From Kordiimonas aquimaris (lineage in GTDB: Bacteria; Pseudomonadota; Alphaproteobacteria; Sphingomonadales; Kordiimonadaceae), in NCBI RefSeq assembly GCF_025574485.1, contig NZ_JAOBPO010000001.1, positions 193,501 to 257,500 of the forward strand: 64,000 bases of DNA. Direction: 5' to 3'. Below are positions 1 to 64,000 of this stretch, in pieces. The notes beneath the pieces were generated by a model that did not search any database, was not told the DNA's origin, and saw only the letters and a program-made list of their open reading frames with translations. Every line of letters begins with the position of its first letter. Position 1 is the stretch's first letter. Position numbers and translations under genes: made by a program.

Positions 1-1
1 G

Positions 2-2938
2 CGGGTTCGCTCTTATGCGTTCGAAAATCGCGCAAGCGTTGTGCTGGAGCTGGAAGACTTCCTCGACCCTTACCAAATCAAGGATGAGGTACAGGCAGCA
101 ATAGATAGCCTGATTGATTTTCCACCTGGCAATGCCGAACAGCCCGTAGTCACTGTATCACAGTCACTCTCAAACGTTGTGTCCCTTGTCCTCACAGGAC
201 AGGTTGGCGAAGAAGAAATGCGTCGTATCAGCGAGCAGCTAGAACGTGATCTGTTAACATTAAATGTTGTATCCGGTGTCACCATGCGCGGCGCGAGAGC
301 GCGTGAAATAGGCATTGAAATCAGCGAAGAGACACTCCAGCAATACAGCTTATCTTTCAATGAAGTTGCCGCAGCTGTTCGTCAGTCTTCGCTTGAACTT
401 TCTGCCGGCACAATCAAGTCTTCGGGTGGCCAAATCTTATTGCGCACTGACGCGCGCGCGCGCATCGGCGATGAATTTAAAGACATTGTCATTCGCTCCA
501 ACAATGACGGGCAAGTCATTCGGCTTAAAGATATAGCGACCATTATTGACGGTTTTACAGATGATGAAATACGCAACGAATATAACGGCCAACCTGCCAT
601 CATTCTTGATATCCTGCGCAATGAAAGTGCCGACATTCTAGCTGTCAAACGAGAGGTTATGAGATTTCTTGGAGCAACAAAGTTACCTGAAGGTCTTGAT
701 GTTTCTGTATTCCGTGATCAAACGCGCGTACTTGCTGATCGCATTAGCCTTCTTACTGGCAACGCCTTGCTTGGTTTTGCCCTTGTTTTCCTCATGCTTG
801 TCCTCACACTTGACTTGAAACTAGCCTTTTGGGTTGCGATGGGCATCCCGATCAGCTTCTTGGGCGGCTTTCTTATTTTTGGCTCCGTCGGCATATCACT
901 GAACATGGTGACACTGTTTGCCCTTATTGTTGTTATTGGTATTGTTGTTGATGACGCCATTGTTGTTGGTGAAAACATATATTCCGAGCAACAAGCTGGC
1001 TTTAAGGGCAAGCGTGCCGCTTTTGAAGGCGTGCGCAATATATATGCGCCTGTCCTTGTCGGTGTTCTGACAACCATGGTCGCATTTGCGCCATTGCTGT
1101 TTCAAACAGGTACCTTTGCGAAAATTACGCGTCCTATCCCTGTCGCAGTTATTGCAATCCTCGCCGTGTCTCTCATAGAGGCATTTTTGATACTGCCTGC
1201 CCACCTCTCTAATGAAAAACGCTGGTCCAAGGGTTTGCTGCGAAAACTGCAAGTCAGTATTTCACGCGGGTTGGACCGGTTTGCCGAAAACACAGTGCAA
1301 CGCCTGACATATCAGTCTGGTCGCTTCCGTTATGTTACACTAACAGTAGCCATCGCCATCATTGTAATTGCCGTGTCCATGATCAATAACGGCCTCGTAA
1401 GAGTTGTATTCTTTCCGAATATCGAAGGGTCACAAATATCCGCCAGATTGGCCCTACCCGAAGGTGCGCCGTTTGCCGCCACAGAAGAAGCCGCGATACA
1501 GATGGAAAACGCACTTCTGCAAGTACAGGCCGATATACAAAACGAAACTGGCGAAGATGTAATTGAAGCTATCGCGGTAACTGTTGGGGCCAGTTATACA
1601 TCTGCACAAGGCCCTGGCTCCACATCATCCAGCAATGTTTCTACGCATCTGGCACAAATTTCTGTAGAACTGTCCGATACAGATGAAAGATCTCTTTCCG
1701 CCGCTGAAATTCAACGGCGATGGCAAACAGCCGTTGGTGCCGTTCCCGGTGCTGAAACGCTGACATTCAATTCCACGATTGGGCCGCAAAGCGACGATAT
1801 AGGCTTTGAGCTATCACACAGCGATGAAGATCAATTGTTTGCAGCTGCGACAAAACTGGCAGATCGCCTCAGTGCTATTGACGGTGTTGCGCAAATTGAT
1901 TCAGGCCTTGATCTTGGCAAGCGACAATATGAATTTACTATAAAAGATACAGGCATAGCTGCAGGTCTAAGCCCAAGTGACTTGGCACGACAAATGCGCC
2001 AAGCCTATTTCGGTGAAGAAGTGCAACGTATTCAGCGTGGGCGTGAAGAAATTAAGGTTTTTATTCGCTATCCACTTGCCGCACGACAACAGCTTTCAGC
2101 CCTCAACACACTGCGCATTCGCTTACCGGATGGTAGCGGAGTGCCTCTATCTATTGTGGCAGATATCAAGGAAGGTCGCAGCCCAACATCAATCCAACGT
2201 GTTAACGGACGGCGCGTCCTGACTGTAACTGGTGATGTTGACGAAAGCCTGACAACACCCAATACGGTTAATGCCATAATCGAAAATCAAATTTTACCCG
2301 AGCTAACAGCTGAGTATCCAGGTTTGCGCTGGCAACAAGACGGTGCTTCACGGGAACAAAGCGAGGATTTTGCTTCGCTTTTGCAAGGCTTTATTCTCGC
2401 TATCATTATCATATATGCACTCGTGGCAACCCAGTTAAAAAGCTACATTCAACCTCTTATTATTCTCATTTCAATCCCGCTTGGGTTGGCTGGTGCAGTA
2501 TTTGGGCACCTGCTGCTTGGGTATGATCTGTCGTTCGTTTCGCTTTTCGGCGTTGTAGCTCTTGCCGGTGTTGTGGTGAATTCATCAGTAGTGCTTGTGG
2601 ACAGGTTTAATATTGAAAGCGCGGCAGCAAACACTACGGCAATGCAAGCTGTTGTGCGGGCAACCATACGCCGGTTTCGTCCAGTTGCCTTAACGACAAT
2701 CACAACAGCGCTCGGTCTGTTGCCAATATTGTCAGAGTCTAGCCCTCAGGCGCAGTTCCTCATTCCCATGGCCGTTAGTCTGGCAACAGGCTTAGTGTTC
2801 TCAAGCTTTATGATGATGTTCGTGCTGCCTGCTTTGGTTTTGGTTGTGGAAGATATCCGCAATTTGATTGCTGTTCCAAAGAGAGATGAAGCTGTATTAA
2901 CCGGAAACACCGAAAACGCATCAGAAGTCGAAAGTTAG
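2..2938 (+). CDS. RND efflux permease, 5' end missing
   Basis: Inner-membrane proton-driven efflux pump of the resistance-nodulation-division (HAE1/AcrB-like) superfamily. The reading frame is open from base 2, so the gene starts before the window and the N-terminus is missing. Visible parts are a periplasmic porter segment, a membrane block at about bases 750-1200 holding the paired aspartates (codons at 950-955, in VVDDAIVVGEN) that relay protons in this family, a second porter region, and a final membrane block at about 2380-2860. The C-terminus is complete. The adaptor and outer-membrane channel genes are not in view; they may lie upstream. The substrate cannot be told from sequence. Confidence 0.93.
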   Translation, partial: RVRSYAFENRASVVLELEDFLDPYQIKDEVQAAIDSLIDFPPGNAEQPVVTVSQSLSNVVSLVLTGQVGEEEMRRISEQLERDLLTLNVVSGVTMRGARAREIGIEISEETLQQYSLSFNEVAAAVRQSSLELSAGTIKSSGGQILLRTDARARIGDEFKDIVIRSNNDGQVIRLKDIATIIDGFTDDEIRNEYNGQPAIILDILRNESADILAVKREVMRFLGATKLPEGLDVSVFRDQTRVLADRISLLTGNALLGFALVFLMLVLTLDLKLAFWVAMGIPISFLGGFLIFGSVGISLNMVTLFALIVVIGIVVDDAIVVGENIYSEQQAGFKGKRAAFEGVRNIYAPVLVGVLTTMVAFAPLLFQTGTFAKITRPIPVAVIAILAVSLIEAFLILPAHLSNEKRWSKGLLRKLQVSISRGLDRFAENTVQRLTYQSGRFRYVTLTVAIAIIVIAVSMINNGLVRVVFFPNIEGSQISARLALPEGAPFAATEEAAIQMENALLQVQADIQNETGEDVIEAIAVTVGASYTSAQGPGSTSSSNVSTHLAQISVELSDTDERSLSAAEIQRRWQTAVGAVPGAETLTFNSTIGPQSDDIGFELSHSDEDQLFAAATKLADRLSAIDGVAQIDSGLDLGKRQYEFTIKDTGIAAGLSPSDLARQMRQAYFGEEVQRIQRGREEIKVFIRYPLAARQQLSALNTLRIRLPDGSGVPLSIVADIKEGRSPTSIQRVNGRRVLTVTGDVDESLTTPNTVNAIIENQILPELTAEYPGLRWQQDGASREQSEDFASLLQGFILAIIIIYALVATQLKSYIQPLIILISIPLGLAGAVFGHLLLGYDLSFVSLFGVVALAGVVVNSSVVLVDRFNIESAAANTTAMQAVVRATIRRFRPVALTTITTALGLLPILSESSPQAQFLIPMAVSLATGLVFSSFMMMFVLPALVLVVEDIRNLIAVPKRDEAVLTGNTENASEVES

Positions 2939-2955
2939 ATAAGCAACGGCTTATC
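2938..2955. terminator. Hairpin between convergent genes
   Basis: GATAAGC and GCTTATC form a perfect 7-bp stem with a 4-base loop. It straddles the stop of the RND gene and the stop of the convergent alkyltransferase-like gene. There is no strong T-run, so a terminator role for both genes is inferred from position. Confidence 0.45.
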
Positions 2956-3337
2956 CAGGCCAATTGCTTTGTATTGTTAGAAAGTCGATAAAATCAAGCC
3001 CTGCACTCTCAAGCCAAGTTTCGCTGGGGCCGTTCCAACGATGATTCTTCCAATCAACCTTGCCGCCCTTTGTAAAGGCCACACCTTCTGCATCAAGTCG
3101 GTCTCGTTGCCGCTGTGACCCTTCGCGTACACTGATTTTTCCCGCAGAGTTGATAACTCTGTGCCACGGAACACCCGCATCGCTTGGTACGGCTGCCATA
3201 GCAGAACCAACAATACGTGCCGTTGATCCTTTCACAAGGCTGGACACCATTTTGTAACTGGCTACCTCGCCGCACGGAATCTCTTTAACCAACGTGTATA
3301 TGGCAGGGTATGTGCTGTGTGTTCTGATCATGCACAT
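2951..3337 (-). CDS. Alkyltransferase-like protein (MGMT family, no catalytic Cys)
   Basis: Resembles the DNA-binding domain of O6-alkylguanine-DNA alkyltransferase. The active-site motif PCHRV is PWHRV here, with Trp58 in place of the methyl-accepting cysteine. This is the hallmark of alkyltransferase-like (ATL/YbaZ) proteins, which bind O6-alkylguanine, flip it, and hand the lesion to nucleotide excision repair without removing the alkyl group. The Arg41 finger region (TARIVGSAM) and the PxGEVxSY helix-turn-helix entry are conserved. Length is 128 aa, slightly longer than a typical ATL. An ATG two codons downstream could also be the start. The leader can fold into a nested hairpin over the start region. 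Confidence 0.88.
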   Translation of the reverse strand: MCMIRTHSTYPAIYTLVKEIPCGEVASYKMVSSLVKGSTARIVGSAMAAVPSDAGVPWHRVINSAGKISVREGSQRQRDRLDAEGVAFTKGGKVDWKNHRWNGPSETWLESAGLDFIDFLTIQSNWPG

Positions 3338-3392
3338 TTTTTGCCGAAAAGGACATTCGAATGCAAGAGGCGAATGTCCTTCAGCATGATCA
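3325..3392 (-). promoter_or_regulatory. Nested inverted repeat over the ATL start
   Basis: Two inverted repeats are nested. The inner arms are 3349-3359 and 3371-3381 (AAGGACATTCG with CGAATGTCCTT, 11 bp, 11-base loop). The outer arms are 3325-3333 and 3384-3392 (TGATCATGC with GCATGATCA, 9 bp). The outer arm covers the first codons of the alkyltransferase-like gene. It may end the chemoreceptor transcript, control translation of the ATL gene, or both. Confidence 0.5.
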
Positions 3393-3459
3393 CATCAAAC
3401 AATATCAGGTTACCTGACTAAATGCCTCCGCAAAACCGCAAGAGATCAACAATGTAAAA

Positions 3460-5556
3460 CTACCCTGTCTTGCTTTCCAAGGCCTCGATTTGCGTACGTG
3501 TATCTTCGATCAAGCTAGCAATTTCTGTTGCTGAATCAGATGATCCCGTTGCAAGGTTGCGAACCTCCCCAGCAACAACCGCAAAGCCACGCCCTGCATC
3601 ACCAGCGCGCGCAGCCTCAATCGTTGCATTCAGTGAAAGAAGATTGGTTTGTCTCGCAATTCCTTCAATAGACTTGGCTGTACCGTTAATACGATCAAGA
3701 ACAGTCCTCATCAGATTACTGGTTTCCTCAATTGCATTGCGGCGCTCGGTTACGTCGTTAGCATACAACACAATTGAACTTAGTTGACCCTGATAGTCAG
3801 TGATTGATTGCAAACTACCTGACAAATAAAGCTTCTTGTCATTGCTGCCTGTAACAACGATCTCACGCGACATGAAGTCGCCTGCCTGCAACGCTTTGTG
3901 GTCGGCTTCATTAACAATAGCGTTCAAGGGCACGCCTTCTAAACCATATTGCGACATGATCTGATTACCTAAATCATTTGCTTTGGCAAAACTACCGTAC
4001 GCATCCCACTCTAAAACAATGTTAGAACGCTCAATCCCTTCAATCCGTGCAGTAAATTCAAGCGCTGATACTTTGGTTTCAGTGATGTTGGCTTGCACAG
4101 AAATGAAGCGCTCCAAATTACCGCTGTCATCAAAAATCGGATTGATGGACAACGAAATCCAGTATGGTTCGCCTTCTTTGGTATAATTTAATACTTCTTC
4201 ATAAAAAGGTTCTCGAGCGTCTAGTTTAGCTCTTATCCGGTTCACTGTTTCATAGTTGGTCAGTTTGCCCTGAAGTACCTCGCCAGGCTTCCTTCCTTTG
4301 ACCTCATCAAATGTATAATTGGTCATACGTTGGAAACCCGGGTTTACATATTCAATCAAACCGTCCTTGTCGGTTATGATAACCGAATTGTCGGTTTCAT
4401 TAGCAACCAACGACAACATCTGGACATATGATCGTTGCTCAACTTCTTCCGTTACATCCTGAACGAACGCCGTATATATTGTGCTGTCACCCAGCTCTAC
4501 ACGCGAAAGAGATAGTTTACCCCATCGCATCGTGCCGTCCTTGCGCCAAACCTCTACTTCGCGGCTTGTTCCGACAATTTTGTCTTCATGGGTCTCACGG
4601 TTGGCATTCACATAACTATCATGAGGGGCCTGAATAGCCTTGGGTACAAGCATTTTAACATTCTGACCCATAACTTCAGCGCGGCTGTAGCCCCAGAGCT
4701 TCTCGGCAGCAGAATTATAAAATGTTATACAATTTTCTTCGTCAATTGTGACAACAGCGTCGAGCGCCTGTTCGAGTGTTTGATTTACAATGTCCTGTGC
4801 CCGGCGCTGTTCCGTTATGTCTTTCACAAATGCCGTATATATAATTTCAGTGCCAACTTTCACTTTGGAGAGTGATAAATTAGCCCAAAACTTTGACCCG
4901 TCCTTGCGTTCAACCTCAACATCGCGCGACTTACCAACAATCTTGTCTTGGCCAGTTCTACGATTAGAATTTACATATTGGTCATGATCAGCCTGAATAG
5001 CCTGTGGCACCAACATTTTAACATTCTGACCCATAACTTCAGCGCGGCTATAGCCCCAAAGCTTTTCGGCAGCCGAGTTGTAGAAAGTAATGTGGTTTTC
5101 CTGATCAATAGTAACCACCGCATCGATAGCCTGCTCTAGCGTTTGGCTCACAATCTCTTGTGCGCGTTTTTGCTGAGAGATATCTCTCACAAATGCTGTG
5201 TATGTCGTTTTACCTTCAACAACAACCTTAGATAGCGCTAGGCTTGCCCAAATACGTGTGCCATCCTTGCGCGGCACTTCAACCTCACGGCTGGTGCCAA
5301 CAATCTTATCTTCACCGGTTTCCCTGTGAGCATTCACATACGAATCGTGATTTGATTGAATTTCCGCAGGCACAAGCATTTTAACATTTTTGCCCAGCAC
5401 TTCAGCATGAGTATAGCCCCACAGCTGTTCCGCTGCCGCATTGAAAAATGTAATATGGTTGTGCTCGTCAATGCTAACAACAGCGTCAATTGCTTGATTT
5501 AACGCTTGTTCAAAAGGATTAACTTCATTTGAAACTATAGGATGGTCGCCCCGCAT
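3460..5556 (-). CDS. Soluble multi-PAS methyl-accepting chemotaxis protein
   Basis: A 698-aa cytoplasmic sensor with no signal peptide, membrane segment or HAMP domain. Residues about 16-136, 137-257 and 258-378 are three very similar PAS domains in exact 121-residue register. Each carries HD[SQ]Y and, 20 residues later, an Arg (His70/Arg90, His191/Arg211, His312/Arg332), the spacing of the haem-ligand His and distal Arg of FixL. Two divergent PAS domains follow (about 380-492 and 505-603). The C-terminus (about 612-698) is a chemoreceptor signalling helix with the conserved tip region [16 protein letters not shown], ending about 30 residues past it. The tip should couple to CheA/CheW. The ATG has a good GAGGAA ribosome site. 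Haem binding is inferred. Confidence 0.88.
4423..5511 (-). repeat. Three tandem 363-bp PAS-coding repeats
   Basis: The units are 5149-5511, 4786-5148 and 4423-4785, each encoding 121 residues with no indels between them. Long identical peptide blocks such as [20 protein letters not shown] occur in units 2 and 3. The array is in frame within the chemoreceptor gene and points to intragenic duplication. Confidence 0.9.
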
Positions 5557-5670
5557 AACTGTATTCCTCGTCCTGACCCCAAGGAATAAATACGAATGAA
5601 AAGTAATTAAAATGTTAACTTTAGGTTGCCGTTAAATGCAGAGCTTTCAAGTCAACTCTGTCAGCCACAC

Positions 5671-7065
5671 TCAGCAATCAACCACTGTCGCTGCAATAGG
5701 CACTGTTACAGCAAGACCACCTTTTGCCGTTTCCTTATATTTTGTTTTCATATCACGGCCGGTTATCCGCATAGTCCGAATGACTTTATCAAGTGACACA
5801 AAATGATCACCATCACCTCGCAAGGCAAGCCGCGACGCATTAATCGCTTTTACTGACGCCATAGCGTTGCGCTCAATACAAGGTACTTGTACCAGCCCAC
5901 CCACAGGGTCGCACGTCAAGCCCAGGTTATGCTCCATACCAATTTCGGCAGCATTTTCTACCTGTGCAGGTGTGCCTCCAAGCACTTCAGTCAAGCCTGC
6001 AGCGGCCATTGAACACGCAGAGCCAACCTCACCTTGGCATCCAACCTCAGCGCCGGAAATTGAAGCATTTAACTTAAACAACATACCAACAGCACCAGCG
6101 GTTAACAAAAACCGTACAACACCATCATCATTAGCCCCTGGCACAAACCGTGTGTAATAATGCAGTACAGCAGGAATAATACCTGCGGCACCGTTTGTCG
6201 GTGCTGTCACAACACGACCGCCAACGGCATTTTCTTCGTTAACAGCGAGCGCATACAAATTGACCCAATCCATAATGGTCAAAGGATCAGTCAGCGCCAT
6301 TTCGGGGCGATGAGCAAGCTGACTATATAGTTTTGCTGCGCGCCTTTTAACATTAAGGCCAGGCATCTCACCGCCTTGACTACATCCGCGAGCAACGCAT
6401 TCTTCCATCACCGACCAAATATCCAGAAGTGCCGACCTGACTTCTGATTCAGTCCGAAACGCGCATTCGTTTTCCATCATAATTTGACTGATGGTTTTGC
6501 TATTATCACCGCACAAGGCCAACAACTCAGCACCGCTTGAAAAAGGATACGGCACCTTAACCTTGTGTTCGTTGAAGCTATCATTGGCCGCTTCTTTTTC
6601 ACTGATAATAAAACCACCACCAATGGAATAAAACACCGCTTCTTCCAGCACATTGCCTTGCGCATCAAATGCCGTAAAATCCATACCATTTGGGTGGAAA
6701 GGCAAGCGTTTACGGGGCAGTAGTTGCAAATCCTTACCATCAACAAACGGGATACTCTGGCCGGATGGCAATGTTAACTTTTTGGTGGCATATGTTTCAT
6801 TAACAATATCCGGAATACGCTCCACATCAACTGTACGCGGCACCTCACCCATTAAACCGAGGATAATAGCCCTGTCAGAACCGTGACCACGCCCTGTTGC
6901 GCCGAGAGAGCCGTACAGACGTGTCTGCAACCGCGTAACGGCTGAGAGCATTTCTTTTTTTGCCAAATCATCCACAAATATTTTAGCGGCACGCATCGGA
7001 CCCACGGTATGAGAGCTTGAAGGTCCAATCCCAATATTAAACAAATCCAGAACGCTAATACTCAT
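5671..7065 (-). CDS. sdaA: L-serine ammonia-lyase, 4Fe-4S type
   Basis: Converts L-serine to pyruvate and ammonia using a [4Fe-4S] cluster. The 464-aa chain has the N-terminal beta domain ([16 protein letters not shown]) fused to the alpha domain, as in single-chain enzymes. Candidate cluster cysteines lie in [10 protein letters not shown] and, near the end, in LTCDPVGG and VQVPCIERN. The ATG at 7065 is chosen because AGAGGGG lies about 10 bases upstream; a longer frame begins at 7107 but lacks such a site. It stands alone between the chemoreceptor and a divergent TolB-like gene. Confidence 0.95.
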
Positions 7066-7319
7066 GATAATACGGCCCCTCTTTAATCCCAATGAAGCAT
7101 GGATCACGCTATATGTTTATACTAACAGAAGAGCAATGTATTTATAACTTACTTGCAGCACTGATTGCCGCAACACCTATGCACAACAGAATAAATTCAG
7201 CTGGTTTGCTGTCACGTCAGTTCAATCAGCGAAAACAACATGTCGTATAGTATTCAGACGTATACACGCTTATCAAATTATCTTAGCTACAAAGAAACCT
7301 GTCTCGAAAAGGTATACAC

Positions 7320-8222
7320 ATGTTGTTTTCATATGTTCAGAGAATCAAAACTATCGGGGTGGCTGCTACAGTTATGCTCGCTATTCCTTTTGCGTCTGCA
7401 GAAGAGCCGCCAGCAAACAAGGATTTTGGGTTTTCATTTACACCGGACGGCAAAACTGCAGCTTTCTATACATACCGCAACAACAAACTACCCGACATAC
7501 TTTTGCGCCATCAAAACGGTGCCGAGGTTAATTTGACGAACCGGCTAGATACTTGGGATATTGAACCAAATTTTTCGCCAGACGGTAGCAAAATCATCTA
7601 TTCATCTGGTGTTGATATGGCATCTTTATCACTCCGCATTATGAATGCAGACGGCAGCGATGACCGTGTATTTTATGATAGCGATGACAATGAAGTAGCA
7701 GCAAACTGGTCACCGGACGGAACCATGGTTATGTTCTCGGCCTTTAACAATGACGAACGCACTAACAAAATTTATCTTGCTGACACGCATGGTAATAACG
7801 TGCGCGTTTTAACGGAAAACCTGCCGGGACAATCATCAAACGCCAGCTGGTCTGCAGATAGCAAACATATTTTATTTGCAAATCGCCCTGACGAAAAAGC
7901 ACCACGTGATATCTATCAAATGGACTATGATGGCAACAACCTAAAGCGCCTCACACACGATAGCATGAGCCAGTCAGCACCGATTTACTCACCGGACGGC
8001 CACCACATCATTTACACAGGTCAAATCGATGACGGATATTCACAAATATATATGATGCCCGTAGGCGGATTAAAAGAAGGTCAGAAGCCGCTACAACTCA
8101 CACAAACCAGCGCAGCTTATCATTATTTTTTGAGCCTGAAACCAGACAACAACCATATCGCGTTTTCACAAGGTGATTGGGAGAAGGGCTTTAGTTTGGT
8201 GACCATACCTGCACCGCACTAG
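7320..8222 (+). CDS. TolB-like beta-propeller protein, exported
   Basis: A 300-aa protein with an N-terminal signal peptide (hydrophobic stretch IGVAATVMLAIPFASA). About six PD40/WD40-like blades follow, marked by FTPDG, FSPDG, WSPDG, WSADS, YSPDG and KPDNN, each followed by a beta-strand. The repeats match the C-terminal propeller of TolB, but the TolB N-terminal domain and the pal/tol neighbours are absent. It is probably a periplasmic binding or scaffold protein; its function is not known. The ATG is the first in a frame opened just after a promoter-sized gap. Confidence 0.8.
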   Translation: MLFSYVQRIKTIGVAATVMLAIPFASAEEPPANKDFGFSFTPDGKTAAFYTYRNNKLPDILLRHQNGAEVNLTNRLDTWDIEPNFSPDGSKIIYSSGVDMASLSLRIMNADGSDDRVFYDSDDNEVAANWSPDGTMVMFSAFNNDERTNKIYLADTHGNNVRVLTENLPGQSSNASWSADSKHILFANRPDEKAPRDIYQMDYDGNNLKRLTHDSMSQSAPIYSPDGHHIIYTGQIDDGYSQIYMMPVGGLKEGQKPLQLTQTSAAYHYFLSLKPDNNHIAFSQGDWEKGFSLVTIPAPH

Positions 8223-8250
8223 CGGTACAGGTAATAGACTTAGTAAAACA

Positions 8251-8586
8251 TTACGCTGTTACTGAAGCGCTTGCTTTCATCGTGTTATGGCGCATGATTA
8301 GATAAAGCGGCAGCGCAAGTGACAGACCGATAAATAAATTAAGCGGGATAAGCACCCACCAACCAACAACACCCTTTTGCTGTGCGTCAGTATACGACCA
8401 AACCCAAAAAATGACCGATGAAATGACCAAATCCATCACACCACCTGCGGCAGCACCGTTTATCATTGCTGCCGCAACGAAATCGCCAGCATAAAGGCCA
8501 TTTTCCGCGATAAAGCTACCAAAAAAGTACCAAGGCACGACCATGCCAACTACTGCCATTACTATATAGAAAAATTTGGTGTTCAT
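8251..8586 (-). CDS. DUF2834 family membrane protein
   Basis: A 111-aa integral membrane protein with about three hydrophobic helices. The pattern VVPWYFFGSFIAENGL, a central VMDLVISSVIFWVW and a final ending in LPLYLIMRH matches the DUF2834 family. No biochemical role is known for the family. It is convergent with the TolB-like gene and lies 49 bases downstream of the ScfR-like regulator end. Confidence 0.75.
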   Translation of the reverse strand: MNTKFFYIVMAVVGMVVPWYFFGSFIAENGLYAGDFVAAAMINGAAAGGVMDLVISSVIFWVWSYTDAQQKGVVGWWVLIPLNLFIGLSLALPLYLIMRHNTMKASASVTA

Positions 8587-8635
8587 TGTATTGCCTCATA
8601 TTAAACCAGTTTATGAAACACCAATGTGCAGGATG

Positions 8636-10069
8636 CTACTCCTGACTGAAGCGATACGCAGATACGCCGCGCGATCGCTCATCCAGAACCAAATTACGCG
8701 TTAACGGCGGGTTGGCCCGCTGCGGGCATGCCGGTCGTTCACACAAACGGCAATTTGGCCCCACTGGTGTTGCTTCCGGCTCACTCAGGTTATGGCCTTT
8801 GGCGTAAACAAGCTCGCGCGCATACGCAATGTCACACCCAAGGCCAATCGCCAACTGCTGATCCGGCTGTCCATATAACGCGCCAACACGCTTAACGGTT
8901 CGCGCGACCGAAAAATAAGTTGTGCTATCTGGCATCTGAATGATTTGGGTTGCAATGCGTCCAGGCGTAGTAAAAGTGTCGTGCACTTGCCACAAAGGGC
9001 ACGTACCACCAAAGCGAGAGAAGTGAAAACGCCCTGCAGAAAATCGCTTGGAGATATTACCTGCTTTGTCTACGCGTATAAAAAAGAAAGGTACGCCGCG
9101 CTCTCCCGGTCGCTGCAACGTTGTCAACCGGTGCGAAACCTGCTCGAAGCTGGTGCTGTAACGACGCCCCAAATGTTCAATGTCATATTTCAGTGTTTTT
9201 GCGTCGCCTAAAAACCGCGAGTAAGGCATCAACAATGCACCTGCAAAATAATTGGATAAACTGATGCGCACTAGACGCCGTGCTTCTTCGGTTTGGAAGT
9301 TATGGCTTTCGCTAATGCGTTTAATGAGCGGTCTAAATTCCAGCTGAGCAAGCTGAACAGCAAGCTGAAAGGTACGCGCACTGGCATCTAACATTTCACT
9401 GATCAATAGTTGACGACGGTGCAAATCAAAATGCCGCAAAGTGTCAGGCATAACCTCATGCGGCATTATACGCACACGAATGCCATGTTCTTCATCTAGG
9501 CGGCCTGACAAGATCATAAAAGCATCGTCTCTAGCCAAACCCACTTCTTCATGGAGGCTTTCCGCCGCTTCATCAAGTTCAGCAAAATAATTTTTGCGTT
9601 CGTGAATAAAGTCACGCACTTCATCAACAGGAAATACGGCATCCAGCTCCATACCATCACGTTCAGCAAATTGACTAGATAGCTCTGTTGCATTTTGCTT
9701 GGCCTGCTGGAAATTTTTATAAAGCATTGCAAACGCATCCACCGCACGCGGTGCAGCATCTGCCATTTCCTGCAAATCACTACGCGCCAAGCTCAAGCCC
9801 TTAAACATTGGGTCGGCCATGATCTCGCTAAGGTCAGCAAATGCGCGCGCTTCGTCAGTACCAGCAAACGCTGCAAGTTCAATATCGTAAACTTCAGCAA
9901 GGCGCAGCAGAAACTGTGCTGACACAGGCCGTTGATTTCGTTCGACCAAATTGATGTAACTGGTGGAAAACCCTAACTCAGATGACATCTGTGATTGTGA
10001 CAAGCCGCGCTCACGCCTTAGCCGCCTTATACGTGGTCCGGCAAATATCTTTTTTGCTGCGTTATCCAT
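8636..10069 (-). CDS. XRE regulator of the ScfR/RamB family
   Basis: A 477-aa transcription factor. Residues about 11-66 form a Cro/C1-type helix-turn-helix (LRRERGLSQSQMSSELGFST). An IrrE-like middle region and a DUF2083-type C-terminal domain with a cysteine cluster (CRLCERPACPQ) follow. This is the layout of short-chain fatty acyl-CoA regulators such as RamB, which control acetate and glyoxylate-shunt genes. It is divergent from aceB-aceA, so it very likely controls them and itself. Three TTTACAAA copies lie within 40 bases of its start codon. There is little ribosome-binding sequence before the ATG. Confidence 0.9.
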   Translation of the reverse strand: MDNAAKKIFAGPRIRRLRRERGLSQSQMSSELGFSTSYINLVERNQRPVSAQFLLRLAEVYDIELAAFAGTDEARAFADLSEIMADPMFKGLSLARSDLQEMADAAPRAVDAFAMLYKNFQQAKQNATELSSQFAERDGMELDAVFPVDEVRDFIHERKNYFAELDEAAESLHEEVGLARDDAFMILSGRLDEEHGIRVRIMPHEVMPDTLRHFDLHRRQLLISEMLDASARTFQLAVQLAQLEFRPLIKRISESHNFQTEEARRLVRISLSNYFAGALLMPYSRFLGDAKTLKYDIEHLGRRYSTSFEQVSHRLTTLQRPGERGVPFFFIRVDKAGNISKRFSAGRFHFSRFGGTCPLWQVHDTFTTPGRIATQIIQMPDSTTYFSVARTVKRVGALYGQPDQQLAIGLGCDIAYARELVYAKGHNLSEPEATPVGPNCRLCERPACPQRANPPLTRNLVLDERSRGVSAYRFSQE

Positions 10070-10070
10070 T

Positions 10071-10109
10071 TTTACAAACTTTACAAATTGACATTATGAC
10101 ATTTACAAA
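10071..10109. promoter_or_regulatory. Candidate ScfR/RamB operator, TTTACAAA x3
   Basis: TTTACAAA occurs at 10071-10078, 10080-10087 and 10102-10109, immediately upstream of the regulator start and within the 168-base gap to aceB. A direct repeat TGACATT (10089-10095, 10097-10103) sits between the second and third copies. RamB-type proteins are known to bind motifs with TTTGCAAA, so this is a good operator candidate by sequence and position. Confidence 0.5.
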
Positions 10110-10237
10110 AACATACAATAGGACTTTTTTTGTATCAATAGTGTTTTTATCATAGCAATAAATGTGAAATACATGCCTCAGATAACGCAATAAAATGTCG
10201 CTGATCTCAAATCACGACGCTTGACTGAGGTTTCACA

Positions 10238-11848
10238 ATGTCCGCAACTGCAAAAATACAAACGCCAATCTCGCAGCTAGAGTTAACCTGCACCACAGCA
10301 CCAAAGTTTGCACATATTCTAAGCGAGGATGCACTAGCATTTGTTGCTACACTTCAAGCTAACTTTGGCCACCGACGGGAAGCGTTGCTGAATGCCCGCA
10401 TGGAACGGCAAACCCGATTTGATAAAGGTGAACTGCCTGACTTTTTACGTGAGACACAATATATTCGCAGCAGCGACTGGAGCATCCTCGGCACGCCAGA
10501 TGATTTGAAAGATCGCCGTGTTGAAATTACAGGGCCTGTTGATCGTAAAATGATGATCAATGCCCTGAACTCAGGCGCAAATGTTTTCATGGCGGACTTT
10601 GAAGACGCTTCTTCACCAACGCTGGACAACATGCTACAGGGTCAAGTTAACATGTTTGACTATGCCCGTGGTTCACTTGCCTTTACTGACCCGCGCACAG
10701 GTAAAGACTATAAGTTAGGCGAAAAAACAGCAGTATTGAAAATACGCCCGCGCGGCTGGCACATGCTAGAGGCACACGCCAAACTGGACGGCGAACCTGT
10801 TTCCGCAGGCTTATTTGATTTCGGCCTGTATGCATTCCACAACGCGCGCGCTCTAATAGAGCGCGGCACTGGCGCTTATTTTTACCTACCCAAAATTGAA
10901 AGCCATCAAGAAGCACAGCTTTGGGATGATGTTTTCACTTTCACAGAAGCAGCGCTCGGCGTTCCTCACGGTAGCTTCAAAGCAACTATCCTCATTGAGA
11001 CGCTACCTGCTGCTTTCGAAATGGATGAAATTCTATACGCAATGAAAGATCACATTGTTGGCCTGAATTGCGGCCGCTGGGATTACATCTTCAGCTATAT
11101 CAAACGTATTGGCGGTAACGCCAACTACCTACTCCCCGACAGAGGCCAAGTTGGTATGGGAACAGCCTTCCTGAAAGCATATTCGCTTTTACTCATACAA
11201 ACATGTCACCGTCGGGGAGCTCATGCAATGGGCGGTATGGCAGCACAAATACCAATCAAGGGTGACGAGGCCGCCAACGAGGCTGCATTTGAAAAGGTGC
11301 GCGCTGATAAGGACCGCGAAGCATCAAACGGGCATGATGGCACATGGGTTGCTCACCCAGCCCTTGTACCTGTTGCACTTGATGTTTTCGATAAATTGAT
11401 GCCGCAGCAAAACCAGATCCACCGCACGCGAACAGATATAACCATCACTCGTGAAGATTTACTGGCGCCGCACACTGGAACAACAACCGAGGACGGTATT
11501 CGCGAAAACATTCGTGTCGGCATTCAATATATTGGCGCATGGCTGACAGGTCGCGGAGCTGTTCCACTATATAATTTGATGGAAGATGCTGCCACCGCAG
11601 AAATTAGCCGCGCACAAATCTGGCAACAACTCAAGCATGGTGCCAAACTGGATGATGGCCGCACGATCACACCTGATCTGGTCAGAGCCTTATTTGAAGA
11701 CGAAATGCGTTTGCTTAAGACTGACTTTGGCAAAGAGCAATTCGGAGCAAATCGTCTGCCTGAAGCATCCAATCTCTTTCTGGATCTGATTTTTGCGCCT
11801 GACTGCAAAGAGTTTCTAACCACACCTGCGTACGCACTTATTCAATAA
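10238..11848 (+). CDS. aceB: Malate synthase A
   Basis: Condenses glyoxylate with acetyl-CoA to give malate, the second step of the glyoxylate shunt. At 536 aa it has the length of the A isoform, not the longer G isoform. Family motifs include the PRGWHMLEAH segment, ESHQEAQLWD and GLNCGRWDYIFS, which contribute to the active site. A GAGG ribosome site lies before the ATG. It is first in an aceB-aceA operon divergent from a ScfR-type regulator, so it is probably induced on acetate or fatty acids. Confidence 0.96.
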   Translation: MSATAKIQTPISQLELTCTTAPKFAHILSEDALAFVATLQANFGHRREALLNARMERQTRFDKGELPDFLRETQYIRSSDWSILGTPDDLKDRRVEITGPVDRKMMINALNSGANVFMADFEDASSPTLDNMLQGQVNMFDYARGSLAFTDPRTGKDYKLGEKTAVLKIRPRGWHMLEAHAKLDGEPVSAGLFDFGLYAFHNARALIERGTGAYFYLPKIESHQEAQLWDDVFTFTEAALGVPHGSFKATILIETLPAAFEMDEILYAMKDHIVGLNCGRWDYIFSYIKRIGGNANYLLPDRGQVGMGTAFLKAYSLLLIQTCHRRGAHAMGGMAAQIPIKGDEAANEAAFEKVRADKDREASNGHDGTWVAHPALVPVALDVFDKLMPQQNQIHRTRTDITITREDLLAPHTGTTTEDGIRENIRVGIQYIGAWLTGRGAVPLYNLMEDAATAEISRAQIWQQLKHGAKLDDGRTITPDLVRALFEDEMRLLKTDFGKEQFGANRLPEASNLFLDLIFAPDCKEFLTTPAYALIQ

Positions 11849-11906
11849 TCCCTAACAATAATCATTGGGCGACACATGCCCGCACTTACTATTAAGGAGA
11901 CCTCCC

Positions 11907-13190
11907 ATGACAAAAACATTTGAAGATTTAATTCCAAACACACCAAAAGATCGTTTCAAATATATCGAACGTAACTACACAGTTGAAGATGTTGAACGCT
12001 TGCGCGGTTCCGTTCAAGTTCAGCACACACTTGCTGATCGTGGATCCCGCAAATTATGGGACTTGTTACATACAGAAGACTACGTACACTCGCTTGGTGC
12101 GATGACAGGCAACCAAGCCATGCAAATGGTACGTGCAGGCCTGAAGGCGATCTATCTGTCAGGGTGGCAAGTAGCCGCTGACAGCAATACTGCATCCAGT
12201 ATGTACCCAGATCAAAGTCTTTACCCAGCAAATGCTGCGCCGGAACTCGCTAAACGTATCAATCGCACCCTACAGCGCGCTGATCAAATCGAGTGTGCCG
12301 AAGGCGGTGCAAAGCGCGATTGGTTTGCACCGATTGTTGCAGATGCTGAAGCAGGGTTTGGTGGCAAACTAAACAGCTTTGAGATCATGAAAGCATTCAT
12401 TGAGGCTGGCGCAGCTGGTGTTCATTTTGAAGATCAATTGGCAGCCGAGAAAAAATGCGGACACTTGGGCGGTAAGGTGCTTATTCCAACACAGGCTCAC
12501 GAGCAGAACCTGCAAGCTGCACGATTGGCTGCTGATATTGCTGGCGTGCCGTCATTGATTATTGCCCGCACAGATGCAGAGTCAGCAAAATTGATTACAT
12601 CTGACGTTGATGAGCGTGACCATGAATTTATCATTGACCGGGACAACCGAACATCTGAAGGCTTTTACCACCTTAACGCTGGCGTTGATCACTGTATCAA
12701 ACGCGGTCTGTCATTTGCCAAGCATGCTGACTTGCTCTGGTGGGAAACATCAACACCTAACCTTGATGATGCCAAGCGCTTTGCTGAAGCAATCCAAAGA
12801 GAATTCCCAGGCAAAATGATGGCTTATAACTGTTCACCATCCTTCAACTGGGAGGCAAATCTGGATAAAGACACAATTGCCAAGTTCCAGCGTGAACTCG
12901 GTGCGATGGGCTACAAATACCAGTTTGTTACACTTGCTGGCTTCCATAGCCTCAACCATGGCATGTTTGAATTGGCAACTGGTTACCGTGACCGCGGTAT
13001 GGCGGCATACTCAGAACTCCAGCAAGCTGAATTCGGCAACGAAAACCAAGGTTACACAGCTACCCGTCACCAGCGTGAAGTTGGTACCGGTTATTTTGAC
13101 GCTGTTGCTGAAGCCATTACTGGCGGCAACTCTTCAACAACTGCTATGGGCGAATCTACTGAAACAGCTCAATTCAAAGCCGCTGAGTAA
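11907..13190 (+). CDS. aceA: Isocitrate lyase
   Basis: Cleaves isocitrate to glyoxylate and succinate. The 427-aa protein has the catalytic signature [14 protein letters not shown] with the active-site cysteine, and the substrate motif YNCSPSFNW. The ATG at 11907 is preceded by AAGGAG at a suitable distance; an in-frame start at 11865 would add a short unrelated leader. It follows aceB by 58 bases and a strong terminator follows it, so the two form an operon. Confidence 0.97.
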
Positions 13191-13239
13191 GTTTTTAACG
13201 CAATAACCCCTCGTTGCTTGCTGATGCAAGTAACCTACA

Positions 13240-13266
13240 GGCCAGCCTCAGGGCTGGTCTTTTTTT
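13240..13266 (+). terminator. Rho-independent terminator after aceA
   Basis: GGCCAGCC pairs with GGCTGGTC (one G-T pair) around a short loop, followed by seven T residues at 13260-13266. It closes the aceB-aceA operon. Confidence 0.9.
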
Positions 13267-13415
13267 ACGAGATAACACTCATGACAGCATATTTTGTTTT
13301 ATTTTAGCGTATTTTGCCCGCTCCCCTCTTGACGTCAAGCCAATCTACAGAGACATATGAAGCGTATTACCAACAAACAATATTCTTAGAACACAAAACA
13401 AGCGGAACACTGCTC

Positions 13416-13733
13416 ATGGTAAAAATTACAGTCACTGACCTCGCCGGCAAAGCCTCAGCTATTGAAGCCGAGGTTGGTTTGTCGTTAATGGAAAACATTC
13501 GCAATGCAGATTTTGATGATCTTGCCGCAGTCTGTGGCGGCTGTTGCAGTTGCTGTACTTGTCATGTTTTTGTTGATAGCGATGACTTTGAACGCCTGCC
13601 TGAAATGGAAGAAGATGAGCAGTATCTACTGGAAGACAGCGATCACTTCCAAACCGGCGCATCACGCCTTTCCTGCCAAATTGAAGTAGATGACAGCCTT
13701 GACGGCCTGAAGGTCACCATCGCTCCGGAATAA
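13416..13733 (+). CDS. 2Fe-2S ferredoxin with a cysteine-rich loop
   Basis: A 105-aa adrenodoxin/plant-type ferredoxin for electron transfer. The cluster loop reads CGGCCSCCTC: the expected ligands (Cys-x5-Cys-x2-Cys) are present, with the fourth in RLSCQI. Three extra cysteines replace the usual small residues of the CGGACACATC-type loop. The start at 13416 is chosen because the family begins at MVKITVTD; the open frame extends back to 13314 but that part has no family resemblance. The partner is not apparent from the neighbours. Confidence 0.9.
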   Translation: MVKITVTDLAGKASAIEAEVGLSLMENIRNADFDDLAAVCGGCCSCCTCHVFVDSDDFERLPEMEEDEQYLLEDSDHFQTGASRLSCQIEVDDSLDGLKVTIAPE

Positions 13734-13756
13734 ATCTTCGTTACTTTTCGAAGATT
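13733..13756 (+). terminator. Hairpin after ferredoxin
   Basis: AATCTTCG and CGAAGATT form a perfect 8-bp stem with an 8-base loop directly at the ferredoxin stop. There is no long T-run after it, so it may be a weak terminator or a stability element. Confidence 0.45.
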
Positions 13757-13794
13757 ATCCAGAAACCAACACACCCCCATCCAAGGAAGTCCTT

Positions 13795-15207
13795 TTGCCT
13801 TTACTGGAAAACTGCCTCAGCACACCGTCGGATACTGCGACGATTAATATAACCCCCATAACAACCACATCATTTGATACATGGTTAATGGGTTTACCTA
13901 CGCGTGAAAAAACGTGGATTCAATCCACTGGGTTTACCGGAAAAGGCAACACATCGGCGATAATTGCAAACGTCGAAGGTGCAATTTCTCATGTCTATGT
14001 GGGCTGCGGTACAGAGATGCCTGTTTCGAACTCGATTTGGTGGCTCGCTGCGATTGTTGATCAACTACCGGAAGGGCAATACGTTCTACCCGCAGATATT
14101 GACCAAAACATACAACAAGCGGCAGCACTTGGTTGGTGCATGGCGCACTATGTGTTCGATCGCTATAAGTCAGCGGACTCTGCACCAAAGGTGCGTACAC
14201 TTATAATGACGGATCAAGGCAGTGTCGATAATGCCCTGCGCACAGCAAATGCAATGGCGCTTGTACGCGACCTGGTTAACACCCCAGCTGAAGATATGGG
14301 CCCTTCTGAGCTACAGGAAGCAGCCGAGATGCTGGCTGAAGCCAACGGTGGTACAATAAGTACTATTGTTGGTGACGACCTGTTGGATGAAAACTTCCCG
14401 GCCATCCACGCAGTGGGGCGTGCCGCCGCTGAGGGCCGCGAACCCAGACTGATTGATCTAAGCTGGGGCAATGAAAATGCACCACGCCTAACCATTGTTG
14501 GCAAAGGTGTTTGTTTCGACACCGGCGGGCTTGATATCAAACCCGGTGCAGGTATGCGCTTGATGAAGAAAGATATGGGCGGTGCCGCACATGCACTTGG
14601 TTTAGCGCAGCTTATCATCGAAAATGACTTGGATGTGAATTTACGCGTTCTCATACCTGCCGTTGAAAATGCCATAGCTGGCGATGCATACCGCCCAAGC
14701 GATATTATCATGACTCGCAAAGGCTTATCTGTTGAAATCGGCAATACAGATGCTGAAGGCCGCGTTGTTTTGTGCGATGCCCTTGCACTTGCTTGTGAAG
14801 AAAACCCGTCGCTCATTATTGATTTTGCAACCCTGACAGGGGCAGCGCGTGTCGCACTCGGCGCAGACCTGCCAGCCACATACACCAACAACGACGATGT
14901 TTGGAATTGCCTGGATACCGAGTCTAAAACAACAGCAGACCCTCTGTGGCGGATGCCGTTATGGGCCCCATACGATGAAAGCCTGGACAGCCGCGTTGCA
15001 GATATTTGTAATATCAGCAATAGCCCGCTTGGTGGTTCAATAACTGCCGCACTTTATCTACAAAGGTTTATAGAAAAAGACACCCCTTGGGTACACTTCG
15101 ATGTATTCGCCTGGAGCGACAGGAAACGCGCAGGCAGGCCAGTTGGTGGTGACGCACAAGGGGTACGCGCAACCTATGCTGCGATTAAGCGGTATTTAGA
15201 TATATAA
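13795..15207 (+). CDS. Leucyl aminopeptidase family protein (M17)
   Basis: A two-metal cytosolic aminopeptidase of 470 aa. The M17 signature NTDAEGRVVLCDALALA is present, and the metal and catalytic Lys region reads GKGVCFDTGGLDIKPG with MKKDMGGAAH after it. The N-terminal domain is short and divergent, as in PepB-like members. Translation probably starts at TTG 13795, with AAGGAAG nine bases upstream; no better ATG is near. The downstream NlpC/P60 gene suggests a shared role in peptide or murein-peptide recycling, which is inferred from context. Confidence 0.92.
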   Translation: MPLLENCLSTPSDTATINITPITTTSFDTWLMGLPTREKTWIQSTGFTGKGNTSAIIANVEGAISHVYVGCGTEMPVSNSIWWLAAIVDQLPEGQYVLPADIDQNIQQAAALGWCMAHYVFDRYKSADSAPKVRTLIMTDQGSVDNALRTANAMALVRDLVNTPAEDMGPSELQEAAEMLAEANGGTISTIVGDDLLDENFPAIHAVGRAAAEGREPRLIDLSWGNENAPRLTIVGKGVCFDTGGLDIKPGAGMRLMKKDMGGAAHALGLAQLIIENDLDVNLRVLIPAVENAIAGDAYRPSDIIMTRKGLSVEIGNTDAEGRVVLCDALALACEENPSLIIDFATLTGAARVALGADLPATYTNNDDVWNCLDTESKTTADPLWRMPLWAPYDESLDSRVADICNISNSPLGGSITAALYLQRFIEKDTPWVHFDVFAWSDRKRAGRPVGGDAQGVRATYAAIKRYLDI

Positions 15208-15287
15208 ATGGCTGCCACGTTAGGACAGTTTTAAGGAACGTTTGCTAGACAGAAACCCTGAACTCATATGGATACAGGGAATCAGGT

Positions 15288-15641
15288 GTGAGCGAAAAAA
15301 CAAATCCGCGAATGCTGAAGGTCTGGCGCGAAGCACATCGTGCCTGTGTGCGCTCTAACGACCCTGATCTGACATCGCGTCAAATGTCGATCTTGCTAAC
15401 GGTATATATGACTGAGCCACCACATACAGTACGCGCCATCGCTGCAGACCTAAATGTATCTAAACCTGTTATCACGCGCGCACTTGATACCATGGGCCGA
15501 ATGGGTTTAATAAAACGTAAGAAGGATGAAAAAGACAAACGCAGCATCCTAATTCAACGTACAGTGAAAGGCGCTGTATTTCTAAGTGAACTTTCGGACC
15601 AAATTGTCGCTGCCGATAAAATCGTACCGCCAGACGATTAA
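15288..15641 (+). CDS. MarR-like winged-helix regulator
   Basis: A small 117-aa DNA-binding protein. Residues about 25-95 form a MarR-type winged helix ([14 protein letters not shown], then [22 protein letters not shown] and the wing [11 protein letters not shown]). It lacks the long N- and C-terminal dimer helices of full MarR proteins. Translation starts at GTG. It sits between the aminopeptidase and NlpC/P60 genes on the same strand and ends just before the latter, so all three may be cotranscribed. Its target is not known. Confidence 0.8.
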
Positions 15642-15669
15642 ACAAAACCAAACCTTGATCGAGGACCAT

Positions 15670-16533
15670 ATGACCCTTGCAGTGATGACAACCTTAAAAG
15701 AATATGGTCTTCCTGCGTTGCAGGATCCATGCGCCGAAGTTTCATCAAACCCATCTCTATATAATTGTGTCAACATCCACGGCCAGTGTGCGGTGCCTTG
15801 GGCACCAATAAAGTGTGCACCTGCACCGGACGCAGAGACCGTCAGTGAGCTTCTGTTCGGGGAACCTGTCGAGATATTATCTCAAGATAATGGCTGGATA
15901 AAAATTGCTTCTATCACTGACGGGTACACAGGCTGGGTCGCGGAACAAGTTGTAGCAGAAGGACATGCACCACCTACACACCGCGTATCTGCTCCTATGA
16001 GCCATGTTTACCGTGAGCCTAATCTTAAATCAGAACCAATGTTGCCCTTACCCATGGGAAGCTACATAACTGTTGGTCCCGCGCAAAAAACAAACCCACG
16101 CTTTGGCGCGCTGGCAACCGGTGGGTATATCTATCATAAACATATTTCGCCGCTGGGTGGATTTTCGACGGATCCGCTTGCCATTGCCGAAACATTCATT
16201 GGCACGCCTTATTTGTGGGGTGGCCGCACGAAAATGGGCATTGATTGCTCTGGCTTAATTCAACTAAGCCTGTCTGCTTGTGGCCACAGAATTTTACGAG
16301 ATAGTGGTAGTCAGTTCAAAAGTCTGGGTGAAGGGTTGAGCGCTACTGACTCACCCCAGCGCGGTGATCTTGCTTTTTTCCCCGGTCATGTGGGCTTCAT
16401 GATCGACAATATTCATCTGCTACACCCAAACGCCACCAATATGGCTGTAACAGTTGATCCAGTTGATGATGTGATTAAGTGGATCGAAGACGATGGAGCG
16501 GAAACTCCATTCCTCGGCTTTAAACGCCTCTAG
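15670..16533 (+). CDS. NlpC/P60 cysteine peptidase with SH3 domains
   Basis: A 287-aa C40-family peptidase. Two bacterial SH3-like segments (about 60-105 and 115-160) precede the catalytic domain, which has the nucleophile in [11 protein letters not shown], the His in GHVGFMID and the third polar site at LHPNA. This resembles gamma-D-glutamyl-diamino-acid peptidases (YkfC type) that trim murein peptides. No signal peptide is seen, so a cytosolic recycling role beside the M17 peptidase is likely. The ATG at 15670 has GAGG upstream and avoids overlap with the MarR-like gene, which the longer frame from 15586 would not. Confidence 0.9.
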
Positions 16534-16555
16534 AGCATAATTTATATACAAAAAA

Positions 16556-16579
16556 AAGCGAGCCTAAGCCCGCTTCTTT
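16556..16579. terminator. Bidirectional terminator, imperfect stem
   Basis: AAGCGAGC pairs with GCCCGCTT with one mismatch around CTAA. It is flanked by an A-run on the left and TTCTTT on the right, and lies between the convergent NlpC/P60 and cytochrome c genes, so it can serve both. Confidence 0.65.
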
Positions 16580-16603
16580 GAATTAGTTTTTAGCGACGAC
16601 CTA

Positions 16604-17167
16604 TTATTCTACGTCTTCAACTTGTTCAACCGCCTCAACCACAGGAAGCGGAACAGGCGCATCAGTGAATGTTGAGAGATACGCGATCAGGTCAGCACGC
16701 TGTTCAGGTTTGCGTAAACCTGCAAATGACATCGACGTGCCGTTTGCGAAAGATTTAGGGCTTAGCAGCCACTCATCAAGTGACTCGTATGTCCAGACTG
16801 ATGTCTGGATGCCACGCAGCGCATTTGAATAATTGAAATCATCCAATGCAGCAATTGTACGACCAACGATACCATAAAGGTTTGGTCCTGTACCATTGCG
16901 GCCATCTTTCTCAACAGTATGGCATGCACGGCATTTGGCCCACTGACGCGCACCGCGTGCTGCATCAGCGCCTGCCATCAACTCCGCAAAGCTCGGCCCT
17001 TCTTCAACAACAACATCAGCAGCATCAGCTGTGGCTACTTCAATGCTAAAGGCTGGCTTTACATGTTCTTGATGAAACGGCTGCTCGGCAACAATACCGA
17101 TAACCATGATAAACAGTACGGATGCAAATACAGCCGCTAAAACTTTATTCCACTCAAAGGAATCCAC
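16604..17167 (-). CDS. Membrane-anchored cytochrome c (CycM type)
   Basis: A 187-aa monohaem class I cytochrome c held in the membrane by an uncleaved N-terminal helix (VLAAVFASVLFIMVIGIVA). The haem site is CRACH and the axial Met lies in GTSMSFAG. This matches CycM/cytochrome c552, which carries electrons from the bc1 complex to aa3 oxidase in alphaproteobacteria. The start is taken as GTG 17167, because AAGGAG lies just upstream; the frame continues to 17269 but that part looks unrelated. The acidic C-terminal tail is rich in Glu and Val. Confidence 0.9.
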   Translation of the reverse strand: MDSFEWNKVLAAVFASVLFIMVIGIVAEQPFHQEHVKPAFSIEVATADAADVVVEEGPSFAELMAGADAARGARQWAKCRACHTVEKDGRNGTGPNLYGIVGRTIAALDDFNYSNALRGIQTSVWTYESLDEWLLSPKSFANGTSMSFAGLRKPEQRADLIAYLSTFTDAPVPLPVVEAVEQVEDVE

Positions 17168-17503
17168 TGTTCGTTCTCCTTGCAGGCGGCCACACCCGAA
17201 ATATGGACCGGCTGGATACTGATGATGAAAGTATGTTGATAACACACCCTCTTCGTTTGCGCGCGACAATAGCCGCTGATGTACTAAAAATTCAAGTCGA
17301 GATTTACCGCTTTTAACGAAAGAACGTTAAAAATCACTTATTTTTACCGCGGCATATAAGCGCACATACCTCAAACTAGCCTATTTTGGCATGCTGCGTT
17401 GACTTGGCGGCAACCAATTGGCACAAGATTCGTGAATAAACCAGCTACGAATCATGTGCGCAAAACGCATATATGCACACGGCTTACATAACTGAGACTC
17501 ACC
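17168..17503. promoter_or_regulatory. Divergent promoter region, cytochrome c / pheA
   Basis: This 336-base gap holds no supportable gene. It contains a perfect inverted repeat at 17311-17332 (TTTTAACG, six bases, CGTTAAAA) roughly midway between the two divergent starts, and AT-rich stretches on both sides that could hold promoters. The repeat could be an operator for either gene. Confidence 0.45.
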
Positions 17504-18391
17504 ATGCCAAACCAACAAGACATGCTTTCTTCAGAAGATACATCTGACACCAGCGAAAATACCATCGCATTTCAGGGCGAGCTTGGTGCGTATTCGCATA
17601 TGGCTTGCCGTGCAGTTTATCCTGATATGCATGTCTTACCATGCCCCAGTTTTGAGGATGCATTAGCAGCAGTGCAAAAAGGCAATGCAAAGCTTGCCAT
17701 GATACCAATCGAAAACTCCACCGCAGGGCGCGTTGCAGACATTCACATACTACTACCAGGCAGTGGCCTGTTTATTATTGGTGAACATTTTGAAACCATC
17801 AGGCATTGTCTTCTGGCGACACACAATGCCGACGACACAACACTGAAGCGCGTAACAAGTCATGTACAAGCGCTGGGACAATGCCGCAAAAACCTGCGCG
17901 CCATGGGCTTGGTACGCGAACCCTTTGCCGACACAGCTGGTTCAGCGCGGTATGTTGCGGACTTGGGCGACAACACAATCGCAGGTATCGCAAGTGAACT
18001 AGCCGCTGAAGTGTACGACCTGAAAATTATCAAACGTGACTTACAGGATGAAGGCAACAACACCACACGGTTTGTTGTTCTCTCGCAAGAAGCATTACAT
18101 CAGGATACATATAATGACAGCGTAATGACGAGTTTCACATTTGAGGTCCGCAACATACCGGCAGCACTATATAAAGCCCTTGGCGGGTTTGCTACCAACA
18201 GTGTCAACATGACCAAGCTGGAGAGTTACTACGAATCGGATAGCTTTAAAGTAAGCGAATTTTACGCTGATATTGAAGGACATGAAGGCATGGAAAATGT
18301 AGCACGCGCCATGGAAGAGCTACGCTTTCACACAAAACATGTTAACCTGCTTGGCACATATCCAATTGCACGCAAACGCTCTAAGTATTGA
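17504..18391 (+). CDS. pheA: Prephenate dehydratase
   Basis: Converts prephenate to phenylpyruvate in phenylalanine synthesis. The 295-aa protein has no chorismate mutase domain. The catalytic domain starts at FQGELGAYSH, with the substrate motifs ENSTAGR and NTTRFVVLS. A C-terminal ACT domain carries the phenylalanine-binding ESY motif (LESYYESDSFKVSEFYADI), so feedback inhibition by Phe is expected. The ATG at 17504 opens the frame. Confidence 0.95.
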   Translation: MPNQQDMLSSEDTSDTSENTIAFQGELGAYSHMACRAVYPDMHVLPCPSFEDALAAVQKGNAKLAMIPIENSTAGRVADIHILLPGSGLFIIGEHFETIRHCLLATHNADDTTLKRVTSHVQALGQCRKNLRAMGLVREPFADTAGSARYVADLGDNTIAGIASELAAEVYDLKIIKRDLQDEGNNTTRFVVLSQEALHQDTYNDSVMTSFTFEVRNIPAALYKALGGFATNSVNMTKLESYYESDSFKVSEFYADIEGHEGMENVARAMEELRFHTKHVNLLGTYPIARKRSKY

Positions 18392-19298
18392 TGTTGTCAT
18401 CCATGATAAATGTAGTCACAGAAAAAGGGTTAAGCTTATCATCGAAAAAATAGTATCTGCTATTTTCTTCTCTTTGGCGGCAGCAATGCTCAGTATGTGG
18501 GATTTGCATCTAGCTCGTGCACAGGACGCCGTCACACAAACAGCACCATTATCGAAAACACACACAGGCACAAATCTTCGTTTTTGCTATCAGGACACAG
18601 AGCTCTTTCCTGCTTATACAGGTGATGGTCCGCAAAAACCCCTCACCTTTCCCGGCGTAGATATTGAGTTGCTAGATACCATGGCAGAAAACTTAGGTGT
18701 CACTGTTCAATACTTTCGATTCTCCTGGAACCGCTGTCTGGCGCTTCTAAAGGCTGGCCGTATTGACAGTGTTATCGCATCTTTTAGTGAAGACAGAAAA
18801 GACATTGCAAGATTTCCTATGAAAGGCGCACAGCCCGACGATAGTTTTCATTTAACATCTTCCGGATACTATCTTTATCACTTGGGTGAGCAACCAATAT
18901 GGGATGGCTACCAGCTACTAGATCCAGGCTTGATGATTGCAACACCCTTGGGGTATTCGATTGGGCGTGTCTTAAAAAACCGCAATTTTAACATTATTGA
19001 AACCAGCACAACGCGAGAGTTACTAAGTTTGCTTCTTTATAAAAGAGTAGACGCAGTGGCCGCTCCCGGTAACGCAGCAGATGCTATTCTAAGGAATGAG
19101 CCAGAGCAGTATAAAGGCATCTATAGAGATGCAACGCCTATTCAGGAAAACCTCTATTATCTGGTGTTTTCATACCAGTTTGCTGCAGAAAACCCTGATC
19201 TTACAAAAGCATTCTGGCAACAAATGCTTCAAGCACGCATAGTACGTCGTGACTTGGTCACAAATAAATATCAACGACTAAACACACAGCATGATTAG
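18339..19298 (+). CDS. Periplasmic solute-binding protein (SBP family 3)
   Basis: Resembles amino-acid-type extracellular binding proteins: LRFCYQDTE, then PGVDIELLDTMAENLGV and LLKAGRIDSVIASFSEDRKD. A clear signal peptide (KRVKLIIEKIVSAIFFSLAA, with LARAQ before the cut) begins about residue 29. The only upstream ATG, at 18339, overlaps the end of pheA by 53 bases and adds an implausible leader; no ATG, GTG or TTG lies between the pheA stop and the signal peptide in this frame. The true start is therefore uncertain. No permease or ATPase genes are adjacent, so a sensing role is possible. Confidence 0.75.
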   Translation: MLTCLAHIQLHANALSIDVVIHDKCSHRKRVKLIIEKIVSAIFFSLAAAMLSMWDLHLARAQDAVTQTAPLSKTHTGTNLRFCYQDTELFPAYTGDGPQKPLTFPGVDIELLDTMAENLGVTVQYFRFSWNRCLALLKAGRIDSVIASFSEDRKDIARFPMKGAQPDDSFHLTSSGYYLYHLGEQPIWDGYQLLDPGLMIATPLGYSIGRVLKNRNFNIIETSTTRELLSLLLYKRVDAVAAPGNAADAILRNEPEQYKGIYRDATPIQENLYYLVFSYQFAAENPDLTKAFWQQMLQARIVRRDLVTNKYQRLNTQHD

Positions 19299-19319
19299 CC
19301 CACAATCGAGATCAACAAA

Positions 19320-20015
19320 ATGAAAACCATTGGCATTATTGGCGGCATGAGCTGGGAATCAACAGCACTATATTATGAAGCAATAAATCAAGGTGTCGCA
19401 GAGGAACTGGGCGGCTTACATAGTGCAAAAATTGTGATGGTAAGTGTCGATTTCCATGAGGTTGAGGCTCTGCAAACTGCAGGAGACTGGGCTGCTGCGG
19501 GTGACCTGCTGGCAGACGCCGGTAAGCGACTAAAGGCTGCCGGAGCACATTTTATAATCATAGCCACTAATACAATGCATATTGTTGCTGATATCGTTCA
19601 GACAAAATCAGGCTTGCCGCTATTGCATATTGCAGACGCAACCGCAGAAGAAATCAAACGGCACGGCTTCACAACCGTGGGCTTACTTGGCACCGCTTTC
19701 ACCATGGAGAAAGATTTTTATAAAGGACGACTAGAACAGGAATTTGACCTGAAAGTATTAACACCGGATGCTCTTGGTCGAACACTTATCCATGATGTCA
19801 TATATAATGAGCTATGTCTGGGTAACATCCTTGATACATCACGCAGTGATTATCTGGCTGTTATCAAAGAACTGGAAACCTTAGGTGCAGAAGCTGTCAT
19901 TCTTGGCTGCACGGAAATCGGTATGCTTATCAAGCAAGACCATACAAACCTGCCACTGCTAGACACCACTGCCATTCATGCTGCAGCAGCCGTTAATTAT
20001 GCTTTGAAAAGCTAA
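19320..20015 (+). CDS. Aspartate/glutamate racemase family protein (YgeA-like)
   Basis: A 231-aa PLP-independent amino-acid racemase. It opens with the family motif IGIIGGMSWEST. The first catalytic position has Thr83 (ATNTMH) where most members have Cys; the second is Cys197 (LGCTEIGML). The same Thr/Cys pair, at the same numbers, is known in the E. coli YgeA-type L-Asp/Glu racemase, so the enzyme may be active but stereospecific. Substrate is not certain. It follows the binding-protein gene by 21 bases on the same strand. Confidence 0.88.
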   Translation: MKTIGIIGGMSWESTALYYEAINQGVAEELGGLHSAKIVMVSVDFHEVEALQTAGDWAAAGDLLADAGKRLKAAGAHFIIIATNTMHIVADIVQTKSGLPLLHIADATAEEIKRHGFTTVGLLGTAFTMEKDFYKGRLEQEFDLKVLTPDALGRTLIHDVIYNELCLGNILDTSRSDYLAVIKELETLGAEAVILGCTEIGMLIKQDHTNLPLLDTTAIHAAAAVNYALKS

Positions 20016-20019
20016 AGCG

Positions 20020-20433
20020 TTAAAAAGTCAAAAAGTCGCCGCCAGCACCTTTTTCCAGAATATCAGCTAAACCTGAAATTTCTACGGCAGGACGCTGAAC
20101 CAGTGTTGACACGTCTACGCCCTGTTCTGCCAACGCAGTTTCACAAGCGACAAATCGCACATCAAGCGCAGACAAACCATCAATCAGCATGTCGCTGTCA
20201 GCAATACCTTTTTCCAGCAATGCCGCATCCATCTCCGGCGCAGTAATACCGCCAGGTGATAACAAAGTTTCCCAAGCACCTGTCTGCAGGAACTGCACAC
20301 CGCTTTTGGAGAAAAAGTACGTTACCGGTCGGCCAACCGCTGCCGCTGTCGCGCCTGTCATCAAGGCCATATGAATACGCTCTGCATCATTGGTGATCAC
20401 CATCAAGGTCATGGGACGGCGGTTCGCTGTCAT
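20020..20433 (-). CDS. DsrE family protein
   Basis: A 137-aa single-domain DsrE/DsrF-like protein. It begins with MTLMVITNDAERIHMALMTG and has the family's GRPVTYFFSK strand and late RFVACETAL helix, where the cysteine matches the conserved DsrE position. Family members relay sulfur or are peroxiredoxin-like. Its start overlaps the end of the MoeB/ThiF gene by four bases (ATGA), so the two are translationally coupled and a link to sulfur transfer is plausible. Confidence 0.82.
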   Translation of the reverse strand: MTANRRPMTLMVITNDAERIHMALMTGATAAAVGRPVTYFFSKSGVQFLQTGAWETLLSPGGITAPEMDAALLEKGIADSDMLIDGLSALDVRFVACETALAEQGVDVSTLVQRPAVEISGLADILEKGAGGDFLTF

Positions 20434-21206
20434 GTTTTATTCCCCTGCGCACATGCGGAACAGTTCGGGTCTTGCGGCAAGCCAATAGCACGTGTGCTCA
20501 TACTCAAGGCATCAATCATTAACATCTTACCCGCTAGGCTATCGCCTATGTTCAGAATTTCCTTAATGACTTCCAACGCCTGCATTGTGCCAACAACACC
20601 TGCAACAGCACCTAAAATGCCAATATCAGAGCAGGTACGCTGCATATCTTCTGGTGGTTCTTCCGGCAAAAAACACCGGTAACACGGCAACCCTTCACCA
20701 GCGTGTGGTTTAAACGTGGCAAGCTGCCCTTCAAATGGCCCGAGCGCAGCTGACACCAGCGTCTTTTTCAAAGCAACACATGTGTCACTAATGATATGCC
20801 GGGTTTTGAAATTATCTGTGCCGTCTGCAACAACATCATAATCTGCAATGATCTGCGCAGCATTGGCATTGTCTAGTCGTACTTTATGCAACTGTACTTT
20901 CACATCCGGGTTAAGCGCATCAATTGCGCTTGCAGCGCTATCTGCCTTGGGCGTGCCAATAGTATCTGTTGTGTGAATAATTTGGCGCTGAAGGTTAGAT
21001 AGGTCAACATCATCATCGTCAACGACACCAATGGTGCCAACACCTGCTGCGGCCAGATATTGCAGCATTGGCGCACCGAGACCGCCCGCACCAACAACCA
21101 GAACCCTTGCGGCAAGAAGTTGCATCTGCCCCGCACCACCAACATCCCGCAGAATGATGTGGCGGCTATAGCGCTCTAACTGTTCGTCAGTGAATTCCAA
21201 ACCCAA
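20430..21206 (-). CDS. HesA/MoeB/ThiF family adenylyltransferase
   Basis: A 258-aa E1-like enzyme that adenylates the C-terminal glycine of a sulfur-carrier protein (MoaD or ThiS type). It has the ATP motif VVGAGGLGAPMLQYL, the DDDDVDLSNLQRQI segment, and two CxxC zinc pairs (CYRC and CSAC). A Cys in QRTCSDIG could carry the carrier thioester. There is no rhodanese domain. It overlaps dsrE by four bases; no carrier protein gene is adjacent, so MoeB and ThiF cannot be separated here. Confidence 0.9.
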   Translation of the reverse strand: MGLEFTDEQLERYSRHIILRDVGGAGQMQLLAARVLVVGAGGLGAPMLQYLAAAGVGTIGVVDDDDVDLSNLQRQIIHTTDTIGTPKADSAASAIDALNPDVKVQLHKVRLDNANAAQIIADYDVVADGTDNFKTRHIISDTCVALKKTLVSAALGPFEGQLATFKPHAGEGLPCYRCFLPEEPPEDMQRTCSDIGILGAVAGVVGTMQALEVIKEILNIGDSLAGKMLMIDALSMSTRAIGLPQDPNCSACAQGNKT

Positions 21207-21211
21207 GTATC

Positions 21212-21418
21212 CTAGTTACCGAAGAAATCTGCGATATTACCCAGTGTACTACTCTCGCCACGATAAAATTCCGTGTGCTGGCATTTAGTGCATGTGACAG
21301 CTGTAAATTGCTTATTCTGGATATTAAAGAATCGAGAAAAAAAACTGCCCGTCATTCCCACTTTATCTGAATAGAAGCGAGTATTTTTACATTTTACACA
21401 CACTCGAGGACTATTCAT
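21212..21418 (-). CDS. Small zinc-ribbon protein
   Basis: A 68-aa protein with two cysteine pairs (CVKC near residue 7 and CTKC near 44), which form one zinc ribbon. It resembles predicted nucleic-acid-binding Zn-ribbon proteins of the COG3478 type. The ATG at 21418 is preceded by GGAGAG; an ATG five codons earlier lacks this. It lies six bases after the MoeB-like start in the same minus-strand run as dut. Confidence 0.7.
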   Translation of the reverse strand: MNSPRVCVKCKNTRFYSDKVGMTGSFFSRFFNIQNKQFTAVTCTKCQHTEFYRGESSTLGNIADFFGN

Positions 21419-21441
21419 TTTTCTCTCCAACATTATGCTAT

Positions 21442-21900
21442 TTAACGAGTACCCGTTGAACCAAAACCACCTGCACCACGTGCCGTTTCATCCAGATCAT
21501 CAACAACCACCCATTCGCCTTGCGTAACTGGTGCAATGACCATCTGTGCGATACGCATACCACGCTCGATCGTGAACGGTTCATTCGACAGGTTCACAAG
21601 AATTACCTTCACTTCACCGCGGTAATCAGCATCAATTGTGCCGGGCGTATTGAGAACCGTCACACCATTTTTAGCAGCAAGGCCAGAACGCGGGCGCACC
21701 TGCGCCTCGTAACCAGCAGGCAACGCCATCGCAAGGCCAGTTGGGATCATTGCACGCTCAAGCGAACCGAGTGTAATTTGCTCACCATCAGCAAGCGCCG
21801 CATACAAATCCATGCCTGCACTTTGTGCTGTTTCATACTTTGGCAAAGGCAGGTCTGCACCGTGATCCAAACGTTTCACGTTGATCGTTACTGAAGTCAT
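21442..21900 (-). CDS. dut: dUTP diphosphatase
   Basis: Hydrolyses dUTP to dUMP, keeping uracil out of DNA. The 152-aa trimeric-type enzyme shows the five family motifs in order: [31 protein letters not shown] and the C-terminal GGFGSTG. The ATG at 21900 is used because a start at 21951 would overlap coaBC. coaBC-dut adjacency is conserved across proteobacteria. Confidence 0.97.
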
Positions 21901-21928
21901 AGAAGTGTCTTTCTTTTCGGATAATGAG

Positions 21929-23134
21929 TTAACTATCAAGCTTTGCGGCAATCATTTTTGCAAGCGCCTTAGCAACTTCATCTTTGCTCATAGACGGCCA
22001 GCTTTCAACTTCGTTGTCGTCAATAATATGCACCTGATTATCGCTGCCACCCATGATGCCAGTAGCGTCCGATACATCATTTGCGACGATAATATCACAG
22101 CCTTTGCGCAGACGTTTGGCTTTGGCGTACTCAACAACATTTTCGGTTTCTGCGGCAAAGCCAACCACCAGGCCTGGTCTGCCGTCTGTCATGGATGAAA
22201 CGCCTTTTAGTATGTCCGGATTCTCACACAAATTAAGTGCTGGGATACCATCCTTGGATTTTTTCAGCTTCTCACCTTTGCATCCATCTGACATGCGCCA
22301 GTCCGCAACAGCAGCGACAAAAACACCAACATCTGCAGGTAGTGCGCTCTTAACTGCAGACTCCATCTGAACCGCTGTTTCCACATCAACCCGCGCTACA
22401 CCAATAGGGGTTTCAAGTGTGACTGGTCCAGCCACAAGTGTAACTTCCGCCCCCAGTTCAGCCAACGCGCCAGCCAGCGCAAATCCCTGCTTTCCAGACG
22501 AGCGGTTGGCAATGTAGCGCACAGGGTCTATCGGCTCATGCGTTGGGCCAGCGGTTAGGACAATCTTCTTGCCAGACAGGGGCCGCACACCACCCGAGAA
22601 ATAGCCCTCAACAGCCGCGACCATGTCAGGCACTTCAGCCAAGCGACCAGGGCCAACCTCTCCGCATGCGAGCATGCCAGCTTCTGGTCCCACCATTAGA
22701 ACGCCGTCACGTTTCAATGTTTCAATATTGCGCTGTGTTGCTTTGTGAGCCCACATTTCAGCGTTCATGGCAGGTGCGATCATAACCTGCTTGTCGGTTG
22801 CCAACAAAATCGTGCTCGCTAGATCATTGGCAAGACCGTTCGCCATTTTCGCCATCAAATCTGCAGTCGCTGGTGCAATCAACACCAGGTCCGCTTCGCG
22901 TGACAAGCGGATATGGCCCATCTCTGCTTCATCTTTAAGAGAAAACAGATCCGTATAACATTCATCACCAGTTAGGCTTGCCACACTAAGCGGGGTGATA
23001 AATTGCTGACCACCAGCCGTCAGCACACCACGTACACTTGCTCCTCGCTCCATCAGGCGTCTCGCCAGATCAAGCGATTTATAGGCCGCAACCCCGCCAC
23101 CAATAATGAGTAATATTCGTTTGCCGTTTAACAT
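21929..23134 (-). CDS. coaBC: Bifunctional CoaBC
   Basis: Makes 4'-phosphopantetheine for coenzyme A: the N-terminal CoaC domain (about 1-180) decarboxylates phosphopantothenoylcysteine and the C-terminal CoaB domain (about 188-401) ligates cysteine to phosphopantothenate. Visible motifs are the flavin-domain PAMNAEMW, with the catalytic His-bearing MGHIRLS segment, and the Coa[16 protein letters not shown] and NRSSGKQG motifs. An alternative ATG lies three codons upstream. It heads coaBC-dut. Confidence 0.97.
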
Positions 23135-23248
23135 AGTGCGCAAAGCCTCTTAACTCTTGGAACATGACATATAGGTGGCTTTGACGCTGCCTGCAAACAT
23201 CCTCTCACTGAAGTGAACAGACGATTGCAGGCACAATACTCTACTATT

Positions 23249-23650
23249 TCACTCTGATACCGCGGCAGATGCGCGGTTATCCATGCTGAATTCACCTGCG
23301 CCAAAGCGCGCAAGCATTAGAAAACCGCCGGCCATGGCAAAATTTTTCATCATCATGGTCATTTGGGTCTGATCAGCCGGTACATAATGGAACAACGCAC
23401 CTGTAATAATACAGAAACCAGCCAGCAGAAAACCAACCAACTTGGTTTTGTAACCAACCAGTACCATCAGCCCTGCCGCGACTTCAAAGATAGCTGCTGG
23501 CCAGAATAAAAAACCCGGCACGCCTACCGATTCCATATATTCGACCATCCCTGCACCGCCGCTAGCTATCTTGCTCGCGCCTGCAACAATGAATATCACC
23601 GCCAGAAGCACACGCCCTAGCGGGGCAAAATATGGTTCTAACTTATCCAT
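23249..23650 (-). CDS. DoxX family membrane protein
   Basis: A 133-aa inner-membrane protein with four predicted helices. The motifs RVLLAVIFIVAGASK, GFLFWPAAIFEVAAGLMV and FAMAGGFLMLA match DoxX/DoxD-like proteins, some of which use quinol or affect redox stress. The function of this one is not known. A good AAGGGGAGAG ribosome site precedes the ATG. Confidence 0.85.
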   Translation of the reverse strand: MDKLEPYFAPLGRVLLAVIFIVAGASKIASGGAGMVEYMESVGVPGFLFWPAAIFEVAAGLMVLVGYKTKLVGFLLAGFCIITGALFHYVPADQTQMTMMMKNFAMAGGFLMLARFGAGEFSMDNRASAAVSE

Positions 23651-23769
23651 AACATCTCTCCCCTTATGTTAACGATACTGCCATTAAGGCGAGGTGAGTG
23701 TGACGACTATTGAGGTTTTATGCAAATTAGTCAGATTTGAAGCCATAAGAATTGCAAAGAATACAGGCC

Positions 23770-25299
23770 TTAATAGGTGAGAATTTTGAGCAATAACGCC
23801 CCGACAACAAGGCCAAAGGCAAACGGCCAGACACGACCGTTTCGCTGAACAGGTGCAGCTTCAAAGGGTGGTGGCCCAGTGGGCTCTTCTTCATCGGCAA
23901 GCCAGCGTTCAATGCGCGACGGCAACCGTTCAATCAAGCGCGGCAACTGATTGAGTGCATCTGCAAGCTGAATTTCCGGAGACAAGTTAGCGCGCACCCA
24001 ATGCTCAATAACCGGCTCGGATATCTGCCACATATTTGATCGCGGATAGAGGTGCAGCGCCATGCCTTCTGCCATCACCATTGTACGCTGTAACAACAGA
24101 AGCTGTGGCTGCGTTTGCATATTGAAACGTTCCGTTGTTGCAAAAAGCTGCGCAAGCAGCTTGCCTGCTGATATTTCTTCAACTGGCAAATCCATAATGG
24201 GGTCAGCAATGGAGCGCATCGCTTGGGCAAACTCTTCACGGCTTTCACCGCGAGGAACATAACCCGCATCAAAATGCACATCAGCCACGCGCTCATAATC
24301 ACGGCGTATAAAGCCAAACAATATTTCAGCCAGAAACCTGCGCTCCATCTTGGTCAATCGACCCATGATGCCAAAATCAATGGCGCAGATAGTGCCGTTG
24401 GGCTCTACAATCAGATTACCTTGATGCAAATCTGCATGAAAGAAACCATCACGCAGAGCCTGCTTGAGAAAAACCTGAATAACAGTGGAACCAAGCGCTT
24501 CAAGATTGTGCCCTGCTTCGGCGAGCGCGGCACGGTCCGCCACACGGATGCCGTCAACCCATTCAAGCATCATAACGCGGCGCGCAGTCATATCCCATTC
24601 AATCGTCGGCAATCTGTAACCCGGCTCACCGTTCATATTGTCAGCCAGCTCAGCGGCAGCGGCGGCTTCAAGGCGCAAGTCCATTTCACGCAAAGAGGTT
24701 TCACGCACCTTCACAACAACCTGGTTTAAACGCAGTCTTCTAGCTTCAACACTATTGTTTTCAGCTGTGCGCGCGAGCCATTCAAAAAGACTGAGGTCAC
24801 GGGTAAACCGCTCTTCGATATCAGGGCGCAGGACCTTAACAGCTACTTTTTTTCCGTCCTTCAAGATAGCGCGGTGAACTTGCGCAATTGACGCGGCAGC
24901 AACAGCTTCCTGCTCAAAGCTATCGAACAAAGTGTCCATACTCTGGCCAAGCTCATCTTCAATTGTTGCTCTGGCTTTGTCGTAAGAAAAAGGCGGCAGG
25001 CGATCTTGCAGTGTTGCCAAACCTTCTGCGATTGGGCGACCGACCAAATCTGGACGCGTAGCCAACGTTTGACCAACTTTGATGTAAGCTGGCCCCATTT
25101 TCGCCAGCGCCATTGCCAGACGCTCTCCGTCAGAATCAGGTAGCCCACGACGACGCGGGATATAAAACGTGATAGCGCGTAGTAAGCGCGGTCCCCACGC
25201 AGGGACAAGCTCAATACGGTCCAGCGCGCGTATGGCACCAAACCGGCGCAAGCCGATTGCCATAAGGTACAATTGAAGAAGGTGACCAAGAACCTGCAC
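23770..25299 (-). CDS. ubiB: Ubiquinone biosynthesis kinase-like protein UbiB
   Basis: An atypical ABC1/ADCK protein kinase-like ATPase needed for ubiquinone synthesis. At 509 aa it has the KxGQ motif (YIKVGQTLATRPD), the AAAxIAQVH loop (AAASIAQVHRA), the invariant lysine in KVAVKVLRP, HADLHQGN, and the metal-binding DFG in AIDFGIMG. Two hydrophobic C-terminal segments anchor it. GTG 25299 is preferred: it has AAAGGGCGG upstream and starts just after the ubiE stop, whereas the longer frame overlaps ubiE. Confidence 0.95.
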   Translation of the reverse strand: MQVLGHLLQLYLMAIGLRRFGAIRALDRIELVPAWGPRLLRAITFYIPRRRGLPDSDGERLAMALAKMGPAYIKVGQTLATRPDLVGRPIAEGLATLQDRLPPFSYDKARATIEDELGQSMDTLFDSFEQEAVAAASIAQVHRAILKDGKKVAVKVLRPDIEERFTRDLSLFEWLARTAENNSVEARRLRLNQVVVKVRETSLREMDLRLEAAAAAELADNMNGEPGYRLPTIEWDMTARRVMMLEWVDGIRVADRAALAEAGHNLEALGSTVIQVFLKQALRDGFFHADLHQGNLIVEPNGTICAIDFGIMGRLTKMERRFLAEILFGFIRRDYERVADVHFDAGYVPRGESREEFAQAMRSIADPIMDLPVEEISAGKLLAQLFATTERFNMQTQPQLLLLQRTMVMAEGMALHLYPRSNMWQISEPVIEHWVRANLSPEIQLADALNQLPRLIERLPSRIERWLADEEEPTGPPPFEAAPVQRNGRVWPFAFGLVVGALLLKILTY

Positions 25300-25310
25300 A
25301 GTACCGCCCT

Positions 25311-26099
25311 TTAAATCCGAGTACCGGAATGGATTGCAACAACGCCAGCAGACATAGTGCGCCACCGCGTACGCGAGAATCCAGCGACCTTAATCATTGC
25401 ATCAAATTTTTGAGGCGCAGGGAATCGGCGAATCGATTCGACAAGATATTGATAACTATCACGATCACTCGCGACAACTTCACCCATTTTCGGAATAAAT
25501 TTAAAACTATAAGCATCGTAAGCCTGCTGCAAAACAGGTACGACCTCTGGGCTGAACTCAAGACAGTAGAATGTACCGCCCGGCTTAAGCACGCGGTAAG
25601 CATCCGCAAGTGCGTCTTCAACGCGTGTTACGTTACGAATACCAAAGGCAATTGTATATACATCCATCGAACGATCAGGGAACGGTAACTGCATGGCATC
25701 GCCGCACACAAATTCTGTTGCAGCGTCATATCCCTTCTTCTCGGCGCGTCCAGCGCCTACACGCAGCATCTCCGCGTTGATATCACATACTGTTACGTGC
25801 CCACCCGCTGCAGCATCCAGAAAACGAAAAGCGATATCTCCCGTTCCACCAGCCACATCAAGCAGACGCATGCCTGGTCGGGGGTTGATACTGTCAATCA
25901 ACGAATCTTTCCATAATCGGTGCACGCCGACACTCATGACATCGTTCATCACATCATACTGATCAGCAACGGAGTTGAAGACACCTTTTACCAAGTTTGC
26001 CTTGTCATTTTCATTGACGGTTTTGTAGCCAAAGTGCGTTTGCTTGCTTGGCTCACCTATCGTTTCTGTCTTATCGTTATGTTGATTTGATTCTGGCAT
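25311..26099 (-). CDS. ubiE: UbiE C-methyltransferase
   Basis: SAM-dependent methylase for the ubiquinone (and, where present, menaquinone) ring. The 262-aa protein shows the SAM motif I LLDVAGGTGDIAFRF, the YDVMNDVMSVGVHRLWK signature and IAFGIRNVTRVEDAL. Its N-terminal 20 residues are a polar extension. It precedes ubiB by 11 bases and diverges from mutM, the usual alphaproteobacterial arrangement. Confidence 0.96.
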   Translation of the reverse strand: MPESNQHNDKTETIGEPSKQTHFGYKTVNENDKANLVKGVFNSVADQYDVMNDVMSVGVHRLWKDSLIDSINPRPGMRLLDVAGGTGDIAFRFLDAAAGGHVTVCDINAEMLRVGAGRAEKKGYDAATEFVCGDAMQLPFPDRSMDVYTIAFGIRNVTRVEDALADAYRVLKPGGTFYCLEFSPEVVPVLQQAYDAYSFKFIPKMGEVVASDRDSYQYLVESIRRFPAPQKFDAMIKVAGFSRTRWRTMSAGVVAIHSGTRI

Positions 26100-26230
26100 A
26101 TTCGCTCATTATCACCTTGTCAGCATACCCATATGTGGTATCGATCAACTCTGGTTATGGAGGCCGGACCATAGCTGAGACAGCTGCATGATACCAGCCA
26201 CTTTGTAATACAAGAAGAAAGCGCGACAAT

Positions 26231-27067
26231 ATGCCCGAATTACCTGAAGTCGAGACCGTTCGCCGTGGCATGGCGCCTGTTATGGAAGGCCAAGTTATCA
26301 AGGAAGCACACGCCTGGGTTCCGAAACTGCGCGTGGATATCCCATCTGACTTTAGCAAACGGTTTTCGGGCAATCGGGTAACAAGGCTGACGCGACGATC
26401 AAAATACATTCTGATTGAATGTGAAGATGGGCTTGTTGCCATTCTGCATCTCGGCATGTCAGGGAAGGTAAACATCCATCAATCAGGAACAACCATACCG
26501 CCGCGGCAAAAACATGATCATCTGACCTTCTTAACGGAGAATGACGATTCTATTATTTTCAATGATGCGCGCCGATTCGGGCTTATCGTTTTCAGCGAAC
26601 GAGATACAATCAACGACCACCCTCTGATAAAAGACATCGGCCCGGAACCACTTGGTAACGCATTTCACGCGGATTATCTGACAGATATGTTGTCGCGGCG
26701 TAAATCACCGATCAAAACAACACTACTTGACCAAAAACTGGTGGCTGGCCTTGGTAATATATATGTTTGTGAAGTGCTTTGGCGCGCTGGCATTCACCCT
26801 GAACGGCGAGCAGACAGCCTTACAAATGAAGAAGCACACTCTCTGGTGCCTATCATTCGAGATGTTCTTTCGGAAGCAATTGAGGCAGGTGGGTCGACGT
26901 TAAAAGATTATGCACAAGTTTCAGGAGAGCTTGGATACTTTCAACATCGCTTTCAAGCATATGGCCGAGAAGGTGAGGCATGTACATCTGATGGATGCCA
27001 CGCTATTATCCACCGTATCGTTCAATCAAACAGGTCATCATTTTTTTGCCCGGACTGTCAGACATAA
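26231..27067 (+). CDS. mutM: Formamidopyrimidine-DNA glycosylase
   Basis: Base-excision enzyme that removes 8-oxoguanine and Fapy lesions and nicks the abasic site. The N-terminal PELPEVET carries the catalytic Pro and Glu. The central helix-two-turn-helix has KTTLLDQKLVAGLGNIYVCE, and a C-terminal zinc finger has cysteines in EACTSDGC and FFCPDC. Length 278 aa is typical. Its stop overlaps the start of the next gene (TAATG). Confidence 0.97.
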   Translation: MPELPEVETVRRGMAPVMEGQVIKEAHAWVPKLRVDIPSDFSKRFSGNRVTRLTRRSKYILIECEDGLVAILHLGMSGKVNIHQSGTTIPPRQKHDHLTFLTENDDSIIFNDARRFGLIVFSERDTINDHPLIKDIGPEPLGNAFHADYLTDMLSRRKSPIKTTLLDQKLVAGLGNIYVCEVLWRAGIHPERRADSLTNEEAHSLVPIIRDVLSEAIEAGGSTLKDYAQVSGELGYFQHRFQAYGREGEACTSDGCHAIIHRIVQSNRSSFFCPDCQT

Positions 27068-27465
27068 TGATCTTGAAACAACAAATGCGGCGCGTGCTGT
27101 ATGCGGTAGCGCTTGTCATGAGCGCTATGTTCGTTAGCATTTGGAGCCCAGCATTAGCTGAAGATGCTTTCATTGACGGTTTCCCTGATGTTCCACATCT
27201 GAACATAGTATCAAAAATCGACGGCGAACCTGTTGTTTTTGATACAGCGAGCGGCACTGTAGCCGAGGTGGGGTTATACATCAGTGTTCCGGCGGCAACC
27301 GCATTTTCCCGCTATAGTGACGCGTTAAAGGAACTGGGATGGGAGTGTGTGTTGCGCGGTACAGAATTGACTTGCACACGCAACGAAAGCAAACTTTCTC
27401 TCACTGCACCTGATACACGTACTTCTGAGGCAATCTTTATCTTGCGCCTTGAACCGCTTCAATAA
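27067..27465 (+). CDS. Small exported protein of unknown function
   Basis: A 132-aa protein that I do not recognise. It has a signal peptide (MRRVLYAVALVMSAMF region, then SPALAE) and a mature domain of about 100 residues with two cysteines (WECVLRG and LTCTRN) that may form a disulfide. The ATG overlaps the mutM stop (TAATG), so it is translationally coupled to mutM. The frame extends upstream into mutM, but the signal peptide fixes this start. Probably periplasmic. Confidence 0.72.
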   Translation: MILKQQMRRVLYAVALVMSAMFVSIWSPALAEDAFIDGFPDVPHLNIVSKIDGEPVVFDTASGTVAEVGLYISVPAATAFSRYSDALKELGWECVLRGTELTCTRNESKLSLTAPDTRTSEAIFILRLEPLQ

Positions 27466-27566
27466 CCATATGTGGATGTACACAGCTCAGTTGCGATAAT
27501 TTACTTTTCAAATGCGCCAGACCCGATTAGGAGTCTAGGCAACGTGGTCAAAAACAAGGCACTCAA

Positions 27567-28343
27567 ATGACTTTTGAAACCATCCTACTTGATAAACAAG
27601 AAGGTGTTGGGCTGATAACTCTTAATCGCCCAGAAGCATTAAACGCATTAAACAGCAAGCTTATCAAAGAACTAGGTGATGCTTTACTGGACTTGGATGC
27701 AGATACCGATATTGGCGCTGTCGTTGTAACGGGCAGTGAAAAAGCTTTCGCTGCTGGTGCTGACATCAAGGAAATGTCCGTTAAAACCTATGCTGATGTT
27801 TTGGCAGAGGATCTATTTGCTGAAATAAACCGTGTGTTTGCCACTGTACGCACACCTGTTATTGCCGCTGTTTCCGGTTATGCACTGGGTGGCGGGTGTG
27901 AAATTGCCATGGCATGCGATTTCATCATTGCCGCAGAAAATGCAAAGTTTGGCCAACCAGAGATCAAGCTTGGGATTATACCGGGCATTGGCGGCTCACA
28001 GCGATTAACGCGCATTGTCGGAAAATCTAAAGCAATGGATATGATGCTGACAGGGCGTATGATGGATGCTGAAGAGGCAGAACGCGCAGGATTGGTAAGC
28101 CGAATCGCACCAACTGAAGATTTGATAGACACAGTGATGGAAATTGCCAGTACAATTGCCGAATTATCAACACCGTCAGTATCCCTAGCCAAAGAAGCAA
28201 CAAATCGTGCACTTGAAACAACACTTGCCGAAGGTTTGCTGTTTGAACGCAGGGTTTTCCATTCACTTTTTGCAACAGACGACCAAAAAGAGGGTATGAC
28301 AGCCTTTATCGAGAAACGACAACCACAGTTTAAGAATCGCTAA
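27567..28343 (+). CDS. Enoyl-CoA hydratase
   Basis: Hydrates trans-2-enoyl-CoA in fatty-acid beta-oxidation. The 258-aa crotonase-fold protein has the oxyanion-hole segments [10 protein letters not shown] and [16 protein letters not shown] and the two catalytic glutamates, in GGGCEIAMA and in the [12 protein letters not shown] loop. This mutM, enoyl-CoA hydratase, rpsT order is conserved in many alphaproteobacteria. The exact chain-length preference is unknown. Confidence 0.93.
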
Positions 28344-28539
28344 ACAGCGAAAGACGGGGCCTCAAAAGACTTTTGGCTATTGACGCAGAGGTTTTACAGC
28401 GTTATAGACGCGACCTCGAATTTATTATCGGTTTCGGCCTATGTTGCCTGAGACTGAACGAACACACAGGAAAAGCGGTTACACCCTGCTGCTTCGATAC
28501 TGAATTGATGATGGGTGTCGCTGAACAAAGGTAAAAAAA

Positions 28540-28803
28540 ATGGCAAACTCTGTACAAGCCAAAAAACGTATTCGTGGTAACGAACGCAAAGCTACGGTAA
28601 ATAAAGCACGCGTAAGCCGTATCCGTACATTCATTCGTAAAGTTGAAGAAGCAATAACGGCTGGTGATAAAACACAAGCAACAGACGCATTAAAAGCTGC
28701 TCAGCCTGAGATTATGCGCGGTGTTACAAAAGGCGTTATGCACAAGAAAACAGCATCACGTAAAGTTTCTCGTTTGACGAAAAACGTTAAAGCAATCGCA
28801 TAA
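28540..28803 (+). CDS. rpsT: 30S ribosomal protein S20
   Basis: An 87-aa basic helical protein that binds 16S rRNA early in 30S assembly. The sequence is typical: [22 protein letters not shown] and the C-terminal [17 protein letters not shown]. It has its own promoter-size upstream gap (196 bases) and is followed by a strong terminator, so it is transcribed on its own. Confidence 0.98.
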
Positions 28804-29314
28804 TCAAATATTGCGATTCGGTATCCAATTACCGGTCAAAACATGTTTCCAAAGCCGCCTTTTCTACAGGGCGGCTTTTTTGTTATTGTCATCAATGCGA
28901 ACAAAAAGAGCACATATCTTGTGCCTTGATCGCAAGAAACCACATATTGTGTCCTCTTTCGATTCACGCCATAGAGAGATTTAACTGATTTCTGTCAAGC
29001 GATAGATTCAGTTGCTGCATCCCCATGCTCTATGTAATCTGACTGCCTGACCGCGGTGGGTCGCATGGGCAATCAAACTCCCTCACAGGGGGGCGTCCAT
29101 AAGCTTTTCAGGCATGAAGTCATGCTGGAAAAGCGCCACCGAAAACAACATATTGCTGAAGACGGGCCGCGCCCTTTATGCGCTCGTATAGAGTTTTGCC
29201 GTATCGTGGCTTGCTGCTTTCTTTTGCGAACGATGTAACATTGTATTCAGGGGGCTGATTGCAATGTATAGCCGACGAATAACCGCCTGAAGGCGAAAAG
29301 GAGAATATTTTCCG
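28804..29314. promoter_or_regulatory. rpsT-dnaA intergenic region
   Basis: A 511-base gap with no supported gene. It starts with the rpsT terminator. Two related palindromes follow, CACATATCTTGTG at 28911-28923 and CACATATTGTG at 28941-28951, with centres 29 bases apart. Two GANTC sites lie at 28961-28965 and 29005-29009. Just before dnaA is the small hairpin CGCC-TGAA-GGCG (28284 + 1000, that is 29284-29295), followed by AAGGAG. It probably holds the dnaA promoter and a long leader. No cluster of DnaA boxes is seen, so an origin here is not supported. Confidence 0.55.
28851..28881 (+). terminator. Rho-independent terminator after rpsT
   Basis: AAAGCCGCC pairs with GGCGGCTTT around a ten-base loop, with six T residues after the stem. 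Confidence 0.93.
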
Positions 29315-30736
29315 ATGTCGGATTGGGAGGAAGATAGAATGGGGCCAACAAAGGGGCTTGAAGCAGACATGGATATGCAAGGAGAAACTCCTTGGAATCG
29401 GGTGTGCAGCAAATTCAAGAAAGAATTTGGGCAGCAGGCTTATACAACATGGATTGGTCAGTTAGGATACCGCGGTGTTGATGGAGGCACTGTGGAATTA
29501 ACGGCACCAACGAAGTTTGTCCGCGATTGGATTCAGCGCAACTATGGCCCACGCCTCAAAGATTTCTTCTATGCAGAAGACTCGCGCGTCAAAAGTTTGA
29601 GCATCCGTTTGGCTGCCAAAGGCGCTACACCTGCAATCCCTTCACAAACTGTCGTGCGCGCAGGCAAAACTGACGACCAACCTTCACTATCCGGCGTTGA
29701 AAATGTTGATGAACAAGCGGCTCTTGATCCAAAGTATACATTTGAAAGCTTTGTAGTTGGCAAATCAAACGAGCTGGCATACGCCGCTGCCAAACGTATT
29801 GCAGAATCTGACGATGTATCTTTCAACCCACTGTTCCTGCATGGCGGGGTTGGCCTTGGTAAAACACATCTGATGCATGCAATTGCTTGGGAAGTTAAAC
29901 GCCGCACTCCTGAAAAACGTGTTGCTTATGTTTCCGCTGAAAAGTTTATGTTCGAGTTTATCTCGGCCCTTCGTTTTAAAGACACACACGCTTTCAAACA
30001 GAAATTTCGCAACGTAAATCTGCTTATGGTGGATGATGTGCAATTCATCGCCAATAAAAACAGTACTCAGGAAGAGTTTTTCCATACCTTCAATACGCTT
30101 ATTGATAACCGTTGCCAGGTTGTGATCACCGCAGACCGATCACCAACAGACCTTGAGGGCATTGAAGAACGTATTATTTCCCGCCTTGGCTGGGGACTGG
30201 TAGCAGATATTCATCCTACAGATTATGAGCTCCGCCTTGGTATTCTCCAATCCAAATCTGAAAGTGCACCAAATGTTGATGTGCCTGTTGATGTTCTTGA
30301 ATTTTTAGCGCGCCGGATCATTTCGAATGTTCGTGAGCTTGAGGGCGCATTAAATCGTGTCATGGCCTATGCAACACTTGTTGGGCGCCCTATCACAATG
30401 GATATGACACGTGACGTGCTGCAAGACCTTATTCGCGCCAATGATCGCAAGGTAACCATTGATGAAATACAGCGCACAGTAGCTGAATACTATAATCTGC
30501 GCCTTTCTGAAATGCTGTCACAGCGCCGCAGCCGCATGATTGCGCGCCCACGGCAAACAGCAATGTATTTATGTAAGCAGCTTACAAGCCGCAGCCTGCC
30601 TGAGATTGGCAGGCGATTTGGCGGGCGAGACCACACTACGGTTATGCATGCCGTGCGCAAGATTGATGACCTATGCAAATCTGACAGTCAACTTGACGAA
30701 GACATCACACGCCTGACACGTTTACTGGAAGGATAA
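29315..30736 (+). CDS. dnaA: Chromosomal replication initiator DnaA
   Basis: AAA+ ATPase that opens the replication origin. Domain I lies near residues 30-100, domain III carries Walker A (GGVGLGKTHLMHA) and Walker B (LLMVDDVQFI), and domain IV has the DnaA-box-binding signature GGRDHTTVMHAVRKI. The 473-aa length is usual. ATG 29315 follows AAGGAG by 11 bases; ATG 29339, eight codons in, has GGGAGG upstream and may be used instead. It ends in a strong terminator, so dnaN has its own promoter. Confidence 0.98.
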   Translation: MSDWEEDRMGPTKGLEADMDMQGETPWNRVCSKFKKEFGQQAYTTWIGQLGYRGVDGGTVELTAPTKFVRDWIQRNYGPRLKDFFYAEDSRVKSLSIRLAAKGATPAIPSQTVVRAGKTDDQPSLSGVENVDEQAALDPKYTFESFVVGKSNELAYAAAKRIAESDDVSFNPLFLHGGVGLGKTHLMHAIAWEVKRRTPEKRVAYVSAEKFMFEFISALRFKDTHAFKQKFRNVNLLMVDDVQFIANKNSTQEEFFHTFNTLIDNRCQVVITADRSPTDLEGIEERIISRLGWGLVADIHPTDYELRLGILQSKSESAPNVDVPVDVLEFLARRIISNVRELEGALNRVMAYATLVGRPITMDMTRDVLQDLIRANDRKVTIDEIQRTVAEYYNLRLSEMLSQRRSRMIARPRQTAMYLCKQLTSRSLPEIGRRFGGRDHTTVMHAVRKIDDLCKSDSQLDEDITRLTRLLEG

Positions 30737-30814
30737 CCGGCTAAAACAGTATAATAACACCGCCTTTTTAGGAACAGTTGCGACTCGGCAGAAAATATAG
30801 ATTTCAAGATTAAA

Positions 30815-30839
30815 AAAAAGCACCGATTCGGTGCTTTTT
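30815..30839 (+). terminator. Rho-independent terminator after dnaA
   Basis: AAAAAGCACCG and CGGTGCTTTTT form a perfect 11-bp stem around ATT, ending in a T-run. Confidence 0.95.
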
Positions 30840-30891
30840 GTTTTGGTTTTCAAGGGAAAGCCGCTATTGTTGACACAGGCCTTTTCTGGGG

Positions 30892-30963
30892 AGTGTCAGA
30901 CAGTGTGCGCATAAGCGTTCAAGCGATGAAACCTTACTGGTTTCACCTACATATTCTGACACT
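30892..30963 (+). promoter_or_regulatory. Structured dnaN leader
   Basis: AGTGTCAGA (30892-30900) and TCTGACACT (30955-30963) are perfect 9-base inverted repeats. Inside them is a 7-bp hairpin TGAAACC-TTACT-GGTTTCA (30927-30945). An SD-like GGAGG at 30966-30970 follows at once, about 43 bases before the dnaN ATG, with no start codon near it. This could be a folded 5' leader or an operator pair. Confidence 0.5.
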
Positions 30964-31012
30964 GAGAGGAGGCCGTTAAATTTACACACGGTCAGACAAG
31001 AAGATAAATTTC

Positions 31013-32128
31013 ATGAAATTTACAATAGAACGCAATTCCCTTCTTAAAGCTCTAGGACATGTTCAATCAGTTGTTGAGCGGCGGAACACAATTCCCATTC
31101 TATCTAACGTCATGATCGAAGCAGAAGGTGATGGCATATCCATGACAGCCACCGACCTTGATATTGCAATCATCGAGCGCACCGAAGCTGGCGTTACTCA
31201 ACCCGGAGCAACAACAGTTCCTGCTCACACATTGTTCGATATCGCACGTAAGCTACCTGACGGCGCTGAAGTTGAGCTCAACCTCGAGGACGGTGACAGA
31301 CTGGTTGTGCGGGCCGGGCGCTCCAAGTTTACGCTGGCTTGTCTCGACAAGGAAGATTTTCCCATCATGAGCGAAAGCGACATGCCACATCGGTTTGCTA
31401 TTGCTGCAGAAGAGCTGAAACGCCTGATCGACAAGGCGCGCTTCGCTATCTCGACCGAGGAAACACGTTATTACCTGAACGGTATCTACCTACATGTCGC
31501 GAACAGCGAAAGTGGTGACACGTTGCGGGCCGTTGCAACAGATGGCCACCGCCTCGCACAAGTCGAGCAAAGTGTTCCTGATGGCGCAACTGGCATGCCT
31601 GGCATCATTGTGCCGCGTAAAACCGTTACAGAGGTGCGTAAGCTTATCGATGAGTATGAAGGCGATGTTGCAATCGCGCTTTCCGACACCAAAATTCGCT
31701 TTAGCTTCGCTTCTGCGATCATAACGTCTAAGCTGATTGATGGTACTTTCCCTGATTACAGCCGGGTTATACCAGTAGGTAACGACAAAGTTCTGGAAAT
31801 GGATTGTCGTCTGTTCTCTCAGGCTGTTGACCGCGTATCAACGATCAGCTCTGATAAAACACGATCAGTAAAACTATCACTTTCGGAGAATATGTTAAAG
31901 CTATCTGTTAACAGCCCTGACAGTGGCACGGCGCGCGAAGAATTAGCGGCGTCTTACACATCAGACTCATTTGAAATTGGCTTTAATAGCCGTTATTTGA
32001 TGGACATTCTGGCGCAAGTTGAAGGCGACATGGTCCAAGCGTATCTGGCAGACCCATCATCACCAACAGTGATCAAAGACTTGATGGATGAAGCTGCTCT
32101 TTACGTTCTGATGCCAATGCGTGTTTAG
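31013..32128 (+). CDS. dnaN: DNA polymerase III sliding clamp
   Basis: The beta clamp that tethers replicative polymerase to DNA. The 371-aa protein has three clamp domains, begins MKFTIERNSLLKALGHVQSV, and ends in the usual YVLMPMRV. The dnaA-dnaN-recF-gyrB order is the ancestral one. dnaN is separated from dnaA by a terminator and a structured leader, and from recF by a long hairpin, so its level is likely set separately. Confidence 0.98.
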   Translation: MKFTIERNSLLKALGHVQSVVERRNTIPILSNVMIEAEGDGISMTATDLDIAIIERTEAGVTQPGATTVPAHTLFDIARKLPDGAEVELNLEDGDRLVVRAGRSKFTLACLDKEDFPIMSESDMPHRFAIAAEELKRLIDKARFAISTEETRYYLNGIYLHVANSESGDTLRAVATDGHRLAQVEQSVPDGATGMPGIIVPRKTVTEVRKLIDEYEGDVAIALSDTKIRFSFASAIITSKLIDGTFPDYSRVIPVGNDKVLEMDCRLFSQAVDRVSTISSDKTRSVKLSLSENMLKLSVNSPDSGTAREELAASYTSDSFEIGFNSRYLMDILAQVEGDMVQAYLADPSSPTVIKDLMDEAALYVLMPMRV

Positions 32129-32146
32129 TAGGGTAAATGGTTAGTC

Positions 32147-32187
32147 TTTCATACAGTGCGTTACTTTATGTAACGCACTGTATGAAA
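32147..32187. repeat. Perfect 18-bp inverted repeat, dnaN-recF
   Basis: TTTCATACAGTGCGTTAC and its exact complement flank a five-base loop (TTTAT). No T-run follows, so it is not a standard terminator. A smaller hairpin, GACCG-AGG-CGGTC, follows at 32198-32210 and precedes ATATTTT, which could be the actual termination point. Confidence 0.8.
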
Positions 32188-32244
32188 CCTGCCAAAGGAC
32201 CGAGGCGGTCATATTTTGAATTGGCCTAATCGAATATCCAGCGA

Positions 32245-36019
<3,775 letters not shown>

Positions 36020-36053
36020 CATCTGTGTAATGTGACACATAAAGTGAGACAAG

Positions 36054-36088
36054 AAATGGCTGCTTACCAGGGAGAATGGCCATTTTTT
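36054..36088 (+). terminator. Rho-independent terminator after gyrB
   Basis: AAATGGC (36054-36060) pairs with GCCATTT (36079-36085), loop 18 bases, followed by further T residues. Confidence 0.75.
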
Positions 36089-36228
36089 ACGAGATTATAT
36101 TCCCCGTATGGGCTTATGTTTTGACAGTAACTACTATTGGCTAATAGGAAATTGACGTTATGCGAGAGGGTCTGCTCTCAGACAATATAACAACGTTGGA
36201 GTAAGTACATATTTGGGGAGTATAAATA

Positions 36229-37026
36229 ATGAATTACCATACGACATCATCTTTCTCATTTTCTGCAATGATGAAGGTGTTAATTATTAGCGTTTTAGGT
36301 CTTAGTTCGGCCGAAGCTGAGACTAACCAGCAACCAAATTCAGGAGTAGTGCTAGACGCAAATGAGGATCTAGACCAGGAACAATTGAACCTATTGGTCA
36401 GAGATATTGAACATGCCAAAAGAAGAGTAATTACATATTTGAATAATGCAGAAATCTATGGGTCGGTATATAAAGACAAAGAAATAAACATCATTGTGTC
36501 TAACGAATTCAGATTTCCGTATCAGGAAGGGCACAAGATTTATTTGCCTCAAAGCAGGATAGAAAACCTGCTCAGTGGTAGTTGTGAAACAAAAAACTGT
36601 AGTCTGGCGGTAACTCACGAATTAACTCATATTTTCGCAAAGAGCGCATACCGGGACAACAAAGACATAATGTTCGGAGGGCGCTTTTTTGACGATGGAT
36701 TAGCAGTATTTATTCAGCATAAACTAGGATTGCGCCCCTCTTACCCAAATTTTGGTGAAGGATTGCATATCACTGTCGCCAAATTAATGAAGGAAAGAGA
36801 CCTCGTGCCTCTAGCTGATGCAGAATATGTACGAAACACAACTAAAGACAACACCCTCAGACGTCTAGCTTACTTGCAGGAAGGGTCTTTCACCGAATTT
36901 TTAATTGAAACATATGGATTGAACCAATACCTAAAAGTCTACTTTGGCGATAATCCGAAAAAAATTATGGGCTATGATATGGTCGCCTTAGAGCAACAAT
37001 GGAAAAGTTTCATTCAGGAGCTTTAG
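36229..37026 (+). CDS. Putative exported zinc metallopeptidase
   Basis: A 265-aa protein of no family I can name with certainty. It has a probable signal peptide (MMKVLIISVLGLSSAEA) and the zinc-peptidase motif HELTH (His130, Glu131, His134). The expected third ligand motif EGLA reads DDGLA here (Asp156), so metal binding or activity may differ. Two cysteines (Cys119, Cys124) precede the site. Codon use is unlike its neighbours: about half of its arginines are AGA/AGG and its third positions are AT-rich, which suggests recent transfer. Its end overlaps the convergent peptidase gene by 17 bases. Confidence 0.7.
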   Translation: MNYHTTSSFSFSAMMKVLIISVLGLSSAEAETNQQPNSGVVLDANEDLDQEQLNLLVRDIEHAKRRVITYLNNAEIYGSVYKDKEINIIVSNEFRFPYQEGHKIYLPQSRIENLLSGSCETKNCSLAVTHELTHIFAKSAYRDNKDIMFGGRFFDDGLAVFIQHKLGLRPSYPNFGEGLHITVAKLMKERDLVPLADAEYVRNTTKDNTLRRLAYLQEGSFTEFLIETYGLNQYLKVYFGDNPKKIMGYDMVALEQQWKSFIQEL

Positions 37027-38413
37027 GTTCACAATCATTGCAGGTTATTGGAAAGCCCGCCTCGGACAACAACGTTAATAATCCAATTTGGATAGCGACA
37101 TGGCTGTCCTCGTTATGCCAGCGTTCATCCGGTGAATGAGCGCGTTCTGCGCGCCCCCCTCTACTAATGGTGACGGCCGGAATACCCAGTGAAATTGGTA
37201 TATTAGAGTCAGTTGAAGAAATGGCAGGGCGCGCTTCAATACCAAGGGCGTTCATTGCAGCCATCGTGCGCTGCACCAGTGCGGCATTAGGGTTACCCAT
37301 ACCTGCCGGACGTTTGCCTACCTGCTTGATTTCGACAGTTAATTCTGGACCACTCTTTCGCGCGGTATTTTCTTCCATTAAGCCTGCTTGAATGGCCTGT
37401 TGAAATACAACGTCAATATCATCCAGTTTTTCTTGGTTACCAGACCGCATATCAACTTCCATCCAGGAACTAAACGGGATTGAGTTAATTGAAGTGCCAC
37501 CACCAATACGACCAATACTGTAGCTGGTTTTCGGGCCAAAGTTCGTAACATCCGGTGCGTTAGTAACGAAATTGTTAATGATACGCCCCAACGCCTGATG
37601 AGGATTTGCTAAACCAAATGCACCCCAGGAATGCCCACCCGGACCATTGACCGTAACACGGTAACGATGCGATCCAACGCCGCCGTATATCAAGCGGTTT
37701 GCACTACCACCATCAATGGCAATGAAGGCATCAATCTGAGGTCCACCTGCGCGAAATAGATGCTTCACTCCCCTCAGATCACCAAGACCTTCTTCACCAA
37801 CGCTACCAACAAATAAAATATCATCATGCGTGGTTAAATTTAGCGTCTGCATAGTGCGCAGCAAACTCAGCATCATCACTAAGCCACGCGTGTTGTCACC
37901 GATGCCAGGCGCATGGTAAGTATTCCCCTCGATACGCACAGTCACATCGGTATCTGCTGGAAACACGGTATCCAAGTGTGCGGCTATGGCCACAACGCGT
38001 GCCCCTTCAGAGCCTGGTCTGCGACCAATAACATTGCCAACATCATCAATCGATACATCGACCAACCCCGCAGCGCGCAGCATCTCGGCAAATCGCCGTG
38101 CACGGACTTGCTCTTCAAATGGCGGTGCAGGAATTTCGGTAAGTTCAATAAGGTCTTTTATATTTTGCGCGTCTTGTTGAACAATATCTTCAAAAGCATT
38201 TGCAACAACGGCACGACCGGCAAGGGATGCAATCTCTGTTTTATATGCATCAGACAAAACAATTGCTGAGGGTTCTGCTTGACGCGGTGCGGTTTTAAGT
38301 GCGCTTTGCTCGGTTTGTTCCTGAGTGTTTTCTTCAGCGCTACAACTAGCCAGCATCCATGATGCCACCAATACAAGCATCGTATTTAAACCATGTGATT
38401 TTATACCGCGCAT
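37010..38413 (-). CDS. M20 family metallopeptidase, lipoprotein
   Basis: A 467-aa dinuclear zinc hydrolase. A lipobox (WMLASC) marks it as an outer- or inner-membrane lipoprotein. Metal-site motifs are AHLDTVFPADTDV, GIGDNTRGL and VGSVGEEGLGD, with a dimerisation domain between about residues 250 and 370. This resembles DapE/ArgE/PepT-type peptidases; substrate unknown. ATG 38413 has GGGGGAG eight bases upstream; a GTG at 38431 is less likely. Confidence 0.9.
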   Translation of the reverse strand: MRGIKSHGLNTMLVLVASWMLASCSAEENTQEQTEQSALKTAPRQAEPSAIVLSDAYKTEIASLAGRAVVANAFEDIVQQDAQNIKDLIELTEIPAPPFEEQVRARRFAEMLRAAGLVDVSIDDVGNVIGRRPGSEGARVVAIAAHLDTVFPADTDVTVRIEGNTYHAPGIGDNTRGLVMMLSLLRTMQTLNLTTHDDILFVGSVGEEGLGDLRGVKHLFRAGGPQIDAFIAIDGGSANRLIYGGVGSHRYRVTVNGPGGHSWGAFGLANPHQALGRIINNFVTNAPDVTNFGPKTSYSIGRIGGGTSINSIPFSSWMEVDMRSGNQEKLDDIDVVFQQAIQAGLMEENTARKSGPELTVEIKQVGKRPAGMGNPNAALVQRTMAAMNALGIEARPAISSTDSNIPISLGIPAVTISRGGRAERAHSPDERWHNEDSHVAIQIGLLTLLSEAGFPITCNDCEPKAPE

Positions 38414-38532
38414 TTTCGAGCACTCCCCCACTCTATTAAAGCATGCGCTTTAGTTAACATTGAGAGTATTAAAATACACAGTGAAAAATCAGTTACCGGC
38501 TAAAACAGCTCACAATTTATATGCAAACTTAA

Positions 38533-39618
38533 TCAGGCAGTACTCTTGCTAACATCGTTACTAACGCCGTGCTTACACATAAAGGCAGCTATCTCATCAA
38601 GCGCTACATTCGCTTCAGGCAGCATTTCATCAAAAATATGCCAGACATGGCACATATGAGGCCAACTTTGTATTTTCACTGGCGAACCCTGAACGGTTGC
38701 TTTGTTCACATACCGCTTGGCATCATCGTACAACATTTCTGCTGTACTAGCGTGTATAAGCGTAGGTGGTAGGCCAGCAAGGTTATCTCGCACCGGTGAA
38801 ATCAATTTTGAGGCAGGCCGAATACCGTTTACTTTCCAGCTTCCCCATAACAGTAACCAATGTGGCAACTTTAAAAGCGGCGCAATAAGCGGTTTTAGCA
38901 TCACGTCAGTATCGAAGTTTGTTCGAATACTTGGGCTGGTTGCAGACGTGTCCGTCGCAGGCGAAATGCCTATGACAGCATCCGGCAAACGCACGCCGTT
39001 ATCTCTCGTCCAGTTTGACAAACACAGTGTAAGGTTTCCGCCTGCAGAATCACCAGCAACAGCAATTTTTTCTGCTGGTTCGGAGGATGCAGGTCCGTTC
39101 TCTACCAACCACTGATATGCTGCACGACTATCGACAATGCTCGCCATACGCGGGTTTTCAGGCATCAGGCGGTAGTCCGGTGTAAACACGGCACAACCGG
39201 TTTTTTTAGCAAGATTAGCAGTTATAGGTCTGTGACTTAAAGGGCTACCAACAGTAAAAGCGCCGCCGTGCAAATACAGTAACCGCTTGTTCGGTGCATA
39301 CCCTTCAACCAAAGTCCATTCGCCTGGTACTTCAACGCCGTCAAACACAGCAACCTGGCTACGAAAAGTACAGCCAAAATCCCTCACCAAACCACCTTGG
39401 TCAAAACGCTCGCGCTTGACAGACAGGCGCTCGCCCATCGTGAAGTTTTCTTTCAGGTATTTATTAACACCAATCATGGCTGCCGAAGGCTTTTCAGCGT
39501 CAAAACTAACCGGTATTGGCGCATCAAAACGAGTTAAGCTAACACCGCGAAGGTAAAACCGCGTGACTATCCAAAACACGACTAAAGCGGCAACAATCAA
39601 TACACCGGCAATATACAT
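38533..39618 (-). CDS. Alpha/beta hydrolase, HSL family
   Basis: A 361-aa esterase-like enzyme with an N-terminal membrane helix (GVLIVAALVVFWIVTRFYL). The oxyanion motif HGGAF and nucleophile elbow GDSAGG are those of the hormone-sensitive-lipase family; the catalytic His is in MCHVWH. It probably hydrolyses short esters at the membrane. ATG 39618 has TGAGGT upstream and is preferred over 39651. Confidence 0.9.
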   Translation of the reverse strand: MYIAGVLIVAALVVFWIVTRFYLRGVSLTRFDAPIPVSFDAEKPSAAMIGVNKYLKENFTMGERLSVKRERFDQGGLVRDFGCTFRSQVAVFDGVEVPGEWTLVEGYAPNKRLLYLHGGAFTVGSPLSHRPITANLAKKTGCAVFTPDYRLMPENPRMASIVDSRAAYQWLVENGPASSEPAEKIAVAGDSAGGNLTLCLSNWTRDNGVRLPDAVIGISPATDTSATSPSIRTNFDTDVMLKPLIAPLLKLPHWLLLWGSWKVNGIRPASKLISPVRDNLAGLPPTLIHASTAEMLYDDAKRYVNKATVQGSPVKIQSWPHMCHVWHIFDEMLPEANVALDEIAAFMCKHGVSNDVSKSTA

Positions 39619-39840
39619 AAAACAGACCTCAACATCACACCACAGACACATAGGTATATATGCTCTGCAAGATGGTTTCTAATTTCAATGGATATAGACC
39701 GCTTGAACGAGCAAGCAAGGCGGGTAATTTAATAGCTTTATGCGAAAGAAACATTTGTATCTTATTTGCTATTAAAAACAGCACATGTTTAATACTAATG
39801 AATAAACGATGATCAATATAGAAGCGCTGCTGCCACTGTT

Positions 39841-41334
39841 ATGAACCCTATTGATGACATCAAGGACATTCTACGCGGTGCACTTGCTTCACTTGGTGGC
39901 TTCGGCGGGCGTATGCTGGCACGGCTGATCTTGATGATTGTTGCAGGCCAACTATACGGTGCGGCAGCTCTTGGTGTACTGGGTCAAGTGGCGGCTATAA
40001 CCGAAATATTAGCAGCAATCGCCGTCATAGGCCTTAAGCGCAAGCTACTTGATTTTCTCAGTGAGCCTTCAAATAGAGCAACACATTTAACATCAACCGT
40101 TAAAGAAGCGATCATCACGACATTCATTGTCGCCTGCGTTATGTCATTACTTTTCGCCGCTGCGTGGCCTTTTCTTTTCCCTGACATCACGATGCCTTTT
40201 GCATTGTATTTTGCGGTGCCTGCAATAGCTTTTGCCGAGATAGGCGGTACAGCTATTCGTTTTAAACGCATCATCCGGTGGGAAGTGATTGCGCGCTGTG
40301 TGATGGAGCCATGGGCCTTCCTGACTGTAAGTCTTCTGTACTATTATGGTATTAACGCTACTGGTACAGGCTTGGTTGCTGCATATGGTTTTTCATGTAT
40401 AGCGGCAGCAATCGGCATTAGCTTTGGCCTGCACCATGCTTATGATTTACCTACTCTTATGAGAGCGCCTGTAAACAGGAAAAACCTGTATCTAATCATC
40501 AAAAGAAGCTGGCAAGCGGGCGTCACTGATATCGGCGTTATAATGTTTCGTCGCCTCGACATCCTTATTCTCTCATTACTTGCGGGACACCAAATAACAG
40601 GTGCTTACTATATGGCGCAGCAAATCGTTACGGTGCCTCATAAAATTCATAAACTGTTTGAGCCAATGATGGCCCCTGTCATCGCTAAATTGCACCATGC
40701 AAAGAAGCCGGATCGTATTGGTGCAAAACTAGCTGGCATATGCCGGTGGGTATTTATGCTACAGCTCGCTCTTACCGTTCCTTTTGCTATGTTCGCAGGG
40801 CATATTTTAGGTCTATTTAATGACGTGTTTTTTACCAGTGCCCTTGTTCTGGTTATCTTGTTGTTCGCAGAGCTAATTGACGGCAGTTTTGCACTGACGG
40901 AAACACCGCTTATTTACGCTAAACCCAGTGTTCCACCGCGGCTGGTAGCCATGACACTGCTCATTGAAGCCATAGCTGTTGCAGGGCTTGCGGTTTGGTG
41001 GGGAGCACCCGGTGCAGCCGCAGGTTTTTTTGTCGCAATGTTATGCCTGAACACCATGCGCTTATTTAGTCTAAAAAAACATATGAATATCCGTGTAATT
41101 ACGGTGCATTATTTGCGCCCAATTACGTTTGCCTTGATCATCACCGCCCTATTATTCACAGCACAAAATTTAGTGCCCGTAGCAAACGGTTATATTGTTG
41201 GCGGTACCGTCATAAGCGCCATTGGGTTATTTTGTGTAATGATTAAATTTTGGGCGCTCAGTCCACTAGATAAGCAGGTTCTCAGCGAACTAAAAGCACA
41301 TAAGGCAGTATCCAAACAGGCTAAACTATCGTAA
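39841..41334 (+). CDS. Oligosaccharide flippase-like membrane protein
   Basis: A 497-aa polytopic protein with about 12-14 hydrophobic helices, beginning with the GALASLGGFGGRMLARLILMI segment typical of polysaccharide-export flippases (MOP/MATE superfamily, Wzx-like). No glycosyltransferase or polymerase genes are nearby, so its cargo is unknown. It is followed after 33 bases by ubiX. Confidence 0.82.
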   Translation: MNPIDDIKDILRGALASLGGFGGRMLARLILMIVAGQLYGAAALGVLGQVAAITEILAAIAVIGLKRKLLDFLSEPSNRATHLTSTVKEAIITTFIVACVMSLLFAAAWPFLFPDITMPFALYFAVPAIAFAEIGGTAIRFKRIIRWEVIARCVMEPWAFLTVSLLYYYGINATGTGLVAAYGFSCIAAAIGISFGLHHAYDLPTLMRAPVNRKNLYLIIKRSWQAGVTDIGVIMFRRLDILILSLLAGHQITGAYYMAQQIVTVPHKIHKLFEPMMAPVIAKLHHAKKPDRIGAKLAGICRWVFMLQLALTVPFAMFAGHILGLFNDVFFTSALVLVILLFAELIDGSFALTETPLIYAKPSVPPRLVAMTLLIEAIAVAGLAVWWGAPGAAAGFFVAMLCLNTMRLFSLKKHMNIRVITVHYLRPITFALIITALLFTAQNLVPVANGYIVGGTVISAIGLFCVMIKFWALSPLDKQVLSELKAHKAVSKQAKLS

Positions 41335-41367
41335 ACAATTGCAGCAGTATTCATAAGGAGGATAACT

Positions 41368-41937
41368 GTGCGGTTAGTTGTCGGAATAGCAGGAGCAAGC
41401 GGTGTTATATACGGCATTCGTTTGCTCGAAATTCTTAAGGCCATCGACGGGATTGAAACACACCTTGTGATGACAAAAACAGGCCGTATGAATATCGGAC
41501 TGGAAACTGACTACAGTGCTGACGCTGTTGAGGCACTGGCTGATGAAGTCCACAAAATTACTAATATTGGTGCCAGTATCGCCAGCGGCTCTTTCAAAAC
41601 TGATGGTATGATTGTGGCTGCATGCGCGATGAAAAATTTATCCGGCATCGTCAATTCCTATGCAGACGACCTGCTGACGCGCGCGGCGGACGTAACCCTG
41701 AAAGAAAACCGCAAGCTTGTGGTTATGCCGCGTGAAACGCCGCTACATGTTGGTCATTGCAAACTGATGTTGGAGGCCGCTCAAATGGGCGCGCTCATTG
41801 TACCGCCAATGCCTGGCTTTTATAATCGCCCTGAAACAGTTGATGATATTATCAATCACACGGTAGCACGCGTGCTGGACCTGTTTGATATAGACACAAA
41901 CATCGTTAAGCGCTGGCAAGGCGTCGGCTTACATTAA
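41368..41937 (+). CDS. ubiX: Flavin prenyltransferase UbiX
   Basis: Makes prenylated FMN, the cofactor of UbiD decarboxylases in ubiquinone synthesis. The 189-aa protein opens with VVGIAGASGVIYGIRLLE and has VVMPRETPLHVGHCKLM and VPPMPGFYNRPETVDDI, all family signatures. It starts at GTG with a strong AAGGAGG site. The convergent cassette next to it contains a ubiquinol oxidase. Confidence 0.96.
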   Translation: MRLVVGIAGASGVIYGIRLLEILKAIDGIETHLVMTKTGRMNIGLETDYSADAVEALADEVHKITNIGASIASGSFKTDGMIVAACAMKNLSGIVNSYADDLLTRAADVTLKENRKLVVMPRETPLHVGHCKLMLEAAQMGALIVPPMPGFYNRPETVDDIINHTVARVLDLFDIDTNIVKRWQGVGLH

Positions 41938-41961
41938 CAAGCCTGACAAGCTTGAACTTAT

Positions 41962-42246
41962 CTAACGCCAGAACTCTACATAAAAGGAAACAGCACCCAG
42001 CGGCGTTACATGATGCAGCTGCTCTGGCACAACGATAGCCGTATCCCCCGCCGACAGATCAATGTGCTTTTCAAGCGATGGTACGGTGTATCTCAAGTTA
42101 CCGGATACAACATTAATAACACCCCAAACGCCGCTTTTAGTATTGTGATCCTTCAGCAACCCTTTGGGAACTGTCAGCTCGGAAAACAAAGGCGTTTTGT
42201 TGTATGGCTGCACACCTTCTGGCAGGGTTTTCACAAAGGTATTCAT
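41962..42246 (-). CDS. DUF1971 protein (YeaR/TehB-like cupin)
   Basis: A 94-aa small beta-barrel protein. LPEGVQPYNKTPLFSE, KSGVWGVI and the late QLHHVTPLG motif match DUF1971, the family of E. coli YeaR, which is induced by nitrate and nitric oxide. Its ATG follows the stop of the truncated haemoglobin gene with no gap. It is the last gene of a three-gene cassette with alternative oxidase. Confidence 0.85.
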   Translation of the reverse strand: MNTFVKTLPEGVQPYNKTPLFSELTVPKGLLKDHNTKSGVWGVINVVSGNLRYTVPSLEKHIDLSAGDTAIVVPEQLHHVTPLGAVSFYVEFWR

Positions 42247-42687
42247 CTAACCTTTGCCTGTTGTAACAAAGCCGCTTGGTGACTGAATGCGGTTTGGAAG
42301 GCTTGGTAAACCAAACATGGCAAACTTCAAACTTTGTGCAATGCGCTTCGCACGCACCATAAACATGGCTGCATAATCAGCACCGCATGTTTTAATTGCA
42401 GTATCCTCAAATAACGCCAACCATTGATCAAAATGTTCTTGTTCAACACCCTTAAGCGCAACATGCTTGGGCACAGGTTGTCCCTTGTATCGCCCCGTTG
42501 TGTTCATCACAGATGACCAGAAGGAAACCATAGTTTTAAGATGTGGTTCCCAATCCCCAGGAATTGCTTTTTTAAATATTGGCCCAAGGTCAGGGTGCTT
42601 TTGTATTTCACCGTAAAACCTGCGCACCAGTGTATCGATCATAACTTCAGGAACAGAGCCCATTTCCGGCATAGTTTCGGTTGTCAT
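42247..42687 (-). CDS. Group III truncated haemoglobin
   Basis: A 146-aa haem protein of the trHbIII class. Likely key residues are Tyr25 (B10), His49 (E7), His75 (proximal, in PKHVAL) and Trp89 (G8, in HFDQWL). The motifs RRFYGEI and FWSSVMNTTGRYKG fit the class. Members bind O2 and NO. It lies 33 bases after the alternative oxidase gene and touches DUF1971, which supports a role in NO or oxygen handling. Confidence 0.92.
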   Translation of the reverse strand: MTTETMPEMGSVPEVMIDTLVRRFYGEIQKHPDLGPIFKKAIPGDWEPHLKTMVSFWSSVMNTTGRYKGQPVPKHVALKGVEQEHFDQWLALFEDTAIKTCGADYAAMFMVRAKRIAQSLKFAMFGLPSLPNRIQSPSGFVTTGKG

Positions 42688-42720
42688 ACTATTGACTTTC
42701 GTTGATGCAGTTTTAGCAGT

Positions 42721-43398
42721 TTACTTTGTTGCCACAACAGGGTTTGCGCCGATCGGTTGTTCACCTTTTTGTATTGTATCAGCAAACAAATGATTGCGAT
42801 CACGGTGGCCAGCTTCATCCGCACGCACAGCAATAACCACATCGCGTAATGTTGCATTTGGTTTCAAGCCCCAGTAATCGATGGCAAGTTGCGGTGCAGG
42901 TACATTTTCCTGTCTGCCAGCGTCAATTTCGTTCAAATACTGAGTATAGCTAATAACTGCTTCTTCCTCAAAGTAACCTACAATACGGTGCGCCATTTTC
43001 GGTGACAGCAGGTACAGGAAAAAATAAACGTTATAGAAAACCGCCTGCGTCAACATAACCACAAACCGTTCAAACATTGTTGGGTTAGCGATTTGCACGA
43101 ACGTCATCAAATGCATCCGCTCATTTTCTGCTTCGTCCAGTAATTCGCGGATGAAACCTGCATCATCACGAATGCGGCGCAGTGCGCGCAAGTGCTGCAG
43201 CAAACCACCAACCATACCTGGAACAGCGGCCACTGTTTCTAGCACAACCGCACGGTGTCCGTAACGCTTGGCAAAAAAGGTGTCCGCCACAAACCGCAGC
43301 ATTTTCACAAAAGCGTAAGCAAACCTATCACCGAACCCTGCAGGATTATGATGCTCGATTGTTTTCGTCGTATTATTTTTCTCTTTGCTGTCTGCCAT
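42721..43398 (-). CDS. aox: Alternative ubiquinol oxidase (AOX)
   Basis: A di-iron, cyanide- and NO-resistant quinol oxidase that reduces O2 to water without pumping protons. The 225-aa protein has all iron-ligand motifs: LET, NERMHL, EEEA and RADEAGH. Hydrophobic segments near [10 protein letters not shown] and [17 protein letters not shown] fit interfacial membrane binding. ATG 43398 has GAGGAG upstream and is preferred over 43416. It heads the AOX, truncated haemoglobin, DUF1971 cassette. Confidence 0.95.
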
Positions 43399-43529
43399 GA
43401 GTTTACTCCTCGGCAAAAATTACAAAAAATCATGCTCTTTATATAAGCACGCTGAACTCATATACCATTCCCTGCGACGAAACTGCACATTACCACATTG
43501 TTACTGCGAAATACTGGACAGATGCTGAA

Positions 43530-43542
43530 AGACATGATGTCT
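43530..43542. promoter_or_regulatory. Palindrome upstream of AOX
   Basis: AGACAT-G-ATGTCT is a perfect 6-bp palindrome in the gap between aox and the divergent amidohydrolase gene, 132 bases before the aox start. It may be an operator for either gene. It does not match the known NsrR or FNR consensus. Confidence 0.35.
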
Positions 43543-43585
43543 AATAAAGCTTGGGCAATGATAGACGACTATGGGGAGGTATACA

Positions 43586-44878
43586 GTGCGGCAGAATTTT
43601 ATTTTACAGGTAATTTTAAGCATTTTAATAGTGACAATGCCGGTTTCGGCAGAAACCACAATCTACCGGTTCACTAAAATAATCGACGGTACTGGCGAAG
43701 CTCTGTTAGCACGAGATATCGCTGTTGAAAGCGGCATCATCAAAGCGGTTGGTAACAATCTTGATCGCAGCAGCAATGGGAATCTTGTGGATATGGGTTC
43801 ACTCATCGCGCTCCCCGGATTGATTGATGCACATACGCACATCACATATGGGCTACCTGAAGCACCAAAAGGTAATGCATGGGGTGAGCTCGGCGCAACA
43901 ACACGCGAACAGCGCGTAGCTGCAGCCAAAAGAAATGCATTACTAACACTTGAAACAGGTGTCACGAGTGTGCGCGACTTAAACGCTGGCGGTGGTATTG
44001 ACTTTGAACTGCGTGATGCAATTAATGCAGGCGCCGTAAGAGGTCCGCGTATTTTCACCTCTGGACCAGGCATTCATCCTGCCAATGACCCTTCACCCGA
44101 AGGGACTGACAAAACAACACCAGAATTTTTGAAGGCTGCCGCAGAAAAGCGCATAGAAAGTGGTGCCGATTGGATTAAAATCTTTGGCACAACAGGCAGC
44201 GCAGATGACCTGACCAGCCGTGCTTATTATTCAGCAGCTGCAATTAAAGCAGCAGCCGATGTGGCAAAAGCAGCCGGCAAACGCATTACGGTACATAGCT
44301 ACGGCATTGAAGCGGTTGATGCGGCTATTACCGCAGGCGTTACATCACTTGATCATCCAGTTGGTCTAACGGAAAACCATATTAAAGCGATGAAGGCTGC
44401 AGACATTATTTATGTGCCAACAATTGATCATAATCGTTACTATGCACAGCATAGCGAAGAATACGGTTATGACAGTAATGTGCGTGCCAATCTACGTGTC
44501 TTTGTTGGTCGCAACATTGAAACGGTACGCCGCGCGAACCATGCTGGTGTAACAATTGCGATGGGATCAGATGCTGTTCTCACCGGGTTCGGCGAAAATA
44601 CATGCGAGCTGCGTGCTTTTATCGCCGCAGGTATGAGCAATGCTGAAGCCATCAAAAGTGCTACGCTAAATGGTGCAATGCTTCTGGGGCAAGATAATGA
44701 TCTTGGTCGCATTAAGGTTGGATATACAGCTGATTTCATAGCCGTTTCAGGTGACCCTCTGACAGATATCAATGCCATTATATCAGGCGTTACCGCCGTG
44801 ATGAAAGAAGGTGTACTGGTTGTTGACCACCGCACTGGTGGTAAAGTTAATAAACCGAATTGCGGCACGCTATACTAA
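43586..44878 (+). CDS. Exported amidohydrolase family protein
   Basis: A 430-aa TIM-barrel metal-dependent hydrolase. A signal peptide (ILQVILSILIVTMPVSA) precedes the domain. Metal-site motifs are IDAHTHI, the lysine in DWIKIFGT, HSYG, DHPVGL and MGSDAV, as in imidazolonepropionase or Xaa-Pro dipeptidase relatives. GTG 43586 has GGGGAGG directly upstream; the in-frame ATG 43571 is weaker. The substrate cannot be named. Confidence 0.88.
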   Translation: MRQNFILQVILSILIVTMPVSAETTIYRFTKIIDGTGEALLARDIAVESGIIKAVGNNLDRSSNGNLVDMGSLIALPGLIDAHTHITYGLPEAPKGNAWGELGATTREQRVAAAKRNALLTLETGVTSVRDLNAGGGIDFELRDAINAGAVRGPRIFTSGPGIHPANDPSPEGTDKTTPEFLKAAAEKRIESGADWIKIFGTTGSADDLTSRAYYSAAAIKAAADVAKAAGKRITVHSYGIEAVDAAITAGVTSLDHPVGLTENHIKAMKAADIIYVPTIDHNRYYAQHSEEYGYDSNVRANLRVFVGRNIETVRRANHAGVTIAMGSDAVLTGFGENTCELRAFIAAGMSNAEAIKSATLNGAMLLGQDNDLGRIKVGYTADFIAVSGDPLTDINAIISGVTAVMKEGVLVVDHRTGGKVNKPNCGTLY

Positions 44879-44897
44879 AAACACAGTGAAATCATTT

Positions 44898-44923
44898 GTG
44901 AGCATCAGCACTGAGATGCTCAC
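44898..44923. terminator. Hairpin between convergent genes
   Basis: GTGAGCATC and GATGCTCAC form a perfect 9-bp stem with an eight-base loop, midway between the amidohydrolase and hslO stops. There is no T-run, so bidirectional termination is inferred. Confidence 0.55.
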
Positions 44924-44929
44924 TATAGC

Positions 44930-45901
44930 CTAGTTATTTGCAGCAGCTGTTTTCACTTCATCTGGTGTAAACTGGTATGTGGTATTGCAAAACTGACAGT
45001 TCACATCAATAGAACCGTTAATCACCATCTCTGATAGTTCCGTATCATCAAATTGAGTGAGCACAGTTTGCAATCGCTCGCGAGAACAACGGCACGTATG
45101 CATCACGCGTGACGGATCGAAAACGCGCACACCGTCTTCATTATACAAACGGTACAGCAACGTATCGAGATCAAGAAGAGGGTCGAGCATTTCATCCGTT
45201 TTGACACTTTGCATCAAAATACTGGCGCGGTCCCATTGTTCTTGGGTCTCACGATCCAGAATACGTTCCTGACCTTCTTCACCGCGCGCTAGGTGTTGCA
45301 CCATAATGCCCCCTGCTCGCCAAAAACCGGTCACATTATCGCGGTCACAAATCAGGCGCAGCTCGGTTGGCGTTTGCTCGGAATTCATGAAATAGTTGCG
45401 CGCCACTTCCGCAACACTGCCCCCTGTCAGATCAACAATGCCCTGATAGCGCTCCATCTCTTCACCCTGATCAATGGTAAGGGCAAGATAACCTGATTTT
45501 GACCCAATCATTCCCTTAAAGCTCGGATTTTTACCATAAGTAGCAAGCTTATCTGCATCGATGTCTGCATAGCCGCGCAAACGACCAATACCGTCTTCGC
45601 GGCGTTCGTAATCAGCCACCATCATCGATACTGGCCCACTTGACTTAGTTTGCACAGTCACAATGCCATCAAACTTCATAATCGAACCGAGCATGGCCGT
45701 AAGCGTCAACAATTCCCCCAATATCTTCGCGACAGGATCAGGATACGCATGTGCTTTTAATATCTGGTCGACCATTGTACCGAGCCTAACGGCGCGACCA
45801 CGCACATCCATACCTTCAATTTGAAAGGGACGTACTTCATTGTCACGACTGCTATCAGGGTCAGGTGTAACGATAGGGGTGGTTTTTTCAGTATCGGTCA
45901 T
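44930..45901 (-). CDS. hslO: Redox-regulated chaperone Hsp33
   Basis: Holdase switched on by oxidation. The 323-aa protein has the C-terminal zinc-binding cysteines CRC and CQFC. The central GSIMKFDG and GPVSMMVADY segments are typical. It follows argF by 72 bases, in the argD-argF-hslO arrangement common in alphaproteobacteria. The N-terminal 20 residues are an unconserved polar lead. Confidence 0.95.
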   Translation of the reverse strand: MTDTEKTTPIVTPDPDSSRDNEVRPFQIEGMDVRGRAVRLGTMVDQILKAHAYPDPVAKILGELLTLTAMLGSIMKFDGIVTVQTKSSGPVSMMVADYERREDGIGRLRGYADIDADKLATYGKNPSFKGMIGSKSGYLALTIDQGEEMERYQGIVDLTGGSVAEVARNYFMNSEQTPTELRLICDRDNVTGFWRAGGIMVQHLARGEEGQERILDRETQEQWDRASILMQSVKTDEMLDPLLDLDTLLYRLYNEDGVRVFDPSRVMHTCRCSRERLQTVLTQFDDTELSEMVINGSIDVNCQFCNTTYQFTPDEVKTAAANN

Positions 45902-45973
45902 TTCACACTCGGCATATTTAATTTGCAGAGGCTATAAAACAGATCAAACGTTTCCGCACTATATTTTAATGTT

Positions 45974-46912
45974 CTATATCTTACCCAGGCACCAACCAAG
46001 AATAGCCTTCTGTGCATGAAGTCGATTTTCTGCCGCAGCCCAAACCAAAGATTGTGGTCCATCAATAACCGATGCTGTCACCTCTTCACCGCGGTGCGCC
46101 GGCAAACAGTGCAAGAAAATGGCATTCGGTTCGGCAAACTGCATCAAAGCATCATTAACTTGAAACGGAGCAAGTGCATCCATACGAGCATCTTTGTCGT
46201 CGTCACCCATTGATATCCATGTATCGGTGAATACAACGTGTGCGCCTTTCGTTGCTGCGAATGGGTCAATTGTAACTGACACATCACCACCATGTTCACG
46301 CGCCCATGCCAAAACCTCTGCGTTCGGGCTATATTCTCCTGGACAAGCAAGTGTCAGGGGAAAATCATATTTAACCGCAGCTTCCATCAATGATGTTGCC
46401 ACATTGTTGCCGTCACCCATCCACGCCATTTTTCGGCCCTGAATGGAGCCAAAATGTTCCTTAATCGTCAACATGTCTGCCATCAATTGGCATGGGTGGG
46501 AGCGATCAGTTAACGCATTGATTACCGGCACACTGCCCTTTGAAGCCAACTCGACAGCTGTATTATGGTGATCCGCCCGGACCATAACCGCATCAACATA
46601 GCCACTGATAACCTTTGCCGTATCTTCAATTGTTTCGCCGCGACCAAGCTGCATGGTGTTTCCCTGCAACACAAGGCTAGTACCACCCAATTGACGCATC
46701 GCCATTTCAAAACTGATACGCGTTCGTGTTGATGATTTTTCAAAAATCATTGCAAGCGTATGACCGGCAAGCGGCGCGCCTTCATCCAGTACACCAGACG
46801 GTAAACCGCGGCGCGCATCTTTCCACACTTTAGCAATGTCCAAAATATGCCATAAAATTTCAGACGGCATATCTTTGAGGTCTAGAAAATGGTTGGTCAG
46901 TCCGGCATTCAT
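45974..46912 (-). CDS. argF: Ornithine carbamoyltransferase
   Basis: Makes citrulline from ornithine and carbamoyl phosphate in arginine synthesis. The 312-aa protein has the carbamoyl-phosphate site SSTRTRISFEMA, DRSHPCQ, the ornithine loop near SMGDD and the HCLPAHRGEE motif. It follows argD by 38 bases. Confidence 0.97.
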   Translation of the reverse strand: MNAGLTNHFLDLKDMPSEILWHILDIAKVWKDARRGLPSGVLDEGAPLAGHTLAMIFEKSSTRTRISFEMAMRQLGGTSLVLQGNTMQLGRGETIEDTAKVISGYVDAVMVRADHHNTAVELASKGSVPVINALTDRSHPCQLMADMLTIKEHFGSIQGRKMAWMGDGNNVATSLMEAAVKYDFPLTLACPGEYSPNAEVLAWAREHGGDVSVTIDPFAATKGAHVVFTDTWISMGDDDKDARMDALAPFQVNDALMQFAEPNAIFLHCLPAHRGEEVTASVIDGPQSLVWAAAENRLHAQKAILGWCLGKI

Positions 46913-46950
46913 CGGGTCATATCCCTACTGACAGAAAAGCATTTATCTAA

Positions 46951-48141
46951 CTAGCTATCTGCAGTTTTTTCTTTGAAGTACGTCAATGTTGCATCCAGTT
47001 TATTCATCGCCTCATCAATGTGATCTTCGTTCAAAATTAACGGAGGCAGCATGCGTACAACCATGTCTCCTGCAACCGCTGGACACATACCGCGGTCAAT
47101 CAAATCAAGCACAATGTCGCGTGTCGGAATGCTTGGCACACGAATACCTGCCATCAGGCCTTGGCCGCGCACTTCGGTGATGAGATCGCTATGACGCTGC
47201 TGCAACGCTGCCAAACGACCGTGCAACATGCTGCCCATTTCTTCGACATGTTCAAGAAAACCAGGCTTTAACATTTCATCAAGCACCGCATTACCGACGG
47301 CCATAGCAAGTGGGTTACCGCCATATGTGGAGCCATGCGTGCCAACAATCATGCCAGAGGCCGCTTCTTCAGTGGCAAGGCAAGCACCCAGCGGAAAACC
47401 ACCACCAATACCTTTGGCTGCCGTAATAATGTCTGGCTCAATACCTGACCATTCATAGGCAAATAATTTACCAGTACGTCCCATGCCACACTGAATTTCG
47501 TCAACGGCCAGTAGAAGCCCATGCTCATCACAGATGGTGCGTAGTGCTTGCATTGTTTCAACAGGAATTGGTCGTATGCCACCTTCGCCCTGCACAGGCT
47601 CAACCATGATGCCGCCTGTTTCAGGGCCAATCGCCGCTTTAACTGCGTCAATGTCATTAAACGGTACAACGTCAAAACCTTCCGGTAATGGCTCAAATCC
47701 TTTGGTTAGCTTTTCCTGACCAGCAGCAGCAATACCCGCTAGCGTACGTCCATGAAAAGCAGATGCCATTGTTATGATGCGGTACTTGCCCGCATTGCCT
47801 TTGTCATGATGATACTTGCGCACCATTTTAATGGCGCATTCAATAGCTTCAGCACCTGAATTACCAAAGAAAACCGTATCTGCCGAGCAGTTGGCAATCA
47901 AACGCTCAGCCAAGCGTTCACCTTCGGGAATAGTGAAGCCGTTCGCTGTGTGCCACAGTTTCGCGCCTTGATCTTGTAGAGCTTTCACAAGTGTTGGGTG
48001 ACTATGTCCCATACACATAACACCAATACCGGAATAGAAATCCAGATACTGCTTGCCGTTTGTATCATACAGATACATGCCTTCACCGCGCTCAAACGCA
48101 ATGGGATTACGGGCATATGTTGGCATCAAAGGCGTTATCAC
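46951..48141 (-). CDS. argD: Acetylornithine aminotransferase
   Basis: PLP enzyme for N-acetylornithine and probably succinyl-diaminopimelate. The 396-aa class III aminotransferase has the PLP Asp in AVDEIQCGMGRTG, the lysine in TAAKGIGGGFPLGA and YGGNPLAMAVG. GTG 48141 has AAGGAG upstream, while the frame to 48261 is not conserved. The argD-argF-hslO run suggests one transcript. Substrate assignment rests on argF linkage. Confidence 0.95.
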   Translation of the reverse strand: MITPLMPTYARNPIAFERGEGMYLYDTNGKQYLDFYSGIGVMCMGHSHPTLVKALQDQGAKLWHTANGFTIPEGERLAERLIANCSADTVFFGNSGAEAIECAIKMVRKYHHDKGNAGKYRIITMASAFHGRTLAGIAAAGQEKLTKGFEPLPEGFDVVPFNDIDAVKAAIGPETGGIMVEPVQGEGGIRPIPVETMQALRTICDEHGLLLAVDEIQCGMGRTGKLFAYEWSGIEPDIITAAKGIGGGFPLGACLATEEAASGMIVGTHGSTYGGNPLAMAVGNAVLDEMLKPGFLEHVEEMGSMLHGRLAALQQRHSDLITEVRGQGLMAGIRVPSIPTRDIVLDLIDRGMCPAVAGDMVVRMLPPLILNEDHIDEAMNKLDATLTYFKEKTADS

Positions 48142-48337
48142 GGCAGGTCTCCTTGAAGTAAAAGCAGTGGCGGGGCATATTTGTGCCCAATTAAACACGT
48201 CAGCCGGTACGCTTAACGCACCGGCTTTCTTGGCACAGGAGCATGCCGCTGTGCCAGCCAAGTGTCAATGCTAGTGAAGCATTTTAGGCGGCAAAATTAT
48301 GGTTTTTTACTTATTGAAGAAAACCTTCAGATTAAGC

Positions 48338-49153
48338 TTACGCTTTCAGCCGGTATCCTTTTTTGAAAACCTGATAAACGGCGAACATAAGCACAATATT
48401 GATTGCAAGCGTAAAACTGATGCCAACAAGCAAACTACTGTCTGCACGATCAATAAAACCGTAGCGAAAACCATCAATTAGATAGAAAAATGGATTGATA
48501 CTGGAGAATATCTGCCAGCCTTCACTCAATCGCTCTACCGAGTAAAACGTGCCCGATAATAAACTAAGCGGCGCAATCACAAAATTGGTAACAGCAGCAG
48601 AATGATCAAACTTCTCTGCCCACACACCAGTAAGCACGCCCATAAGGGATAGCATCATACTGGCAGCAAGGGCAAAATAGAGCACAGCCCAAAGGTGAGC
48701 AACTGACATACTTATACCGGGCATAAAAGCGAAAGCCATACCAACAGAAAGCCCGACCACGATACCTCGCGTAACACCACCCATCACGAAACCGATTGTA
48801 AGCTCCAGGGCAGACAAAGGCGGCATCAAGGTGTCAATAATATTGCCTTGCACCTTGGCAATCAGGATAGACGAGGACGTATTGGCAAAAGCATTCTGCA
48901 AAATCGCCATAACAATCAGGCCCGGAGCAAGGAACTGACCATACGGCATATCAGCAACCATGCGACCACGGCCGCCCAGCGCCAGCGAGAATATTACCAT
49001 GAACAAAATCGTCGTAACGGCAGGTGCTGCGAGCGTTTGCGCCCAAACCTTCATGAAGCGCCGGGTTTCCTTTAGGTAAAGCGTTTGCAAGCCAACCCAG
49101 TTAACGCGGCCAATAGTGCGACCACCCAGAGGCGGGTATTTTCCAGTATTCAT
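48338..49153 (-). CDS. ABC-2 type transporter permease
   Basis: A 271-aa six-helix permease with the ABC-2 motif GLSEGW-type segment (RLSEGWQIFSSINPFFYLI) before the last helices, as in YadH/NodJ-like exporters. No ATPase gene is adjacent, so the partner must be encoded elsewhere. ATG 49153 has GGAAGAG nine bases upstream; GTG 49189 and ATG 49171 also open the frame. Cargo unknown. Confidence 0.85.
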   Translation of the reverse strand: MNTGKYPPLGGRTIGRVNWVGLQTLYLKETRRFMKVWAQTLAAPAVTTILFMVIFSLALGGRGRMVADMPYGQFLAPGLIVMAILQNAFANTSSSILIAKVQGNIIDTLMPPLSALELTIGFVMGGVTRGIVVGLSVGMAFAFMPGISMSVAHLWAVLYFALAASMMLSLMGVLTGVWAEKFDHSAAVTNFVIAPLSLLSGTFYSVERLSEGWQIFSSINPFFYLIDGFRYGFIDRADSSLLVGISFTLAINIVLMFAVYQVFKKGYRLKA

Positions 49154-49288
49154 ATCTGCCGTCTCTTCCATTACCGAATGGTCTACCACTGTTTATTACT
49201 CCGAAGCTCTATCACTTTTAACAAGTTCCTTCATATGGTGAGACATGAGGTCTTGGCAAGAGGGGGCGCAAAGCGATATAAGAAGTGC

Positions 49289-49312
49289 GAATCTCGACTC
49301 GTACGTCGAATC
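49289..49312. promoter_or_regulatory. Three GANTC methylation sites before gcrA
   Basis: GAATC (49289-49293), GACTC (49296-49300) and GAATC (49308-49312) lie within 24 bases, about 50-70 bases upstream of gcrA. GANTC is the CcrM methylase site; GcrA itself acts on methylated GANTC promoters in related bacteria. Random expectation is about one per 256 bases. Confidence 0.65.
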
Positions 49313-49360
49313 AGATATAGTGATAAGTCGAAAAACGACAAAAATTCAAAGGACGGACCT

Positions 49361-49777
49361 ATGGCTTGGACGGAAGAGCGCATCGAAAAACTCAAAAAAC
49401 TTTGGGATGACGGGCTAAGCGCCAGTCAAATCGCAAAAGAGTTGGCCGAAGGTGTCACCCGTAACGCCGTTATCGGCAAAGCACACCGTCTTGGGCTGAA
49501 GTCACGCCCTTCACCAGTGAAAACTGACAAAACCAAGAAAAAGGTTGCACCAAAGCCTGTCGCAAAGAAAAGCGACAAGAAACTTGTTACATTGCTTGAG
49601 CTGACAGACCGCATGTGCAAGTGGCCAATCGGGCACCCCGGCGACGCTGATTTTCATTTTTGCGGCAAACCGTCAGAATCAGGTATGCCGTATTGTGCCC
49701 GACACTGTGCAGAAGCCTATCAGGCGCAACCACCACGCCGTGACCGTCGCCCGAATCCACGCCCACCTATTATGTAA
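49361..49777 (+). CDS. gcrA: Cell-cycle regulator GcrA
   Basis: Sigma70-linked transcription factor that acts at CcrM-methylated promoters. The 138-aa protein has the N-terminal DNA-binding part WTEERIEKLKKLWDDGLSAS with VTRNAVIGKAHRLGL, a basic linker rich in Lys, and a C-terminal domain with CKWPIGHPGD and CGKP. The ATG follows AAGGACGG. A longer open frame exists upstream but is not conserved. It may be controlled by its own GANTC cluster. Confidence 0.95.
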   Translation: MAWTEERIEKLKKLWDDGLSASQIAKELAEGVTRNAVIGKAHRLGLKSRPSPVKTDKTKKKVAPKPVAKKSDKKLVTLLELTDRMCKWPIGHPGDADFHFCGKPSESGMPYCARHCAEAYQAQPPRRDRRPNPRPPIM

Positions 49778-49949
49778 TTGATTGGGCCTGCCCCAAAATT
49801 GAAAAACATGCTGTAAGTTTCATCACTTTTTGATGGAATCAGGTATATTTTTGCTCGTTTTCAATTTGTGATCATCAACGCGCTTGAACATCACGCCGGG
49901 CGCGTTAAACTTGTTGCTAATAATTTTCATATCAGCGATGGAGACCTGC

Positions 49950-50423
49950 GTGACTTTTTCAACTCTCTCTAAAACTGCATTAATCGCACTCATGGTTGGT
50001 GCATCTTTTGCCAGCACAACAGTATCGGCACAAAGCGGTAAACAAAAACGTTTTGCCGAGTCGCAGTACCGACATGATAATATGGAACATGTGAAGTATG
50101 CCCTCGCAAATATTGTCCAAATCTTGAAAGGCGAAGCATCTCATGAAGGCCACCTGCCAAAGCTCGCTGCAATAATGGCAAGCTCAGCTTCGATGGCAAA
50201 AGCGACATTTGAAAAAGATACACGCGGGATGAGCGGCCATACCGAAGCAAAAGATGCCATATGGGAAAACTGGGCTGATTTCTCAAGCAAAATGGATACT
50301 TTTGAAGCAGATACAGCTGCGCTCGCCAAGGTTGCCGAAACCGGTGACATGGGTCAGTTCGGCGCAGCGTTCCAAAAGGCAACTGGAAACTGCAAATCCT
50401 GCCACGATAAATATAAAGACTAA
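49950..50423 (+). CDS. Cytochrome c' (class II)
   Basis: A 157-aa periplasmic four-helix-bundle cytochrome c. A signal peptide (TALIALMVGASFASTTVSAQ) is followed by the mature domain, with the haem motif CKSCH near the C-terminus, as in cytochromes c', which bind NO and CO. GTG 49950 has GGAG seven bases upstream; ATG 49938 and 49884 are also in frame. The convergent neighbour is a cytochrome b561, a pairing seen with cytochromes c' elsewhere. Confidence 0.9.
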   Translation: MTFSTLSKTALIALMVGASFASTTVSAQSGKQKRFAESQYRHDNMEHVKYALANIVQILKGEASHEGHLPKLAAIMASSASMAKATFEKDTRGMSGHTEAKDAIWENWADFSSKMDTFEADTAALAKVAETGDMGQFGAAFQKATGNCKSCHDKYKD

Positions 50424-50456
50424 GAGCGCGTACTACAGACTTTGATAATCATCTTT

Positions 50457-50487
50457 AAAAAGAGGCTATTGAGTGCCTCTTTTTTTA
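50457..50487. terminator. Terminator after cytochrome c'
   Basis: AAAAAGAGGC and GCCTCTTTTT form a perfect 10-bp stem with an eight-base loop, flanked by A- and T-runs. It can serve the convergent cytochrome b561 as well. Confidence 0.92.
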
Positions 50488-50520
50488 CAGCTGTTACCTC
50501 TTCTCGGCTGGGTTAGTATC

Positions 50521-51183
50521 TTAACTCAGCACCCACCAATAGACCGCCGCACTTGCAACCAAGAAACAAACAATAGCTTTTGCAGGTGATGCTATTGTTG
50601 GTGCAGAAACACCAGCTTCTAGCGTTTTTCGCCCTGTTATCATGGGTTTAACCAAGTTACTCTTCAGCGCTAAATAATGATACGCAATGGCAAGCAAATG
50701 AAGCCCTACCCACCCCATCAAGGTATAACCCATTATCTCATGAATATCTGTAATAGTATCCGCGTATTCAATACGGTAGGCAAACGGCCCTGAAAACAAC
50801 ATGCCGTCAGAGGCATATAGACCCAGCAAAGCTTGCGCCCCTAGCAACAACAAAGCAAAAATTACTGAAACACCCCCAATCGGGTTATGTCCTGCATACT
50901 GTTCATCCACTTGTGACTGGACATAATTTTTAATTTGCTTGGGTCCACGCAAGAAACGCAAAAATCGCGCGCTCTCACTACCGATAAAACCCCATAAAAA
51001 TCGCCACAGAATTAAAACAAGAATAGATATGCCGCTATAGGTATGCATGTCACCGTAGATACCAAACTTGCTTTGAAATGCAGAATAGGTTGACAGGCAA
51101 AATGCGACGACGAGAGCCCAATGAAACAACCTGAGGCCACCATCCCACACTTTAACAGTATTGCCGCCCGTATCATTTGCCAT
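50521..51183 (-). CDS. Cytochrome b561 family protein
   Basis: A 220-aa di-haem-type membrane cytochrome b with four hydrophobic helices. Candidate haem ligands are His in RLFHWALV, MHTYSGI, DIHEIMGY and GLHLLAIAYHY. Members move electrons between the quinone pool and periplasmic cytochromes. The start overlaps the E1beta stop by about ten bases, so it is in the same operon; why is unclear. It is convergent with cytochrome c'. Confidence 0.88.
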   Translation of the reverse strand: MANDTGGNTVKVWDGGLRLFHWALVVAFCLSTYSAFQSKFGIYGDMHTYSGISILVLILWRFLWGFIGSESARFLRFLRGPKQIKNYVQSQVDEQYAGHNPIGGVSVIFALLLLGAQALLGLYASDGMLFSGPFAYRIEYADTITDIHEIMGYTLMGWVGLHLLAIAYHYLALKSNLVKPMITGRKTLEAGVSAPTIASPAKAIVCFLVASAAVYWWVLS

Positions 51184-52195
51184 AGTTTTCACTCATCATA
51201 GTATTTGCAGCCTCGATAATCTGGTCAAGCGATGGTAACCACGCGGCCTCCGCCATTGCCGCATACGGAACAGGTGTGGAAAGCGGACATATTGAACGTG
51301 GTGCGGCATTAAGAACATCAAAACAAGATTGTGTAACAGCAGATATAACACCATCTGCAAAGCCAATGTAATTCGGCCCTTCATCAACAACAATAAGACG
51401 GCCCGTTTTTTCAACACTGGAAATTATTATTTTCAAATCCAACGGATTAATTGTGCGCGGGTCGATTATTTCGACATTAATACCTTCCAAGGCGAGCTTC
51501 TTCGCGGCCGCTTCAGCAACGCGTACCATCGCACCAACAGCAACTATCGTAATATCGTCGCCGCGACTTACAAAGCGGCCTTCACCAATTACCGCGACAG
51601 GCCATTCATCAACAGCATCACTTGATTTGCCGTAAAGCCCTTTATGCTCCAGCAAAATCATCGGATCAGGTGAACGCAGCCCGGCACGCAACAGACCTGC
51701 AGCATCAGCCGCATTTGAAGGGCAAGCAACAGTTAAACCCGGCACACTTGCAAGCAAGCCATGCAAACTTGCACTATGCATTGCGCCTGAGCCATCACCA
51801 GCTCCCATTGTGGTGCGGATTACAAGCGGCATGTTAATGCGGCCATTTGAGAGGAATCTTACTTTTGCTGCCTGGTTAAGGATTTGATCAAAACAAACGC
51901 CGATAAAGTCACAAAACATTATCTCAACGACCGGCTTTAAGCCTGTCATTGAGGCACCGATAGCCATGCCAACAAAGCTGGTTTCTGAAATAGGTGTATC
52001 GATAACGCGCGCTCGGCCAAACTTTTGCGCTAAGCCCATCGTAACACCAAACACACCGCCAATACCTTCGCTGCCATCAACACCTGCGCCGCCGGCAATG
52101 TCTTCACCAATACAAATAACCTTATCATCTGCAGCCATTTCAACATGCAACGCCTGGTTAATCGCTTCGCTAATGGTTGTTTGACAGCTAACCAC
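51173..52195 (-). CDS. 2-oxoacid dehydrogenase E1 beta subunit
   Basis: A 340-aa transketolase-like subunit resembling pyruvate, acetoin or branched-chain dehydrogenase E1beta. Key segments are CIGEDIAGGAGVDG, TPISETSFVGMAIGAS, and IDPRTINPLD with VVDEGPNYIGFADGV. GTG 52195 overlaps the E1alpha stop (GTGGTTAG) and is preferred over 52234. No E2 or E3 gene follows, so the complex partner is elsewhere or the enzyme works alone. Confidence 0.9.
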   Translation of the reverse strand: MVSCQTTISEAINQALHVEMAADDKVICIGEDIAGGAGVDGSEGIGGVFGVTMGLAQKFGRARVIDTPISETSFVGMAIGASMTGLKPVVEIMFCDFIGVCFDQILNQAAKVRFLSNGRINMPLVIRTTMGAGDGSGAMHSASLHGLLASVPGLTVACPSNAADAAGLLRAGLRSPDPMILLEHKGLYGKSSDAVDEWPVAVIGEGRFVSRGDDITIVAVGAMVRVAEAAAKKLALEGINVEIIDPRTINPLDLKIIISSVEKTGRLIVVDEGPNYIGFADGVISAVTQSCFDVLNAAPRSICPLSTPVPYAAMAEAAWLPSLDQIIEAANTMMSENYGK

Positions 52196-53150
52196 GTACT
52201 GCTTCCAAACTTTGATGCCACGCCTTGATTTCAAGTGGTCCAGTTTTTATCGCCGATGAAGCCTCAGCCACAACCTGTACCGCTCGCGCCTGTTGTTTCA
52301 GCATAATAGACTCAAGAACAGAAGCCGAAGTACCCGATTCCTCCAGAAATTGGCGCATGACATGCAACGGATCATCATAGGTATCTTTCATGTGAGCTTC
52401 TGGCATATAAGAAATATCATCACCGTAATAATGACCGTCCAGACGCGGTACCGAGATCTCAACAAAAACCGGCGTGTTCTTGCGGGCTTTCTTCACTGCC
52501 TGCGCAAAAACTTGCTGGCTCTCTATATGATTGAAACCATCAGCTTGCATGGCCACTAAGCCAAAACTGGCTGCGCGCTGTGTGAAACTGGTACTTCCAC
52601 TCGCATACGTGCTGGCAGTGGATTGCCCAAATCCATTATTTTCCATAACGAACAAAACCGGCAATTCTAGTGCGACTGCCAAATTCATACTTTCCAACAC
52701 AGCGCCCTGGTTAGCGGCTCCATCACCGAACACCGCAACACCTACACCGCCCGCACCCTTTACCTTGGCAGTTAGTGCCGCACCAGCTGCTAATGGTACC
52801 TGAGCGCCGACAATACCATTTGACGTAAGGAAACCATTCTCAGGTGCGATCAAATGCTGTGTTCCGGCCAAGCCATCAGACAGGCCACCAATACGTCCCA
52901 AAATTTCCTTTGCAACAGCCAGCGGATCGGCCCCCATTGCAAGTACAAGGCCGTGACTGCGGTGCGAGCCTGTGACCTGGTCAACGGCAGGGTCAAGTGC
53001 ATCTGCCAGCGCCACTTCCGCGACCTCAGCACCCGTACATAAATGCACCAAACCCGGGACTTCGCCTGCGTCATACGCACGTGCAAGAGCGCCCTCAAAA
53101 GCACGAATAAAGCAAGCTTTACCAAACAACTTTGAACTGTGTTCCATCAT
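52188..53150 (-). CDS. 2-oxoacid dehydrogenase E1 alpha subunit
   Basis: A 320-aa thiamine-diphosphate subunit. The ThDP/Mg motif is GDGAANQGAVLESMNLA with ENNGFGQST after it, and an HRSHG segment lies near the phosphate site. It resembles acetoin dehydrogenase or pyruvate dehydrogenase E1alpha. It is translationally coupled to E1beta and then cytochrome b561. The true 2-oxoacid cannot be told from sequence. Confidence 0.9.
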   Translation of the reverse strand: MMEHSSKLFGKACFIRAFEGALARAYDAGEVPGLVHLCTGAEVAEVALADALDPAVDQVTGSHRSHGLVLAMGADPLAVAKEILGRIGGLSDGLAGTQHLIAPENGFLTSNGIVGAQVPLAAGAALTAKVKGAGGVGVAVFGDGAANQGAVLESMNLAVALELPVLFVMENNGFGQSTASTYASGSTSFTQRAASFGLVAMQADGFNHIESQQVFAQAVKKARKNTPVFVEISVPRLDGHYYGDDISYMPEAHMKDTYDDPLHVMRQFLEESGTSASVLESIMLKQQARAVQVVAEASSAIKTGPLEIKAWHQSLEAVRG

Positions 53151-53329
53151 GCCTTAACCCCATACACGAACGCATGGTCGGGTTCTAGCGAGAAATATGG
53201 CCAAGCTTTGAATGCTACTGTTTGCACAATCTGTCGCACCTCAACATAATTTGCGTGCAAAATGTATAAAAAAAGGCCATAGAAGCCGAATTCGAAGACA
53301 TTCTCGCACTCTTCATACTATTACATGGT

Positions 53330-53378
53330 TGACTCAGACTAACCACTTCCCATATGTAATCATGACTGAATTAGTCAT
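53330..53378 (+). promoter_or_regulatory. suf promoter with IscR-type operator
   Basis: TTGACT (53330-53335) and TATGTA (53353-53358) have a 17-base spacer and fit a sigma70 promoter. A perfect palindrome, ATGACT-GAATT-AGTCAT (53362-53378), overlaps the expected start point; its core GACTGAATTAGTC fits the IscR type 1 core GACTRWWWYAGTC. It lies 35 bases before the Rrf2 gene, so the regulator probably represses its own operon. Confidence 0.7.
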
Positions 53379-53412
53379 ATATTAAAGTCTTGGGGAAAAA
53401 GGGCCGCTCCCG

Positions 53413-53874
53413 ATGATACGATTGACCAATCTTGCCGACTACGGCGTTGTACTAATGTGTGAAATCGCGGGTAGCGATAACCTCATTAGTGCGCAAGATT
53501 TGTCTACAAGCACTAATATACCATTGCCTACAGTATCAAAGATATTGAATGCGCTGGGACGTGGTGGCCTTTTGGTGTCACATCGCGGCCTTAAGGGTGG
53601 GTTTGCTTTAGCAAGAATATCAGATGAAATTTCAGTCGCCGATATTATTGAAGCGATAGATGGTCCCATTGCTCTCACTCATTGCAGCGAACCAGAAGAT
53701 ATTGATTGCACCTATGTCGATATCTGCGCAATGCGCCCCAAATGGCAAGTAATTAACGGCGCTGTTCGCGGTGCCTTGAGCGACGTAAAGCTCACCTCCC
53801 TTATCGTTCCGGTTTCGGGCGATGAAATTGCAGCTCGGTTTGAAGCGCGTGCGCTCAAAGCCGCTGGTAACTAA
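53413..53874 (+). CDS. Rrf2 family SUF regulator
   Basis: A 153-aa winged-helix repressor of the IscR/SufR kind. The helix-turn-helix covers about residues 26-48 (STNIPLPTVSKILNALGRGG), with the wing at SHRGLKGGF. Three cysteines (HCSEPEDIDCTYVDIC) sit where IscR binds a 2Fe-2S cluster, so it should sense Fe-S supply. It is the first gene of the suf operon. Confidence 0.93.
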   Translation: MIRLTNLADYGVVLMCEIAGSDNLISAQDLSTSTNIPLPTVSKILNALGRGGLLVSHRGLKGGFALARISDEISVADIIEAIDGPIALTHCSEPEDIDCTYVDICAMRPKWQVINGAVRGALSDVKLTSLIVPVSGDEIAARFEARALKAAGN

Positions 53875-53895
53875 TACGATTAAGGAGCCACCTCT

Positions 53896-55365
53896 ATGGC
53901 AGGCACTCAGGAAACCCAAGACCAAGTCGCTGAAATAACCGGCGAATATAAATACGGGTTTGTTACCGATGTAGAAATGGACATGGCCCCCAAAGGCTTG
54001 TCCGAAGACATCGTGCGGTTTATTTCCGCCAAAAAGAAAGAGCCGGAATGGCTGCTTGAGTGGCGGCTAAAGGCGTATCGTGCTTGGTTGAAAATGGAAG
54101 AACCTGACTGGGCCAAAGTCAATTATCCAGATATCGACTATAATGACATATATTTTTATGCGGCACCTAAAAGCCAGGACAAACCAAAGAGTTTGGATGA
54201 GGTAGACCCGGAGCTGCTTCGTATGTACGAAAAGCTGGGTATTCCATTGCGCGAGCAGGAAGTGCTCGCCGGTGTTGAAGGTGCACGCAAGGTAGCCGTT
54301 GATGCTGTGTTTGACAGTGTGTCAGTTGCTACCACGTTCCGTGAAGAGTTGAAGAAAGCCGGCGTGATATTCATGTCCATTTCGGAAGCTGTACACGAGT
54401 ATCCCGACCTGGTTAAAAAATACTTGGGTACCGTTGTACCGCAACGCGATAATTACTTTGCCGCCCTGAACTGCGCTGTGTTTTCAGACGGTACATTTGT
54501 ATACATCCCAAAGGGTGTGCGGTGCCCGATGGAACTTTCAACCTATTTCCGTATTAACGCGGAAAACACTGGTCAATTTGAACGCACACTTATTGTTGCG
54601 GATGAAGGTTCATATGTATCCTACCTTGAAGGGTGCACAGCCCCCATGCGGGACGAAAATCAATTACATGCCGCGGTTGTCGAGCTGATCACGCTTGATG
54701 ATGCAGAGATTAAATATTCTACCGTTCAAAACTGGTACCCCGGTGACAAAGACGGTAAAGGCGGTATCTACAACTTCGTGACCAAACGCGCCTTGTGTAA
54801 AGGTAAAAACTCTAAAGTTTCCTGGACACAGGTTGAAACAGGCTCGGCAGTAACATGGAAATACCCAAGCTGCGTTCTCGCTGGCGAAGGGTCTGTTGGC
54901 GAGTTTTACTCTGTTGCCGTGACCAACAACCTGCAACAGGCTGATACCGGTACCAAGATGATCCATATGGCGCCGAACACGCGTTCCACGATTATATCAA
55001 AAGGTATATCGGCTGGTCGTTCGCAGAACTGTTACCGCGGGTTAGTGAAAGTATTGCCCGGGGCAGAAGGTGTGCGAAATTATACACAATGCGACTCGTT
55101 GCTCGTGTCGTCCACATCGGGAGCGCACACTGTACCTTATATCGAGGTGAAAAACCCGAGCGCTCAAATTGAGCACGAAGCCACCACATCAAAAATTTCG
55201 GAAGATCAACTATTTTACTGCCGCGCACGCGGACTAGACGAAGAAGAAGCCGTCGCCATGATCGTGAACGGATTTTGTAAAGAAGTAATGCAACATCTGC
55301 CAATGGAGTTTGCCGTAGAAGCACAGAAGCTTCTCGGTCTTTCTCTTGAAGGTAGTGTGGGATAA
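53896..55365 (+). CDS. sufB: Fe-S scaffold SufB
   Basis: Core of the SufBCD scaffold that builds Fe-S clusters. The 489-aa protein has [24 protein letters not shown]-like [17 protein letters not shown], and [20 protein letters not shown], which carry the conserved Cys and Glu involved in cluster assembly. AAGGAG precedes the ATG. The Rrf2 gene ends 21 bases upstream. Confidence 0.97.
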
Positions 55366-55379
55366 ATGGGCCAAACATC

Positions 55380-56132
55380 ATGTCAGTAAATTCAATGTTA
55401 AGTGTAAAAGATCTGCGCGTAAGCGTGGACAACAAAGAAATCCTCAAAGGCTTGGATCTGGAGATCAACGCAGGCGAAGTGCATGCGATTATGGGTCTAA
55501 ACGGTGCAGGCAAGTCAACGCTTGCCAATACAATCGCCGGTCGCGACGACTATGAAGTTACAGAAGGCACCATAACTTTCGCAGGCAAGGATATCCTTGA
55601 ACTGGAACCACACGAGCGCGTAGGCGAAGGCCTGTTCCTTGGTTTTCAATATCCAGTTGAAATTCCTGGCGTATCCAATCTTAACTTCATGCGTACTGCT
55701 TTAAACGGTGTGCGCCGTTACCGCGGCGAAGAAGATATCTCTGCAGCAGATTTTATGAAGTTGGTACGCGCGAAAGCAGCAGACCTTAAAATGAGCGCCG
55801 ACATGCTCAAGCGATTCGTGAACGTAGGTTTCTCAGGCGGTGAGAAAAAGCGCAATGAAATGGTGCAAATGGCCGTTTTGGACCCCAAACTTGCTGTACT
55901 TGATGAGACAGATTCAGGGTTGGATATTGACGCGCTGAAAACTGTTGCTGAAGGCATTAATGCACAACGGAGCAATGACACAGCCATTCTGCTTATCACC
56001 CATTATCAGCGCTTGCTTGATTATGTGCAGCCTGATGTCGTGCATGTAATGATTGATGGAAAAATAGTTAAGTCTGGCGGCAAAGAGCTCGCCGCAGAAC
56101 TTGAAGAAAAAGGCTACGCCGACGTTGCATAG
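55380..56132 (+). CDS. sufC: Suf ATPase SufC
   Basis: ABC-type ATPase of the Suf scaffold, cytosolic. The 250-aa protein has Walker A GLNGAGKSTLANTI, the Q-loop FLGFQYPVEIPGV, the signature FSGGEKKRNEMVQ and Walker B KLAVLDETDSGLD. The stop of sufB is 14 bases upstream. Confidence 0.97.
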   Translation: MSVNSMLSVKDLRVSVDNKEILKGLDLEINAGEVHAIMGLNGAGKSTLANTIAGRDDYEVTEGTITFAGKDILELEPHERVGEGLFLGFQYPVEIPGVSNLNFMRTALNGVRRYRGEEDISAADFMKLVRAKAADLKMSADMLKRFVNVGFSGGEKKRNEMVQMAVLDPKLAVLDETDSGLDIDALKTVAEGINAQRSNDTAILLITHYQRLLDYVQPDVVHVMIDGKIVKSGGKELAAELEEKGYADVA

Positions 56133-56189
56133 AGCAATCTATGTAATCAGTCGAAACACCTTTTCTCAAGAAACAGGAGCAATTCTGAC

Positions 56190-57482
56190 GTGTCAGACAT
56201 TCTAAGTGATACATACCGTAATCAGCTATCAGCATTAACCGGCATGATACCAAGCCTGGATGATGTACGTACGCGTGCATTTAAAAAATTCGCTGAAACT
56301 GGTTTTCCTTCTGCACGAAGCGAAGACTGGCGCTACAGCGACCTGAAAACATTGCGCAAGAATATATTTGAACAGGCAGCAAAGCCACACAGTGATGCAA
56401 CCATACCTGCAACAATCTGTAAAACGGCGGCGCGGCTAGTATTTACAAATGGCCAATACCGCGAAGATTTAAGCGATCTGGGTGATTTGTGGCAGGCGGC
56501 ATCTATTCGCCCGCTAGCCAATCACTTAATGGCAAATCCTGACCGCGCCAGCGACCTCGTTCATGGTAACGACGGCATTGCTGCACTGAACACTGCATTG
56601 ATGCGCGATGGTTTGGTTTTAAATATTCCAGCAGGTGTTGAAATCGACGAACCCGTTGAGATCATAAACGTAATGTCTGGTGCAGCAGAAGCTGCGACGC
56701 ACACACGCCATCTCATTGAACTTGGAGAAGGCGCAAAACTTACCGTTCTTGAACGCTTTATCGGTGATGATAGTGCTTATTGGGTTAATACAATAATGCA
56801 GGCACGCGTAACCGAAGGTGCTGTGCTTAAACATATTCGGCTACAGGAAGAGGGTAGCAATGCCGTCCACACAGCAAAAACATTTGTGAGTGTTGGCGCT
56901 GAAGGCCGCTACGATACATGTAATATCTCACTTGGTGGCCTTGTTGCGCGATTTGAGGCACATGTGCGTTTGCTCGTAGACGAAGCAACTGCCAACATTG
57001 ATGGTGTCGCTTTAGCCGCTACAGGGCAAAGCCACGATATGGTCGCACATGTTGACCACCGCATGCCAAACACAACCAGTGACCAGATATTCCGCACGGT
57101 TGCAGAGGCGCGCGGCAAAACCGCCTTTCAAGGCAAAATTGTCGTCGCAAAGGATGCGCAAAAAACTATTGCAGATCAGTCATTCAAAGCGCTGCTGCTT
57201 GACCGAACAGCAGAAGCAAATGCAAAACCTGAGCTAGAGATTTTTGCAGATGACGTGAAATGTAGCCACGGCGCAACAATTGGTGAGCTAGATGCAAAAG
57301 CATTGTTCTACCTGACATCACGCGGTATCGATCCCGTGACAGCACGGCAAATGCTTGTCGAGGCTTTCACCGACCACGCTTTGCTGCGTATACCGGGAGA
57401 AGATTTAGGTGATGCAGTACGCGACCGTATAAGTGCATGGATGCAAGCCCGTGTTAATAGTGCAACGGAGAGCGCTGCATGA
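56190..57482 (+). CDS. sufD: Fe-S assembly protein SufD
   Basis: Partner of SufB in the scaffold, helping iron entry. The 430-aa beta-helix protein has the family segment HVDHRMPNTTSDQIFRTV and the C-terminal KCSHGATIGELD, with the conserved Cys and His near the SufB interface. It starts at GTG with AGGAG ten bases upstream. Its stop overlaps sufS (ATGA). Confidence 0.95.
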   Translation: MSDILSDTYRNQLSALTGMIPSLDDVRTRAFKKFAETGFPSARSEDWRYSDLKTLRKNIFEQAAKPHSDATIPATICKTAARLVFTNGQYREDLSDLGDLWQAASIRPLANHLMANPDRASDLVHGNDGIAALNTALMRDGLVLNIPAGVEIDEPVEIINVMSGAAEAATHTRHLIELGEGAKLTVLERFIGDDSAYWVNTIMQARVTEGAVLKHIRLQEEGSNAVHTAKTFVSVGAEGRYDTCNISLGGLVARFEAHVRLLVDEATANIDGVALAATGQSHDMVAHVDHRMPNTTSDQIFRTVAEARGKTAFQGKIVVAKDAQKTIADQSFKALLLDRTAEANAKPELEIFADDVKCSHGATIGELDAKALFYLTSRGIDPVTARQMLVEAFTDHALLRIPGEDLGDAVRDRISAWMQARVNSATESAA

Positions 57483-58747
57483 ATGCGACGCCAACATCAT
57501 TGAACCTCGCCGTGAGCGCAGATCCTGCACCGCTTGATGTAGCTGCGCTGCGTAAAGACTTCCCGATTCTGAACGAGCCCGTTTACGGTAAACCATTTAC
57601 GTTTCTGGACTCGGCGGCCAGCGCACAAAAACCACGCGTTGTTATTGACGCAGAAAAAGAACTGTTTGAGCATTATTACGCTAATATTCATCGCGGCGTA
57701 TATAAATACAGTCAGGACTCAACCGAAGCCTATGAACGCACGCGTGAAACCGTGCGAGCCTTCATCAATGCCGAGCGTGCGCGTGAATGCATCTTTGTGC
57801 GCGGTGCCACAGAAGGCATTAATTTAGTTGCTCAAACATGGGGCCGTCAAAACATTGCCTCAGGTGATGAAATAATTTTAGCTGAGCTGGAGCATCACTC
57901 CAACATCGTACCATGGCAAATGCTTGCCGAAGAAAAAGGCGCAATCATCAAGGTTATTCCGCTACTGGATGACGGTAGCGTAGACATGGCAGCGTACGAT
58001 GGGCTGCTCAGTGAACGCACCAAAATGGTTGCTGTTGCACATATTTCCAACTCTATTGGCACGTTGCTGCCTGTTAAAGAAATCATTGCAAAAGCACATG
58101 CTGTAGGCGCAAAAGTGTTGATTGATGGTTGCCAGGCAGCGCCGCACATGAAGATTGATGTGCAGGATCTGGGCGCAGACTTCTATGCATTTTCTGCACA
58201 CAAGGTTTATGGTCCAACAGGTATTGGGGTCATATACGGCAAGGAATCTTTGCTGGACAGCATGCCCCCGTGGCAAGGCGGCGGCGACATGATCTCAACA
58301 GTGTCATTTGAAAAAACCACATACAATGACCTACCGCACAAGTTTGAAGCAGGCACGCCCAACATCTCTGGGGGCATTGCCTTTCATCATGCGCTCGAAT
58401 ACGTAACAGCGATTGGGCTTGACCGTATCGCGGCACACGAAGCACGCTTGCTAGCATACGCAGAAGATAAATTACGCAATTCCAATAGCGTACGCATGAT
58501 TGGTACAGCGCCAGGCAAGAGTGCAATTATCAGTTTTGTGATGGAACATGCACACCCACATGATATTGGCACTATCCTAGACCGTCAGGGTATTGCCGTG
58601 CGCGCCGGACATCACTGTGCTCAACCTGTCATGGACCGCTTCAATATACCGGGTACTGCACGCGCAAGTTTTGGGCTATACAATGACGAACAAGATGTCG
58701 ACAGGCTGATTGAAGGCTTGGCGAAAGTAATGGATATTTTCGGATGA
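57479..58747 (+). CDS. sufS: Cysteine desulfurase SufS
   Basis: PLP enzyme that takes sulfur from cysteine. The 422-aa group II desulfurase has the PLP lysine in AFSAHKVYGPTG and the persulfide cysteine in RAGHHCAQPVMDRF. Overlaps with sufD and the next gene are four bases each, so the three are tightly coupled. No sufE gene is present in this operon. Confidence 0.97.
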   Translation: MNATPTSLNLAVSADPAPLDVAALRKDFPILNEPVYGKPFTFLDSAASAQKPRVVIDAEKELFEHYYANIHRGVYKYSQDSTEAYERTRETVRAFINAERARECIFVRGATEGINLVAQTWGRQNIASGDEIILAELEHHSNIVPWQMLAEEKGAIIKVIPLLDDGSVDMAAYDGLLSERTKMVAVAHISNSIGTLLPVKEIIAKAHAVGAKVLIDGCQAAPHMKIDVQDLGADFYAFSAHKVYGPTGIGVIYGKESLLDSMPPWQGGGDMISTVSFEKTTYNDLPHKFEAGTPNISGGIAFHHALEYVTAIGLDRIAAHEARLLAYAEDKLRNSNSVRMIGTAPGKSAIISFVMEHAHPHDIGTILDRQGIAVRAGHHCAQPVMDRFNIPGTARASFGLYNDEQDVDRLIEGLAKVMDIFG

Positions 58748-59262
58748 CTGATAACAAACGAGACATGCTTGATGTAACAACACCAAGCACACCTGAAAGT
58801 TCAATACCGGCAGAAAATATGCCGCGCACATCGGAACGCCCTGTGGTGAGTCCGCAAAAGGGCGCTTATTTTCTTGATAAGTTTCTTGAAGCTAAAAACG
58901 AAGAAACAGACGCGGCAGAGACAAAAGCAAAACCTGCAGGTAATGCGCCGGAAAGTCCGGAAGAACTGCAAGGCAACATTGTTTCTGCATTGCAGGAAAT
59001 TTACGACCCGGAAATTCCAGTTAATATATATGAACTTGGTCTTATTTACGCGGTAAATGTTGCAGATGATTACTCTGTAAGAATCGAGATGACCCTAACG
59101 ACACCGCACTGCCCTGTTGCTGAATCCATGCCCGGCGAAGTGGAGATGAAAGCCGCAAGTGTTGACGGTGTTAATGGTGTTGAGGTTGACCTCGTTTGGG
59201 AGCCACCTTGGGACATGTCAAAAATGTCTGACGAAGCGCGGCTTGAACTTGGGTTGCTGTAA
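58744..59262 (+). CDS. SUF system DUF59 protein (SufT-like)
   Basis: A 172-aa protein: a polar N-terminal 70 residues, then a DUF59/MIP18 domain (VSALQEIYDPEIPVNIYELG, TTPHCPVAE, and PPWDMSKMSDEARLELG). DUF59 proteins help deliver Fe-S clusters to targets. It overlaps sufS by four bases and is followed by the A-type carrier. Confidence 0.92.
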   Translation: MTDNKRDMLDVTTPSTPESSIPAENMPRTSERPVVSPQKGAYFLDKFLEAKNEETDAAETKAKPAGNAPESPEELQGNIVSALQEIYDPEIPVNIYELGLIYAVNVADDYSVRIEMTLTTPHCPVAESMPGEVEMKAASVDGVNGVEVDLVWEPPWDMSKMSDEARLELGLL

Positions 59263-59274
59263 AGGAGATATGTG

Positions 59275-59604
59275 ATGAAATCTGCTATTGAAATCAGCGA
59301 TAAAGCTGCCGAACATATTCGTGCGCTGCTTGCCAAAAACGAAGACGCCATCGGTATCAAACTAGGCACGGAAACACATGGTTGCTCAGGTATGGGTTAC
59401 ACTGTTGACTATCTCACCGAAGAAGACAGCGAATGCGAACTGGTCGAGGACAAGGGCGTGAAGGTTTACGTTGACCGCAAATCCTTATTATTTTTGCTGG
59501 GAACGCAGATGGACTGGGAAGACACCATGTTTTCAACTGGTTTCAAATTCACCAACCCCAATGAAAAAGGCCGCTGTGGTTGCGGCGAAAGCTTCCACGT
59601 TTAG
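59275..59604 (+). CDS. sufA: A-type Fe-S carrier
   Basis: A 109-aa carrier that passes Fe-S clusters from the scaffold to apo-proteins. The three conserved cysteines are in HGCSGMGY and CGCGESF. ATG 59275 has AAGGAG at seven bases; GTG 59272 is too close. It is the last gene of the suf operon. Confidence 0.93.
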   Translation: MKSAIEISDKAAEHIRALLAKNEDAIGIKLGTETHGCSGMGYTVDYLTEEDSECELVEDKGVKVYVDRKSLLFLLGTQMDWEDTMFSTGFKFTNPNEKGRCGCGESFHV

Positions 59605-59624
59605 GCAATCTATATCATATAGAA

Positions 59625-60046
59625 TCAATCATCACGCGAGACCTTACCGCGTGTTTTCTTGCGGTTACTCACCACTTTCTTGGATGTCAGTCGGCGCTCT
59701 TTCGATGCGCGTGTAGGGCGTGTGCCAACACGGTATTTTGGCCTGATCGCAGCCTTGCGCAGCAGATCAACCAGTCTTGCAACAGCATCTTCTTTGTTTT
59801 CAGCCTGCGTACGGAACCGACTTGCGGTAATCACCACCTCGCCTGTGTTAGTCATGCGCTGCCCGGCAATACTAACAAGCCGCTGAACATCGCATCATCA
59901 ATTACCGCTGAATTTCGCGCATCAAAACGTAGCTGTGCCGCAGTTGCCACCTTGTTCACATTCTGACCACCAGGCCCGCTGGCCCGCACGAAGCTAAACT
60001 GAAGCGAAGCCTCATTAATAAGTATATTGTCAGTGATTTTGATCAT
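59625..60046 (-). pseudogene. arfB: Ribosome rescue factor ArfB, frameshifted
   Basis: The N-terminal part (60046-59852) reads MIKITDN, then RASGPGGQNVNKVATAAQLR with the GGQ catalytic motif of this release-factor-like hydrolase. The frame then hits a TGA. The C-terminal half (RLVSIAGQRMTNTGEVVITASR and the basic tail with TRPTRASKERRL) is in another frame. The change lies between about 59880 and 59895. Total length is 422 bases, one short of a 140-codon gene plus stop, so a single-base deletion explains it. An AGGAAG site precedes the ATG. Either a real inactivation or a sequencing error. Confidence 0.85.
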
Positions 60047-60152
60047 ATCGCTTCCTGCTAACATCAAGTTAGGCTGCAAATCACTAAAAACAAAAGCCGT
60101 ATTTACATCCTTATACACATATGGTCTTTTGTCCGCAGTCAGGGAGGCACTT

Positions 60153-61619
60153 ATGTCGCGCATTTTCAGTCTATTGGTTGTTTTAATTTTAACCACGGCA
60201 TGGTCCATATCTGCATCAGATAATATCCCAAAAGACGAACTTGCCCTACGGTATCAAACGCTGGCAGCAGCAATGCCTGACAACGCGGTTACTCTGCTGT
60301 TTTCGGGAGAAGAAAAGAACCGTAGCAATGATATTCAATGGCCTTTCCGTCAAAGCAATGAGATCAATTATTTTACTGGCTCAACCAAACGCCAAACAAG
60401 CTTTGCCCTTGTTAAAGACGGCAGCAAAGTTACGACTGTAATTTTCGCACAAGAAGCTGACCCAACCTTTGAAACATGGATTGGGCGCATTTCTGACTTC
60501 GACACCATCAAAGAAGCAACCGGCGTTGATCTGGTTATATCAGCGGCAGAAATGCCCGATTTTCTTTCAGCCTTAATGAATGGTCGTGCATGGGATGCTG
60601 ACCGTTACGCGCCTGCACGTTTCCCTTCATTTTACCGTGCCGTTAGAAATACAGAAGCAACAATCTGGCTAAGCCTTGGTCGATACCGCGACACTGATAG
60701 CACCTCGACACCGGCACTTGTATACGCCGAAAAAGTGAAACAAAATTTCCCGGACATCGCTGTACGAAATATAACACCCGTTATCAACGATATGCGCGAG
60801 ATCAAAAGCCCCTGGGAACTTAAGCAGCTACAGGATGCTATTGACATCACTGTTGAGGCACAAAAAGAAGCCATGAAACGTGTAGTTACCGCCAACCATG
60901 AGTATCAGGTTGAGGCAACAATTGAATTTACCTTTAGGGATAAAGGCGCATGTTGCCCAAGCTACCCGTCTATTGTAGCAAGCGGTAATAATGCCACCGT
61001 CCTACATTATGATGAAAACAATGATATCATTAAAAGAGATCAACTTCTGCTCACTGATGTCGGTGCTGAGTTAAACTATTATGCGGCAGACACCACACGC
61101 ACTTACCCCGCTTCCGGCAAATTCAGTGAAGCACAAGCTGCAATATACAACGCTGTTCTGGATGGCCAAACACAAGCTATAGCCAGTGTAAAACAAGGTA
61201 TTATCGCGCAAGAACTGGAAGCCATTGCCAATCAAACGATGGGTAAACACCTTTTGGCGCTTGGCCTTATTGAGAAAAACGAAAGAGATCAAGTTGAGCT
61301 ATATTATCTACACGGCCTTAGCCACACAATTGGTCTAGATGTGCATGATACGTGGGAGACCGACTTGGAGCTGCGCCCTAATATGGTAATCACCGTTGAG
61401 CCGGGTTTATATGTTCGCAAAGACGATGTATTTAACAGCGATGTATTTAAAGAAATGTCTGAAACCGCACAGGCAATGGTCCGTGAAAACATTGAGAAAT
61501 ATGAAGGCATTGGTGTGCGCATCGAAGACGATATTCTCGTGCAAGAAAACAGCTATGTGAATATGTCAGTTGGTGCACCGCGCACTATTGCCGACATCGA
61601 AGCATTTATGGCTCAATAA
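60153..61619 (+). CDS. Xaa-Pro aminopeptidase-like M24 peptidase, exported
   Basis: A 488-aa pita-bread metallopeptidase of the aminopeptidase P group. A signal peptide (IFSLLVVLILTTAWSISA) is followed by the N-terminal creatinase-like domain and the catalytic domain. Metal ligands are in TDVGAELNYYAADTTRTYP, HGLSHTIGLDVHD, TVEPGLY and GVRIEDDI. ATG 60153 has AGGGAGG upstream; the frame from 60027 overlaps arfB and is rejected. Divergent from arfB. Confidence 0.93.
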   Translation: MSRIFSLLVVLILTTAWSISASDNIPKDELALRYQTLAAAMPDNAVTLLFSGEEKNRSNDIQWPFRQSNEINYFTGSTKRQTSFALVKDGSKVTTVIFAQEADPTFETWIGRISDFDTIKEATGVDLVISAAEMPDFLSALMNGRAWDADRYAPARFPSFYRAVRNTEATIWLSLGRYRDTDSTSTPALVYAEKVKQNFPDIAVRNITPVINDMREIKSPWELKQLQDAIDITVEAQKEAMKRVVTANHEYQVEATIEFTFRDKGACCPSYPSIVASGNNATVLHYDENNDIIKRDQLLLTDVGAELNYYAADTTRTYPASGKFSEAQAAIYNAVLDGQTQAIASVKQGIIAQELEAIANQTMGKHLLALGLIEKNERDQVELYYLHGLSHTIGLDVHDTWETDLELRPNMVITVEPGLYVRKDDVFNSDVFKEMSETAQAMVRENIEKYEGIGVRIEDDILVQENSYVNMSVGAPRTIADIEAFMAQ

Positions 61620-61666
61620 ACAGAATTATTGCTGTCACAGAAACAATGGTATCGTTTGCTTATACA

Positions 61667-62035
61667 TCAAGCATTGATCCACTCACGTGCATGCACCAGG
61701 TTATCTGTCACCAACACATCAATGCTTCTATCCTTCATCGTATGCTGATAAATTTCTGTTTGTTCTATAATTGCTGGTAAAGTAGCAATAACGACAATTT
61801 TGCTACGCCGCGTGATTTTGCTTGCTACTTCATCACGCACAGCCATTTCAATGGCGTCATATTCTGAAATTTCGAGCTCGGTAACAGCAAGATAATCAAA
61901 TATCTCATAGTCCATGCGTTCAAAAGCTGGCATTTGCCAAAAGTCATGAGTGGCCTGTAAAACTTCGGCAAAACTACAGTTTCCACTAAATCTTACATAA
62001 ACGCCGTTTGGCTCATATTCGATAATGTACGCCAT
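61667..62035 (-). CDS. SpoIIAA-like/STAS-fold protein
   Basis: A 122-aa cytosolic protein. It begins with MAYIIEYEPNGVYVRFSGNC and has the pattern of alternating strands and helices seen in SpoIIAA-like (DUF-type STAS) proteins; the match is moderate. No function can be given. It lies 65 bases from hemY on the same strand. Confidence 0.65.
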   Translation of the reverse strand: MAYIIEYEPNGVYVRFSGNCSFAEVLQATHDFWQMPAFERMDYEIFDYLAVTELEISEYDAIEMAVRDEVASKITRRSKIVVIATLPAIIEQTEIYQHTMKDRSIDVLVTDNLVHAREWINA

Positions 62036-62099
62036 ATATTATAGCTCAGCCTATTGGAGATAATATACCAATACTACATTCAAACAACTTAACGCATGG

Positions 62100-63449
62100 T
62101 TACAGAACGCTACTGTCGGTTAGCATGGCAATCGTGCCATCGGGGTCGAAACTTTTTCTCGGCCCTGTGACCATTTGTTCATTTGACCACACAAGACTGT
62201 CAAACATATCACAATCTTCACACAGTGGTGCCCAGCCCATCGGTTTATGTCCACACTGGCCGCATCGCCACGCGGCACTTTCTGGTGCATGCTTAAGCGC
62301 TGTTTCAATGGGATCAGGGTCTTCTTTAAGCACATGAGCCAAAGCCAAACGATATTGCCATGCAGCACGCGATGGTGCCTCCTTAAGCAACCGTTCCAAC
62401 ACTGGCTTGGCAGCAGTATATTCCCCGGCATCCATTAAGCCATCAACCAAAAGCAACAGAGATTCTGCATGATCTGGCTGTGCTTTAATAAGTGTGCGCA
62501 CACGTTTAAGCCAATCTGTCGCGGCTTCAGCAGTATCCAACTCTTTATATGCAGCAGCAAGTGTTGCATGCGGGGCTTTGGACCATGCTTCCGTTATAAT
62601 CTTGCTTGCCTTAGACATATTGCCTGAAGACATCTCTAGCCGTGCGAGCGCAACAACAGCCGGTGCAAAACCAGGGCGATACTTAAGGGCACGTTTTAAT
62701 GCCTTAGTCGCCGCAGGTCGATCGCCTTTCATTTTCAACTCCGTTGCCTCCGCGTAAGCAACCGCACCACGGTGCCGTTGAATAGTTTCTGCGTTCAGTA
62801 ATTTTTCCCGTGCTACTTTCTCAAGAGCCGTTTCTGCCTCAGCCCAATTACCAGCAGCAACCTCCAGTGCGAACAGCGTTTTCAAAACCCATGGGCTTTT
62901 GCGATTTTCAGTAAATGCAACACGCGCTATTCGCAAAGCCTCGCTATCCCGCCCTGTACGTTTTGCCTCCGTTAACAAACCGCGCAAGCCAAGCAAGCGA
63001 CCATCATCTGTATTTTCCAAAGCGGCATATCTTTTTGCGGCAGCCGCATGATCACCATCACGCGTTGCAGCCTCGGCAGCAATAAGATGTACCATAGGCT
63101 GTGGCGGTAATAATACTTCAGCTTGCTGCACTAGCTGCAAGGCCAATTTGTGATCACCCGCAGACAGGGCAACCAATGACTGGTTAAGAATTTTGAAACC
63201 GCGACGTTGGCGTTTGATAATATTGTTGCTGCCCCAAATAGGCATATCACGACGGACCCAACCCACAAACCAAACCATTAGAGCCGTCAATGCAGCCACA
63301 CCAGAAAGCGCCAGAACAAGTGCAGCAAAACTCGTGTCGACAGCAAAAGCCTGAAACTGAATGGTGACCAAGCCAGGATGATCAGCAAGCCAAGCCGCTA
63401 AAGCTGCCAAAACCAGAATAAAAACAAACCAAATACTGAGCCGGATCAC
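62100..63449 (-). CDS. hemY: HemY-like TPR membrane protein
   Basis: A 449-aa protein with two N-terminal membrane helices (LSIWFVFILVLAALAAWLAD and FAALVLALSGVAALTALMVW), then TPR-like helical repeats of about 35 residues, and a C-terminal zinc ribbon (CGQCGH and CEDCD). It belongs to the HemY N-terminal family linked to haem synthesis genes; it is not protoporphyrinogen oxidase. It starts at GTG, overlapping the mitofilin stop (GTGA). The zinc ribbon is typical of alphaproteobacterial members. Confidence 0.92.
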   Translation of the reverse strand: MIRLSIWFVFILVLAALAAWLADHPGLVTIQFQAFAVDTSFAALVLALSGVAALTALMVWFVGWVRRDMPIWGSNNIIKRQRRGFKILNQSLVALSAGDHKLALQLVQQAEVLLPPQPMVHLIAAEAATRDGDHAAAAKRYAALENTDDGRLLGLRGLLTEAKRTGRDSEALRIARVAFTENRKSPWVLKTLFALEVAAGNWAEAETALEKVAREKLLNAETIQRHRGAVAYAEATELKMKGDRPAATKALKRALKYRPGFAPAVVALARLEMSSGNMSKASKIITEAWSKAPHATLAAAYKELDTAEAATDWLKRVRTLIKAQPDHAESLLLLVDGLMDAGEYTAAKPVLERLLKEAPSRAAWQYRLALAHVLKEDPDPIETALKHAPESAAWRCGQCGHKPMGWAPLCEDCDMFDSLVWSNEQMVTGPRKSFDPDGTIAMLTDSSVL

Positions 63450-64000
63450 TCTTGGTCTCCAGTCGTGGAAAAAGTTGAACGCCCAGCAATAGTGCGTAGC
63501 GTTCGGTCAAGTGCCGCAAGCGTGTCAGCATGTGCTTGCGCTTCAATGATCCACTGTGCCGCAGCCTCTTTTGCAGCACCCTCAAGAGCCGACAAAGTTT
63601 GTATTGCCCCAGTAACATCGCGCACAACAAGCCTGCGCTCAGCATCAAGCAGTGCAGCGTCAATGCCTGTTGCATTGTCATCAGTACGCCGAACGGTAAA
63701 CAGGTTTGCCAAGAAGCCACCTTCTGCTTTTTCTTGCGCCAGCTTTATACCACGTGCCGTTTCATTAAAGCGCTTGCTCAGTTCCTGAAAACTCAACACA
63801 CCATCTGCATTATTATTAAGAATAGCGAAATCTGCACCGACAAGTTGTTGGTCAAGCGCAGGAAGAGACGCTAGATCAAGCTGGAGGCTATTCAGCTCTG
63901 CATCAAAGGAAAGTCCGGATTGTGCTTGTCCCTTGAGACGCCCAAGTACAACTAAAAGCCTGCCGCGCGGTGTCGTATCCAGCGCACCAGCCTGCAGCCC
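63446..64000 (-). CDS. Mitofilin (Mic60) family protein, partial
   Basis: The frame is open to the window edge, so only the C-terminal 184 residues are seen. They include RLLVVLGRLKGQAQSG, a Glu/Ala-rich helical stretch and GGFLANLFTVRR, as in alphaproteobacterial Mic60-like proteins that bend inner membranes. The stop overlaps hemY by four bases (GTGA). The family is normally found between hemD and hemY, so hemD probably lies just outside. Confidence 0.85.
   Translation of the reverse strand, partial: GLQAGALDTTPRGRLLVVLGRLKGQAQSGLSFDAELNSLQLDLASLPALDQQLVGADFAILNNNADGVLSFQELSKRFNETARGIKLAQEKAEGGFLANLFTVRRTDDNATGIDAALLDAERRLVVRDVTGAIQTLSALEGAAKEAAAQWIIEAQAHADTLAALDRTLRTIAGRSTFSTTGDQE

Follow-up and report, generated by a model that had tools for sequence, protein, structure and literature searches.

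The gcrA locus and its predicted promoter

The window, a stretch of 64,000 nucleotides of the Kordiimonas aquimaris genome, contains a gene for a sigma-70 cofactor that is divergent from an ABC-2 transporter permease gene and is preceded by three GANTC sites (Table 1). An earlier note made from the sequence had named this gene gcrA, and the Pfam and PDB matches upheld that assignment; it also matched the NCBIfam model NF050816 (E = 2.2e-40), under that model's cut-off. The −35 and −10 hexamers place the predicted transcription start at about position 49289. The DNA upstream of gcrA was read in 57 of 59 genomes, 28 from the family and 29 from elsewhere in the order. The other two were G005, excluded on account of a contig end, and G056, where the search for gcrA gave no hit. 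Among the readable family genomes, the core promoter was absent in G022. The CATATG palindrome was found at exactly the same offset in all 18 readable members of the genus and in none of the nine other family members with the core promoter. G008 and G009 carry a further CATATG copy 10 bp on.

Table 1 Features of the gcrA locus and GANTC clusters of the K. aquimaris genome (bare numbers are window positions)
Feature	Position	Strand	Evidence or remark
gcrA, sigma-70 cofactor, 138 aa	49361..49777	+	Pfam PF07750, E = 3.3e-43; PDB 7ye1, E = 1.5e-32
gcrA predicted −35, TTGGCA	49253..49258	+	TTGGCA-N18-TATAA/G in 27 of 28 readable family upstream regions
gcrA predicted −10, TATAAG	49277..49282	+	Conserved core promoter; inferred +1 at ~49289
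Likely ribosome-binding site, AAGGACGG	49349..49356	+	Direct sequence reading
ABC-2 transporter permease, divergent from gcrA	48338..49153	−	PF01061, E = 1e-29
CATATG palindrome, candidate regulator site	49232..49237	.	Starts 21 bp before the −35 hexamer
GANTC site 1 (CGAATCT; GAATC)	49289..49293	.	Predicted ~+1; 7 of 8 clade genomes share the offset, G015 has the site shifted
GANTC site 2 (CGACTCG; GACTC)	49296..49300	.	Minus strand fits YGAKTCK; all 8 clade genomes share the offset
GANTC site 3 (CGAATCA; GAATC; minus strand TGATTCG)	49308..49312	.	7 of 8 clade genomes share the offset, G016 has lost the site
Genome cluster before gcrA
Genome cluster before ccrM	L151:1501-1551 (G000:C21:272658-272708)
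Genome cluster at start of DivIC-domain gene	L238:1501-1538
Genome cluster before DUF2336/SpbR-like gene	L155:1501-1538		Under the SpbR model's cut-off
Genome cluster at end of an ORF, before PAS_5 gene
Genome cluster before protein with a weak repeat match alone	L147
Genome cluster between MaoC and SDR genes
Genome cluster inside cysS coding sequence			Named by eye
Genome cluster inside ubiE coding sequence			Named by eye

A GANTC triplet at the start of gcrA

The earlier report of three GANTC sites within 24 bases was confirmed, with the sites at 49289, 49296 and 49308 beginning 72, 65 and 53 bp before the gcrA start. On the promoter reading, the triplet is predicted to cover about +1 to +24 of the gcrA transcript, over the first transcribed bases. 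The note had placed them in the gcrA promoter region; relative to the core promoter, all three are 3′ of the conserved −10 and not upstream of it, and the placement between or beside the −35 and −10 that is seen in Caulobacter-type GcrA activation was not found. The expectation of one site per 256 bases understated their rarity: the window holds 82 GANTC compared with a mean of 175 in dinucleotide shuffles, an approximately twofold depletion. We counted 518 GANTC, or 1.12 per kb (1.03 inside long ORFs and 1.69 outside), in 464 kb made up of the window and 20 stretches of the K. aquimaris genome, a non-random sample because the window was picked for the finding and C21:263001-283000 for ccrM.

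With random placement, the probability of at least one triplet within 24 bp anywhere in the window is approximately 0.02, and at the non-coding GANTC rate that of three sites in one given 24-bp stretch is approximately 6e-6. The 464 kb contained three triplets of at most 24 bp against 0.11 expected: before gcrA, at ccrM, and inside a coding sequence that we take by eye to be ubiE. The last of these, at 25422-25439, is the second triplet of the window, and because it is intragenic, a triplet alone is no proof of function. We compared GANTC with other patterns in the family leaders, defined as the 60 bases after the −10 in the 27 family genomes with the core promoter. GANTC was the commonest of 32 pentanucleotide patterns (35 occurrences in 1589 bases), and the runner-up, CGNAT, which overlaps CGANTC, occurred 17 times; these counts are non-independent events because the genomes are related. 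Ten of the 27 leaders had at least three GANTC, compared with a single leader in which one of the other 31 patterns reached three. Together, the shuffles, the 464-kb rates and the pentanucleotide comparison indicate that GANTC at the gcrA promoter and leader exceeds chance.

Conservation within and beyond the family

A tree built from the CcrM and GcrA proteins and a protein that we take by eye to be SufB, with missing proteins treated as gaps, placed K. aquimaris in a clade of eight genomes (support 1.0) whose GANTC sites are offset by 12, 19 and 31 from the −10. All three sites are at these offsets in six of the eight genomes, and G015 and G016 deviate. Mean pairwise identity in this clade is 0.96 for the 12 GA/TC columns, 0.59 for the linkers and 0.48–0.49 for the flanks, and 12 random columns reach 0.96 in about 1 in 10,000 draws (P ≈ 1e-4). 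The C before each site is also invariant by column. That GANTC is kept in the nearest relatives while the neighbouring bases drift points to a real control element. We judge the gcrA site cluster very likely to be functional.

The exact-register triplet is confined to this one clade. Fourteen of the 27 family leaders have no GANTC at all, which implies that the element is dispensable or has been replaced. Beyond the clade, G007 carries a differently spaced set of three sites, G011 has one and G019 two, and G020 and G027, from another genus, have GANTC triplets whose spacing differs from that of the clade. Across the 28 family genomes, the 200 bp upstream of gcrA have a GANTC density of 8.0 per kb, compared with 0.72 beyond 400 bp. 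Conservation of the sites in relatives, a point raised in the earlier note, is seen in the clade but not in the 14 empty leaders. G022 (L055) packs six GANTC into 62 bp, at −210 to −153 relative to gcrA. GANTC clusters near gcrA can also arise otherwise, since six genomes carry a cluster of two or three sites 220–267 bp before gcrA, and G025 a six-site cluster, that by eye are in or at the coding sequence of the divergent gene. We rejected the −267 to −220 cluster of the six relatives as a replacement element; it is probably a coincidence, because it lies by eye inside the permease coding sequence with codon-fixed spacing.

In 75 loci of a wider collection (80 loci minus five taken as family; L170, named Kordiimonadaceae, was kept at 60% identity), GANTC occurred at 4.3 per kb over the 200 bp preceding gcrA, compared with 1.7 elsewhere (Wilcoxon P = 0.001), although the median before gcrA was zero. 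Removing 16 near relatives by hand left 59 loci, with P = 0.0001. Three GANTC within 50 bp were found at five of the 80 loci, of which three belong to genomes G018, G010 and G007 and two, L217 and L227, lie elsewhere. The 29 order relatives outside the family had 1.7 per kb before gcrA compared with 0.9 farther upstream.

GANTC arrays at ccrM and elsewhere in the genome

The genome encodes a CcrM orthologue with a RAMA domain, which matched the CcrM structure 6pbd over residues 31–380 of 381 (E = 6.5e-163) and the NCBIfam CcrM model with E = 1.9e-189, under that model's cut-off. The earlier note took unconserved sites together with a genome lacking ccrM as a refutation of its proposal, a combination that was not found: the gene is present and the sites are conserved in the nearest clade. 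The DNA upstream of ccrM was readable in 27 family genomes (no hit was obtained in G002, and no frame could be read in G024). In 25 of these, GANTC sites keep an exact register to a TTGAC box, at −7, +8 and +19 counted from its first T, and 21 have an additional site at −20; G023 and G026 lack that register and have other GANTC clusters. The ccrM sites surround, and sit between, the probable −35 and −10 boxes. This array is a far stronger signal than the gcrA triplet. A search of 192 genomes gave a hit in 138, and the 30 other alphaproteobacterial ccrM loci with the best RAMA scores were examined, with guessed start codons. Of these, 20 had at least three GANTC in 60 bp, and the density was 18 per kb compared with 1.8 elsewhere. 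A brief literature search for the ccrM promoter with GANTC and for GANTC clusters found no earlier description of such an array; PMC2877005 discusses the ccrM promoter in connection with CtrA. Exact copies of the full CtrA motif, TTAA-N7-TTAA, were found within 250 bp of gcrA in 0 of 28 genomes and of ccrM in 0 of 27, and CtrA control was rejected on that exact motif, a score that covers neither half sites nor degenerate motifs. GANTC arrays at both ccrM and gcrA suggest that methylation may gate the writer of the mark as well as its reader.

Pattern searches of the 3.8-Mb genome found nine places with at least three GANTC at gaps of up to 14 bp (Table 1), a count that covers the searched patterns and so leaves aside clusters starting with GAGTC and ending with GACTC. 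Two of the nine are inside coding sequences, presumably cysS and ubiE. A reversed-pattern control gave 33 and 6 matches against 2 and 0 real ones for the GACTC-first pattern, a level too high to be used as a clean background; for each of the other two patterns it gave 1 and 1, where the real matches numbered 9 and 11 for one and 3 and 4 for the other. The clusters at the DivIC-domain and DUF2336/SpbR-like genes hint at a small, cluster-marked set of cell-cycle genes.

Likely methylation control of gcrA and its direction

The closest published precedent is gcrA of Agrobacterium tumefaciens, which has six GANTC upstream and whose promoter activity is lowered by CcrM methylation, an effect also seen in Escherichia coli, where alphaproteobacterial regulators are absent (PMC11514494). 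A burst upon hemimethylation after replication was proposed there, and methylation control of gcrA is therefore not new. The two genes are alike in having a GANTC cluster before gcrA. In A. tumefaciens, however, the six sites are spread over 250 bp and the start site was not predictable for the authors, whereas K. aquimaris, from a distant lineage, has three sites in 24 bp, in a set position next to a conserved promoter. Considering CcrM, GcrA, the clade conservation and this precedent, it is likely that gcrA transcription depends on methylation state, as the earlier note had suggested. The activation by GcrA that it implied is not supported: the gcrA sites are predicted at about +1 to +24, those of ccrM lie around and between its boxes, and methylation represses in A. 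tumefaciens.

We favour, as somewhat the more probable state of affairs, methylation-sensitive control of gcrA, most probably a repression that is relieved by replication, which is opposite in sign to the earlier proposal. The triplet would be a control element kept by selection and methylated by CcrM, lying on the first ~24 bases to be transcribed. Full methylation of the three sites would lower transcription from the TTGGCA/TATAAG promoter, and passage of the replication fork would leave them hemimethylated until CcrM returns, releasing gcrA for a burst. Repression might act through weaker promoter opening or escape, or through GcrA that occupies the methylated sites and stands in the way of RNA polymerase. 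At the core of this proposal are direct observations, namely the sites, the conserved promoter, GANTC letters that are better conserved than the bases around them, and the presence of ccrM and gcrA. We infer the in vivo methylation of the triplet, the start site and the timing, and the repressive sign is carried over by analogy from one distant species, A. tumefaciens. We counted in favour of replication-relieved repression the leader GANTC excess, the clade conservation, the triplets with other spacing, the six sites of G022, the density, the presence of CcrM and the methylation-lowered activity of the six-site A. tumefaciens promoter (PMC11514494). Counted against it were the 14 empty leaders, the clusters in coding sequence, the weak second promoter described below, and two Caulobacter reporters, ctrA P1 and CCNA_00697 (a top GcrA target, with three sites), that were unchanged by GANTC mutation, in a study where such mutation crippled four GcrA-dependent promoters (PMC3667746).

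Direct action of GcrA on the gcrA promoter is possible. A version of the favoured explanation with GcrA as the repressor is negative autoregulation, in which GcrA on the methylated sites at +1 to +24 blocks its own promoter. Sites across the start and early transcript would suit such a roadblock, and in A. tumefaciens a repressive role of GcrA at an antisense RNA promoter has been proposed (PMC11514494). Seven of the eight clade members have two sites that match the extended motif YGAKTCK, and G016 has one, but none of the three sites of G007 does so. Furthermore, PMC7403470 presents GcrA as a sigma activator of methylated promoters, and the A. tumefaciens gcrA effect is independent of GcrA (PMC11514494). 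We regard this version as doubtful. A search of the available literature collection found no paper on GcrA, GANTC and autoregulation together, nor on Kordiimonas and CcrM.

Methylation might instead activate gcrA, with GcrA and sigma-70 RNA polymerase driving the gene from the methylated sites, perhaps through a second, weak promoter match, TCGACT-N16-TATAGT (49294-49321, 9 of 12 positions), which would enclose two GANTC sites. This promoter would place GANTC in the −35 region and spacer, as in ccrM. YGAKTCK, matched by two of the three gcrA sites, is tied to GcrA activation in Caulobacter; Brevundimonas shows no such preference apart from a weak bias towards C at the preceding base (PMC7987155). 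G010 and G015 have TATAAG six bases beyond the TATAGT offset. Yet the match to TATAAT at this offset, 5 of 6 in K. aquimaris, is 2 to 4 in the other seven clade genomes, and G014 and G018 have at most 3 of 6 within 34–49 of the first −10 while retaining all three GANTC. We rejected TATAGT as the main gcrA promoter because it is poorly conserved in the clade. The conservation of the upstream core promoter and the methylation-repressed A. tumefaciens promoter also stand against activation, which we consider unlikely.

Retention of the triplet through shared descent alone, or for another cause (mRNA structure or some other DNA-binding protein, for example), would fit the restriction of the exact register to one clade and the empty leaders, but is quite improbable given how far the GA/TC columns exceed their neighbours in conservation and that other lineages have differently spaced clusters. 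Leader RNA folding, no better than in shuffled sequence (z = −0.31), was rejected as an explanation. MucR shielding of GANTC, known from Caulobacter (PMC5172544), was also rejected; no ROS_MUCR family gene was found in the K. aquimaris genome, which leaves it without a candidate protein.

The ccrM leader of Caulobacter crescentus carries GANTC sites. Methylation state "most probably" affects ccrM itself in that species (PMC3973325), which makes it, like K. aquimaris gcrA, an epigenetic-circuit gene thought to respond to its own mark, although ccrM is the writer gene and gcrA the reader gene. GANTC sites also occur at the Caulobacter ctrA P1, mipZ and podJ promoters, where GcrA is bound (PMC4287350, PMC3667746); the sites of ctrA P1 (−29/−28) and podJ P2 (−24) are upstream of the start, whereas those of K. 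aquimaris gcrA are at or after the predicted start. In Caulobacter, activation at 40–60 minutes is seen for start sites that have GANTC between −35 and −10, whereas those with GANTC elsewhere within 50 bp upstream are lowest at that time (PMC4287350). GANTC sites were also counted before cell-cycle genes in PMC2877005, where control could not be inferred from the counts.

Methylation control of gcrA, demonstrated in one plant pathogen, is suggested in a distant lineage as well, with a compact triplet geometry, tied to a conserved promoter, and a notable placement. This geometry offers a clean test of whether GANTC after the start represses and GANTC within the promoter activates. The ccrM array and gcrA triplet suggest that writer and reader can both be under the control of the mark itself. 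As a tentative and rather doubtful extension, the GANTC writer and reader of Kordiimonadaceae, neither of which has a full CtrA motif nearby, may be wired by methylation into a single circuit, in which ccrM would be activated by the reader through GANTC inside its promoter and gcrA, in part of the family, would be repressed by methylation on its first transcribed bases, possibly by GcrA. Position relative to the start would then set the sign, giving a replication-coupled oscillator.

Conserved nearness of gcrA to dnaA was rejected, as the two genes are ~19 kb apart in K. aquimaris but ~449 kb apart in G014, a genome with an identical triplet arrangement. GC skew along the window gave no decisive sign of the origin. 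In the window, dnaA precedes gcrA and extends from ~29315 (a guessed start) to beyond 30667, with a DnaA C-terminal domain match at 30458-30664, and is itself preceded by GANTC sites at 28815, 28961 and 29005.
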